Origin: Candidatus Pacearchaeota archaeon | Lineage (GTDB): Archaea > Nanobdellota > Nanobdellia > Pacearchaeales > GW2011-AR1 | NCBI GenBank assembly: GCA_017609405.1 | Contig: JAFCDZ010000003.1 | Coordinates: 1-50,273, forward strand | Length of the DNA stretch: 50,273 bases | Direction of reading: 5' to 3' | Part shown: positions 1 through 50,273 of the stretch, piece by piece | How the letters are laid out: every line of letters begins with the position of its first letter | Numbering within the stretch: the first letter of the stretch is position 1 | Notes under the pieces: generated by a model | What the model saw: the letters and a program-made list of their open reading frames with translations, nothing else | Databases searched by the model: none | Told to the model about the DNA's origin: nothing | Translations under genes and position numbers: made by a program

Positions 1-111
1 ACTCTCAGAATCTTTGGCAATTGTCTTTAAAACTTCTTTCATATTAAGAGATTTAACTCTCTTGTTGTCTACAATCTTACCTTCTCTTAAGATTTGGTTA
101 AAGTCAGTCAT
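1..111 (-). CDS. N-terminal part of an uncharacterised protein (truncated by window edge), downstream of and overlapping a small RHH-like antitoxin candidate
   Basis: Minus-strand frame MTDFNQILREGKIVDNKRVKSLNMKEVLKTIAKDSES..., start overlaps the upstream stop (ATGACTGA). Confidence 0.45.
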   Translation of the reverse strand, partial: MTDFNQILREGKIVDNKRVKSLNMKEVLKTIAKDSES

Positions 112-241
112 TTTTCTCTAACTCCTTTTTCATGAAATCTTCAACTTTTCGTGAGAGAATTATATGGCGTTCTTCACAGTATCTTTTATATTTTTCGTAA
201 ACTTCCTCATCCAAACTTAAGGCAACTGTTTTTCTACCCAT
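104..241 (-). CDS. small ribbon-helix-helix-like protein, possible antitoxin (45 aa)
   Basis: Unlisted small ORF MGRKTVALSLDEEVYEKYKRYCEERHIILSRKVEDFMKKELEKND; short beta strand plus two helices typical of RHH; translationally coupled to the next ORF. Confidence 0.55.
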   Translation of the reverse strand: MGRKTVALSLDEEVYEKYKRYCEERHIILSRKVEDFMKKELEKND

Positions 242-447
242 ATGTATCCATATAGATTCATATATTTATAAATCTTACGCACACTTGTCCAGTAGATAGT
301 GGAAATACTCTTTTTTTATAATTTCCCGCCCACGCCTCGCTTCTGTTTCTTTTTCAGAGAAAGAAGCAAAAATAAAAGCCCTATTCTTTGATATTTTTCT
401 CATTCCAACCATAAACTTTATATATTTATATTTATCAATATATTAAT

Positions 448-711
448 ATGAGGGAATCTCTAAAGATATTCAAGGCATTATGTGATGAGACAAGATTAAA
501 AATAGTTGAATTTCTTCTTAATGGAGAAAAGTGTGTTTGTGAAATTGTTCCGCTTACAGGAAGAACTCAATCAACAGTATCAGTTCATTTATCAAAGCTT
601 GAAAACTTGGGAATTGTTGAGTCAAGAAAAGAAGGAAAAAGCGTTTATTATAAAATTAAAAATAAAAAAGTTAGAAAAATACTCAGAATACTAAACGATA
701 AAATGAATTAA
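448..711 (+). CDS. ArsR-family HTH regulator with CVC metal-binding-like motif
   Basis: LCDETRLKIVEFLL...EKCVCEIV...STVSVHLSKLENLGIVESRKEGKSVYYKI. Confidence 0.85.
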   Translation: MRESLKIFKALCDETRLKIVEFLLNGEKCVCEIVPLTGRTQSTVSVHLSKLENLGIVESRKEGKSVYYKIKNKKVRKILRILNDKMN

Positions 712-748
712 AGATAATCAAAAATCTAAAATATTATCGGAGGATATC

Positions 749-1789
749 ATGTTGAGAGATGTAGAGTGTAAATGTCAAATCATTAAGAACTTTACACCAT
801 CTTGGTTTGCAAGTGTCATGGGAACAGGAATACTGGCTATTACTAGCTTATTCTATGCCCAGTATGTTCCTTTTCTGAAAAATTTATCTTACCTATTATT
901 TTACTTTAATATTATTCTTTTCTTTACTTTATTAATCCCATGGGGTCTTAGATGGTTATTCTTTAGAAAAGAAGCATTAAGAGATTTGGAGCATCCTGTG
1001 CTCTCAAACTTCTATGCCACAATAGCAATAGGTATGCTTGTTTTAGCAGCAGATTTTATTGTAATCGGCAGAAATATGGAGATAGGAAAGGTATTCTGGT
1101 TTATCGGGACACTTTTCACGATATTCTTCAGCATACTAACACCATACTTAATGTTTAGGGGTGAGCATATTAAACTCGATCATATAAACCCTGCATGGTT
1201 TATTCCTCCAGTTGGGCTTATTGTAATTCCTATTGCAGGAAGTTTAATTATCCCACATGTTTCAGGAATGGTGCAAGAGTTTGTTATATTCCTCAACTAT
1301 TTTGGGTGGGGTGCTGGCTTTTTCATTTATCTTGCTCTATTGGCAATATCAATGTATCGCTTTATTCTTCATCATCCTCTACCAAACACCCTTGCACCAA
1401 CTATCTGGATAAATCTTGGACCTATCGGAGCGGGAACTGTTGCATTGGTTAATCTAATCAAAAATTCATCTTTTATAGTAGTTAAGGAACCTTTCTTTGT
1501 ATTTGGATTTCTATTCTGGGGATTTGGTATCTGGTGGGTTGTAATGGCAATTATATTGACTTTATACTACATCAAAAGGCTGAGTCTTCCCTATGCAATG
1601 TCCTGGTGGGCTTTTACATTTCCTCTTGGAGCATATGTGGCTGCAAGTCATACAATTTCCTCATTATTTAAAATTCAACTAATAGATTACATTGGTTTTT
1701 CCTTATATTGGCTCTTAGTTATTTTCTGGCTGATTACTTTTATAAAAACTTTTATACACGCATATCATGGGACATTGTTTAAGAATTAA
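749..1789 (+). CDS. TDT-family transporter (tellurite resistance TehA / C4-dicarboxylate / sulfite exporter-like)
   Basis: Multi-TM protein beginning FTPSWFASVMGTGILAI, HINPAWFIPPVGLIVIPIAG; typical TDT motifs. Confidence 0.85.
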   Translation: MLRDVECKCQIIKNFTPSWFASVMGTGILAITSLFYAQYVPFLKNLSYLLFYFNIILFFTLLIPWGLRWLFFRKEALRDLEHPVLSNFYATIAIGMLVLAADFIVIGRNMEIGKVFWFIGTLFTIFFSILTPYLMFRGEHIKLDHINPAWFIPPVGLIVIPIAGSLIIPHVSGMVQEFVIFLNYFGWGAGFFIYLALLAISMYRFILHHPLPNTLAPTIWINLGPIGAGTVALVNLIKNSSFIVVKEPFFVFGFLFWGFGIWWVVMAIILTLYYIKRLSLPYAMSWWAFTFPLGAYVAASHTISSLFKIQLIDYIGFSLYWLLVIFWLITFIKTFIHAYHGTLFKN

Positions 1790-1850
1790 TGGTTATGAAG
1801 ATGTTTAAAAATCTGTGATAATATACCTCAAATTAGGATAAGTTTAGAGA

Positions 1851-2204
1851 ATGAAGATAGCATTTGCAAGTGAAGAAAATAAAGGAATTGAAAGCATGTT
1901 AGCACATCATTTTGGAAGATGCCCCTACTATGTTTTTGTTGAAACAGAAAATAAAAAAATAATTTCTATTGATACTAAAGAAAATCCCTTTTTTAATCAA
2001 CATAAGCCTGGAGAAATCCCCCAGTTTATAGCAGAAGAAAAAACAGATACTATAATTGCTGGTGGAATGGGCCCTAAAGCTATTGAATGGTTTGAAAAAT
2101 TAGGAGTAAAAGCAATAACTACCCCTCCAAAAAAAGTAAAAGACATTTTAACAGATTATTTTGCGGGTAAATTAGTTGGAGCAGAATCCTGTAATGTTAG
2201 ATAA
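1851..2204 (+). CDS. dinitrogenase iron-molybdenum cofactor biosynthesis (NifX/NafY-like) domain protein
   Basis: MKIAFASEENKGIESMLAHHFGRCPYYVFVETE...DTIIAGGMGPKAIEWFEKLGVKAITT. Confidence 0.85.
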   Translation: MKIAFASEENKGIESMLAHHFGRCPYYVFVETENKKIISIDTKENPFFNQHKPGEIPQFIAEEKTDTIIAGGMGPKAIEWFEKLGVKAITTPPKKVKDILTDYFAGKLVGAESCNVR

Positions 2205-2279
2205 TGTTTTAGATGGAACTGGTTTGATAGATTTGATATAAAAATAGGAAGTAAAAAATAAAGAACAATTAAAACAGAT

Positions 2280-2789
2280 TTATTTTTTATGTAATTCTAA
2301 TAGTTTTCTTGAAGCTTCTTTTAGAACTTTATTAACTTTTTTTGAATTTTTTTTATCCTGTGCAACTTTAAAAAATACTGCCCTAAATTCAATTAGACTT
2401 TCGTAATTCTCCTTAAATGGAAAATTTCCTTTTTCAAAACCTTTTAAGAAATCTATAATATGTTTTAATTCTTCTTTATCTTCACCTATAGTTTCAAGAA
2501 ATTTTATTCCTTCAATAAGATTCTTTAATATTTCTCCTTTTTTTTCTTTTATCTTTTCATAAACTTTTTTTCCTTTATAAGTTATAGAATAAATTTTTTT
2601 ATTTTTGTTTTTTTTACAAGTTACTAATCCCTTTTTTAATAAATCATTCATTAAAGGATATATCGAGCCTGGAGACGGTTTCCAAAATCCTGTTTGACTT
2701 TCGATTTCTTTTATTAACCCTTGCCCGGTGAGACTCTTTTCACCAAGAATTTTTAATACAATTACTTTTAAACCCCCTTTAATTTCCAT
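2280..2789 (-). CDS. PadR-family transcriptional regulator
   Basis: LKVIVLKILGEKSLTGQGLIKEIESQTGFWKPSPGSIYPLMNDLLKKGLV; ATG at 2789 preferred over the GTG at 2804. Confidence 0.85.
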   Translation of the reverse strand: MEIKGGLKVIVLKILGEKSLTGQGLIKEIESQTGFWKPSPGSIYPLMNDLLKKGLVTCKKNKNKKIYSITYKGKKVYEKIKEKKGEILKNLIEGIKFLETIGEDKEELKHIIDFLKGFEKGNFPFKENYESLIEFRAVFFKVAQDKKNSKKVNKVLKEASRKLLELHKK

Positions 2790-2795
2790 ATTTAT

Positions 2796-2809
2796 TATTA
2801 GCACCGATA
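2796..2809 (-). promoter_or_regulatory. imperfect palindrome TATCGGTGCTAATA upstream of padR; candidate PadR operator
   Basis: Matches the perfect palindrome at 4063-4076 in one half-site and flank (ACTATCGG); lies between an AT-rich TATA-like stretch and the ATG. Confidence 0.5.
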
Positions 2810-2813
2810 GTTT

Positions 2814-4058
2814 TTAAATTCTTTTAAATTTTTTTATTTTTCTATTTTTATAAATTAATAATGATATTAGGATAATAAGAATTCCTGTAATAATTAAACT
2901 GCCAATTTTTAAGAAATCCTCTGTAATTTTTTTAGATTCATGGACCTTGATAGGAATTGTTTCATCTGAAATTAGCACATTTTCATCATAGACTGTTCTT
3001 ATTTGAATATCTAATAAATAATTTGTTGGAATCGCATCTTTATCCACATTAAATTTAAGAATAGCTGTTCCGGTTTCTTTAGGTTTAAGAGTTCCTATAT
3101 AGTTTGTTTTTTCCTCAAATTCAAACGGCTGATCTGATTTTTCAAATACTTTAATTGAAGTATCTTTTCCTTCTTTTTCACCAATATTTTTAAGCCTAAT
3201 TTTTAGAACAACTGAATCTCCTTGCGCAACTTCTGTTGGTTCTGTTTTAATATCATTAATTAGGAACTGAGGAATGCCATAAACAGGCAAATCAATTTCT
3301 AAATCTTTTGTTTTTTTATCAACTCCTTTTTTATAGTCTAAATGAATTTTTGCATTATATAAATCAGGTTTAAGTATTTTTTCAGTATCAATATAAAAAA
3401 ACGCTTCTTTGGTTCCTCCTGCTTTGATTGTTCCAAGATTTGCAATGTCTGAATAAGAATTAGAAGGTGAAAATCCCGGTGGTAATTCTAATTTAGCTTT
3501 TACATATTTTGCATCGACATCTCCCGTATTTTGAATTTCTACTGTTAGTTTTATATCTTTCATATCTGGTAAGATTGTAGTAGGATCACTTTGTAAATTT
3601 CCGATAATAAATTCTGCTTTATCAGATTTAACTTCTATTTTAAATTCATCTTTGTAATCCTCTTTGTTATCTTTAATTTTAAACTTCATTTTGTAATCAT
3701 CTGAATCAGCATCTTCATCTATTTCAACTCTAAAATTCTTCGTGGCACTTTCCCCTATGTTTAATTCTTCAATATTCCAATCATCATCCCCCACAAGTTT
3801 AAAAGGATACTCTTCATCAAATTTGAATCTCACATTTTCTTTATTTTCATTATCTTCATTTGTTATTGTAACAGTTAAGGTAAATCTTTCCCCTGCAATT
3901 ATATCATCCTCATTATAAGCGTATTCTATATCATATTCGCCAAGATTAACAAAATTAGATCTTGCACCGACTACATTTACACCATTAAGCAAGATAATTC
4001 CGAATAGAAAAACTGTTAAGACTAATTTTATTTCATATTTATTTATTTTGTATTCCAT
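2814..4058 (-). CDS. membrane-anchored COG1361/CARDB-like surface protein
   Basis: N-terminal hydrophobic segment, repeated Ig/CARDB-like strands (EVAQGDSVVLKIRLKNIGEKEGKD), C-terminal TM followed by basic tail. Confidence 0.75.
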   Translation of the reverse strand: MEYKINKYEIKLVLTVFLFGIILLNGVNVVGARSNFVNLGEYDIEYAYNEDDIIAGERFTLTVTITNEDNENKENVRFKFDEEYPFKLVGDDDWNIEELNIGESATKNFRVEIDEDADSDDYKMKFKIKDNKEDYKDEFKIEVKSDKAEFIIGNLQSDPTTILPDMKDIKLTVEIQNTGDVDAKYVKAKLELPPGFSPSNSYSDIANLGTIKAGGTKEAFFYIDTEKILKPDLYNAKIHLDYKKGVDKKTKDLEIDLPVYGIPQFLINDIKTEPTEVAQGDSVVLKIRLKNIGEKEGKDTSIKVFEKSDQPFEFEEKTNYIGTLKPKETGTAILKFNVDKDAIPTNYLLDIQIRTVYDENVLISDETIPIKVHESKKITEDFLKIGSLIITGILIILISLLIYKNRKIKKFKRI

Positions 4059-4062
4059 ACAT

Positions 4063-4076
4063 TATCGGTTCCGATA
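4063..4076. promoter_or_regulatory. perfect palindrome TATCGGTTCCGATA; candidate PadR operator
   Basis: 6-bp arms with 2-nt centre, 5 nt upstream of the 4058 start codon; TATA-like tttataaata adjacent at about 4079-4090. Confidence 0.6.
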
Positions 4077-4130
4077 GTTATTTATAAATATTTCTCTACT
4101 CTAAAATATAGATTTAAAATAAAAACAGGT

Positions 4131-4385
4131 TTATTTTTTTCTTAATTGTTTTGCTTCTTTCTTTGCTTTTTCTTTTAACCTTTTGTTAGCTTCGTTTTCT
4201 ACTTCTTTTAGGCTAACTAATCCTTTAACTAAAGCTTCCCTTGCTATATCAGAAATTTTTATTAAAGAATCCTTTGTTACGTCTATTGAAGTGTTTCTTG
4301 CTACCACTGCTTTTTTCATCAGATGATAAACCGGTTCTGGAACTTCAAAAGTTATTTTCTTTTTCTTTATCTTTGTTTTTTTCAT
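4131..4385 (-). CDS. small basic hypothetical protein
   Basis: ORF MKKTKIKKKKITFEVPEPVYHLMKKAVVARN...; internal ATG at 4385 is the likely start. Confidence 0.5.
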   Translation of the reverse strand: MKKTKIKKKKITFEVPEPVYHLMKKAVVARNTSIDVTKDSLIKISDIAREALVKGLVSLKEVENEANKRLKEKAKKEAKQLRKK

Positions 4386-4530
4386 GTTCTTATTCTCCTT
4401 TTTACTTATTATCTTAAAATAAGACAATAAGAGTTTATAAATCTTTCTATTTAATAGTGTTGTTTGGAAAAATATCTATTTTAAAAATTAAAAAAGAAAA
4501 TAAAAAAGAAAATAAAAAATTTAAGAAAAA

Positions 4531-4656
4531 TTAAATTTTTTCTTCTTTATGTAACCACCAAAGCACCCCACCAATAATTACTACAACTGCTACGATTACC
4601 CCTCCTATGACATAAGGGTTGGTTAAACTTATCCCTGCTATCTCGGGTACTGCCAT
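4531..4656 (-). CDS. 41-aa single-pass membrane peptide, unlisted small ORF
   Basis: MAVPEIAGISLTNPYVIGGVIVAVVVIIGGVLWWLHKEEKI*; AGGAGG Shine-Dalgarno-like sequence just upstream; starts 2 nt after the stop of the upstream regulator gene. Confidence 0.7.
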   Translation of the reverse strand: MAVPEIAGISLTNPYVIGGVIVAVVVIIGGVLWWLHKEEKI

Positions 4657-4657
4657 T

Positions 4658-5179
4658 TTATTTATTTCCTCCTTTCAATTTTGTTGAATATTCTCTAGCG
4701 ATTTTTCTAAGATTTTCTATATTTAGTGAAGCCACACTTTCCATAGTTTTTGAAAACACTAAAATTCCTTTATCTAATTTTTTATATTCATTTATCATTC
4801 TATGAATATTTTTTTTGATAGCAGCATCTTCTATTTTATTTAAATTTTTAGACAAAGATTCAATTAAGGGTTTAATCTCAGTCTCAAGAAAATTCTTTAT
4901 TATTTTATTAAACCCTTTAATTAAAGAAGCATTTGTGGAATAATAGAATTCTTTGCCTTTTTTAATCGTAAAAATCATATTTAACTCTTTTAGTTTTTTT
5001 AAACTTCTACTAACAAGCCCTCTGCTGTATTGTGTGCCTTTTTCTATCTCTTTTTGTGTTATAGGTTTTGATTTAAATAACAAAAACCCCCATACCTTTC
5101 CGACAGGTTCTCCTATCCCCCATTGTTTGGATATTTTTCCAAATGAAGATAATATCTTTTTTATACTCTTTTCATTCAT
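4658..5179 (-). CDS. GbsR/MarR-type transcriptional regulator
   Basis: GKISKQWGIGEPVGKVWGFLLFKSKPITQKEIEKGTQYSRGLVSRSLKKL; overlaps the upstream radical SAM gene. Confidence 0.75.
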   Translation of the reverse strand: MNEKSIKKILSSFGKISKQWGIGEPVGKVWGFLLFKSKPITQKEIEKGTQYSRGLVSRSLKKLKELNMIFTIKKGKEFYYSTNASLIKGFNKIIKNFLETEIKPLIESLSKNLNKIEDAAIKKNIHRMINEYKKLDKGILVFSKTMESVASLNIENLRKIAREYSTKLKGGNK

Positions 5180-6611
5180 CTTTTTCCTCCAAATACTCTT
5201 TTTTCCAAATTGGTTCTGTTTTCTTGTTTAGTTCTTCATCGAATTCTTTTAATGTTCTATTATACTCTTCAGATTCTAATGCCTGTTTTGCATGCTCATC
5301 TTCTGGCTTACTGTTTTTAGTAAGAATCTTGTCTCTAAAATCAATCCAATGGTCTCTAATAGAACAAGGCATCAACCAATTTTTAGGTTTTTTTGTATTA
5401 TTTAATCCATATTCCTGTTGCCACTTTCTTCCTCTAACAAACAGTTCAGAAAATAGAGCATCAGCCAATTTTTTATTTTGCTTATATAATTCCTTAATAT
5501 TGTCCTCATAATATGGAACAAAAACACAGGGCATAATATTCCCATTCCAATCAATATATAGGTAACCTCCATTCCTGCCATAAGCAATACATCCATTTGA
5601 TAAAACTCCAGAATTCCAAAAATCAGCAATGCAATATTTTTTTTCTTTTAATAAATATTCCCATTTTCTATAAAGTTTCACTCTTTGTTCAGCAGTTATC
5701 ATCAATTCTTCTGCATCTTTTGCTTGTCCTATTGGCATTAATTGAAACATCCACATATAACTTGCTCCCAATTCCTGAAAAATAAAATCATAAAATTTAT
5801 CGTCTAAGAGAATATCAATATTTTTTTTAGTTACTGTAATTGAGGCTCCAAATGGAACACCAACTTCTTTTAAATTATCTGCTGCTTCTAAAATTTTTTT
5901 AAAAATTCCTTTTCCCCTTCTTTCATCTGTTTCTTTTTCAAAACCTTCTATTGAAATTGCAGGAGTAACATTTCCTAATTCTGACAATTTCTTAGCATTT
6001 TCTTTATTTATCAAGGTTCCATTAGTATAAACAAGAAAAAACATTTCATCATATTTTTTCCAAATATCAAATAAAGTTTTTCCATTATCTTTATACATAA
6101 AAGGTTCTCCTCCAGAGATAGTCATAAATCTGTTACTCCATTCATTATAAACTTCATCACATATTTTATCTACAATTTCATAAGAAAGGGCAGGAGCATT
6201 AATTGTTGAAGAGGCATAACATCCTATACAATGTAAATTACATTTTTGAGTTGGAGATAAAACTATAAATGAAGGAGGAAGTACACCATATTTTTCTTTA
6301 AATTTTTTGCCTAAATCTCTTTGTATAAAACCATATTTTACAAGAGTATTGATTACTCTTTCTGCAACTTTTTTAGAAATATTGCCTTTATCAAGATTGT
6401 TTAATGTACTATAAAGCATAGCCATCATATATTCATATTTTTTTTCTTGAACTTGCTTTGGAAAATTTTTATTATTTTCAACTAAATCAGAGTGAAATTT
6501 TTTTTCAAATTGTTTTAAAAATTGATTTCTTATTATTGGAGGAGAAAAAACTATTTTTTTTATTAAAAAAGTATACATTCTCTCTTTTGTTTTATTGATT
6601 TGTTCTTTCAT
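5172..6611 (-). CDS. radical SAM protein with SPASM-like C-terminal cysteines
   Basis: CNLHCIGCY (CxxxCxxC), TISGGEPFMY, SNGCIAYG...IMPCVFVPY...MPCSIRD. Confidence 0.85.
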   Translation of the reverse strand: MKEQINKTKERMYTFLIKKIVFSPPIIRNQFLKQFEKKFHSDLVENNKNFPKQVQEKKYEYMMAMLYSTLNNLDKGNISKKVAERVINTLVKYGFIQRDLGKKFKEKYGVLPPSFIVLSPTQKCNLHCIGCYASSTINAPALSYEIVDKICDEVYNEWSNRFMTISGGEPFMYKDNGKTLFDIWKKYDEMFFLVYTNGTLINKENAKKLSELGNVTPAISIEGFEKETDERRGKGIFKKILEAADNLKEVGVPFGASITVTKKNIDILLDDKFYDFIFQELGASYMWMFQLMPIGQAKDAEELMITAEQRVKLYRKWEYLLKEKKYCIADFWNSGVLSNGCIAYGRNGGYLYIDWNGNIMPCVFVPYYEDNIKELYKQNKKLADALFSELFVRGRKWQQEYGLNNTKKPKNWLMPCSIRDHWIDFRDKILTKNSKPEDEHAKQALESEEYNRTLKEFDEELNKKTEPIWKKEYLEEKDE

Positions 6612-6705
6612 TTTACTTTTTACTAAAATGTAAAAAGACTATTTAAATTTTTTTATTTTTTACTTTTTTAAGAACTCTTTTATATTCTTTTTTCTTAAAG
6701 ATATT

Positions 6706-7433
6706 ATGAAAAAGCTTATGTATATTTCATTGCTGTTAGGGTTTGTTTTTTTATTTTTATCAATTGATATAACTTTTACAGGAGCAGTTATTGGAACAAG
6801 AATAAAAATTGAGAAGAATGCTCTTTTTATTTTTAGTTTAATCTTTTTTATGGTTTCGCTCATTTTATTTATTAGTGAGAAATCTCTTGAATCTTTGGTT
6901 ATACCAACAGGAACTTTAAAGGCTGATAGAAAAAGAGTTGAAACAGTTATGAGGAGTTATGCAAGAACAAAAGATAAGCCTTATATTCTTATTACTGGGA
7001 AATTCAAAGGGGCAATAGGGGGAGGCCAGAAAAAGAATCTCAACAATATTCAATTTATAAAGAATTAAGAAAGCATTATGGATTACAGCCTAAGGCTCTA
7101 ATTATTGAAGGAAAGTCCAGAGATACCTTAGAAAATTTTCTATACTCAATAAGAAAGCTTAAAAAAAGAGGTGTTAAGCATATGAAAATCGCAACAAATC
7201 CAACACATTATTGGAGATTTAAATTATTTGAAAGAGAGGCAAAAAGAGAGGGGCTTATTGATGATTCTTTTGAAATTGAACCAATTTATACTCCTGAAAC
7301 ATTTAAAGAATTTATTTACGGTGTTTTGGCGTATATTAAGGATTATATTAGAGTAAAATCTGCTGGTTCTTTGGAAAAAGCAGAAAAACAAAAAAGCAGT
7401 AGTTTTGGAAATTTCCTGAAAAATGTTAAATAA
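6706..7433 (+). pseudogene. DUF218/YdcF-like membrane protein split by a frameshift
   Basis: 6706-7068 frame (TM-TM-KPYILITGKFKGAIGGG) continues in a different frame from about 7020: GGRPEKESQQYSIYKELRKHYGLQPKALIIEGKSRDTLENFLYSIRKLKKRGVKHMKIATNPTHYWRF; one added base in the G5 run 7018-7022 restores a single ORF. Confidence 0.65.
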
Positions 7434-7543
7434 TTCTGAAAGGAAAAAGTAAAATGTAAAGACTTTTTTAAAAAGAAATATCTCTCTTTATTTAAAGAAC
7501 TCATAAAACAAACATTTTTTAATGCATATGTCTATTATATTTT

Positions 7544-9070
7544 ATGGCAAGTGTGGAGCAAATTATTGGAAAGGTTAACCCCCTTCTTTATGCTGAGAAT
7601 GGGAAGGAATTGTTGAAGAAATATGGCTCTCCTGAAAAAATTCCTGCTTCAGAGATAAAACCAAAATTGCTAAATATCAAGACTGATGAAGGAGATATTG
7701 ACCTCACATATTATTTTGGAAAAGATAGTAATGACCCTGTATCTGAGCATAAACTTGTTTATCAATCTACTGCTGAAGCAATTGAATCAATTTACTTTTT
7801 TATCTTAGATTTACTTCAAGAGGGAGGGTATTCTATTGAAAAGCTTATTGATAATTTTACCTCTACACCAGGGGGCTCACATTTTTCTGAGGTGGGATTA
7901 AAATCTGCAAGGCTTCAAGAAGAAGCGTCTAAGATAATGGGAAATATTAATGTTGTTGTCAAAAGTATCCTGAATATTGTTTATGATTTAAAAGAATTTA
8001 AGATGAGACTACAAGCTTATGATAACCTTCGTTCAAAAGATCCAGAGGTAAGAAAATCTGCTTTACTCTCTTTAAAACAAATTTGGTTAGATAAAGTAGA
8101 TATTCAAAAAGGAAATACCTCTATAAAGATGATGACTTTTGGACAAGGAGGATTTACAACCCTTCTTGATGCTTTTTTAGTTGTTGAGAATGAACATGAT
8201 GTTTCAAAACTTGACTTAAATGATAGGGTAAAAAGGGTTTTATATTCGAGGATTGCTGAGTTTAATATTTGGTTGAAAGAATCTGAGGCAGAGCTTAGAA
8301 AGAGATATGCTCTACAGAAAAGTTATTTGAAAAGCCAGATGAGTAGCTTAAAATTATATATACGATGGGTTAGACCGTATTTAAAAACAATAAATCAACT
8401 TGAGATGAAAGATAGAAAAAGAGATGCTTCATTAATTAATGTTTTTAATACTGTTGTTTTTGAGATTGTTTTATTAGGTAAGAAAAGTGTGAGTATTGAA
8501 AGTGGTATTGCTGAAGGTTTCCTTCCAACATCTTTCTCAAAGATTAAACCAAGAAGAAAATATTATTCTTGTATTCTTGTTAGTTTTAATTTTAGAGGGA
8601 TTCCGAGACAAGGAGCCCCTTTTGTTGGTCGCTCAGAGGTGACTTTTAAAGGATATGCGTTGAATGAAGACGAATTGAAAAAATTGGATGAAGAATTGGA
8701 AAAAGATGACCTTAATGAGGCTTTTAAATTAGTTGAGGAGGCAACTAATGAGAGTATAGAAGCTCTTTTAGAAGAAGTTAAATCTTTTTTAGATGAGAAA
8801 GATGAGAACAATGATTCTGGAAGTTCTGAATCTAATAAAAAGAAGAAAGTTTCTGATGAAGTTTTCAGCCCATTTAAGGGTCTTGTTGAACCTTTTAAAG
8901 GTTTGAAGATTAAAAAAGAAAGTTCTTCAGATAAGACAAAAAATTATCTTGAGGAAGAGTGGTATGAGAAAGAATATCTTCGTCCAATGGCTGCAAATAG
9001 CGCTGTTATGATGGCTTTTAAATTCTTTGAAATTTATAAAAAAGCTCATGGAATGCCTGCATATCCATAA
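7544..9070 (+). CDS. conserved hypothetical protein (508 aa)
   Basis: Long ORF with good coding character; no family recognised. Confidence 0.7.
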   Translation: MASVEQIIGKVNPLLYAENGKELLKKYGSPEKIPASEIKPKLLNIKTDEGDIDLTYYFGKDSNDPVSEHKLVYQSTAEAIESIYFFILDLLQEGGYSIEKLIDNFTSTPGGSHFSEVGLKSARLQEEASKIMGNINVVVKSILNIVYDLKEFKMRLQAYDNLRSKDPEVRKSALLSLKQIWLDKVDIQKGNTSIKMMTFGQGGFTTLLDAFLVVENEHDVSKLDLNDRVKRVLYSRIAEFNIWLKESEAELRKRYALQKSYLKSQMSSLKLYIRWVRPYLKTINQLEMKDRKRDASLINVFNTVVFEIVLLGKKSVSIESGIAEGFLPTSFSKIKPRRKYYSCILVSFNFRGIPRQGAPFVGRSEVTFKGYALNEDELKKLDEELEKDDLNEAFKLVEEATNESIEALLEEVKSFLDEKDENNDSGSSESNKKKKVSDEVFSPFKGLVEPFKGLKIKKESSSDKTKNYLEEEWYEKEYLRPMAANSAVMMAFKFFEIYKKAHGMPAYP

Positions 9071-9101
9071 AGAATAAATATCTCTTTTTCTTATTAATAA
9101 T

Positions 9102-9668
9102 ATGAAAAAGAAGAAAGAAGAATCAAACAAAGAAAGCAATTCTGAGGAAGAGGAAACAGAAGAATCTGAAGGAGATATTATAGAGGATTTTCCAGAAGAT
9201 GCTGATTCTGTTGCAGAGGAATTGTCTCCTGATGTTTTGGAGTTTTTAGAGACACGAGGAGGTGTTTCTGCACCTTCTTTAGAAGGAGTTTTAACAGAGC
9301 AAGATGGTGATGTTATAATTGCAGCTCCTTCTCGTTCGAGTGTGGATGAAGGTGAAGAAGAGGTTTCTTATGTAGAGAGAAAAGCAGAACAATATGATGC
9401 TGATGATGCAAATAAAAGGAGTTATGAAAAAAATTTAGAAAAAGGTGTTGGCGAAAGTTATATTCCTTCAGAAATTCAAGCAAGAGAGAATGTTGAATCT
9501 CAAGGATTTTCTCCAATTAAAGAAGAAAAAATAAAGGGGATTGTTCATATGCCAGAGTCTTTAGAACAATCAAGGGAAAAGACACGAGATTATGTTCTTA
9601 GTGAAGATTCAATCCAAAACCCTGATTTAGATAAACCTTTTGAGGATAAGAAATATAAACCCTTATAA
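9102..9668 (+). CDS. highly acidic, probably disordered hypothetical protein
   Basis: ORF rich in E/D/S; co-directional with neighbours. Confidence 0.6.
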   Translation: MKKKKEESNKESNSEEEETEESEGDIIEDFPEDADSVAEELSPDVLEFLETRGGVSAPSLEGVLTEQDGDVIIAAPSRSSVDEGEEEVSYVERKAEQYDADDANKRSYEKNLEKGVGESYIPSEIQARENVESQGFSPIKEEKIKGIVHMPESLEQSREKTRDYVLSEDSIQNPDLDKPFEDKKYKPL

Positions 9669-9680
9669 CTATCTTTTTTT

Positions 9681-11480
9681 ATGACAAAAGAGGGATATGA
9701 AATTAAGGATATCTATCAAGGGAGCTATTCTCCTTTTGATACACTTTATTTAGGTTATAATGCTCGATTAAGTGAAATTGGTTCTCCTACAAGTATAAGA
9801 ACTGCAAATCAATTAAAAGAAATAAATCAAAGAATAAGCGAGGGTGTTGTTCCAATAGAGCTTCAGCCATTAAGTAATGATGTTTTTGAGCAAATTCCAA
9901 AGCAAGACCTTAAAGAAGCACAACGTTTGGCTGAATTAACTGGAGCAAAATTATCTCTACATGCTCCAATTATTGATCCTTCTGGTTTTGGTGAGAGAGG
10001 GTGGTCTGAGATTCAAAAGAAAGAAGCTGAAGAAAGATTGAAATCTGTTTTGGAGAGAGCTTTAGATTTAGATAAAAAAGGAAATGTTCCTGTAGTTATT
10101 CATGCTTCTGCTGCTCCAGGTTCTGAATTTATAATGACTCCTGAAGGAAAGAAAGCAGAGAAAATTGTTGCAATTAATCAAGAAACTGGAGAGCTTACAC
10201 AATCTACGCGAGAAATTAAGTATTATCCTCTTGGAGAGAAAGGAGTTACTAAACAGGAGATGACTCCAGAATCAGGAATAAGGAGTATTAATAATACTAA
10301 ATGGGAAAATACTCTTTTAGAGACTGTTAAAGAATTAGAAGATGTTAAAACAATTGTTAAAAGAAATTATCCTGTTGTTAAAGATATTTTAAAAGGTGTT
10401 GCTGAGGGAAGGTATCCTCCTGATGTTTTGAATGATACTGAAAAAAAAGCTATAATTGAACTTCAAAAAGTTGAAGGGGTTTATTTAGAAGACCTTCAAT
10501 TAAAATTAAATTCTATGTTTAATCAGGCATATAAATATTATGATAATCCAAAAGCAAAAAAAGAATTAGAAAAGTTAGCTGAAGAGTATTCAAAAAGAGT
10601 TAAGGAAATATCGAAAAAAATGTCTAAGGTTCCTGCATTGGCTATATCAGACCAAATTAATGCTGTAAATGATTTTATTAGAAATATTAATGTTGTTTCA
10701 AGAGAATATGGAGCTCCTCAAGTTTTTGTTCCAATTGAGAAATTTGCTGTAGAGAAAGCTTCAGATACTTTTGCTAATGCAGCTTTACATGCTTTTGAAA
10801 TTGCAAAGAAAAAGAAAAAAGAGGCACCAGTTCTTGCAATAGAGAATCTCTATCAAGGAATGGCTTTTTCACAATCAGAAGATTTGAAAAAACTTATTGA
10901 AACTTCACAAGAGAAATTTGCAAAAAAATTAGTTAAAAAAGGGTATTCAAAAGATTTTGCAGAAGAACAAGCAAGAAAGATTATTGGAGCAACTCTTGAT
11001 GTTGGTCATCTGAATATTTCAAGGAAAAAAGGGTTTAGTGAGGAAGATTTGAGAGAGGAGGCAAAGAGAATTGCTAAGCATGTTAAACACATTCATCTAA
11101 CAGATAACTTTGGATTTACAGATAGCCATCTTGCACCTGGAATGGGTAATGTTCCTATTAAAGAGATTCTTCAGGAATTGGATAAAGCAGGGGTTAAAGC
11201 AAGAAAAATTGTTGAGGCAGGTGGTTTTGTTATGAATTTTGAGCGTTCGCCTTTGTCTTATACTCTTGAGGCTTTAGGGTCTTCAATCTATGCAGATGGC
11301 CGAGGTCCTTTTTGGAATTATAACACTGGTTTGTTTGAGGGCTATTATGGTGGAATGGGTCCTATTTTACCAAATATAAATTATAGCACTTTTGGAGCAG
11401 GATTTTCACAATTGCCAATGGACTTAGGAGGGTCTAATCAAGGAAGCGGAAGTAGGTTTAGTGGCAGGCCTATGGAATAA
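9681..11480 (+). CDS. xylose isomerase-like / AP endonuclease 2-like TIM-barrel protein with large insertion
   Basis: LSLHAPIID, VVIHASA, LAIENLYQG, GATLDVGHLNISR, HVKHIHLTDNFGFTDSHLAPGMGNVPIKEIL. Confidence 0.75.
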   Translation: MTKEGYEIKDIYQGSYSPFDTLYLGYNARLSEIGSPTSIRTANQLKEINQRISEGVVPIELQPLSNDVFEQIPKQDLKEAQRLAELTGAKLSLHAPIIDPSGFGERGWSEIQKKEAEERLKSVLERALDLDKKGNVPVVIHASAAPGSEFIMTPEGKKAEKIVAINQETGELTQSTREIKYYPLGEKGVTKQEMTPESGIRSINNTKWENTLLETVKELEDVKTIVKRNYPVVKDILKGVAEGRYPPDVLNDTEKKAIIELQKVEGVYLEDLQLKLNSMFNQAYKYYDNPKAKKELEKLAEEYSKRVKEISKKMSKVPALAISDQINAVNDFIRNINVVSREYGAPQVFVPIEKFAVEKASDTFANAALHAFEIAKKKKKEAPVLAIENLYQGMAFSQSEDLKKLIETSQEKFAKKLVKKGYSKDFAEEQARKIIGATLDVGHLNISRKKGFSEEDLREEAKRIAKHVKHIHLTDNFGFTDSHLAPGMGNVPIKEILQELDKAGVKARKIVEAGGFVMNFERSPLSYTLEALGSSIYADGRGPFWNYNTGLFEGYYGGMGPILPNINYSTFGAGFSQLPMDLGGSNQGSGSRFSGRPME

Positions 11481-11525
11481 TTAACTTTATAAATGATATA
11501 AACCTTTTATTTAAAAAGAGGGAAG

Positions 11526-12377
11526 ATGGCAAGGAAGAGTGTTAAAAAAACAAAAAAGAAAACTTCTGCAAAAAAAACTTCTCAATCTGTAAAAACTCTG
11601 AAATTTGAAGGGGATAGGGATATTGCAATGGATTTTGCTCTAAAAGTTTATAAGAAATTTGATACTGCTGTTAAATCAATTCTCTTGTTTGGTTCTGCTG
11701 CTAAGCACACACAAGAAGCTAATTCAGATATTGATATTGTGATTATTGTTGATGATGCTTCTATTAAGTGGGATACTGAATTAATTGCATGGTACAGAGA
11801 AGAGCTTGAGAAAATACTTGAAAAATGCGATTATGAGAAAACACTTCATATTAATACAATAAAATTAACAACATGGTGGAATGATTTAATTAAAGGAGAC
11901 CCAGTTGTTTTGAATATTCTTAGATATGGTGATGTTTTAGTTGATTCTGGAGGGTTTTTCAAGCCATTAAAGTTGCTTTTGTTGAATGGAATGATTCGTT
12001 CTACTCCTGAGGCAGTTTATGCAGCTCTTTCAAGAGCTCCTGTTAGATTAACAAGAAGTAGAATTGCTGAGTTATCTAGTCTTGAGGAAGTTTACTGGGC
12101 AATGGTTGATACATCTCAGGCAATTTTAATTGCTTTAAATGTTATACCACCTTCACCAGAGCATTTATTTTTTCAATTAAAAGAAAACCTTGTTGATAGA
12201 GGTCTTCTTAAAGAAAAATATCTTCTTTGGTTTAGAGACCTTAGTTTTATACATAAGAAGATAGCTCATAATGAGCTTAAAGACCTTTCAGGAATAAATT
12301 TAGATAGCTGGCGTGATAGAGCAGAAGAATATTTTGAAGTAGTTACTGCACTAATAAAGAAAATTTTGAAGATTTAG
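11526..12377 (+). CDS. nucleotidyltransferase (MNT-like) fused to C-terminal helical (HEPN-like) domain
   Basis: SILLFGSAAKHTQEANSDIDIVIIVDD; helical C-terminus with RDLSFIHKKIAHNE. Confidence 0.7.
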   Translation: MARKSVKKTKKKTSAKKTSQSVKTLKFEGDRDIAMDFALKVYKKFDTAVKSILLFGSAAKHTQEANSDIDIVIIVDDASIKWDTELIAWYREELEKILEKCDYEKTLHINTIKLTTWWNDLIKGDPVVLNILRYGDVLVDSGGFFKPLKLLLLNGMIRSTPEAVYAALSRAPVRLTRSRIAELSSLEEVYWAMVDTSQAILIALNVIPPSPEHLFFQLKENLVDRGLLKEKYLLWFRDLSFIHKKIAHNELKDLSGINLDSWRDRAEEYFEVVTALIKKILKI

Positions 12378-12382
12378 GTTCT

Positions 12383-13027
12383 TTATTCTTTTGAGTTGTC
12401 TCCAAGCTGTTCGAATACTCCTTCAATTTGTCTTGCTCTTCTTCCAAGGTCTACTTTTTTAGCAATATTTAGTGCTTCTGCTAATAAGTAGTCTCCCATA
12501 AGTAATCCAAGAGCTTGTTGTGCTAAGCTTAATCTTTTTTTGTCCTCATCACTTAATAAATCTTCATCAAGTGTTCCTTCTTCTTTTTTCATTATTTCTT
12601 CAACTACTTCACTATATGACTTCTTTTTCCATTCTTCAGGGATTTCTGGAGGAGTTCTCGTGAATCCTTCTTTTCCATCATATTTTTCTTCTATTAATTC
12701 TTCTATTTCTCCGTATGTTAATTGCTGAATAGTGTTTTGAAATATTTCATTTATTTTTTTAAATGCTTCTTCATATGATGGGTCTGCAAAAGGATTTCCT
12801 TTCCAGGTTCTTTCTTCTCCACCCTCTTTTATTTTTTTTACTATTCCATTATCTTCTCCCCACTCTCGAACTATTTCACCTAATGTTTGTCTGCCCTCAT
12901 CTATACCTGTCTTACCAAAATAATTAAGATATTCTTCATTTCTCCCTTCTGCAAGCTCTCTTGCAGCGATTACTCTTCCATAGTTTCTTATTCTATCTAA
13001 ATTTGCTTCTTTATAATCATCAGCCAT
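12383..13027 (-). CDS. hypothetical protein
   Basis: 214-aa ORF, charged, convergent with 11526-12377. Confidence 0.55.
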   Translation of the reverse strand: MADDYKEANLDRIRNYGRVIAARELAEGRNEEYLNYFGKTGIDEGRQTLGEIVREWGEDNGIVKKIKEGGEERTWKGNPFADPSYEEAFKKINEIFQNTIQQLTYGEIEELIEEKYDGKEGFTRTPPEIPEEWKKKSYSEVVEEIMKKEEGTLDEDLLSDEDKKRLSLAQQALGLLMGDYLLAEALNIAKKVDLGRRARQIEGVFEQLGDNSKE

Positions 13028-13094
13028 GATTTATATTAGAATTTAGGGTTTATAAATCTTTCGTTTTTGTTATTACTCTGTAGAAATAACAATT

Positions 13095-13640
13095 TTATTT
13101 CTTTTCAAGGACTTTTGTTACAAATCCTGTTTTACAAGGTAGTTTTGGTTTTATTTTTTTAAGTATCTCTCTTGCTATTTTTTCACCTTTCTCATCAACT
13201 ACTGCTATTGTGAATATTTCTTTTCCTTTTTTTACAATTGCTGCAAGGTTCATTGTTTTTCCAAAAGAAAGCTGCATTCCTGTCTGCATTCTGTCAGCAC
13301 CAGCCCCTGTGAGCATTCTATTTTCTCTTTGTATATGATGTGGGTGAACTTTTACTTGGAAAAAATATTGCTTTGCTAATTGAGCCTCTAATTTTTTATT
13401 TATATATTGTCTGCAAGCTTCTAATGCAAAATCCCTTATCTGAACATCTTCTTTTGAAACTAATGAAACTTCATAAGAAAGTTTTCCTTGCCTATATAAA
13501 TCAGAATTACCCATTTGGAATTTTACTAATTTCTTATTTGGGACTGTTTTTATATATGATTTGCTTCTTTTCTTGCTCTTTCGAGTATAAGGAACAACTC
13601 TGTGTTTTGAATATGCTGATGCTTTTCTTGCTTGTGCCAT
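13095..13640 (-). CDS. rpl10e: 50S ribosomal protein L10e (L16 family)
   Basis: VVPYTRKSKKRSKSYIKTVPNKKLVKFQMGN...VHPHHIQRENRMLTGAGADRMQTGMQ. Confidence 0.9.
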   Translation of the reverse strand: MAQARKASAYSKHRVVPYTRKSKKRSKSYIKTVPNKKLVKFQMGNSDLYRQGKLSYEVSLVSKEDVQIRDFALEACRQYINKKLEAQLAKQYFFQVKVHPHHIQRENRMLTGAGADRMQTGMQLSFGKTMNLAAIVKKGKEIFTIAVVDEKGEKIAREILKKIKPKLPCKTGFVTKVLEKK

Positions 13641-13641
13641 T

Positions 13642-13905
13642 TTATTCTTTTACCTCTACTTCTGTTGTTATTGCTTGCCCTGGAAGACCTTTTTCAAAAA
13701 TAGCTCTTACAAGGCCTTTATTTCCATGAGGAGCAGATATTTTTCCTTTTATTATTTTTCCACTTGGGGTTTTCCATTCTACTTCTTTTCCAACAAATTT
13801 CTCTGCTTTTTCTCTTGAATCAATCCCATTAATTTCAATTATGAAATGTCTCTCATGAACTGTGTGCCTTCCTCTTCTGAATTGTATAACTTTGCCTTTT
13901 GTCAT
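13642..13905 (-). CDS. rpl35ae: 50S ribosomal protein L35Ae
   Basis: IQFRRGRHTVHERHFIIEINGIDSREKAEKFVGKEVEWKTPSGKIIKGKISAPHGNKGLVRAIFEKGLPGQAI. Confidence 0.88.
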   Translation of the reverse strand: MTKGKVIQFRRGRHTVHERHFIIEINGIDSREKAEKFVGKEVEWKTPSGKIIKGKISAPHGNKGLVRAIFEKGLPGQAITTEVEVKE

Positions 13906-13964
13906 AATATTCTCATGATAAAATTAGTTTAAAAAGATTATGTTCTTGTAATTTATATAGGTTT

Positions 13965-14309
13965 TTAAAAATATTGAAAATCAAAACCTCTTAATAATGC
14001 TTCTAAACTTTCTTTTGTTTGTTGTTCTAATCTCTTTTGTTTTAAATTTTCAAATCTATCTAAAGGCATAAGAGAATTATCTTCTATTTCAGATGGTAAC
14101 CTATTAATTTTAATTTCCTTTAATTCATCATAAATCTCTTTTTCCCTTCCGTTACCTCTAGATTGATCCAATACATATACTTTCATTCCATCATAGTCTC
14201 TCAATATAATATAAACTTCATCATCTTCTCCAAAAAAAGCAATGAAATATCCTCTTCTAATACTTTGTGTGATTTCAGAAACTTCGACTCTTTCAGATAC
14301 TCCAAACAT
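13965..14309 (-). CDS. hypothetical protein
   Basis: 114-aa ORF directly downstream of the 14311-16086 gene. Confidence 0.5.
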   Translation of the reverse strand: MFGVSERVEVSEITQSIRRGYFIAFFGEDDEVYIILRDYDGMKVYVLDQSRGNGREKEIYDELKEIKINRLPSEIEDNSLMPLDRFENLKQKRLEQQTKESLEALLRGFDFQYF

Positions 14310-14310
14310 T

Positions 14311-16086
14311 TTACCTTATTAATTTTATTGTGAAATTTCCGTAATACTGGTTAAGAAGTTTTATTTGAGTATAATTTAAATCAGTTATTCTTTTTTCCTT
14401 GTTTTTTTCAAGTTCTTCAATAACTTCCTCCATATTTGATTTTTCTACTTTATTGCTTATTTTGAGGACATTTTCTTTTTCAATCACAAAAAGATTCTCT
14501 CCAGTTAAGATTAATTCTGCAGTTTCTTTTTGTTCACTTTTAGAATATTCTAATAACATTTTTTTATTTTTGTTTTCTTCTATGTCTTTGATTTGAATAT
14601 ATGTTTGGAGGCCATTAATTAGGTTTGCAGACTCTTTTCTTATCTCATCAACTTTCTGGAATCCAATATTTTTCTTTTTTATTTCTGATTTAGCTTTTAT
14701 TATTTTATTAAGAGCTTCTAATTGTCTTGCTGTGAAGACACCTTTTTTTACAAACTCTTTTTCAAACTCTTCTAAAAGGGCTTTTTTTGTTTTCTTTTTG
14801 AATATTTTTTCAAGAAGTTCAAAAACTTGTTCATATAAATTTTCAATTGTTCTTTCTTCTGCCTTTTTTTCTATTTCTTTTCTTAATTCTTTTAATCTTT
14901 CTAAATACTCTTCAGTATTTTTCAAGAGCCTATCAATTTCTTTTCCACTTATTTCTTTTAATCTTCCATGCTCATAATCTTTGTAAAGCTTTACAACTTC
15001 TGCAAGAGTATCAATGTATTTTTTTTCGAGAATTTTTTCTTTTTTTAAGAAAACTCTTTCCATTTCTTTTACTGTTTGTTTTGGTGTTGGTGGTGCTAAT
15101 CCATACAACATTAAGATTCCTTGGCTTGGGGTTAATGCACTCCAATAAATATCATGAACAAGAATATCCATTAGTGCTCTATGAGCTCTTTTTGTTCCTT
15201 GGTCTCCAGAAGACATAAACATATTTATTGCTTCTGGGCTTGGTTTTAGCTTTCCCATTCTTAGTAGGGCTTTCCATGGAAGGAATGTCCCTCTGTCATG
15301 GAGCGGGAAGCCATCTCTTATGAATGTAAACATAACTGGAACAGCATCTTTTACACTATCCCAGAATTCTGTTAGTAAATATATCTGTGGCTCTAATTTA
15401 TTTTTTGCTCCAGCAAGGAAGGAAGCTTCACTTACCATCTGGTATATTTGAGCTCTTAGTCTTTCCTTTAACTCTATTCTTGACATTCTTTTTACATCTG
15501 TGTCATTGATTATAATGAAAACATCTACATCAGAGGTCTTTGTTGCTTCTCCTCTTACTAAACTTCCTGCAATAACATAACTTACAACATATTTATCAAA
15601 TTTTTTTAATACAAGTGCTTTATGTATTTCTGCTACTCTTAAAGCATCAAGGAAACCAGTGTCATAGATTGGGAAGGATAATCCAATTGCATTTACTAAT
15701 TCAAACCTACTGTCAAGACATGCTTCAAATACATCAACAGGGGTTTTTATCTGTAGCCATATTTTTCTATCTTTTTTTTCTTCTATTTTTCTAATAATAT
15801 CTTCTTTTATTTTTGGGATATCTTTATAATGTTTTTCAGGAATTAACATGTATAGGTGAATGTGTTTCTCTGTTTCTTTTGGAACTTCTTCTTCCTCAAT
15901 AAAAAGGTCTATGCTTTGCGGTGGTAAAATACTAAGAGAAAGGGTGAAAGGATATTTTTTTATAATGTATTTTTTTAATTCTTCAAGTTCTTTTTTTGTT
16001 TTTTCCAATTCATCCTTTGCTTTTATGTTATTTGTCGGAAGCTCTGGTATTTTCGGGTTTTTGTAATTTTCTATCTTTTCATCCAT
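14311..16086 (-). CDS. nucleotidyltransferase-domain protein with long helical C-terminal region
   Basis: VIAGSLVRGEATKTSDVDVFIIIND; PSQGILMLYGLAPPTPKQTVKEMERVF. Confidence 0.75.
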   Translation of the reverse strand: MDEKIENYKNPKIPELPTNNIKAKDELEKTKKELEELKKYIIKKYPFTLSLSILPPQSIDLFIEEEEVPKETEKHIHLYMLIPEKHYKDIPKIKEDIIRKIEEKKDRKIWLQIKTPVDVFEACLDSRFELVNAIGLSFPIYDTGFLDALRVAEIHKALVLKKFDKYVVSYVIAGSLVRGEATKTSDVDVFIIINDTDVKRMSRIELKERLRAQIYQMVSEASFLAGAKNKLEPQIYLLTEFWDSVKDAVPVMFTFIRDGFPLHDRGTFLPWKALLRMGKLKPSPEAINMFMSSGDQGTKRAHRALMDILVHDIYWSALTPSQGILMLYGLAPPTPKQTVKEMERVFLKKEKILEKKYIDTLAEVVKLYKDYEHGRLKEISGKEIDRLLKNTEEYLERLKELRKEIEKKAEERTIENLYEQVFELLEKIFKKKTKKALLEEFEKEFVKKGVFTARQLEALNKIIKAKSEIKKKNIGFQKVDEIRKESANLINGLQTYIQIKDIEENKNKKMLLEYSKSEQKETAELILTGENLFVIEKENVLKISNKVEKSNMEEVIEELEKNKEKRITDLNYTQIKLLNQYYGNFTIKLIR

Positions 16087-16241
16087 ATCTTAATTATGGA
16101 TTATGTGTTTTTAAATGTTTTTTATTAAACTTTTGTCCTAAAAAGGATATTATAAAGAAAGGGTTAATATCTAATTACCTTATGGCAAGGTTCAGCAAAG
16201 ATAATCAAAAAAGTACAGAATTCAAATTTTTTAATTAATTT

Positions 16242-19100
16242 TTAAACTTTTAAACTAACAATCTTACTTATTCCTTTATTTATGCTTACTCCGTAAAGTG
16301 CTGTTGCGTTTCTAATTATTTCATCATTATGGGATATTATTATGTATTGTCCTTTTTGAATATATTTTTTTAACCATTCTGCTAATCTGCTTGAGTTTCT
16401 TTTGTCAAGTGCTGCATCAATTTCATCAAGGATATAAAAATAATAAGGTTTTAGTTCCTGTATTGCAAAAATAAGGGATAAAGATACAAGGGTCTGTTCC
16501 CCTCCTGACAATGATGTTACATCAAAATACTTTCCTTGTCCCATTTTAACAACAATGTCAACCCCTCCTTCAAAAGGATTTTTTGAATTTTCTAGTTCGA
16601 GATAGACCTCTCCCTTTGAACTTAATTTTGAGAAATTTTTTGAGAAATGTTCATTAATTGAATTGAATGTGTTAAGGAATGTTTTTTTCTTTTTTACATC
16701 AATTTCATGAATAACTTTTAGAATTTTTTCCTTCTCTTTTTCAATTGTTTCGACTCTTTGTTTAACTGCTTCGTATTCTTTTTTTATCTCTTCATAGACC
16801 TCTAATGCTCTTAAATTTACTGAGCCTATTTTTTCTAAGGCTTCTTTTGTTTTTTGTAGTCTTTTTATAAGAGAGTCCTTTTTATCTCTTATAAATTCTA
16901 TTCCTTGGAATTCAAGCAATTCTTTTTCTAAATTCTCTATCTCTGCATTTATCCTTGCTTCTTCTATTTTTAACATATTACGTTTTTCTTCGTTGCTTCT
17001 TATCTCTGTTTGTATCTTCATTATTTGCCTTTCGTGTTTTCTAATCTCTTCATGAAGGGCATCTCTTTTTTCTATTAATTTTTTGAATTTTTTTGATAAT
17101 TCTTCCTCTTCTTTAAGCATCTTTTCAAGAAGTTTTTCCTTTTTTTCTAAGTCCTTTTTCATTAGTTCTAATTCCTCTTCTGCTTCTTGTTCTTCTCTTT
17201 TTAGTTGTTTTAATGATGCTTCAATTCTATTTTTTTCTCTTCTTTTGAACGCAATTTCAGAATCAAGGTTCTGCTCACTAATTAATGCTATCTCATCAAT
17301 TTCTATTTTTAGTTGCTCGTACTTTTCTTCAACATCTTTATTTTTACTTAGGGATTCTTGGAGAAAAGTTTGTTTTTGTCTTAATTCCCCTATCTCTTTA
17401 AAATCTTGTTTTATTTTTTCTTTTATCTTTTTAATTTGTTCAGTTTTTTCATTTATTATCTTTAATTTAATAATGTCTGACTCTCTTTTTCTTATCTCTT
17501 CTACTACTTCTTTTTCTTTTTCAATCAGTGTTTCTATTTTATTTTTTATTTCCTTAAGTTCTTTTAGATTCCTCTCTTTTTTATTTTCTTGTTCTAATAT
17601 TTGTGGTTCAGTTTCTCTTTTAATTGATGCTATGTGCTCTTCTGTTATCTTGTTCTTGCATAAAGGGCAAACATCTAAGCTTGCAATTTTTTCAATTAAT
17701 TTTTTTAACCTTTCTATCTCGCTTTCAGAAAAATTTATTTCTCTTTTTATTTTTTCTTCCAATTCTTCAAGATTTTTTATTTCCTGATTTAATTTTTCCT
17801 CTTTTATTTTTAGTTCTTTTATTTTCTCTTCAGAAGAATTAATATCAAAAAGTTCTTTGGTTAATGTTTCTATTTGCTCCACTAAAAAATCTGCTTCCTT
17901 GTTTTGTTGCTTCAAAAGAAACTCTTTTTCTTCAATTCTCTCTTTTACAGTTTTTAGTTCTGTTTTTGTTATGTAATATTTTTTTCTCCTTATTTCAAGC
18001 TCTTCAAGCTGTTTTTTCTTTTTTTCAAATTCTTTTTGCTTCATTGAGACTGTTGGTGTGTTTACCTCTAACTCTCTTATTTCATTTTCTAATTCAATGC
18101 TCTTGTTCTCAATGTCTTGTTTTTTGTTTTGTGTTTCAATAAGCTTTGATTCCAGATTTTCTATCCTGACATTTAATCCCGCTATCTCTGCTCTGATATT
18201 AGCAATTTCTCTGTTCAATTGTTCCTGTTCTAATCCAGTTGAACTTTGAATTTTTGAATTAAGTTCATTTATCTTTTCTTTTAGAGAGTTAATTTCTTTT
18301 TCATAAGATATTATTTTTTCTTTTAACTTGTTTATCTTATTGTTATGCAAGTCTATTTCAGAGGTTATCTTTTTACTCTCTTTTTTTCGGTTATTTAAGT
18401 CATGAAATAATATGCTTGCTTTTAATCTTTTTACATCGCTCTCTAATTTTTTGAATCTTAATGCTTGTTGCCTCTCTTTTTCAAGATTATTTAAATAAGA
18501 TGTTCTTTCTCTTAATATTGCAGAGATTTCTTTTAATTTTTCTTCTGTTTTCTCAAGTTCTCTAAGTGCTTTTTCTTTTCTTACTTCATAAACTGAAATT
18601 CCTGATATCTCTTCGATAATTTTTCTCCTTTCTTCCCCTTTCATTTTTGTAAATCTTTGTATCTCTCCTTGGAGAATTATGTTGAATCCATTTGGATCTA
18701 TTCCTGCTTGAGCTAAAAGCATTAAAACTTCTTGTCTTGTTTTTGTCTCATTATTTATCTTGTATGTGCTCTGCCCATTTCGCTTTATTATCCTTTTTAA
18801 GGTGATTTCGTCTCTATCTATTGCAAAAACCCTTCCTTCATTATCAAATACAACTTCTACATAGGCCTCTTTTGCAGGTTTTATTCCCTCTGAACCCATG
18901 AATAAGAGATTCTTTGCTTTTGACGCTCTCATGGATTTTGCACTTAATCTTCCCAGTACAAAACATAAAGCATCAGATATGTTTGATTTTCCTGAGCCAT
19001 TTAGACCAACAATAACATTTATGTTTTTTGTGAATTCAATCTCTGTTTTTTTAGCAAAACTCTTGAAACCTTGCATCACCAACTTTTTAATGTAGGTCAT
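16242..19100 (-). CDS. smc: SMC-family chromosome segregation ATPase with Rad50-like zinc-hook motif
   Basis: GFKSFAKKTEIEFTKNINVIVGLNGSGKSNISDALCFVLG, ASKAKNLLFMGSE, SLSGGEQTLVSLSLIFAIQ...FYILDEIDAALD; DVCPLCKN in the middle. Confidence 0.9.
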   Translation of the reverse strand: MTYIKKLVMQGFKSFAKKTEIEFTKNINVIVGLNGSGKSNISDALCFVLGRLSAKSMRASKAKNLLFMGSEGIKPAKEAYVEVVFDNEGRVFAIDRDEITLKRIIKRNGQSTYKINNETKTRQEVLMLLAQAGIDPNGFNIILQGEIQRFTKMKGEERRKIIEEISGISVYEVRKEKALRELEKTEEKLKEISAILRERTSYLNNLEKERQQALRFKKLESDVKRLKASILFHDLNNRKKESKKITSEIDLHNNKINKLKEKIISYEKEINSLKEKINELNSKIQSSTGLEQEQLNREIANIRAEIAGLNVRIENLESKLIETQNKKQDIENKSIELENEIRELEVNTPTVSMKQKEFEKKKKQLEELEIRRKKYYITKTELKTVKERIEEKEFLLKQQNKEADFLVEQIETLTKELFDINSSEEKIKELKIKEEKLNQEIKNLEELEEKIKREINFSESEIERLKKLIEKIASLDVCPLCKNKITEEHIASIKRETEPQILEQENKKERNLKELKEIKNKIETLIEKEKEVVEEIRKRESDIIKLKIINEKTEQIKKIKEKIKQDFKEIGELRQKQTFLQESLSKNKDVEEKYEQLKIEIDEIALISEQNLDSEIAFKRREKNRIEASLKQLKREEQEAEEELELMKKDLEKKEKLLEKMLKEEEELSKKFKKLIEKRDALHEEIRKHERQIMKIQTEIRSNEEKRNMLKIEEARINAEIENLEKELLEFQGIEFIRDKKDSLIKRLQKTKEALEKIGSVNLRALEVYEEIKKEYEAVKQRVETIEKEKEKILKVIHEIDVKKKKTFLNTFNSINEHFSKNFSKLSSKGEVYLELENSKNPFEGGVDIVVKMGQGKYFDVTSLSGGEQTLVSLSLIFAIQELKPYYFYILDEIDAALDKRNSSRLAEWLKKYIQKGQYIIISHNDEIIRNATALYGVSINKGISKIVSLKV

Positions 19101-19147
19101 GAATAATAAAAGACGAAATTATTTTTAAAGATTGGTGTTTTAAACTC

Positions 19148-19819
19148 TTAAAACAACTTCATCTGCTCTGAATCTCTTTTTGCTCTTTGAAATGTTTCCC
19201 AAGATTTTCTAAATATTCCGTCGTCTTTGTATTTTTGGAGGTATTTTTCAAGAAACTTTGCTGTTATTGGGTCTGAAGCATATCCTGAACCAATTTCAAT
19301 ACCGTATTTTTCTTTTAACTTCTCCATTTCTTCTTCTCTTTTTGTTTTTGCTAAAATAGATGCTGCTGAGACCGGGATATGGTTTTTATCTGCTTTATGC
19401 TCGCAAACTATTTCAAGATTTCTTAAATCATTTATTTTTAATTTTAATTCATCTGTCCAAGAGATTATAGATACTGATGGGCAATCCACAACAACCCTTA
19501 TTTTTTGCTCAGGGTTTCTTTCTATAATTTTGTTGATTATCTCTGCTGTTTTTATTGCCTCAATAGTATTCAGGTTTGTTCTGTTTTCCATGAAGTTATC
19601 CAATTCCTCTGGATGCGTTAGAATTATTTCAAAATCTTCTGCAATTTCTAATATTTTCTCTTTCAAGAATAATCTTCTTTTTTGTGTTAGCTCTTTAGAA
19701 TCCTTTACTCCTAATTTGAATAAATAATCAAAATGTTCTTCTCTGATTAAACAGCCAGCTAAGACCATGGGTCCAATAACAGGCCCTCTTCCAGCATCAT
19801 CAATTCCTAAAACTATCAT
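19148..19819 (-). CDS. rnhB: ribonuclease HII
   Basis: MIVLGIDDAGRGPVIGPMVLAGCLI, VKDSKELTQKRR, HKADKNHIPVSAASILAKTKREEEM; start chosen at the internal Met. Confidence 0.9.
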   Translation of the reverse strand: MIVLGIDDAGRGPVIGPMVLAGCLIREEHFDYLFKLGVKDSKELTQKRRLFLKEKILEIAEDFEIILTHPEELDNFMENRTNLNTIEAIKTAEIINKIIERNPEQKIRVVVDCPSVSIISWTDELKLKINDLRNLEIVCEHKADKNHIPVSAASILAKTKREEEMEKLKEKYGIEIGSGYASDPITAKFLEKYLQKYKDDGIFRKSWETFQRAKRDSEQMKLF

Positions 19820-19901
19820 GGAAGAATTAGATTCTTTTCTTTTAAAAAAGTTTGTTGTCTTTTTTTGCAATTAAAAAATAAAAAAGAAAAAAGGGTGAGA
19901 T

Positions 19902-21110
19902 TTAGTAATAGCTCTCACCCAAGTCTTCTTTTGGCTGTCTTCTTGTTAGTAACACAATTAAAACAGCCACTAAAACAACAAATACAACTGCTAAAATAAC
20001 AGTTATAATTGTTAAAGGGTCTACAGAGTTGTCTTCTTCAGCACTAAGGCTGTAAGCAACTTCATTGATTAAATCGTTGCCTGCGAAAACTTTCACATTA
20101 AAGGTGTAGTCCCCTTCTTTAGCTGCATTTGCTGTAATGGTAATTGACCTGCTTGAACCAGCTGGAACAACTACAAGGCTATCACTAGCACTAACTTCTA
20201 AGTTCTTTGAGCTTTCTGGAACAATTCTATAAACCTTTATGTTGCTTGTAGGGTTTATTAATAATAGCTCAAAGTCTACATTTTCATCTGTTCCAGCTTT
20301 TTTTCTATCTGTTGGAACAATTGTGTTTCCAGGGAATTCATTTTGGATTGTTATTGATTTAACAATTCCCTGTTGTAGGTCGTCTCCACTAACAACAACT
20401 TCCATGTTATAAATTCCAGGTTTTGTGTCATCTGGAATTCTTAAAGAAATTGTTCTGCTTACTGTGTCTGTTTCATCACAGTCTTCATCACAGCTTGGGT
20501 CAATTGGAACAAGGTCTCCTAAATAAGCAGACCTATCTAAACCAAGTGCAGGAATTCTTACTGTTAGATAAAGGTCATTTATGTCATTATATCCTCTATT
20601 TTTCACAACAACATTGACCTTCATGTATTCTCCTGATTTTACAGGACTTTCAACAGAGACTGACTTAATCTCTGCGTTGTATGAAGGTCTCTGCACTCTA
20701 ACAACAAATTCTCTTTCAGTTTTGAAGTCTCCATTCCATATCTTTAAGTTAAGAGTTGCATGGTCTGAAACTTCATCCCATAATTCATATGGAACCTTGA
20801 GAACAAGGCTTTTTCTGTAGCTTATGTTTGCTTCAACGTCAAAAGAAGGTGTTCTGACAACAGCGTCAGTTTTTTCACCTTCTAATTCAGCCTTTATTCT
20901 CACGTCTGTTGCGTTTGTGAGTGCAGTGAAGTACACATCAATTACAACATTACTTCCTGCAGTTACAGACACCTCATTGTGAGTAAATGCATTAACATCA
21001 TCAATATAGACTGAAGAGATGTCTGCTATTTCAGCAGCACTAACTGAAACCATTACAGCCAAGATGCTTACTAGTGCAAAAAGCACTTTACTTATTATTT
21101 TTGTTTCCAT
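19902..21110 (-). CDS. secreted/membrane COG1361-like S-layer-associated protein
   Basis: Signal-like N-terminus, Ig/CARDB-like repeats, C-terminal TM and RRQPKEDLGESYY tail. Confidence 0.75.
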   Translation of the reverse strand: METKIISKVLFALVSILAVMVSVSAAEIADISSVYIDDVNAFTHNEVSVTAGSNVVIDVYFTALTNATDVRIKAELEGEKTDAVVRTPSFDVEANISYRKSLVLKVPYELWDEVSDHATLNLKIWNGDFKTEREFVVRVQRPSYNAEIKSVSVESPVKSGEYMKVNVVVKNRGYNDINDLYLTVRIPALGLDRSAYLGDLVPIDPSCDEDCDETDTVSRTISLRIPDDTKPGIYNMEVVVSGDDLQQGIVKSITIQNEFPGNTIVPTDRKKAGTDENVDFELLLINPTSNIKVYRIVPESSKNLEVSASDSLVVVPAGSSRSITITANAAKEGDYTFNVKVFAGNDLINEVAYSLSAEEDNSVDPLTIITVILAVVFVVLVAVLIVLLTRRQPKEDLGESYY

Positions 21111-21250
21111 CTTGACTTGTTTTTATTATAAAATTTAATTTAACAGAAAACAAAGTTTTCTGTATCTTTATTATCCCTAAATTATTTATAAACTTTATGG
21201 TAACAACAGAATATATTAATTTTAAAGTTACTACTTGTTTGAACAGGTAG

Positions 21251-22027
21251 TTACTTATTTAATTTTTCTAGAATTCTCATTCCTTCAATTGCGTCAGCTA
21301 CTGGAGCAGGAGACTCATTTATTATTGTTATTTCTTTTTTTGGTAAATTCTTAAAAAGAAGCCTCCATTCTCTTGGCTTTGTTATTGTGTGATACTTTTC
21401 ACCTTTTTCTCCATAAACAATTCCTGAGAAATGAATGTGTAATTTTTTTTCTTTTTTGAATAATTCAAATACTTCCCTGAATTTATATTCTCCATATCTT
21501 GCTAATATATGCGCGAAGTCGATACAAGGTCTTATTTTTGTTTCTTTTACTAATTTTGAAATCTCCTCTATTGAGCCGAATACATTTTTTTTACCCATTG
21601 TCTCGACACAGAGTTCTACTTTCCATGAATTCTTTTTACAAATATTTTTCATATCTACAATTGCTCTTTTTATATTCTCAAAAGCTTCTTCTTTTGTTCT
21701 CTTTCCGTAATATCCAGGGTGAAATACAACACACTTTGCTCCAAGATAATTGGCAATTTTACAACAATCTAAAATTCTTTTTTTTGAAGCCTCTATTTTT
21801 TCTTTCTCTTCTGAGTTTAGATTGATATAGTAAGGAGAATGTATGCTTAAGCCTACTCCTAATTTTTTTGCGATTTTTCCAATTCTTATAGCATCTTCTT
21901 TTTTCTTTATATAGATGCTATGGGTAAATGCTATCTCACATGCTTTTATCCCTAATTTAGAATATTCTTTTAGAGTTTTTTCTGCTCTGCTTACTGGGCC
22001 AAGTCCTGCAGGACCAATTCTTATCAT
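21251..22027 (-). CDS. nfo: endonuclease IV-like (deoxyribonuclease IV) TIM-barrel protein
   Basis: RIGPAGLGP, LSIHSPYYINLNS, CVVFHPGYYGKRTKEEAFENI, VELCVETMGK, RPCIDFAHILAR. Confidence 0.85.
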   Translation of the reverse strand: MIRIGPAGLGPVSRAEKTLKEYSKLGIKACEIAFTHSIYIKKKEDAIRIGKIAKKLGVGLSIHSPYYINLNSEEKEKIEASKKRILDCCKIANYLGAKCVVFHPGYYGKRTKEEAFENIKRAIVDMKNICKKNSWKVELCVETMGKKNVFGSIEEISKLVKETKIRPCIDFAHILARYGEYKFREVFELFKKEKKLHIHFSGIVYGEKGEKYHTITKPREWRLLFKNLPKKEITIINESPAPVADAIEGMRILEKLNK

Positions 22028-22031
22028 CTTC

Positions 22032-22499
22032 TTAGAAAACTTTTGTTATATTATTTAAATTTTCTTCAGAGAACTCTGTGAGTAACAAGTCATATAATTT
22101 TTTTATTATTATGCTTTGCATTTCTTCTTTGAGCCTTCCACTACATCTTTCCAGTTTTGATTCTGGAGGGTCTGTAGAACCCATAGGTGCTGAGCAGACC
22201 ATTTCTTTGTCTACTAATTTAAGTTTTTCTATATTTCCTTTTTTTACTTGTATTACTTTTACTTGTATTTTGCAAAAACCTTCTTCTTTTCCTATTATTC
22301 TATATCTTACAGTTACTCCATTTTTATCAAAAATATATTCTGCAGGAATACATCTCTTTTGTGCATTAACAAAACATTCTGTGCTTTCGCATTTTTTAAA
22401 ACTAATTTCGTTATTTCTTATTAGAGAAATCATAACTAACAGTAAGATAATCATGATTATTGATAGAATACTTATAATTATCACCCTCTTTTTTTCCAT
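22032..22499 (-). CDS. hypothetical membrane-anchored protein
   Basis: 155-aa ORF with N-terminal TM. Confidence 0.5.
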   Translation of the reverse strand: MEKKRVIIISILSIIMIILLLVMISLIRNNEISFKKCESTECFVNAQKRCIPAEYIFDKNGVTVRYRIIGKEEGFCKIQVKVIQVKKGNIEKLKLVDKEMVCSAPMGSTDPPESKLERCSGRLKEEMQSIIIKKLYDLLLTEFSEENLNNITKVF

Positions 22500-22573
22500 A
22501 TTATTAAAACTTTTAAGGAGTATTTAAATGTTTTTGGTTTCTCGGTTTTATAATAATAAAGTTTTGTGAAAAT

Positions 22574-22960
22574 TTAAAAGGAAAAATATTCAATAAGGAT
22601 TCTGTACCCAAGGTTCTTTTTAGTGCCATGAGGTAAAGGAGTTGATAATATTCTTTTTCGTCTTTTTTCAAATTCTCCATCTGTATAAATTTTTCCCATA
22701 GCAACTCGAGCATTTCCTGGATAATATGGTTTAGCATTTTTAAAAATATGTCTTATTGTTGACTCTATAATTTTAAGAGGTTTTAAATCTGTGTGCAGTG
22801 CTACTCTCCAATTTCGTGGTACATTTCATTTTCTACTTGTTTTTCTAGTATCCTTTTTGGCATGAATTTATTTGGATTTATTTTCAGTATAAAATGTTTT
22901 GTTAAAATTAGGGCTTTTTTACTTTGCTCCTGTCTTTGTTCCGAACTTTTAATCTTAGAT
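22574..22960 (-). pseudogene. possible degraded gene, C-terminal fragment
   Basis: Frame NVPRNWRVALHTDLKPLKIIESTIRHIFKNAKPYYPGNARVAMGKIYTDGEFEKRRKRILSTPLPHGTKKNLGYRILIEYFSF* continues, across a frame change, from SEQRQEQSKKALILTKHFILKINPNKFMPKRILEKQVENEMYHE. Confidence 0.4.
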
Positions 22961-23116
22961 ACTTTAAATTAGTTTGAAATTCTTATCGAAATAATTTCAA
23001 TATAAGCGTGAGAGTTTTGAATCACTAAAAAATTGAGTTCTGAGCATATGATTTATTATTAACTTTTTAGTAGTATCTATAAAAAGGTTTATATATTTAT
23101 TATTTTTAATTAAGAT

Positions 23117-23422
23117 ATGGCTAGTCCAGAATCAGAATGCGATCCTAATGACATTTTTGAGTTTGGAAAGGTTGTTGGAGCAATGAAAATTTCCTTAAAA
23201 AGGTCTATAGAAGTTTTTGAATTGGCAGTTTATGATAATGAAAGCAGAAGAGAAGAAGCTGCAAGATTACCTAATCAAATAGAAGAGGTCCGAAAAATAA
23301 TAAGAAAGCTAGGTAACGAATATAATTGGTTGTCTTCTGCAGAAAAAGAAAAAAATTCTTTAAAGGATTTGTTAGGAAGATTAGAAGATCTTGCACTTCC
23401 TTATTATAAATTACCTTTTTAA
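23117..23422 (+). CDS. hypothetical protein
   Basis: 101-aa ORF with clear start after an AT-rich promoter region. Confidence 0.5.
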   Translation: MASPESECDPNDIFEFGKVVGAMKISLKRSIEVFELAVYDNESRREEAARLPNQIEEVRKIIRKLGNEYNWLSSAEKEKNSLKDLLGRLEDLALPYYKLPF

Positions 23423-23565
23423 TAAATACGATTGTTTTTCAATCTAAAATTACGAGTATTTTTTTAATTATTTCAAAACTTAAAGATACATTTAACTATT
23501 CTATGCTGATTAAATTTAACATCTTTTAACAAAACATTTATAAATGGTTTTTTTCTTATGTTGCT

Positions 23566-24594
23566 ATGGACGATGAAGATAAAGAAGTTAAGGTATCTAA
23601 ATCAAAGGAATTTTTAGACAAATCAAAAGAACATCTTTCTAAAGTTGCTTCAAAAGCTTCTAAAAAAGTTAAGAGGGGAGTTCCTTTTAGTAAATGGCTT
23701 ATGGAAAATCCTTGGAGAACTGCTGCAGGGGTGCTTGCGATTATCACTGTTGTCCTTTATTTTGTTATGGCATCTTCTTCTTGTAGCGGAATTTCAAAAT
23801 CTGAGGCAGGAAATATTATGCTTGATTTATTAAAGTCAAGAGTTGGTGATGCTGTGAAAGTAGATAGTATTAAGGAAATGGGAAATAGTTTATATGAAGT
23901 TGATGTTGTTTATCAAGGAGGAACTGTTCCTCTTTATATTACTTCAGATGGAAAATACATTGTATCAGCTGTTTTGCCTGTGACAACTTTACAAGAAAAT
24001 AAAAATAATAATCCACAAACTCAGGAAATTGAGAAATCAGATAAACCAAAAATTGAGCTTTTTGTGATGACTTATTGTCCTTATGGAACACAGATGGAAA
24101 AAGGAATACTACCTGTTCTTAAAACATTAGGAAATAAAATAGATGCTACCATAAGGTTTGTTCATTACTTTATGCACGGAGATAAAGAAGAGCAAGAAAC
24201 ATACAGACAGCTATGTATAAGAGAAGAGCAACCTTCAAAGTTCCTTGATTATTTATCTTGCTTTTTAGAGGATGGTAATGCATCAAGATGCATGAATAAA
24301 GTTGGAGTAGATATTAATAAGGTAAAGGAATGCGAAGATAATGGAAATGCTAAGAAGTATTATGAGAAAGATTCTGAGCTAAGTCAAAAATATGGTGTTC
24401 AGGGGTCTCCTACTTTGATAATAAATGAAAAAGAGATTTCAAGTGGAAGAAGCTCTTCTGCTTTATTGTCTACAATTTGTTCAGCATTCAATAATGAGCC
24501 ATCAGAGTGTTCAGAAGAACTATCTGCAGAAACACCTTCTCCAGGTTTTGGTTACTCTGAGTCTAGTTCTGGAGCAAGCGGAAGTTGTGGATAA
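23566..24594 (+). CDS. membrane-anchored DsbA/thioredoxin-fold protein
   Basis: FVMTYCPYGTQMEKGILPVLKTL...YGVQGSPTLIINEKEISSGRS; N-terminal TM. Confidence 0.75.
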   Translation: MDDEDKEVKVSKSKEFLDKSKEHLSKVASKASKKVKRGVPFSKWLMENPWRTAAGVLAIITVVLYFVMASSSCSGISKSEAGNIMLDLLKSRVGDAVKVDSIKEMGNSLYEVDVVYQGGTVPLYITSDGKYIVSAVLPVTTLQENKNNNPQTQEIEKSDKPKIELFVMTYCPYGTQMEKGILPVLKTLGNKIDATIRFVHYFMHGDKEEQETYRQLCIREEQPSKFLDYLSCFLEDGNASRCMNKVGVDINKVKECEDNGNAKKYYEKDSELSQKYGVQGSPTLIINEKEISSGRSSSALLSTICSAFNNEPSECSEELSAETPSPGFGYSESSSGASGSCG

Positions 24595-24606
24595 TTCTTT
24601 TTTAAG

Positions 24607-25371
24607 ATGAATCCTGAAATTTCTATCATTATCCCTTGTTATAATGTTGAAGCTTTTCTTGAAGAAACAATTAATTCTTATTTGTCCCAGAGTTTTGACA
24701 ATTTTGAATTAATTCTTATTGATGATGCTTCATTGGATAATACTCGGGAAATAATAAAAAAGTTCGCTGAAAGAGACGAGAGAATTAAATCTGTTTTTTT
24801 ATCAAAAAATATTGGAAAGGCAGGAGCAGTTAATGAAGGATTTAAGTTTGTTAGGGGCGGATATATTTCTATTTTTGATTCTGATGATATTGTTATGCCT
24901 AATAAATTGGCTATGCAGTATGATTTTCTTGAAGAGAATAGCGAAATTGATTTTGTTTATGGAGATTTTATTGTGTTTGATGCAAAAGGGGATAAAAAAA
25001 TTATTGAAGCAGTTGATTTTCGCGATTTAGAAGAGCCTTTGCTTAGATTAAAGACTTTTTTTGCTCATCTAAGAAAAGTTAAATATACTTTTCAAATTCT
25101 CGATGAAAAAAAATTTATTCCAGCTTCTTCTAATTTGTTTAGAAGAAAGATAATTGATGAAGGATTGAAGATGGATGTTAATTTAAGAAATAGTGAAGAT
25201 TATGATTTTTGGTTCCAAATTATTGGAGCAGGATATAAAATAAAAAGAATGCCTTTTATAACTTATAAATATAGGGAACATGAGAATCAAAAATCTAAAA
25301 ATTTAAAAAAAATGGATATTGCGAGAGATTATATTCTTAATAAACTAAAAAAAGGAGAGTATTTTAAATGA
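24607..25371 (+). CDS. family 2 glycosyltransferase
   Basis: ISIIIPCYNVEAFLEETINSYLSQSFDNFELILIDDASLDNT...ISIFDSDDIV. Confidence 0.9.
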   Translation: MNPEISIIIPCYNVEAFLEETINSYLSQSFDNFELILIDDASLDNTREIIKKFAERDERIKSVFLSKNIGKAGAVNEGFKFVRGGYISIFDSDDIVMPNKLAMQYDFLEENSEIDFVYGDFIVFDAKGDKKIIEAVDFRDLEEPLLRLKTFFAHLRKVKYTFQILDEKKFIPASSNLFRRKIIDEGLKMDVNLRNSEDYDFWFQIIGAGYKIKRMPFITYKYREHENQKSKNLKKMDIARDYILNKLKKGEYFK

Positions 25372-26459
25372 GGGTTTTGATATTTTCCACTATCTTTTTT
25401 CCAGAGGTTTCTGGTCCTTCTGTTTATGTTAGAGAAGTTTCCAAGGTTCTTGCAAAAAAAGGTTTCTCTGTTGATATTCTCTGTCCAGGAGAATATATCT
25501 CTTTTGAGAATTTCGGAAAAATAAAAATTAATAGATTTAAGAAACCAAAGAATGTTAATGGAATTAAGAATTTATATCAATGGTATAAAAATCATTCAGA
25601 AGAAATCCTATCTCTCGTTGGTTTGGATTATGATTTTATTATTACTACAACTCATTTGATGTTAGGAGGATTGAAGAAGCGTTTTCTTAATGCTCAAATT
25701 TTTTGGAAAATCCCCTCTTTGATGCTGTTTTCAGAAGATTTTACGACAAGAAAAGAAATCAATGAAAATATTAAATTAATAAAAGAGCTCTCAAAAGGAG
25801 TTATTCTTATTTTTCCAAGTGAATTTTTGAGAAAAGAATTTTTTATCAAAATAAAAGCAAAAAGGGAATCATATGTCATTCCTAATGGTGTTGACTTCAA
25901 TAGGTTTAAACCAGGTTTTTTAAGAAAAAATTGGGTGATTTATCTTGGACGTTTTTCGAGAGAAAAAAACCTTTCTGTTTTATCAGATGTTTTTAAAGAA
26001 GTTGGGCAGAACTCAAAAATAGTTCTTGTTGGCGAATTAATTGATAACTACAAAAAAATGTTTGAAAGATTAATCTCGTCTCTGGGTAATAGGGTTTTTT
26101 TGTTCAGAAAAACACCTCATCCTGAGAATTATCTGAAAAAATCAAGGATTTTAGTTCTTCCTTCTTTATACGAGTCTTTTGGGAATGTTCTGCTTGAAGC
26201 TATGGCTTGCGGGGTTCCAAGTGTTGCTTTTATGCCTGATGGGGATAAAATTAAAACAGCTTCTAATGAACTTATAATTAATGGTAAAAATGGTTTTCTT
26301 GTTAAAGACAAAAAGGAGATGGCTGAAAAAATAAATCTTCTATTAAAGGATAAAAAACTTTGGAAAAAAATGTCAAAAGATTCTATTAAATTATCTAAAA
26401 AATATTCCTGGGAAAACCATGTTAATAATATTCTGAATATCTTCAAAACCAAAAACTAG
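25368..26459 (+). CDS. GT4-type glycosyltransferase
   Basis: FFPEVSGPSVYVREVSKVLAKKG, IPNGVDFNRFKP, PSLYESFGNVLLEAMACGVPSVA. Confidence 0.9.
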   Translation: MRVLIFSTIFFPEVSGPSVYVREVSKVLAKKGFSVDILCPGEYISFENFGKIKINRFKKPKNVNGIKNLYQWYKNHSEEILSLVGLDYDFIITTTHLMLGGLKKRFLNAQIFWKIPSLMLFSEDFTTRKEINENIKLIKELSKGVILIFPSEFLRKEFFIKIKAKRESYVIPNGVDFNRFKPGFLRKNWVIYLGRFSREKNLSVLSDVFKEVGQNSKIVLVGELIDNYKKMFERLISSLGNRVFLFRKTPHPENYLKKSRILVLPSLYESFGNVLLEAMACGVPSVAFMPDGDKIKTASNELIINGKNGFLVKDKKEMAEKINLLLKDKKLWKKMSKDSIKLSKKYSWENHVNNILNIFKTKN

Positions 26460-27156
26460 AATAACCAACTACAGAAGTTTTTTCTCCTATTATATCCCCA
26501 GAATTTTTGTATTCAATTAATTTTGGTTTCCATTTTTTTATTTTGCATATGTTCATCATAATTAATAATGGAAAAACTCCACAAGCATCTATTTGTTCAG
26601 CTTTTTCTATTTCTAAATTTTCAATTATTTTTATTGTTCTTAAATCTCTTTCAATTGCAGTTTCATAGTCAAAGAAATGAGATAAATCAGTTGAAAAAAC
26701 AAAAATAGTTTTATCATCTTTAAATTTCAGGATTTCTTCTGCTATTTTTTTTGATTGTTCTAAACTTAATTGCCCAACGACTATTGGCAAAATTTTATTT
26801 ATACCTATTTTTTGAAGAAAAGGGATTTGGTTATCTATTGAATGCTCGTAATTTAATCCATGAAGTTCTTTTATCTCAGAATTAATTATCTCTGGCTCTC
26901 CAAAAGGAGTTTTTATTTTTGGAATTTTTGCTATTCCATAAAATCCGAACTGATGTGAAGGTCCAAAAATAATTGCTTTTTCAAATCCTTTGTTTTTTAA
27001 GAGTGCGAAAGCTTTTCCTGCAATTTTTCCAGAGTATTCATATCCTGCATGAGGAACAATAACTCCGTGAATTTCCTTTACTTGTTGTTCAGTTTCTAAA
27101 AATTTTTCCAATAATTCATCTAATTCTTCTTTATTTTTGGGATACCAGTTTAGCAT
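26443..27156 (-). CDS. amrB: AmmeMemoRadiSam system protein B (MEMO1 family)
   Basis: GVIVPHAGYEYSGKIAGKAFALL, AIIFGPSHQFGFYG, VFSTDLSHFFDYETA. Confidence 0.88.
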   Translation of the reverse strand: MLNWYPKNKEELDELLEKFLETEQQVKEIHGVIVPHAGYEYSGKIAGKAFALLKNKGFEKAIIFGPSHQFGFYGIAKIPKIKTPFGEPEIINSEIKELHGLNYEHSIDNQIPFLQKIGINKILPIVVGQLSLEQSKKIAEEILKFKDDKTIFVFSTDLSHFFDYETAIERDLRTIKIIENLEIEKAEQIDACGVFPLLIMMNICKIKKWKPKLIEYKNSGDIIGEKTSVVGYSSFWF

Positions 27157-27190
27157 AATCTATTTAATATCCTTTTGTTTATATATTTTA

Positions 27191-28075
27191 ATGAAAGAAG
27201 CAAAATTATATGTTAGAAAAAAAGGGAATAATGTCCAGTGTCTTGCTTGCCCTCATAAATGCCTAATTTCAGAAGACAATTTTGGAATTTGCGGAGTTAG
27301 AAAAAATGTTAAAGGAAAACTTTTTCTTCTTGTTTATGGGAAGCCGGTTGCTGTTCATGTTGATCCAATAGAAAAGAAACCATTTTATAATTTTCTTCCT
27401 GGAACTTATTCTTATTCTATTGGAACTTTTGGATGCAATTTTAGATGCTCATTTTGTCAGAATTATGATATTTCTCAGTTTAGAGAGTTTTATTTGGATT
27501 TTGAAGAGACAATAAAAAAACTTCCATATGTTTCTCCAAATGAAATTGTAAAAAATGCTTTAAATGAAAACTGCTCATCAATTGCTTACACTTATAATGA
27601 GCCATCAATTTTTGTTGAGTATGTAAGAGATATTGCTGTTTTAGCAAGAAAAGAAGGATTAAAAAATCTTCTTGTAACAAATGGGTATTTTTCAAAAGAA
27701 AGTTTTGAATATGTTTCAAAATATATTGATGCTATGAATGTTGATTTAAAATCTTTTAGAGACGAGTTTTATCAAAAAATTTGTGGAGCAAAATTAAAGC
27801 CTGTTTTAGAGACCATTAAAAGAGCTTATGAAAAAGGAATTCATCTTGAATTAACTACACTTATTATTCCAGAAGAAAATGATTCTGATGACGAGTTAAA
27901 ATCTATTGCTGAGTTTATCGCCTCAATTGATAAAAATATCCCTTGGCATATTTCAAGATTTTTTCCAATGTATAAAATGCAAGATGAACCTATAACTCCT
28001 TTTAAAACTTTAAAGAGAGCAAAAAAAATAGGGCGCTCAGTTGGATTAAAGTATGTTTATATAGGGAATGTTTAG
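27191..28075 (+). CDS. amrS: AmmeMemoRadiSam system radical SAM enzyme
   Basis: QCLACPHKCLISEDNFGICGVRKN, GTFGCNFRCSFCQNYDISQ, IAYTYNEPSIFVEY; ATG at 27191 preferred. Confidence 0.88.
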   Translation: MKEAKLYVRKKGNNVQCLACPHKCLISEDNFGICGVRKNVKGKLFLLVYGKPVAVHVDPIEKKPFYNFLPGTYSYSIGTFGCNFRCSFCQNYDISQFREFYLDFEETIKKLPYVSPNEIVKNALNENCSSIAYTYNEPSIFVEYVRDIAVLARKEGLKNLLVTNGYFSKESFEYVSKYIDAMNVDLKSFRDEFYQKICGAKLKPVLETIKRAYEKGIHLELTTLIIPEENDSDDELKSIAEFIASIDKNIPWHISRFFPMYKMQDEPITPFKTLKRAKKIGRSVGLKYVYIGNV

Positions 28076-28178
28076 GAAGTCTTAGGGAAAGGGAAGCACC
28101 AAGCACCATCTATTAGCAGAAAATTATCAAAACATCTTTTTACTTCTCTATAACAAGGGGTTCCGGGATGATGAGTTA

Positions 28179-28847
28179 TCATTTTAAATCTTTACCTAAC
28201 ACTTCTTTAAAAAAATTATTCTGTATTTTATCAAAATCTCCAAATACTTCCTTAAAAGCAACAAATTCATTTTTTTCTTTTATTTTTCTAAGAAATTCTA
28301 TAATTCTTTTATCCCCTCCATAATTTTTTGAAAGAAACTTAAAAAATTCTGCTGCTTGTCCATAAGGATGAAATTTTTCCCATAATGATTTATCATAACT
28401 TAATTTTTTTAAATCTCTGACTTTTTCTATCTTAAAATTATAATCCCTAAATGCAAAGTACTGGCATATTCCTTCTTCTATCCATCTAAAAGTGTTTTTA
28501 GGATCAAGCATTCTTTTGATAAAAATGTGGCATAATTCATGCACTATAACTTTTTTGAATTCGTTCTTTGAATGGTTTCTTTTTTCGAACAAATTTTTAT
28601 TTAAAATAAAAAGTCTTCCGTTTTTCGCATAAAAGCCTATAACATACTCAGGAGGTTCTTTATCATACTCTTTGATATAAATATCTATAAATTTCTCTAT
28701 TGAATTCAAAATAGATACTTCTATTTTGTAAGGAGAAATGTTTGTTGGATTAAATTGGAAAACTTCAAGTAAGTAATTAAAAGACCTCTTTATAATTTTT
28801 TTATCTTCTAACTTATCTGAATTAATTATTAAACCTCTCAATGACAT
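28179..28847 (-). CDS. zincin-type metallopeptidase-like protein
   Basis: VIVHELCHIFIKRML (HExxH) followed by WIEEGICQYFAF. Confidence 0.65.
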   Translation of the reverse strand: MSLRGLIINSDKLEDKKIIKRSFNYLLEVFQFNPTNISPYKIEVSILNSIEKFIDIYIKEYDKEPPEYVIGFYAKNGRLFILNKNLFEKRNHSKNEFKKVIVHELCHIFIKRMLDPKNTFRWIEEGICQYFAFRDYNFKIEKVRDLKKLSYDKSLWEKFHPYGQAAEFFKFLSKNYGGDKRIIEFLRKIKEKNEFVAFKEVFGDFDKIQNNFFKEVLGKDLK

Positions 28848-28972
28848 TAAAAAGTTGCAGAGATTTTAATTCAGTATAGATTAAATCTCTTTGCATTGTA
28901 TATAGATACTCAACATTTTTTTAAATTTTTTGGTTTTCATAACTATAAAGTTATAATTCCTTATCTCTCTTT

Positions 28973-30079
28973 TCATTCCATCTTCTTCACCAACTCGGCT
29001 ACAATTTCTATATGTGGAGTATGTGGAAAAAAATCAAATAGTGCAATACTTTTGAGTTCATATTCATTAAATTCTTTTAATTCTTCTGAAAATTTTTTTG
29101 GATTGCATGAAACATAAATAATTAATTCTGGAACTCTTTTTTTAATTTCATTTATTGTTTTTTTGTGCATTCCTTTTCTTGGAGGGTCTGTAATAATTAT
29201 TGAATTCTCGTCGAATTTTAATTCTTTTAATTCTTTTGCATCAAGCTCAACAATTTTTGCATTTTTTATTTTGTTTTCTTTTATGTTTTCTTCTGCGTAT
29301 TTTACGCAATCTGGAAAATTTTCAAGTATTAAAACTTCTTTGAATAATTCAGAGTTTATTATTCCAAAGCATCCAACACCACTGTATAAATCAATTAATG
29401 TTTTGTTTTTTGTTTCATATTTTTTTAACAATGAATTTACATATTTGTGCATTTCTTCTGTTAGAGCTGAATTTGTCTGAAAAAAACCTTGTGCTGAAAA
29501 ATAGAAAGTTTTTCCTAGAAATTTTTCTTTTAATTTCCCGTTTCCTTTTATTATTTTGAATTCTTCTGAAATACTTACTGGACTTTTCCTTGGAACATAA
29601 GTTATTAAAATATTTTCAGCTGAAATTTCTTCAGCCAATTTTTTTATTTCTCCTTCTGCTTTTTCAAGCTCTTCAGAATCTTTGTTTAATACAAATGAAA
29701 CAGATGAAGAATAGCGCGGAGCTCTTATCACAATATTTTTTAGAGTTCCTTGTTTTGTTCTCTCATCAAATGGTTTTATTTTATCAACAGATTTTTTTGT
29801 TTGTTTTATTAATTCATTTATTTTTTTATTTGAGATTAAACATTCATCTATATTAATTACTTTATCCCAATTTCCTTTTTCTTTTAATCCTATTCCTTTT
29901 TCTGAAACAGCAAAATCCATACGATTTCTATAGAAAAAAGGCTCTCCTGAAAAAACTTTTATTTCTTTAATTCCAAGAAGCTCTTGTATTTCTTTTTTCT
30001 TTTTTTCAAGTTGCTCTTTGTATTCAATATCTTGATATTTACATCCCCCGCATTTTCCGAAATATTTGCATTTTTCCAT
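28973..30079 (-). CDS. RumA/TrmA-type RNA (uracil-5-)-methyltransferase
   Basis: CKYFGKCGGCKYQDIEYKEQLEKK, FFQTNSALTEEM, IDLYSGVGCFGI, IITDPPRKGMH, IIYVSCNPKKF. Confidence 0.88.
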   Translation of the reverse strand: MEKCKYFGKCGGCKYQDIEYKEQLEKKKKEIQELLGIKEIKVFSGEPFFYRNRMDFAVSEKGIGLKEKGNWDKVINIDECLISNKKINELIKQTKKSVDKIKPFDERTKQGTLKNIVIRAPRYSSSVSFVLNKDSEELEKAEGEIKKLAEEISAENILITYVPRKSPVSISEEFKIIKGNGKLKEKFLGKTFYFSAQGFFQTNSALTEEMHKYVNSLLKKYETKNKTLIDLYSGVGCFGIINSELFKEVLILENFPDCVKYAEENIKENKIKNAKIVELDAKELKELKFDENSIIITDPPRKGMHKKTINEIKKRVPELIIYVSCNPKKFSEELKEFNEYELKSIALFDFFPHTPHIEIVAELVKKME

Positions 30080-30129
30080 TTCATTATTCTTTTTTTAAGC
30101 TTTATAAACTCTTTTTATTTTATTCTAAT

Positions 30130-30657
30130 ATGAAATTAACAGAGTTGGCGAGAAAAACTCTTGAAGCTTCTTTTAATAATGAAAAATTTGAGCCAGATGC
30201 GGAAACAAAGAAAAAATATTCTGAAAAAAGGGCTTGTTTTGTTACACTTACTTTAAATGGAGAGTTAAGAGGTTGTGTCGGAAGTTTGGAAGCACATCAA
30301 GAGCTTTGGAAAGATGTTCAGGATAATGCAATTAATGCAGCTTTTTATGACACCAGATTTTTTCCTTTAACAAAAGAGGAATTAGACAAAATAAAAATTG
30401 AGGTTTCTGTTTTATCTCCTTCTGAGAGAATTGAGTTTAGCTCTCCTCAAGAGCTTTTAGAAAAAATTGATAATAAAATGGGTATTATTTTGAAAAAGAA
30501 TTTTCATACTGCTACTTTTTTGCCTCAAGTTTGGGAGCAAATTCCTGATAAAATAAGATTTTTAGAAGAGCTTAGTTTAAAAGCAGGATTAAATAAAGAT
30601 GCTTGGAAAGATGCTGAAATTTGGTTTTATAGGGTGAGTGTAGAGGAAGAAAGTTAA
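30130..30657 (+). CDS. amrA: AMMECR1-family protein (AmmeMemoRadiSam system protein A)
   Basis: CFVTLTLNGELRGCVGSLEAHQELWKDVQDNAINAAFYDTRFFPLTKEEL. Confidence 0.9.
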   Translation: MKLTELARKTLEASFNNEKFEPDAETKKKYSEKRACFVTLTLNGELRGCVGSLEAHQELWKDVQDNAINAAFYDTRFFPLTKEELDKIKIEVSVLSPSERIEFSSPQELLEKIDNKMGIILKKNFHTATFLPQVWEQIPDKIRFLEELSLKAGLNKDAWKDAEIWFYRVSVEEES

Positions 30658-31115
30658 ATAAATTCAAAAGGATTTTCTTCAGAATCACCAAAAATTTTTT
30701 CTAATCTTCTCCGATGTTTCTCAACTTCCTCTAAATTTTGCCTTATTCTCATATCTCTTTCTTGCACCAATCTTCTATCAAGAGAATTTATCCACGAAAA
30801 ATATCTTATTATTTCCCCACTAAGAATCATTTCTATGGAGAAATTTAAATACTCTCCCTTATATCCATTTTTTAATAAAAAATATGTTGCCAAAGCTCCC
30901 CCAATAGTGAGTATATTTGGAATAAATTGCCTCCATACTCTCTCTTTTCTTCTCTCCCTTTTTGTTTCTCTGAGTTTTAACATTAATTTTTCAGGGTCAA
31001 GAATATATTCGCTTAAAAAATTTTCATAATCTCTTTTTATGTCAGTTCCAAGAAAATATTCTTCAAGTTTCCTTAATAATCTCTTTTGATTCATTTTATT
31101 AAATATTCCTGTCAT
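30654..31115 (-). CDS. hypothetical protein with hydrophobic segment
   Basis: 153-aa ORF overlapping 31099-31332. Confidence 0.5.
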   Translation of the reverse strand: MTGIFNKMNQKRLLRKLEEYFLGTDIKRDYENFLSEYILDPEKLMLKLRETKRERRKERVWRQFIPNILTIGGALATYFLLKNGYKGEYLNFSIEMILSGEIIRYFSWINSLDRRLVQERDMRIRQNLEEVEKHRRRLEKIFGDSEENPFEFI

Positions 31116-31332
31116 ATTTTTTATATCCCCTCAATTCTGCTTCTGGTCCAGCTGTTTCATAGCCTTGTGTTTTATATCTTTCAACTAATTGGGCGTATCT
31201 ATTGATTAATTCGTCTCTTTTTACACCAGTAGAATTCCTTATTTCTTCCTTAAGTTTTTTAAATTCTTTTACTGCTTCATCAGGAAGTTGTTTTTCATTA
31301 CATAGCCCTAATATTCTTAATAAAGAGTTCAT
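31099..31332 (-). CDS. hypothetical protein
   Basis: 77-aa ORF between RFC-L and 30654-31115, overlapping both. Confidence 0.5.
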   Translation of the reverse strand: MNSLLRILGLCNEKQLPDEAVKEFKKLKEEIRNSTGVKRDELINRYAQLVERYKTQGYETAGPEAELRGYKKYDRNI

Positions 31333-32513
31333 TTTTCCTCCATTAGATAAGCTATTTCATCTTCATCTAATCTTAATTCTTCTTGGATTTTTTCGTTATT
31401 TTTTATTATCTCCTTTATTATTGGGAATTCTCTCAATGCTCTTTTTACTCCAATATGAACATACTGAGCATATTTCTCTGCAATTTTTTTCTTTTTTTCT
31501 GCTTTTTGATTAGCCATCCACATTTTTAAAACCCTCATTGGATTTTTATATTTTGTAAAGCCTTGTTTTGGTTGTCTTTTTGATGCAGAGATACCATAGC
31601 TTAGAAAAATATTTTCATAAACTAAAAATCTCCAGTATTGTTGTTTATAGATTCTTCCTCTGAAGATGTCTGCTTTGCTTAACATTTCTATGGCTCTTGC
31701 TAATTCTTCTTCTTTATACTCTTCTGGGATATTCTCTTCAATCCATAGGAAAATTCTTTCAAGAGGTTCACTTGTAAAATCAAAAATATTCAATAGCTCC
31801 TCTCTTGGCTTATCTTTAAATATTGTTTTTAATATCTGAAAGATGCTTTCTTCTTTGTTTCTTTCACTCAATTCTTCATGATTTATTTCTTCTACTTTTG
31901 CTATTGTTTGTAAATCATTTATGGCTGCTCTTAAGTCTCCTTTTGCTTTTGCAGCTATGCTTGAAATTATATCAATGTTAATAAACAACCCCTCTTTTTT
32001 TAATATCTGTATCAAGGTATCCTTTATTTCTTTGTAATTTAACTCTTTTAATTCAACAAACTCACAAACTTTTCTTAATTCATTAAATTTCTTGTCCCAG
32101 ATTTTATTTGCAGTGAGTATAACAGGATAATTTGTTGTTTTAATTAATCTTAATAATTCTGTTAGTCCCCCCCTATCAACAGCAGATATTCCATCCACTT
32201 CATCTATTAAAATTAATTTCCCTTTGTTGAAGAAAGATTGTTGATTCATTGAGGGCTTTAATACTTCATCAAGTTTGTTTTTATTTCTTAGATCTGATGC
32301 ATTTAATTCAAATAATTCAAGGTCATTCTCTTTTGCTGCTACATAAGCGATTGTTGTTTTTCCTGTTCCAGGAGGTCCTGCGAGAAGAATTGCTTTTTTT
32401 GCTTTGGGTAATTTGTTGAAGTTTCCTATAAACTCTCTTACTTTTTGAACAGTTTCTTCTTGTCCAACTATTTCTAAAAATTTAGATGGACGATATTTTT
32501 CTACCCAGAGCAT
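31329..32513 (-). CDS. rfcL: replication factor C large subunit
   Basis: [51 protein letters not shown]. Confidence 0.92.
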   Translation of the reverse strand: MLWVEKYRPSKFLEIVGQEETVQKVREFIGNFNKLPKAKKAILLAGPPGTGKTTIAYVAAKENDLELFELNASDLRNKNKLDEVLKPSMNQQSFFNKGKLILIDEVDGISAVDRGGLTELLRLIKTTNYPVILTANKIWDKKFNELRKVCEFVELKELNYKEIKDTLIQILKKEGLFINIDIISSIAAKAKGDLRAAINDLQTIAKVEEINHEELSERNKEESIFQILKTIFKDKPREELLNIFDFTSEPLERIFLWIEENIPEEYKEEELARAIEMLSKADIFRGRIYKQQYWRFLVYENIFLSYGISASKRQPKQGFTKYKNPMRVLKMWMANQKAEKKKKIAEKYAQYVHIGVKRALREFPIIKEIIKNNEKIQEELRLDEDEIAYLMEEK

Positions 32514-32567
32514 ATCTTAGATAAGTGCCTTTAATTTATAAGGTTTTATGAGGTTTTAGTTATATCT

Positions 32568-33533
32568 TCATTCTTTTCCTAATCCTGCTAAAACAAAGCT
32601 TGCTAAAAGAGCTTCTAATTGAATGAAAGGGTCTGAGCCTTCGACTATTCTAAATTCTATCTCCCCTGTTTTTTCAGTTAATTTGACCTTTATTTCTGGT
32701 TCAACAGGAAGATTCCAAATTTCTTTTTGAATTGCTTTTATTACATCCTGTCCAGAAATAGATTCTTTTAACATTATATCAAGAAGTTTATCTTTTGCTT
32801 CTCTGAAATCTCCTGCTAAAGCGTAATCAAGGACAACTCTTATGTCTTTTGGTTTTGCATTTGAGATAATTGTTCTTACTAATTCAGGAGTTATATTTTG
32901 AGAAATAGATGCTGTTGCCTGTAAGATATTTGTGGCTCTACGACAGTCTCCTTCACTACCCTCATAAATCTCATCAATTGCTTCTGGAGAGATTGTTAAA
33001 TTTTCAGCTTCTGCAATTTTCATAAGATATTTTTCAATATCTTTTTTTTCTAATAATTTAAATCTAAAAATAGCACATCTTGATTGTATTGGGTCAATAA
33101 TTTTGCTTGAATAGTTGCAAGATAAAATAAACCTACATGTTGAAGAATAATTTTCCATTGTTCTTCTTAATGCTTGTTGTGCTTCAGGTGTCAAAGCATC
33201 TGCTTCATCTAAAAAAATTACTTTGAATGAAACTTCACCAATTGACTTTGTTCTTGCAAAATTTTTTACTTTTTCTCTTACAATGTTTATTCCCCTCTCA
33301 TCAGAAGCATTTAGTTCTAAATAATTTTCTCTCCATTTATCTCCGTAAAGAGTTTTAACAATAATCAGAGCCATTGTTGATTTTCCTGTTCCAGCAGGTC
33401 CTGCAAACAATAAATGAGGGATGTTTAGGGAATCTGTTAATGACTTTACTCTTTTTACAACTTCTTCCTGACCTACAACTTCCTCAAAAGTCGATGGTCT
33501 GTATTTTTCAGTCCAGATTTCACTGACAGCCAT
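32568..33533 (-). CDS. rfcS: replication factor C small subunit
   Basis: WTEKYRPSTFEEVVGQEEVVKRV, LLFAGPAGTGKSTMALI, VIFLDEADALTPEAQQALRRTME. Confidence 0.95.
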   Translation of the reverse strand: MAVSEIWTEKYRPSTFEEVVGQEEVVKRVKSLTDSLNIPHLLFAGPAGTGKSTMALIIVKTLYGDKWRENYLELNASDERGINIVREKVKNFARTKSIGEVSFKVIFLDEADALTPEAQQALRRTMENYSSTCRFILSCNYSSKIIDPIQSRCAIFRFKLLEKKDIEKYLMKIAEAENLTISPEAIDEIYEGSEGDCRRATNILQATASISQNITPELVRTIISNAKPKDIRVVLDYALAGDFREAKDKLLDIMLKESISGQDVIKAIQKEIWNLPVEPEIKVKLTEKTGEIEFRIVEGSDPFIQLEALLASFVLAGLGKE

Positions 33534-33556
33534 GTTAGAATTAGTTTTCTTTTGCT

Positions 33557-33697
33557 TATAAATATTGTTGTATTATAAAACTATTTAGCTCTTTCTCTTT
33601 TTAATCTTCTCTTTCTTTTAGCTTTTCTAAGCTTTTTTCTTTGCCATTTCCATCTCATCTGGCCTTTTTTCTTCCATCTCCTTGAGCTTCTTTTCAT
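33557..33697 (-). CDS. rpl41e: 50S ribosomal protein L41e (46-aa small ORF missing from the ORF track)
   Basis: MKRSSRRWKKKGQMRWKWQRKKLRKAKRKRRLKEKELNSFIIQQYL*; matches the archaeal L41e pattern MKRrpRkWKKKGrMRWKW as recalled. Confidence 0.75.
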
Positions 33698-33808
33698 AGT
33701 TTGATTTAGATTGTTAGCTTTTAAAGGTTTTTGGTTTCTTAATAGGGTTAGTATTGAAAGAAAAACTCTTCGATAAGTTTATAAAAAAGTGCGAGTATTT
33801 ATCTATAG

Positions 33809-34540
33809 ATGAGATTAAACTTATGGTTAAAAGCGCTTGGAACATACCCTCAAAAGGAATTTGAATATAAATTTAGAAATTCTTTCAGAGGTTTTATTTT
33901 CAATCTTCTAAAAGATACAAAATATTCCAAAGTACATGATGAATCCTTAAAACCTTTTTGCTTTGGAAATTTATATCCAATAAAAAATCAAGAAATTGTT
34001 GAAGGAAAAACTTATAGGGTAACAATCAGCAGCCCGTTCACTAATCTTTTAGAAGAGATATTCTTTAAACTATTTCCAAATCAACAAATAAATCTGGGAG
34101 AAACATCTTTTAATCTTGTTAAAATAACTACTTCATCGAAAAAAATTCGCCCTTTTTCTCTAATTCAGCCAACAAATTTTATTTCATTAAAAGATAAGGA
34201 TGATAAATTTATCTTATTTAATGAAAATCCCTCTAAATTTATAGAAGCTTTAGAAAAGAATCTTCTAAAAAAATATTCTTTTTTTAAAAAAGACAAAATT
34301 CCTCCAAAAAATATTTTTAGCAATATCAAGATTATAGGAGATAGCGAAAATCCTTCTTTTGCATTGCCATTAGAATTGGTAAAAGAAGAAAAGATAATTA
34401 AATTAACTCTTAAAGGTTCAAATGTAAAAATTTTATTTGGAAATATAACAAAAGAGCAAGAGGAATTTTTCAATTTTATGTTTGATTTAGGTTTTGGCTC
34501 TTATAATTCTTATGGTATTGGGTTTATGATAATCCCCTAA
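33809..34540 (+). CDS. cas6: CRISPR pre-crRNA endoribonuclease Cas6
   Basis: First gene of cas operon; C-terminal glycine-rich loop FDLGFGSYNSYGIGFM. Confidence 0.85.
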   Translation: MRLNLWLKALGTYPQKEFEYKFRNSFRGFIFNLLKDTKYSKVHDESLKPFCFGNLYPIKNQEIVEGKTYRVTISSPFTNLLEEIFFKLFPNQQINLGETSFNLVKITTSSKKIRPFSLIQPTNFISLKDKDDKFILFNENPSKFIEALEKNLLKKYSFFKKDKIPPKNIFSNIKIIGDSENPSFALPLELVKEEKIIKLTLKGSNVKILFGNITKEQEEFFNFMFDLGFGSYNSYGIGFMIIP

Positions 34541-34580
34541 CAAAGAAAAGTTTAAATAAATACCATGGTTATTAAAGACA

Positions 34581-36950
34581 ATGGAAATTGATGAGGTTGG
34601 AAATATAACTCTAAGCGAAAAGGAAAAACTAACTTTATCTGCTCTTTTCCATGATTTGGGGAAGTCTTCTTGGAGAAGGCTTCCAGAAGAAGTATTGAGA
34701 ACGAAAAAAGGTATCTTGAATCATGAAGCCCTCAATAAAGATTTTATTGAAAAACTTCCAGAAGGGTTACGATCTTTTAAGGAAATAATAAACGATAAAA
34801 CATCTATTTTAAGAAAGATATATAAAGTAGGAGATTGGATAGCGGCACAACAAAGAGAATCTTTAGATGATGTAAACGAAGAATATTTAAGAGAGAGCGT
34901 TAAAAAAAGACCTTTAAAAAACATCTTTAATAGGGAATATTACTATAGAGATTCCTCCTTATCCACAAAATTTGAAAATTTCTTTGTTAAAAAGGATATA
35001 GAATTTGAAGGTTTTAGAAAAGAATTAGATAAAAAATTTAAAAAAGAAATAAGCTTAGTGAGGTTGAAAGGAATTGACTTTGATGAACTTATAGTCATCT
35101 TAGCTTCTATCATTCAAAAATATACAATCACAATCCCTGAAGGGGCTTATAAAACAGAACCTCTTGTTGATTTATTCACCCATACTAAACTTACAACTGC
35201 TTTAACTATTGCGCTTTATGAATACTATAAAGAAACTGGAGAAAAAGAAAAAATAGAAGAATTATATGAAAAATTAAATGAAATATTTAATAAAATCTTA
35301 GAGATTCAAAAAGAAAAAAAAGAGATTCAAAAAAAGATAAGTGAAACCCTTATGGAAGAAAAAAATACAATTTTTGGAAAATTTAAACCTTTTTTATCAA
35401 TTAGGGGGGATTTGTCTGGAATACAGAACTTCATTTTTAATATAAAAGGGAGTAAAGCATTAAAAAATCTAAAGTGGAGATCTTTTTTTATTTCTTTTTT
35501 AATGGATGTTATATCACAAAATTTAGCAAAAAAACTTGGAATGACTTATTTAAATATCCTTTTTTGTTCTGGAGGAAATTTTGAAATAATCGCGCATAAT
35601 ACAAAAAAAAGTAAAGATATAATTGAAAAATTTGGTGAAGAAATAAATAAATTTCTGTTTGATAAATTTAGGGGGATTTTGTTTTTAGATTTATCTTATG
35701 AAGAATTAAGTGCTTATGATTTCTCATCTGCAAAGAGTAATGAGATTACTTTCCAAGGTAATAGACTTAACAAAAAAAATCGTAAATTTATAGAAATTTT
35801 AGATTTTGTTTTAAAAGGAGATGATGTTAAAACAAGATGTGAAATTTGTGATGCTCCAATTAGTAATAAAAATAATGAAGGGTTATGTAATTTATGTTTA
35901 AAATTAGGCAAATTAAATCCTAAGGAGATCTATGAATTTTTAGATTATAAAAATTTATTAAAAAAATTCTTTGGAAAAAATCCTCTTGAGAAAGATTTGT
36001 TTATAAGAAAAATAAACATTAATAACTTTAATGCATATCCGTTCAAATTTTATGGAGGGATTCCCCCCTACACTAGAGAAAGTGGTAAGAGAGACTATCT
36101 TAATATTGATGATGAGGGAGTAGTAGGGGATTATCTTGGAGCAGCGAAATTAGATGTTGATAATTTGGGAAAATTGTTTAGAAGAGGGGGGGAATCTCTA
36201 ATTAATATTTTTATGAATGAGACTATAAGGTCTCGATTGAGTTTTAATTTATATTGGTTTTTTGAAGGAATAATTTTAGATATTCATAAGGGTAAGAATA
36301 ATGAAAATGAAAAAAATTATCATGAAAAAGTATCAATAATATTCTCAGGGGGGGATGACTTGTTTATTATAGGACAGTGGGATTATGTTCTTGAATTTTT
36401 AAATAGATTATATAAAGAATGGAAAAAATTTGTTGGGTTTAACGAAAAGATAACTCTTTCTGCATCATTTAATATTTTTAGAAAAAAATATCCTATAAAA
36501 AAAATTGCAGAGGAATTAGAAGAAGAATTAGAAAATGCTAAAGAATTTCCGGAAAAAAATAGAATCTCAATAATGAGCAATGTTTTCAGATGGGGCTTAT
36601 TTGAAGAATCTGTTAATAACAAAAGAGAAGATGAATTTAAAATGATTATTAAATTAAAAAAACAATTGGGGAATATACTTAAAAAAGAAAAGAAAAAAGG
36701 ATTTTTAAACAGGATAATTGAAATAACCCTGCAGATAATTAAATCTAAACAAAGAAAGGATTTGCCGAAGATATGGGCTATAAGATACTATGTTTATAGG
36801 TCATTTAAAAAGCTTGATAAAGAAACACGGGAATTTCTAAGGAGTTATGATGGATTTTTAAGAGATTGGTATCTGAATACCGATAAAAATATAAATCCTT
36901 ATGTATTTATTATTTCAGCAAAACTTGTTGAGTTAGAAAGTAGAAAATGA
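34581..36950 (+). CDS. csm1: type III-A Cas10/Csm1 with HD and GGDD domains
   Basis: LSALFHDLGKSSWRR (HD), SIRGDLSGIQNFIF, zinc-finger-like CEICDAPI...CNLC, IIFSGGDDLFIIG (GGDD). Confidence 0.95.
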   Translation: MEIDEVGNITLSEKEKLTLSALFHDLGKSSWRRLPEEVLRTKKGILNHEALNKDFIEKLPEGLRSFKEIINDKTSILRKIYKVGDWIAAQQRESLDDVNEEYLRESVKKRPLKNIFNREYYYRDSSLSTKFENFFVKKDIEFEGFRKELDKKFKKEISLVRLKGIDFDELIVILASIIQKYTITIPEGAYKTEPLVDLFTHTKLTTALTIALYEYYKETGEKEKIEELYEKLNEIFNKILEIQKEKKEIQKKISETLMEEKNTIFGKFKPFLSIRGDLSGIQNFIFNIKGSKALKNLKWRSFFISFLMDVISQNLAKKLGMTYLNILFCSGGNFEIIAHNTKKSKDIIEKFGEEINKFLFDKFRGILFLDLSYEELSAYDFSSAKSNEITFQGNRLNKKNRKFIEILDFVLKGDDVKTRCEICDAPISNKNNEGLCNLCLKLGKLNPKEIYEFLDYKNLLKKFFGKNPLEKDLFIRKININNFNAYPFKFYGGIPPYTRESGKRDYLNIDDEGVVGDYLGAAKLDVDNLGKLFRRGGESLINIFMNETIRSRLSFNLYWFFEGIILDIHKGKNNENEKNYHEKVSIIFSGGDDLFIIGQWDYVLEFLNRLYKEWKKFVGFNEKITLSASFNIFRKKYPIKKIAEELEEELENAKEFPEKNRISIMSNVFRWGLFEESVNNKREDEFKMIIKLKKQLGNILKKEKKKGFLNRIIEITLQIIKSKQRKDLPKIWAIRYYVYRSFKKLDKETREFLRSYDGFLRDWYLNTDKNINPYVFIISAKLVELESRK

Positions 36951-37333
36951 GAAATAATATGAGTAGGGGCTTACGATATCATGAAAAAATGGACTTAACA
37001 AAAATTTTTGAAGTCGATGAACTTGAGTGTATAGACGTTGCTAAGAAATTTGTTAAAGATAACATAAAAGGAGGTAATAAAAATAAAACAACACAATTAA
37101 GAAAATTTTATGATATCATTGTAAGCTTAGAGGAAGGTAAGGAAAATAAAGATAAACTAGCAAAGTTAAAGATATTACTAGTATACAGTTACGCAAGGAA
37201 AAATATTTCAAAAAGTTTTTATGAGAGTCTTTTGCGATTGATAGATGAAGTTGCAAAAGATACCGAAAAAATTAAAAGATTCAAAGAATTTATGGAAGCA
37301 GTTATAGCATATATGAAAATAGAGGAGAAATAA
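36947..37333 (+). CDS. csm2: Csm2 small subunit
   Basis: Small helical protein between csm1 and csm3; TTQLRKFYDIIVSLE...KLKILLVYSYARK. Confidence 0.85.
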   Translation: MRNNMSRGLRYHEKMDLTKIFEVDELECIDVAKKFVKDNIKGGNKNKTTQLRKFYDIIVSLEEGKENKDKLAKLKILLVYSYARKNISKSFYESLLRLIDEVAKDTEKIKRFKEFMEAVIAYMKIEEK

Positions 37334-37334
37334 G

Positions 37335-37970
37335 ATGGAAAAAGATAATGAAGTGATTGAAAATAAAGGATTACAATATGAGATAAAAAAAGTGGTAATA
37401 ACCGTACTTACAGGACTTCATATTGGTGGAAGTAGAGAAACAAAGATAGGAGGGGTTGATTCCCCTGTAATAAAAATTTATGATGAAGAATTAAATATGG
37501 AACTCCCATATATTCCAGGTAGTTCTTTAAAGGGGAAATTAAGGGCTTTATTAGAAGAATATTATCAAAATAGGGATAAAGAAGAAATCAAATTAACATT
37601 TGGTACTCCTGCTGGAGATAATCAAAATAATTGGCATACGTTAATCTTTAGGGATTTGTTCTTATCTAAAAAAATAATAGAGAGGCTAAAAGAAATGGAT
37701 TATGAACAAAGGTCTGATTTTTTATATGAAGTAAAGTTCGAGAATACAATTAATCGAGAAAGCGGTAAATCAGAAAATTTAAGACAAATTGAGAGAGTAA
37801 ATCCAGGAATAATCTTTGAAGGGGAAATTGTGATAAGATATAAAGATAATGAGGAATTAAATAAGAGTGAGGAAATATTAGATAAAGGTGTTGAATTGCT
37901 TGAAAAAGATTATCTTGGGGGTAATGGGACAAGGGGTTATGGAAGAATAACCATAGAAATAAAGGATTGA
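37335..37970 (+). CDS. csm3: Csm3 backbone RNase subunit (RAMP)
   Basis: TVLTGLHIGGSRETKIGGVDSPVIK...LPYIPGSSLKGKLRALLE...LGGNGTRGYGRI; catalytic-loop Asp retained (GGVDSPV). Confidence 0.92.
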   Translation: MEKDNEVIENKGLQYEIKKVVITVLTGLHIGGSRETKIGGVDSPVIKIYDEELNMELPYIPGSSLKGKLRALLEEYYQNRDKEEIKLTFGTPAGDNQNNWHTLIFRDLFLSKKIIERLKEMDYEQRSDFLYEVKFENTINRESGKSENLRQIERVNPGIIFEGEIVIRYKDNEELNKSEEILDKGVELLEKDYLGGNGTRGYGRITIEIKD

Positions 37971-37990
37971 TAAATTAGTTAAATTCTAAA

Positions 37991-38965
37991 ATGAAAGTAA
38001 TAAAACTATATCCAAAGAAAGGATCCTTTTTTAGTTTTGGTGGATTTGGTTTTAAAAGGGATTTAATATTTCATTCAGATAGCTTAATCTCTGCATTAGC
38101 TTGGAACAGTGAAAATCCTAAAGAATTTATAGAAAAAATAATTGAAGATAATTTGAGAATATCTTCATTATTTATTGGAATTGAAAAAAATAATAATGAA
38201 ATCTTTTTTATACCAAGACCGATAACTTCAAATAGAGAGATAATTGAGGATGTATTTGGGGGTTTATATTTGAGAGATAGAAAGATCTTTAAGAAAAACG
38301 AGTTCATATCGTTTGGGATTCTGAATAAAATAATAAATGAAAATAGGATTAAAAAAGAAGAGGTAAAATTTATCCACGGAAAAAAATTTATGTGTTTAAA
38401 AGAAGAATTGCCTGTTGAAATTGACAATTTATTTACAATAATTAAAAGAGACAGAATTAAAATTCCAAGGAGTTTTGATAATGGTAAAACCGAATTATTT
38501 AATTTAGAAGGATTCGTTCCTAAAAAAGACGTTTTTTTCTATTTCATTTTAGATGGAAAAACAAACCTCATTGAAAAACCCTTACAGAATTTAATAAATT
38601 CTTCAGGGATTGGAGGGGACATCTCTATAGGGGGAGGGGTTATTGAAAGATATCTAATAAATGAATTCAACTTTTACAAAACTAATAAAATAAACCCTCC
38701 ATTTATGTCTTTATCACTTGTTTATCCGACAGATGAAGAAATAGAAGATATAAAGAAAAATAATTCAGAATATAAATTAATAAATAGAGGAGGTTTTATA
38801 TTTAATTCAGGTTTTAGGAGGAGAACTATTTATATGTTATCTGAAGGATCTGTATTTAACTCGCCCGTTAAAGGAACTATAGAAAAAGTTTATGATAACC
38901 CTCCTTCGGTTAAATTTGGAATCTCTTTTTTAATAAATTTAAATAATCCTAAAAATGAACTATGA
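37991..38965 (+). CDS. csm4: Csm4 RAMP subunit
   Basis: KLYPKKGSFFSFGGFG...HSDSLISALAW; GIGGDISIGGGVIE; csm gene order. Confidence 0.88.
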   Translation: MKVIKLYPKKGSFFSFGGFGFKRDLIFHSDSLISALAWNSENPKEFIEKIIEDNLRISSLFIGIEKNNNEIFFIPRPITSNREIIEDVFGGLYLRDRKIFKKNEFISFGILNKIINENRIKKEEVKFIHGKKFMCLKEELPVEIDNLFTIIKRDRIKIPRSFDNGKTELFNLEGFVPKKDVFFYFILDGKTNLIEKPLQNLINSSGIGGDISIGGGVIERYLINEFNFYKTNKINPPFMSLSLVYPTDEEIEDIKKNNSEYKLINRGGFIFNSGFRRRTIYMLSEGSVFNSPVKGTIEKVYDNPPSVKFGISFLINLNNPKNEL

Positions 38966-39998
38966 AGAATTAAAGATAGAATTAGAAACATTAACCCCTA
39001 TTTCTATAAAGGATGGTGGGGAGAGAGGAGAAATAATTCCTATAGAGTATTATATTGATGGAAACAATTTAATCATAATCGATTTTGATGATTTTATAAA
39101 AAAATTATTAAAAAAGGGTATTGATCTTGAAGAAGTTATAAAATACATTGAAGAAAATATAGATAATCGGTTTGAGATTAATTTTAAAAATCTTGCTGAA
39201 AAATTTGGAATTGCTCCAAGGGATGTGCTAGAAAGATTTATTTTACCCGTAACTAAAAAATTTAAACTAGCCAAACTTGAATTAAATAAATTTGTACTCA
39301 AAACTCAAGGAGGGGAAATTAAAAGAATCCCCTATATTCCGGGAAGTTCAATTAAAGGTGCTATCGATACCCTAAGTGAATTTAAATACCGAAATGAAAT
39401 TTTGAAACTAAAAAGAGATATCAAAGAACAATGGAGAGGGGATAGAAGATACATATGGGAGTATAAAAGAGAGATGAAAAAGTCTTTTAATGGATTATGG
39501 AGGCACATTTTTATAGAGGATGTTTTTTTAGATAAACTCACAAATTATATTGAAGAAACAGGTTATATTTTTCCAAGGAATAAAAAAGTTAGTAGCCTAA
39601 TTTTTCAGGAATTTATTGAAGGAAAAGGAAAATTTAAGATTAAACTTCCTGAAGAAAATATAACGATCCGAACAAAATTTTCTATCAAACAATTAGGATT
39701 CAATAAAGAGGACTTAATTAAATATTCAAAAGAATATTATTCAAGAGTTATACAGATGATAGAACTAATAGTAAAAAAGATTTCTCTAGATGAATCAATA
39801 AAGGAGGATATACTTAAGCAGGTATATTTCCTAAAAGAAGAGGTTTATAACTTAAAGGAGAATGAATTCATATTGAATGTTGGATCAGGAGGCTCAAAAT
39901 ATTCAAAAACATTAAATTTCATAGATGATAATGTAAAAACAATAAAACTTGCTGGAAAAAATTTGTTGGGATGGATAAAATGCAGAATCGTAAATTGA
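38955..39998 (+). CDS. csm5: Csm5 RAMP subunit
   Basis: ELETLTPISIKDGGERGEIIPIEYYIDG...IPYIPGSSIKGAIDTL. Confidence 0.9.
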   Translation: MNYEELKIELETLTPISIKDGGERGEIIPIEYYIDGNNLIIIDFDDFIKKLLKKGIDLEEVIKYIEENIDNRFEINFKNLAEKFGIAPRDVLERFILPVTKKFKLAKLELNKFVLKTQGGEIKRIPYIPGSSIKGAIDTLSEFKYRNEILKLKRDIKEQWRGDRRYIWEYKREMKKSFNGLWRHIFIEDVFLDKLTNYIEETGYIFPRNKKVSSLIFQEFIEGKGKFKIKLPEENITIRTKFSIKQLGFNKEDLIKYSKEYYSRVIQMIELIVKKISLDESIKEDILKQVYFLKEEVYNLKENEFILNVGSGGSKYSKTLNFIDDNVKTIKLAGKNLLGWIKCRIVN

Positions 39999-41389
39999 TT
40001 TTGGTTATAACCTTAGGAAATAAGGACATCCAAATAGATGAAAGGAATTTCAAAAAGATAACAAACGTTTTGTTATTAAAAGATATGTTTATTAAACTTA
40101 ATGGGAAATATCTAATAAACAAGAATAATTTTAGGGAATCTACAGAAAGGATTTTAGAAAAGGAAATTTTTGATAATATAAAGGGTTCAATTGAACTGCC
40201 AATAATTTTTCCGTTCTTGGAAAAATTTAGGGATTACTCAAAGATATTCCTTCTTTCTACAGACCAACAAGATAAAAATAAAACAGACACTGTTTATTCA
40301 GCAGAAATAATTAAAAGATATCTTGAAGAAAAAGGTTTTTCTTCTATTGAAATTTTGAAAATTACACATAATCCAACAGACATAAAAGAAAATTTAGAAT
40401 TTATAATAAGAGAAGTCGGATATCTTTTAAAGGAAGAAAATTCTCATATAAGTTTTTTAGCATCTTCTGGAACACCACAATTAAAAGAAGCAATAATGCT
40501 TTTCAAAATATTCAAAAAAAATGTCCGAATTTATGAAGCTTCTAATGGAGAAGTTTATGAAAAAAATAGTGAATATCTTGAAAAATATATTCTATACTCA
40601 AAAATTCTTGATGCTTTAAATTCTTCAAATTACAATCTGATTAATAATTTTAAGGAATTTCTTGGAGAAGATTTTTTAGAAAAGTTTAATGAGCTTTACA
40701 AATATTATTTATTTACTGAGTTACCGAAGGATCCTGATTTAATTAGGGATTATCAAGAAAAACTAAACCTTTTGTTAAGCCATATTTTTGATAGGATAAA
40801 TGCAAGAGAAGGCAATGTCGTTGTCGGAGAGATTTATGTTTTGTTTCAAAATATGATATATCTTTTGTTTCTAAGATTATCTAAGAAATTAGAACTTATA
40901 GAAGGAGGGGAATTAAAATATCTTGGAGAATCTGGAGAAAAAAAAGATAAAATAAAAAAAGTAATGAGGAATTGTTTTGTTGAATGGATGAGGCTTATTT
41001 TTAAACGGCTTGAAATAAACGAGGAAGCATTATTAGATGAAAAGGATATAAAAATAACTGCTTCTGGAAAATTTTTAAAAAAATTTAATGAACTAACTTC
41101 AGAAATAGAGACTGAAAATATTGATAGAAATAGATTTCTTAGGTTGGAGGAGCTTTATGATAAAATAGAAAAAATTCTTTCGCTAAGGAATAGAACAATT
41201 TTAGCTCATGATTTAAGAGGATTCACCCTAAGAGAAATTTTAGAAGAAGCAGATTTTATTAGCGAGAATGAATTAAAAAATTTCCTAATAAAACATTTTG
41301 AGAATATTGTTGGTGTAGGGTTTAGAGATGTATTTTTTGAAAAAAAGGAAGAACTTAAGAAAATTCTCAAAGAAGATATAATGAAATGA
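39971..41389 (+). CDS. csm6: Csm6-type CARF-HEPN cyclic-oligoadenylate-activated RNase
   Basis: CARF-like N-terminus (VITLGNKDIQ, ISFLASSGTPQLKEAIMLF) and C-terminal HEPN motif RTILAH (R-x4-H). Confidence 0.82.
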   Translation: MDKMQNRKLILVITLGNKDIQIDERNFKKITNVLLLKDMFIKLNGKYLINKNNFRESTERILEKEIFDNIKGSIELPIIFPFLEKFRDYSKIFLLSTDQQDKNKTDTVYSAEIIKRYLEEKGFSSIEILKITHNPTDIKENLEFIIREVGYLLKEENSHISFLASSGTPQLKEAIMLFKIFKKNVRIYEASNGEVYEKNSEYLEKYILYSKILDALNSSNYNLINNFKEFLGEDFLEKFNELYKYYLFTELPKDPDLIRDYQEKLNLLLSHIFDRINAREGNVVVGEIYVLFQNMIYLLFLRLSKKLELIEGGELKYLGESGEKKDKIKKVMRNCFVEWMRLIFKRLEINEEALLDEKDIKITASGKFLKKFNELTSEIETENIDRNRFLRLEELYDKIEKILSLRNRTILAHDLRGFTLREILEEADFISENELKNFLIKHFENIVGVGFRDVFFEKKEELKKILKEDIMK

Positions 41390-42378
41390 GGGAGGATCTT
41401 TATATTAACAAACCAGGATTATTAAAAAGAAATGGAAACACTTTAAAATTGGAATCAAAAGATTTTTCAAGATTTTATCCTATTGAAAATATAAACTCAA
41501 TACATATATTTTCAGAGGTAACTATGAATTCTAAATTAATGAGATTTCTGGGAAATAAGATGATACCAATCTATTTTTATAGTTATTATGGAACAAACGT
41601 TGGAAAATTTATTCCAAAAAAGAACCATTTTTCTGGAAAGTTGTTTTTAAAACAAGCGGGTTTTTATAAAAGCTTTGAAAGAATTGAAATTGCTAAAGAG
41701 ATTGTTAAATCTACAATTCTTAATGAAGGGTATCTCTTGAAAAAAAATAAAATAGAAATAGGTGATAAATTGAGTAAGATAATAGGGGAAATTGAAAAAT
41801 GTAGAAAAGTGGATACTCTTCGTGCTTATGAGGGTAACTTTAAGAAATTTTATTTGAAAAAGATTAATAGTCTCATAAGGAAATCTGAGTTTAAATTTAA
41901 GGGGAGGGAAAAAAATCCTCCTACTGATTTATTCAATTCTCTTTTAAGTTTAGGTAATACTTTGCTTTATAATGTTGTTTTAACAGAGATATTAAAAACA
42001 AAAATATCCCCTTTTATTTCATATGTTCATGAACCTTCTGATAATGGATATACCCTTCAATTGGACCTTGCAGATATCTTCAAACCATTATTAGTTGACG
42101 CACTCATTCTTAATTTAATAAATACAGGAACAATAAAAAAAGATAATTTTGAAACAATAGAAAAGAGAGGAATTCAAACATATCGCTTGAATAAGGAAGG
42201 GCTAAGAATATTCATAAATTATTTTTATCAAGGGACAAGGTTTAGATTCTTTTGTAAAAAGAAAAGAAATTATTTTTCTGTAAGATATTTTATAAGGCTT
42301 GATGTTTATAAGATAATTGAATATCTTGAAAAGAAAATTCATAAATTAAACTTTTTTAATTGGGAGAGTATTGAATAA
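41386..42378 (+). CDS. cas1: CRISPR-associated endonuclease Cas1
   Basis: LYINKPGLLKRNGNTLKLE, IENINSIHIFSEVTMNSKLMRFLGNKMIPIYFYSYYGTNVGKFIPK, SYVHEPSDNGYTLQLDLADIFKPLLVD. Confidence 0.95.
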   Translation: MREDLYINKPGLLKRNGNTLKLESKDFSRFYPIENINSIHIFSEVTMNSKLMRFLGNKMIPIYFYSYYGTNVGKFIPKKNHFSGKLFLKQAGFYKSFERIEIAKEIVKSTILNEGYLLKKNKIEIGDKLSKIIGEIEKCRKVDTLRAYEGNFKKFYLKKINSLIRKSEFKFKGREKNPPTDLFNSLLSLGNTLLYNVVLTEILKTKISPFISYVHEPSDNGYTLQLDLADIFKPLLVDALILNLINTGTIKKDNFETIEKRGIQTYRLNKEGLRIFINYFYQGTRFRFFCKKKRNYFSVRYFIRLDVYKIIEYLEKKIHKLNFFNWESIE

Positions 42379-42644
42379 TGTACATTATTCTTATTTATGA
42401 TGTAAATCAATCAAGAGTGGGAAAGTTTTTAAAGACTTGTAGAAAATACCTTCATTGGATACAGAATTCTGTTTTTGAAGGAGAACTTAGTGATTCAAAG
42501 TTGAAAAAGTTGGAGGAAGAACTCTTAAAGAATACAAAAGGTAATGATTCAATTATCCTTTTTAAATTATGGGCTTCTTATAATATCGTAGAACGCAAAA
42601 TAATTGGAAAAGAAAAAAATAAAATAGATTTTATTGTTGATTGA
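42378..42644 (+). CDS. cas2: CRISPR-associated endoribonuclease Cas2
   Basis: MYIILIYDVNQSRVGKFLKTCRKYLHWIQNSVFEGELSDSKLKKLEEEL. Confidence 0.95.
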   Translation: MYIILIYDVNQSRVGKFLKTCRKYLHWIQNSVFEGELSDSKLKKLEEELLKNTKGNDSIILFKLWASYNIVERKIIGKEKNKIDFIVD

Positions 42645-42744
42645 ATAGTCTATTAGGATATGTGTAATAAATAAAAACCTTTAAAAAACCCCTCTTTTTT
42701 ATATTGATACTCACTTAAAGGTTAAAATTTGGCTATCTCAGCGC
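42645..42744 (+). promoter_or_regulatory. CRISPR leader
   Basis: AT-rich 100-nt gap between cas2 and the first repeat; the opposite array end carries the degenerate repeat; contains inverted repeat aacctttaa/ttaaaggtt. Confidence 0.75.
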
Positions 42745-44342
42745 GTTTAAAAAGAACTATAATAGTATAGAAACGTTTGTTTTGTTTGTTTCCATTTTAT
42801 TTATATTGATATTGTTTAAAAAGAACTATAATAGTATAGAAACTGGAATAGTTCTTTGTAGTTATTCATTTTATATAAGATTGTTTAAAAAGAACTATAA
42901 TAGTATAGAAACCTTTTTTAAGAGTATAAAAATTAATATCTCTTATATCAGTTTAAAAAGAACTATAATAGTATAGAAACTCTTACAGAAGTTATCGAAC
43001 TCCTGCAAAAGGATTGGTTTAAAAAGAACTATAATAGTATAGAAACTTGTTCTACTTGATATTTATGTTTATGACTATTATTGTTTAAAAAGAACTATAA
43101 TAGTATAGAAACATCAAATAAATAAATTATATGAGAATTTTTAAAAAAGTTTAAAAAGAACTATAATAGTATAGAAACAGTTACATAAAATCTGCTTTTT
43201 CCTTTGTAATCCCATTCATGTTTAAAAAGAACTATAATAGTATAGAAACTCCCATTAAAAACATCTAATCTTTTAATTTCCCCGTTTAGTTTAAAAAGAA
43301 CTATAATAGTATAGAAACTTGAATATATACTGATTTCTCTTTTTTATTTAGTTCTTGGTTTAAAAAGAACTATAATAGTATAGAAACTCTTCCCCCACGA
43401 TGCGAACCTCATGGGGTGTTAGTTTAAAAAGAACTATAATAGTATAGAAACTTAAATCATAATCTACACCATAAAGATTTAATAAACTTAGTTTAAAAAG
43501 AACTATAATAGTATAGAAACCTCTTTTCCGATCCACTCTTTCCATTCCATAATGTCATAGTTTAAAAAGAACTATAATAGTATAGAAACCCTTTAAATAT
43601 TCAAAATCATTTTTTGGTTTCCACTCGTTTAAAAAGAACTATAATAGTATAGAAACTTTAAATTTAATTTTTTTAAATCCTCTTCACTGATAATGTTTAA
43701 AAAGAACTATAATAGTATAGAAACTTTGCTCTTGCAATAGCAAGTTTCTTTTTTGAAAATCCTGTTTAAAAAGAACTATAATAGTATAGAAACTGAAATA
43801 TTCAAGCATCTTTATTTCTTCTTCAGTTAAGTTTAAAAAGAACTATAATAGTATAGAAACTTTAATGATGAAAATAATTCATTTATGTTTTTATCAATAG
43901 TTTAAAAAGAACTATAATAGTATAGAAACTCTTTATTATTAGTTTTAAAATGTATCCAATCATTATTAGTTTAAAAAGAACTATAATAGTATAGAAACTC
44001 ATAAACTCCCAATATCTCTAAATAATATTTGCTTGTTTAAAAAGAACTATAATAGTATAGAAACATTTGCCATAGAACCCAAATTTACTTCTCCTTCTCC
44101 TTCTTGTTTAAAAAGAACTATAATAGTATAGAAACCCTAATTTTATAAAGCCAAATCTAAAATAAACTCGTTTATTGTTTAAAAAGAACTATAATAGTAT
44201 AGAAACTTTCTGTATGGCTCATCCTTGTAATCTGAATACTCTAAAGTTTAAAAAGAACTATAATAGTATAGAAACATTTTTTTAAGGTTTGTTGTCTGAC
44301 TAAGAAGTCCAAGTTTAAAAAGAACTATAATAGTATAGAAAC
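42745..44342 (+). CRISPR. CRISPR array: 24 identical 30-bp repeats gtttaaaaagaactataatagtatagaaac with 23 spacers of 34-41 nt
   Basis: Direct reading; repeat starts 42745, 42814, 42883, 42951, 43017, 43083, 43149, 43220, 43289, 43358, 43422, 43491, 43560, 43627, 43695, 43764, 43831, 43900, 43969, 44035, 44106, 44177, 44246, 44313. Confidence 0.99.
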
Positions 44343-44381
44343 CGTTATATATTAGAAAGAATTTATTATTTATAAATAATA

Positions 44382-44409
44382 GTTTGAAAAGAACTATTCT
44401 CGTTTCTAA
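44382..44409 (+). repeat. degenerate leader-distal terminal repeat
   Basis: gtttgaaaagaactattctcgtttctaa: first 16 nt match the repeat with one mismatch, spaced 69 nt from the last perfect repeat, 3' half diverged. Confidence 0.85.
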
Positions 44410-44460
44410 TTTATCCGATTAAATAAAAACTTTTTTATACTTCTTTTTTTTATTTTATTC

Positions 44461-45042
44461 ATGAAGGAGAATATTTACGATAAATATAATCTTTTTATTT
44501 TATTAATAACTTCTTTTATCTTGATTTGTTTTGAGATATACTCTTTAGGCAGGAATAGCCATTATAAATATGATTTTATTTTTTTGATGCTGTTGCTTTT
44601 TGGAGTCTATTTTTTCAAAGATAAAATAAAACTCCACCCTTTCCATTATTTTTTATTTTCTATTTTTCTTATTCTTCATAACCTTGGGGTTTTTGGTTTT
44701 TATAGTCGTTTTTATTTTGGTATTGAATATGATTTTTATGTTCACACTTTTTTTGGGATTGTTAGTTCATTGATTCTTTATAGAACTTATAATCTTATTG
44801 GTCCATATAAGGGATGGTTTAAATATATTGTAATTATTGCAGTTGTTCTTGGATTTTCTGCTTTTCATGAATTATTTGAGTATGCTGGAGCAGTTTTGCT
44901 TGGAAAGGGTGAAGGTGTTTTGTTTGTTGGTGCAGGGGATATTGATCCTTGGGATACTCAAAAGGACATGAGAAACAACCTCTTTGGGGCTTTAATTGGT
45001 TTGGGGTTTTATTGGGTGAAATCTAAATTCTCCAAAGGATAG
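44461..45042 (+). CDS. multi-TM membrane protein, YjdF/DUF2238-like
   Basis: FGIEYDFYVHTFFGIVSSLIL...FHELFEYAG...DPWDTQKDMRNNLFGALIG. Confidence 0.7.
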   Translation: MKENIYDKYNLFILLITSFILICFEIYSLGRNSHYKYDFIFLMLLLFGVYFFKDKIKLHPFHYFLFSIFLILHNLGVFGFYSRFYFGIEYDFYVHTFFGIVSSLILYRTYNLIGPYKGWFKYIVIIAVVLGFSAFHELFEYAGAVLLGKGEGVLFVGAGDIDPWDTQKDMRNNLFGALIGLGFYWVKSKFSKG

Positions 45043-45075
45043 TTTTAAAAAATTCTTTTTTTCTTTATGTTATAT

Positions 45076-45148
45076 AGCCCTGTAGTACAGCGGTCAAGTA
45101 TGCGGGATTCTGGCTCCCGTGACCCAGGTTCGAATCCTGGCAGGGCTA
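45076..45148 (+). tRNA. tRNA-Gln (anticodon CTG)
   Basis: 7-bp acceptor stem agccctg/cagggct, anticodon arm cggga-ttCTGgc-tcccg, T-arm ccagg-ttcgaat-cctgg. Confidence 0.92.
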
Positions 45149-45224
45149 TTTTTTTAAAAAAACGGAAAAATTGTTGGTATTCTCTTATCAATAAATTTAA
45201 AAACTTTGATATCTTTAAAAAAAC

Positions 45225-45479
45225 ATGGAAAAAGAAGTTGGCAGAGTTTTTGATTATTTTTCTAAAGTAGGTGTTGCAGCAATTAAATTAACAGACTCTC
45301 TTAAGGTGGGGGATAGAATTCATATAAAAGGGAGCACTACTGATTTTGAAACAACAGTTGAAAGCATGCAGATTAATCGGGAAAGTATCTCTGAAGCAAA
45401 TGCTGGAGATGATGTTGGTATAAAAGTTCCTGATAGAGTAAGACCTAATGATAAGGTTTTTGTGATTACTGAGGATTAA
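45225..45479 (+). CDS. EF-Tu domain 2-like (translation-factor beta-barrel) small protein
   Basis: VGVAAIKLTDSLKVGDRIHIKGSTTDFETTVESMQINRESISEANAGDDVGIKV. Confidence 0.8.
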   Translation: MEKEVGRVFDYFSKVGVAAIKLTDSLKVGDRIHIKGSTTDFETTVESMQINRESISEANAGDDVGIKVPDRVRPNDKVFVITED

Positions 45480-46626
45480 ATAAGACATAAAACTCTCTTC
45501 CTACGATTTGTTCTTCTCTGAATTCTCTTATAGGAAATTTAATTTCGTTTTTTAATATTTTTAATTTAGTTTTACTACATATTTTATTTATATCACAGCC
45601 AATTCTTTTGTTTTCATTTGTCTTAATTAATGGTGCAGTAAAAGAGATTTTTCCATCTTTCCCTAAACTTTTTTTTAGATTATTTAAAACATTTATTATT
45701 AGATTTTCAAATTTTTTAACAATTTCTTGCGCTTGTTTTTTATTAACTGGTTTTTTTAGTAGAATTCCTAATGAGGGCTCTGTTGCAATACAATTAAATT
45801 TTTCTATTTTTATTTTGGATGAATTCCCCTTTATTAATTTGTATTTTCCAATTTTTTTATACTCTTTTTTTAGCCAATTTATATTTTTTTCAGCGTTTCT
45901 AACTGCTTTTTCATCTATGTCTATTCCAATTACATTTATCTTTTGAATTAATGCTTCTTGTAATATTACTCCTATTCCACAAAAAGGGTCTAGTAATGTT
46001 TGTTTTTCTTTTACTTCTGACAAGTTTATAAGGATCTTTGCTAGTCTTGGGGATATTGCAAGAGCTTCTCTTCTTACTGGTTTTTTCATATCTCTTTTTT
46101 CAATCTCTTTTTGGTTTGAGACTGATTCTATAATCCCAAAGTAATATTTTTTATCTTTGAATAGAAAATAAGAAGTATCATTTGTAATTATTTTTGAAGG
46201 GGTCCCGTAAATTATTTTTTTATTTTGGAGTTTGATTGTTCCTTTAGGTGGATTATAAAGTGCTTTTAATCCCTCTTTTTTAAATTTCTCTTTTATAATT
46301 CTAAGGATTTTATCATGAGATTCTTCGTCTGAGAAATTAAATAAAGTATATTTAAATTTTATTTTTTCATTTTTGTAAATTTCTTCTCTTTTTATTTTTT
46401 CAAGTATGTTTCCAAGATCACCTTCAAATAATGTTTTTCCAATCGCTATTGTTCCGCCTGTTTCATTTATTGTTTGTTCTGGGTTTATTTCTTTATTTAA
46501 TTCAATTAATAAAGCATTTCTTTTAAGAATAAAGCCCTCTTTTTTTATGTTCTTCCTTCTTAGATAAGCAAAGATTTCTGCACAAGATAATTTTGTATTT
46601 CTTCCAAATAAAAATAAATATCTCAT
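45466..46626 (-). CDS. THUMP/UPF0020 tRNA guanine-N2 methyltransferase (Trm-G10-like)
   Basis: LLDPFCGIGVILQEALIQKINVIGIDIDEKAVRNAEKNI, IATEPSLG. Confidence 0.82.
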   Translation of the reverse strand: MRYLFLFGRNTKLSCAEIFAYLRRKNIKKEGFILKRNALLIELNKEINPEQTINETGGTIAIGKTLFEGDLGNILEKIKREEIYKNEKIKFKYTLFNFSDEESHDKILRIIKEKFKKEGLKALYNPPKGTIKLQNKKIIYGTPSKIITNDTSYFLFKDKKYYFGIIESVSNQKEIEKRDMKKPVRREALAISPRLAKILINLSEVKEKQTLLDPFCGIGVILQEALIQKINVIGIDIDEKAVRNAEKNINWLKKEYKKIGKYKLIKGNSSKIKIEKFNCIATEPSLGILLKKPVNKKQAQEIVKKFENLIINVLNNLKKSLGKDGKISFTAPLIKTNENKRIGCDINKICSKTKLKILKNEIKFPIREFREEQIVGREFYVLFNPQ

Positions 46627-46656
46627 ATCTAATTTAAAAATAATTCATTAATAAAC

Positions 46657-48795
46657 TTATTTCTTCTTTGTTTTCTTAACTTCTTTTATTTCTTTTCCGT
46701 TTGATTTTGAGACTTCTAAAAGGGCTTTATCAAAATCTTCTTTTTTAATCTTCAATTCTTCTTTTTTACCTTTCTTTTGATATACTCTTTTTATTGCGTT
46801 TATTCCAGCGTTTCTACATACTGCTTCTATGTCTGCCCCGCTCCAGCCATCTGTTTTCTCAACATATTCTTCTATTTTTACGTTTTTGTCAAGAGGCATA
46901 TCTCTTGTGTGCACCTTAAATATTTTTTTCCTTGTTTCTTTATCTGGAAGTCCTAATTCTACTATTGAATCTATTCTTCCTGCTCTTAATAATGCAGGGT
47001 CAATTAATTCTTTTCTATTTGTTGCAGCAATTACAATCACTTTTTCAAGTTCTTCAATTCCATCTAGTTCTGTTAATAATTGGTTCACAACTCTATCTGA
47101 GGAATCATTTATTCCTGTTCCTCTATGCTTTGATATGCTATCAAATTCGTCAAAGAATATTATAGCTGGGGCAACTTGTCTCGCTTTTTTAAATATCTCT
47201 CTTACTCTTTTTTCACTTTCTCCCACCCATTTACTTATTAATTCCGGACCTTTTACTGCAATAAAGTTTGCATTTGATTCATTTGCAACAGCTTTTGCCA
47301 ATAAAGTTTTTCCTGTTCCAGGAGGTCCTGCGAGAAGTACTCCTTTTGATGGCTTAATACCTGCTTTTTTAAATAGGTCTGGTCTTAATAATGGAAGTTC
47401 TACTAATTCTCTTAATTTTTCTTTTGCTTCTTCTAGTCCTCCAATATCATCCCATGTCACACTTGGTTTGTTTATTAATACTTCCCTCATTGCAGAGGGC
47501 TCTACTTGTTTCATTGCTTCTATGAAATGTTCTCTTTTTACTTTTATTTTGTCCAATATTTCTGTTGGTATTTTTTCATGAAGTTCTTTTAATTCAGAGA
47601 AATATGGTTTTATTGATTTTAATGCAGCTTCTTTACATAGCACTTCTAAATCTGCACCAGTATATCCAATTGTTCTCTCTGCTAATTCATCAAAATCAAT
47701 ATCTTTATCAAGAGGCATTCCTCTTGTATGTATTTTTAATATTTCTTTTCTCCCTTCTTTGTCTGGAGGGTTGATTCTTATTTCTCTATCAAACCTTCCG
47801 GGCCTTCTCAAAGCAGGGTCAATATCATCTGGTCTGTTTGTTGCAGCCATTACAACTACATGGCCTCTTGATTTTAATCCATCCATTAAAGTTAATAATT
47901 GTGCAACAACTCTTTTTTCAGTTTGGTCTGTTCCTTCACCTCTTTTTGGAGCTATTGAATCTATTTCATCAATAAATATAACTGATGGAGCATTTTTTTC
48001 TGCTTGTTCAAATATGTCTCTTAATTGTTTTTCAGATTCTCCATAATACTTGCTCATTATTTCTGGTCCTGCTATTGAAAAGAAAGCAGAATCAGTCTCA
48101 TTTGCAACAGCTTTTGCCAATAAAGTTTTTCCTGTTCCAGGAGGACCAGATAAGAGAACACCTTTTGGAGCCCCGACACCTAATTTTTCAAATACTTCAG
48201 GATGTTTCATCGGTAATTCTACCATTTCTCGTATTAGTTCTATTTCGTTTTTTAACCCTCCAATATCTTCATAAGTTATTCCTGTTGCTCTTAAATCTCC
48301 AGAGTATGGAGTATCTGAAATTATCAGTTTTGTTGAAGGTGTTATAATGACATTTGTTCTTGGAGTTGTTTTAGATACAACATAGCTTAACCTTGTTCCA
48401 AAAACATCAATTATTATTTTTTGTCCAATTTTAACAGGAGTCCCAAGAAGTTTTGTATGAAAATATTCTGTAGGTTCTTCAGAAAACTTCACTTCTTGTA
48501 AAGGAGATATTGTTACTGATTTTGCTTTTTCTACTTTTGCTGCTGAAACTTTTATTTTATCTCCAATAGATACTCCTAAATTTGACCTCGTAGTTCCATC
48601 CATCCTTATTGTTTTCTCTCCCTTGTTTTTATCCCTCATTGCTTTTGCAATTACTATATTTTTTCCTTTTATCTCTACAACATCACCAGAAACAATTCCA
48701 ATTTCTTCCATTATATCTGAGGGGATTCTAACAATTCCCTTATCTACGTCTTCTTGCAACGCTCCTATTACTTTAAGTTCAACTTCTTTTCCCAT
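46657..48795 (-). CDS. cdc48: Cdc48/VAT-type double AAA ATPase
   Basis: Two [17 protein letters not shown] Walker A motifs, [24 protein letters not shown]-domain present. Confidence 0.97.
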
Positions 48796-48796
48796 T

Positions 48797-49168
48797 TTAT
48801 TTCATTTTGAAGATTACCTCCAATACCCCATTTTTGAGAGTATATTTTGGTTTTTTAGGTATCACAAAAGAGGGTAATGTTTTTTTTATGAATATTCCTC
48901 TTGAGAGTTTTTCTTTTAGATAGTCTTGAACATCTCCCACATCATCTTTCTTTGCTTTTATTTCTATAAAATTTCCTGTTACTTTTAATTCTATATCTTC
49001 TTCATCATATCCAGGCAATTCGAAAAGTAAATATACATAATCTTCTGTGTTTATTATTGAAATACCTCTTTCGTCTTTCCATCTCACTCTGCGGTGTGCT
49101 GGAGATTGACTACCTCTAAAGAATTCTCTTAAAATTTCTTCAAAGGGGTCGTCACTAAAAAAATCCAT
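48797..49168 (-). CDS. Hsp20/alpha-crystallin-like small heat-shock protein
   Basis: VYLLFELPGYDEEDIELKVTGNFIEIKAKK...LSRGIFIKKTLP...TLKNGVLEVIF. Confidence 0.8.
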   Translation of the reverse strand: MDFFSDDPFEEILREFFRGSQSPAHRRVRWKDERGISIINTEDYVYLLFELPGYDEEDIELKVTGNFIEIKAKKDDVGDVQDYLKEKLSRGIFIKKTLPSFVIPKKPKYTLKNGVLEVIFKMK

Positions 49169-49169
49169 C

Positions 49170-49598
49170 TTAATTTATTTTTACCTCCCTTTTATCGGGT
49201 TTTTTCTTTGGAATTGTTATTTTTAAAATTCCATTTTTGTAACTTGCTTCGATATTTTCTTTGTCCCCATCTTCAGGGATTGTGATTGTTTTCATGAATC
49301 CAACATAATTACTTGAATAGTATCTTGTTCTTTCATTCTCTTGCTTTTTCTCTGTTTTTTTCTCTGCTCTGATTTGAATTCTGTTGTTAATTATGTCCAT
49401 TTTTATGTTATTTTTTTCAACTCCTGGAAGTTCTACTTCAAATACATATTCTTTTTCATTCTCTTTTAGATTGTAGAAAGCTCTTCGATAATTTCTGTTT
49501 TTTTGATTATTAAATCTTCTTGTAAAATATGAGAACAAAGAATCCATCCTTCTATTAATCCTCTTTATTTCATCCCATAGATTATTATCACTTATCAT
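49170..49598 (-). CDS. Hsp20 small heat-shock protein
   Basis: YVFEVELPGVEKNNIKMDIINNRIQIRAEK...NGILKITIPKKKP. Confidence 0.92.
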   Translation of the reverse strand: MISDNNLWDEIKRINRRMDSLFSYFTRRFNNQKNRNYRRAFYNLKENEKEYVFEVELPGVEKNNIKMDIINNRIQIRAEKKTEKKQENERTRYYSSNYVGFMKTITIPEDGDKENIEASYKNGILKITIPKKKPDKREVKIN

Positions 49599-49637
49599 GT
49601 TTTTATTATGCTTTTTCCCTTTTTAAACCTTTCGCTT

Positions 49638-49656
49638 AATAAAAACGATTTTTATT
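49638..49656. promoter_or_regulatory. inverted repeat AATAAAAA-CGA-TTTTTATT in the hsp20/HTH divergent promoter region
   Basis: 8-bp perfect arms, 3-nt centre, between divergent starts 49598 and 49717. Confidence 0.35.
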
Positions 49657-49716
49657 TAAAAAAGATGTTTTGTAGTAAATAAAAACATTTATAAATATTA
49701 AAAAACTAATTTTTTT

Positions 49717-50118
49717 ATGGTAAAAGTAATCTTAAATAAGGTTAACAAACCTTTAAAATCTAAGAAATTTTCTGAGCAAATTGAGTGGATATGTTCTAGT
49801 CTTGGTTTTATTCAGGGGAGGGATATAGAAAAAACCTCTGTTAAAATTGTCTGCGAACTTCTTAAAGGATTTAAAAAAGAACCCCTTCTTTCTTCTGAAG
49901 AACTTTCAAAAAAACTTCATATAGATCAAGCAAGAATAAATCACCATTTAAGAAAACTTGTTGATTCTGGTTTTTTGATAAGAAGAAAGAGAAAAGTTGG
50001 TTTAAGGGGGGGTAGTATTTTTGAGGCAATTTCAGAACTAAAAAGAGAGGCAGACGCTATCTTTGACGATATTCTGGAAATATCAAAAGAAATTGATAGA
50101 AAATTATTTGGTTTATGA
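49717..50118 (+). CDS. winged-HTH transcriptional regulator
   Basis: LLSSEELSKKLHIDQARINHHLRKLVDSGFLIRRKRKVGLRGGSI. Confidence 0.75.
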   Translation: MVKVILNKVNKPLKSKKFSEQIEWICSSLGFIQGRDIEKTSVKIVCELLKGFKKEPLLSSEELSKKLHIDQARINHHLRKLVDSGFLIRRKRKVGLRGGSIFEAISELKREADAIFDDILEISKEIDRKLFGL

Positions 50119-50273
50119 TTATTTGTTTTAGTACTTTTTCTTTTGAAGTTTTAAAGAAGATTTGTCCGTGGCTAAGAATTCCATGAAACGCCCCGGCCTA
50201 CTCAAGCCTGCACTCGTATTGATATTCTTTTATTTTTAACTATTGTCTCGTGCAAGCTTTCGGATTCGAACTC

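Follow-up and report, generated by a model that had tools for sequence, protein, structure and literature searches.

The window analysed here is a stretch of 50,273 nucleotides of a Candidatus Pacearchaeota archaeon (contig JAFCDZ010000003.1 of assembly GCA_017609405.1), and the gene of interest is an intact smc open reading frame with an ATG start, the features of which are collected in Table 1. The encoded protein has the ATPase head and the two coiled-coil arms of an SMC protein, with a QGEIQ motif at residue 144 between the motifs listed in the table, and a CPLC motif at the exact midpoint of the chain. Just upstream of smc is a ribonuclease HII gene, a homologue of which occurs in 86 of the 120 loci examined; the other upstream gene listed was found in 85 of 120. 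The product of the gene immediately downstream of smc has a long Lys/Glu-rich tail, and no homologue of it was found near smc in the other loci examined. In six genomes the SMC carries an intein of 523-532 residues at one common P-loop site (between GSGK and S), with Cys as the first intein residue in some and Ser in others; the two that were scanned (L045 and L053) match the Intein_splicing and LAGLIDADG models.

Table 1. Features of the smc gene, of its neighbours in the window and of related loci (positions without a locus name refer to the window)
Feature	Position	Strand	Evidence or remark
smc gene; SMC of 952 aa without hinge, zinc hook at centre	16242..19100	minus	ORF; TIGR02169 E 4e-160
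N-terminal part: head, then coiled-coil arm, residues 1-474	17679..19100	minus	collinear with canonical SMC 1 to about 475; AlphaFold helices 169-474, briefly interrupted
Walker A GLNGSGKS, residues 32-39	18984..19007	minus	motif located in translation
Hook hairpin, residues 475-486, at canonical hinge position	17643..17678	minus	non-helical loop of 12 residues, flanked by helices 424-474 and 487-586
CPLC zinc-hook motif, residues 478-481	17658..17669	minus	PF04423 29.8 bits on isolated tip; C, P, C invariant 57/57
C-terminal part: coiled-coil arm, then head, residues 487-952	16245..17642	minus	aligns collinearly with about 710-1165 of canonical SMC
ABC signature LSGGE, residues 864-868	16497..16511	minus	motif; invariant in two alignments of homologues
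Walker B ILDEID, residues 890-895	16416..16433	minus	catalytic glutamate intact; D892 and E893 invariant
Ribonuclease HII gene	19148-19870		just upstream of smc
Upstream gene	19902-21110		no NCBIfam match
Gene for 591-aa protein	14311-16086		immediately downstream of smc; weak nucleotidyltransferase (MntA-like) match
SMC inteins	L044:362-1933; L045:3694-5289; L053:7786-9354; L054:7712-9307; L055:1112-2707; L056:3722-5299
Rad50 of the order	L140:5706-7757		about 690 aa, short arms, own hook kept

The assignment of the head to the SMC family rests on model scores, structures and phylogeny. The SMC models match the protein at 520-535 bits, TIGR02169 reaching 534.9 bits, which falls below its cut-off of 729.4 bits, as expected for a protein that lacks about a fifth of the model; the Rad50 model NF003034 gives only 121.8 bits against a cut-off of 700, and the model of the ASRP family 113.6 bits against 300. 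The nearest solved structures by sequence are the archaeal Smc heads 5xei and 5xns, and the top Foldseek matches are condensin and archaeal Smc. In a tree of the heads, the Rad50s of the window's order are separated from the SMCs with 100/100 support, and the SMCs of the order stand beside a single clade (100/99) that unites all hinge-bearing SMCs from other orders.

The hinge itself is absent. A profile scan did not find SMC_hinge (PF06470) in the window protein, nor was it found anywhere in the window's genome by a search that was positive in 10 of 14 control genomes. Within the window's order (Pacearchaeota), not one of 132 genomes has a match above the cut-off, and there is a single match below it, whereas 201 of the 212 genomes sampled from other orders of the same class have one; these 212, together with 25 members of the order (none with a hinge), make up the phylum sample of 237 genomes. 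The 11 exceptions outside the order comprise four genomes with SMC fragments and seven without a convincing SMC. The AlphaFold model shows no globular domain in the middle of the protein, either at full length or for the isolated tip. The possibility that the hinge is encoded elsewhere as a separate protein was rejected on the same genome-wide and order-wide absence of PF06470. Two side observations were made: in the single-contig genomes G230 and G255 (family f59, same class) no convincing SMC, hinge or ScpA was found, and these may possibly be lineages without an SMC complex, and locus L077 (genome G205) encodes a hinge-bearing SMC of only about 893 residues, with unusually short arms, that scores above the TIGR02169 cut-off.

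In the position of the hinge, AlphaFold predicts a helix up to residue 474, a hairpin of 12 residues containing the CPLC, and a helix from residue 487, with a mean pLDDT of 96 for a tip-only model; the modelling was done on the monomer only, and the full-length pTM was only 0.41, a low value of the kind that long coiled coils are expected to give. Of the three cysteines in the protein, two are those of the CPLC. The isolated tip matches the Rad50_zn_hook profile PF04423 (cut-off 24.3 bits, E 5e-7), although the full-length Pfam scan does not list it; the same profile matches 29 of 31 tips from the order at E 1 or better, and does not match the central part of either of two hook-less SMCs from the order. 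Conversely, a profile built from the 31 tips and searched against the PDB retrieves the hooks of P. furiosus Rad50 (6zff at 5e-11 and 1l8d at 6.5e-11), the next match following at 0.0056. In an alignment of 57 homologues C478, P479 and C481 are invariant, T486 is conserved in 55 and H489 in 56, and in the flanking coil columns the top residue has a median share of 0.51; the conservation of the CPxC far exceeds chance. Two structural and profile comparisons were uninformative: Foldseek gave no significant match to the tip at all (1l8d at E 0.086), because coiled coils dominate, and the 99.5% probability returned by hhalign for the SMC tip versus the Rad50 tip is inflated by the coiled coil and carries no weight.

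The arms, on the other hand, are those of a canonical SMC. In alignment with the hinge SMCs of sister orders, residues 1-468 correspond to 1-464 and residues 488-952 to 710-1165 of the SMC of locus L084, and since both arms are collinear in this way, the 12-residue hairpin stands in for the hinge and its stalk, replacing about 200-230 residues (~475-700 of a canonical SMC). The arms are also of nearly fixed length: in 50 sequences of the window's family (f1), the distance from Walker A to the CPxC is 444-449 residues and that from the CPxC to LSGGE 381-384 residues. This agrees with the constraint reported for Smc, whose arms tolerate certain lengths only (PMC5344682).

An earlier note, made from the sequence alone, can be compared with these results. 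Its protein of 952 residues held, and the strand, which it had not given, is minus; its SMC-type head motifs held by the motifs themselves, the TIGR02169 score and the head tree, and the outcome that would have refuted it, a head placed inside Rad50, did not occur, the heads grouping with those of hinge SMCs. It had found no recognisable hinge and expected an HMM search to miss SMC_hinge, which both HMM and AlphaFold bore out. A CxxC placed at about 17652-17675 held as the CPLC at exactly 17658-17669, and the expected Rad50 zinc hook was found by HMM on the isolated tip, though unlisted in the full-length scan. Its description of an SMC/Rad50 mosaic thus held for the sequence, with an SMC head and arms and a Rad50-type tip.

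The swap of hinge for hook characterises a lineage and not one genome. An SMC homologue was found in 129 of the 132 genomes of the order, and the number of independent genomes that share the architecture, with invariant motif and constant length, is well above 60. Among the best 80 named relatives, almost every label is Candidatus Pacearchaeota, Nanoarchaeota or simply archaeon, and the few other labels are taken to be naming errors in draft genomes. A survey of relatives for smc, scpA/scpB and rad50/mre11, suggested beforehand as a check, was run and revealed an order without the hinge that has kept the partners and has a separate Rad50. The window's genome encodes the kleisin ScpA (289 residues) and the kite protein ScpB (177 residues); of the 25 genomes that represent the order in the phylum sample, 24 (all but G017) have ScpA, and ScpB is present in 124 of the 132 order genomes. 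The same genome also has a separate Rad50 of 683 residues with its own CPTC hook, which adjoins Mre11, and Rad50-type matches occur across the order. The presence of this Rad50 beside Mre11 means that the SMC is no substitute for Rad50 and, taken with the retention of ScpA and ScpB, identifies the window protein as the cell's condensin rather than a wrongly named Rad50. Measured against the features of the two families, then, the protein meets those of an SMC in its ABC head with Walker A, LSGGE and Walker B, in arms collinear in sequence and length with canonical SMC, and in a genome encoding kleisin and kite, and lacks the central hinge domain; it meets the CPxC zinc hook of Rad50 (PF04423) and neither the Rad50-type head, by score and head tree, nor the association with Mre11, which was judged from gene neighbourhood only.

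The order also contains a third state, namely SMCs of about 800 residues with neither hinge nor CxxC, in families f6 and f7 and part of f4. These loci are L041, L042, L046, L047, L048, L050, L051 and L052, and in f4 and f6 the centre of the hook-less protein is a stretch of roughly 100 residues, partly conserved and apparently helical. The hook-less protein of L047 still scores as an SMC (TIGR02169, 509 bits), and nearly all genomes with hook-less SMCs retain ScpB. When the head tree was rooted on Rad50, the root fell inside a tip group, which is a long-branch artefact, and the history was therefore read from a tree without Rad50, rooted on the hinge SMCs. The hook-bearing SMCs are not one clade (AU p 0.004), the hook-less group likewise is not (AU p 0.006), and f7 is sister to the rest of the order's SMCs (99/96); the simplest history is thus a single loss of the hinge at the base of the order with several later alterations of the tip. 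The hook might have come first and then been lost, or might have been gained repeatedly. As for its source, the T-x-E-H similarity beyond the CPxC tips the balance slightly towards Rad50 over an independent origin. A bolder reading, to which we lean without much confidence, is that one basal event removed the hinge from the whole order and that the dimerising tip of the SMC has been labile since, being a hook in most families and a hook-less helical tip in others.

Several known systems share part of this design. The canonical archaeal and bacterial SMC of SMC-ScpAB (TIGR02169, TIGR02168) is like the window protein in head, arm register, single copy and the presence of ScpA and ScpB in the genome, but has a hinge of about 200-230 residues and no CPxC hairpin, and is about 1165 residues long versus 952. 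Rad50/SbcC (PF04423) shares a tip in which an antiparallel coiled coil ends in a CPxC hairpin, and differs in that the window protein has an SMC-type head, Mre11 lies beside another gene, and a kleisin and a kite are present in the genome. The ASRP proteins (ClsN, which is coalescin, Sph1 and Sph2; PMC9389158) are likewise archaeal members of the SMC superfamily with a zinc hook, but form a separate clade with a head of their own, and the window protein scores below their cut-off. LmuB of Lamassu (PMC10586767) shares the form of a coiled-coil ABC ATPase, in many cases with a CPxC hook, but is a Rad50-like protein of about 650 residues from a defence operon, with E changed to Q in Walker B, whereas in the window protein DEID is intact; its score with the best LmuB model is only 79 bits, and no Lamassu partners were recognised among the neighbours (RNase HII and others), so that it does not qualify as an LmuB. 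The marine actinobacterial SMC (PMC12153180) is also hinge-less, but it is bacterial, has no CxxC, and is closer to the hook-less SMCs of the order. The same design, an SMC head and arms with a hook for a hinge, exists in an engineered B. subtilis Smc carrying the hook of P. furiosus Rad50, with which the cells grow normally on rich medium (PMC5344682); this one is laboratory-made, whereas the window version is natural and fixed in an order. The reverse swap, in which Rad50 receives the hinge of MukB, is functional in fission yeast (PMC6969161), and the two experiments together make a Zn-joined hook-SMC condensin plausible. A previous description of the family would have refuted the earlier note, and none of a natural SMC with a zinc hook was found in the literature searched, in which subscription papers and preprints were thinly covered, so that an earlier description is possible; as far as that literature shows, the swap was probably known until now only as a laboratory chimera.

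The interpretation we consider likely is that the window protein is the single chromosomal SMC, a condensin subunit, in which the hinge has been replaced by a Rad50-type hook and which would form a Zn-joined SMC-ScpAB ring. The SMC head, the missing hinge, the conserved hook, the preserved arms, the co-occurrence with ScpA and ScpB and the separate Rad50-Mre11 are directly supported; it is inferred that the protein binds Zn and ScpAB, forms homodimers and acts on DNA loops, and that the gate has been lost. By the chemistry of the Rad50 hook, two SMC subunits would join tip to tip via one Zn ion held by two cysteines from each CPxC, for which there are no Zn or dimer data. The ATPase heads would engage on ATP and be bridged by ScpA with ScpB, again without binding data for ScpAB, and the closed SMC-kleisin ring would organise the chromosome in the usual SMC manner, loop extrusion and DNA entrapment being inferred. 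Such a ring would lack the toroidal hinge channel, which has been reported as an obstacle-bypass gate that is dispensable for loop extrusion (PMC12647877). The dimerisation through a shared Zn, as in Rad50, that the earlier note had proposed remains an inference, as AlphaFold was run on a monomer only, and so does its suggestion of altered ring opening and DNA loading; the normal growth of B. subtilis with the hook-Smc (PMC5344682) hints that loading may change little, and by analogy a loss of hinge-gated obstacle bypass is the likelier consequence (PMC12647877). Counting against the interpretation are the monomer-only modelling with its low full-length pTM, the non-significant match of the tip fold to 1l8d, and the fact that some members of the order have neither hinge nor hook, so that the hook is not strictly needed in the lineage.

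Four rival explanations were weighed. The CPxC might form a disulphide with a redox role, or a structural element of local importance, with dimerisation via the coiled coil near the tip and not through Zn. CxxC motifs may be redox-active, and the relatives without CPxC keep ScpB, so that tip dimerisation is presumably possible without it; however, the CPxC lies at the exact tip, in x-T-x-E-H surroundings and with a profile match to solved Rad50 hooks, and each chain offers two ligands only, so that tetrahedral coordination of Zn requires, as in Rad50, ligands from another chain, and we regard this rival as very unlikely. Equally hard to sustain is a pairing of the SMC hook with that of the co-resident Rad50 to give SMC-Rad50 heterodimers. 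Both proteins of one cell do bear CPxC tips of one profile type, but their arms are unequal (Rad50 about 690 residues, SMC about 952), there is a consistent difference in the sequence that follows the hook (KxxITxEH in SMC versus xQxV in Rad50), and, to our knowledge, hooks of SMC and Rad50 are not known to pair. That the protein is really a Rad50 or an ASRP (ClsN or Sph) misnamed as SMC, in which case the hook would be normal, is also most improbable and was rejected: the CPxC hook is typical of those families and the E values obtained with NF003034 and the ASRP models are 1e-32 or lower, but the 122 and 114 bits are far below the cut-offs and the SMC scores, the head tree, which contains no ClsN or Sph, splits the SMC from Rad50 with full support, a separate Rad50 lies beside Mre11 in the same genome, and the homology to hinge SMCs spans the arms as well as the heads. 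Finally, an assembly error, gene decay or in-frame deletion, for which it could be said that the window comes from a single draft assembly 87% complete, is all but excluded by the survey of the order, with its many independent genomes of the same architecture.

The preferred reading, a condensin closed by a hook, bears on a part that has been treated as defining for SMC motors, and this order of tiny archaea offers a natural test of the role of the hinge. The engineered hook-Smc had shown that the fold of the dimerisation domain is exchangeable in B. subtilis (PMC5344682), and the natural lineage supports the idea that arm length and register are constrained more tightly than the tip. SMCs without the hinge channel tend towards longer arms (PMC12647877), and since those of the hook-SMCs, unlike these, are not longer, the lineage is informative: with kleisin and kite kept and the arm length nearly unchanged, the question becomes whether hook-closed rings can extrude loops and pass obstacles. 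If the bolder reading of a single basal loss followed by a labile tip is true, the toroidal hinge, thought universal in condensin-type SMCs, would be dispensable in nature, including its obstacle-bypass gate.
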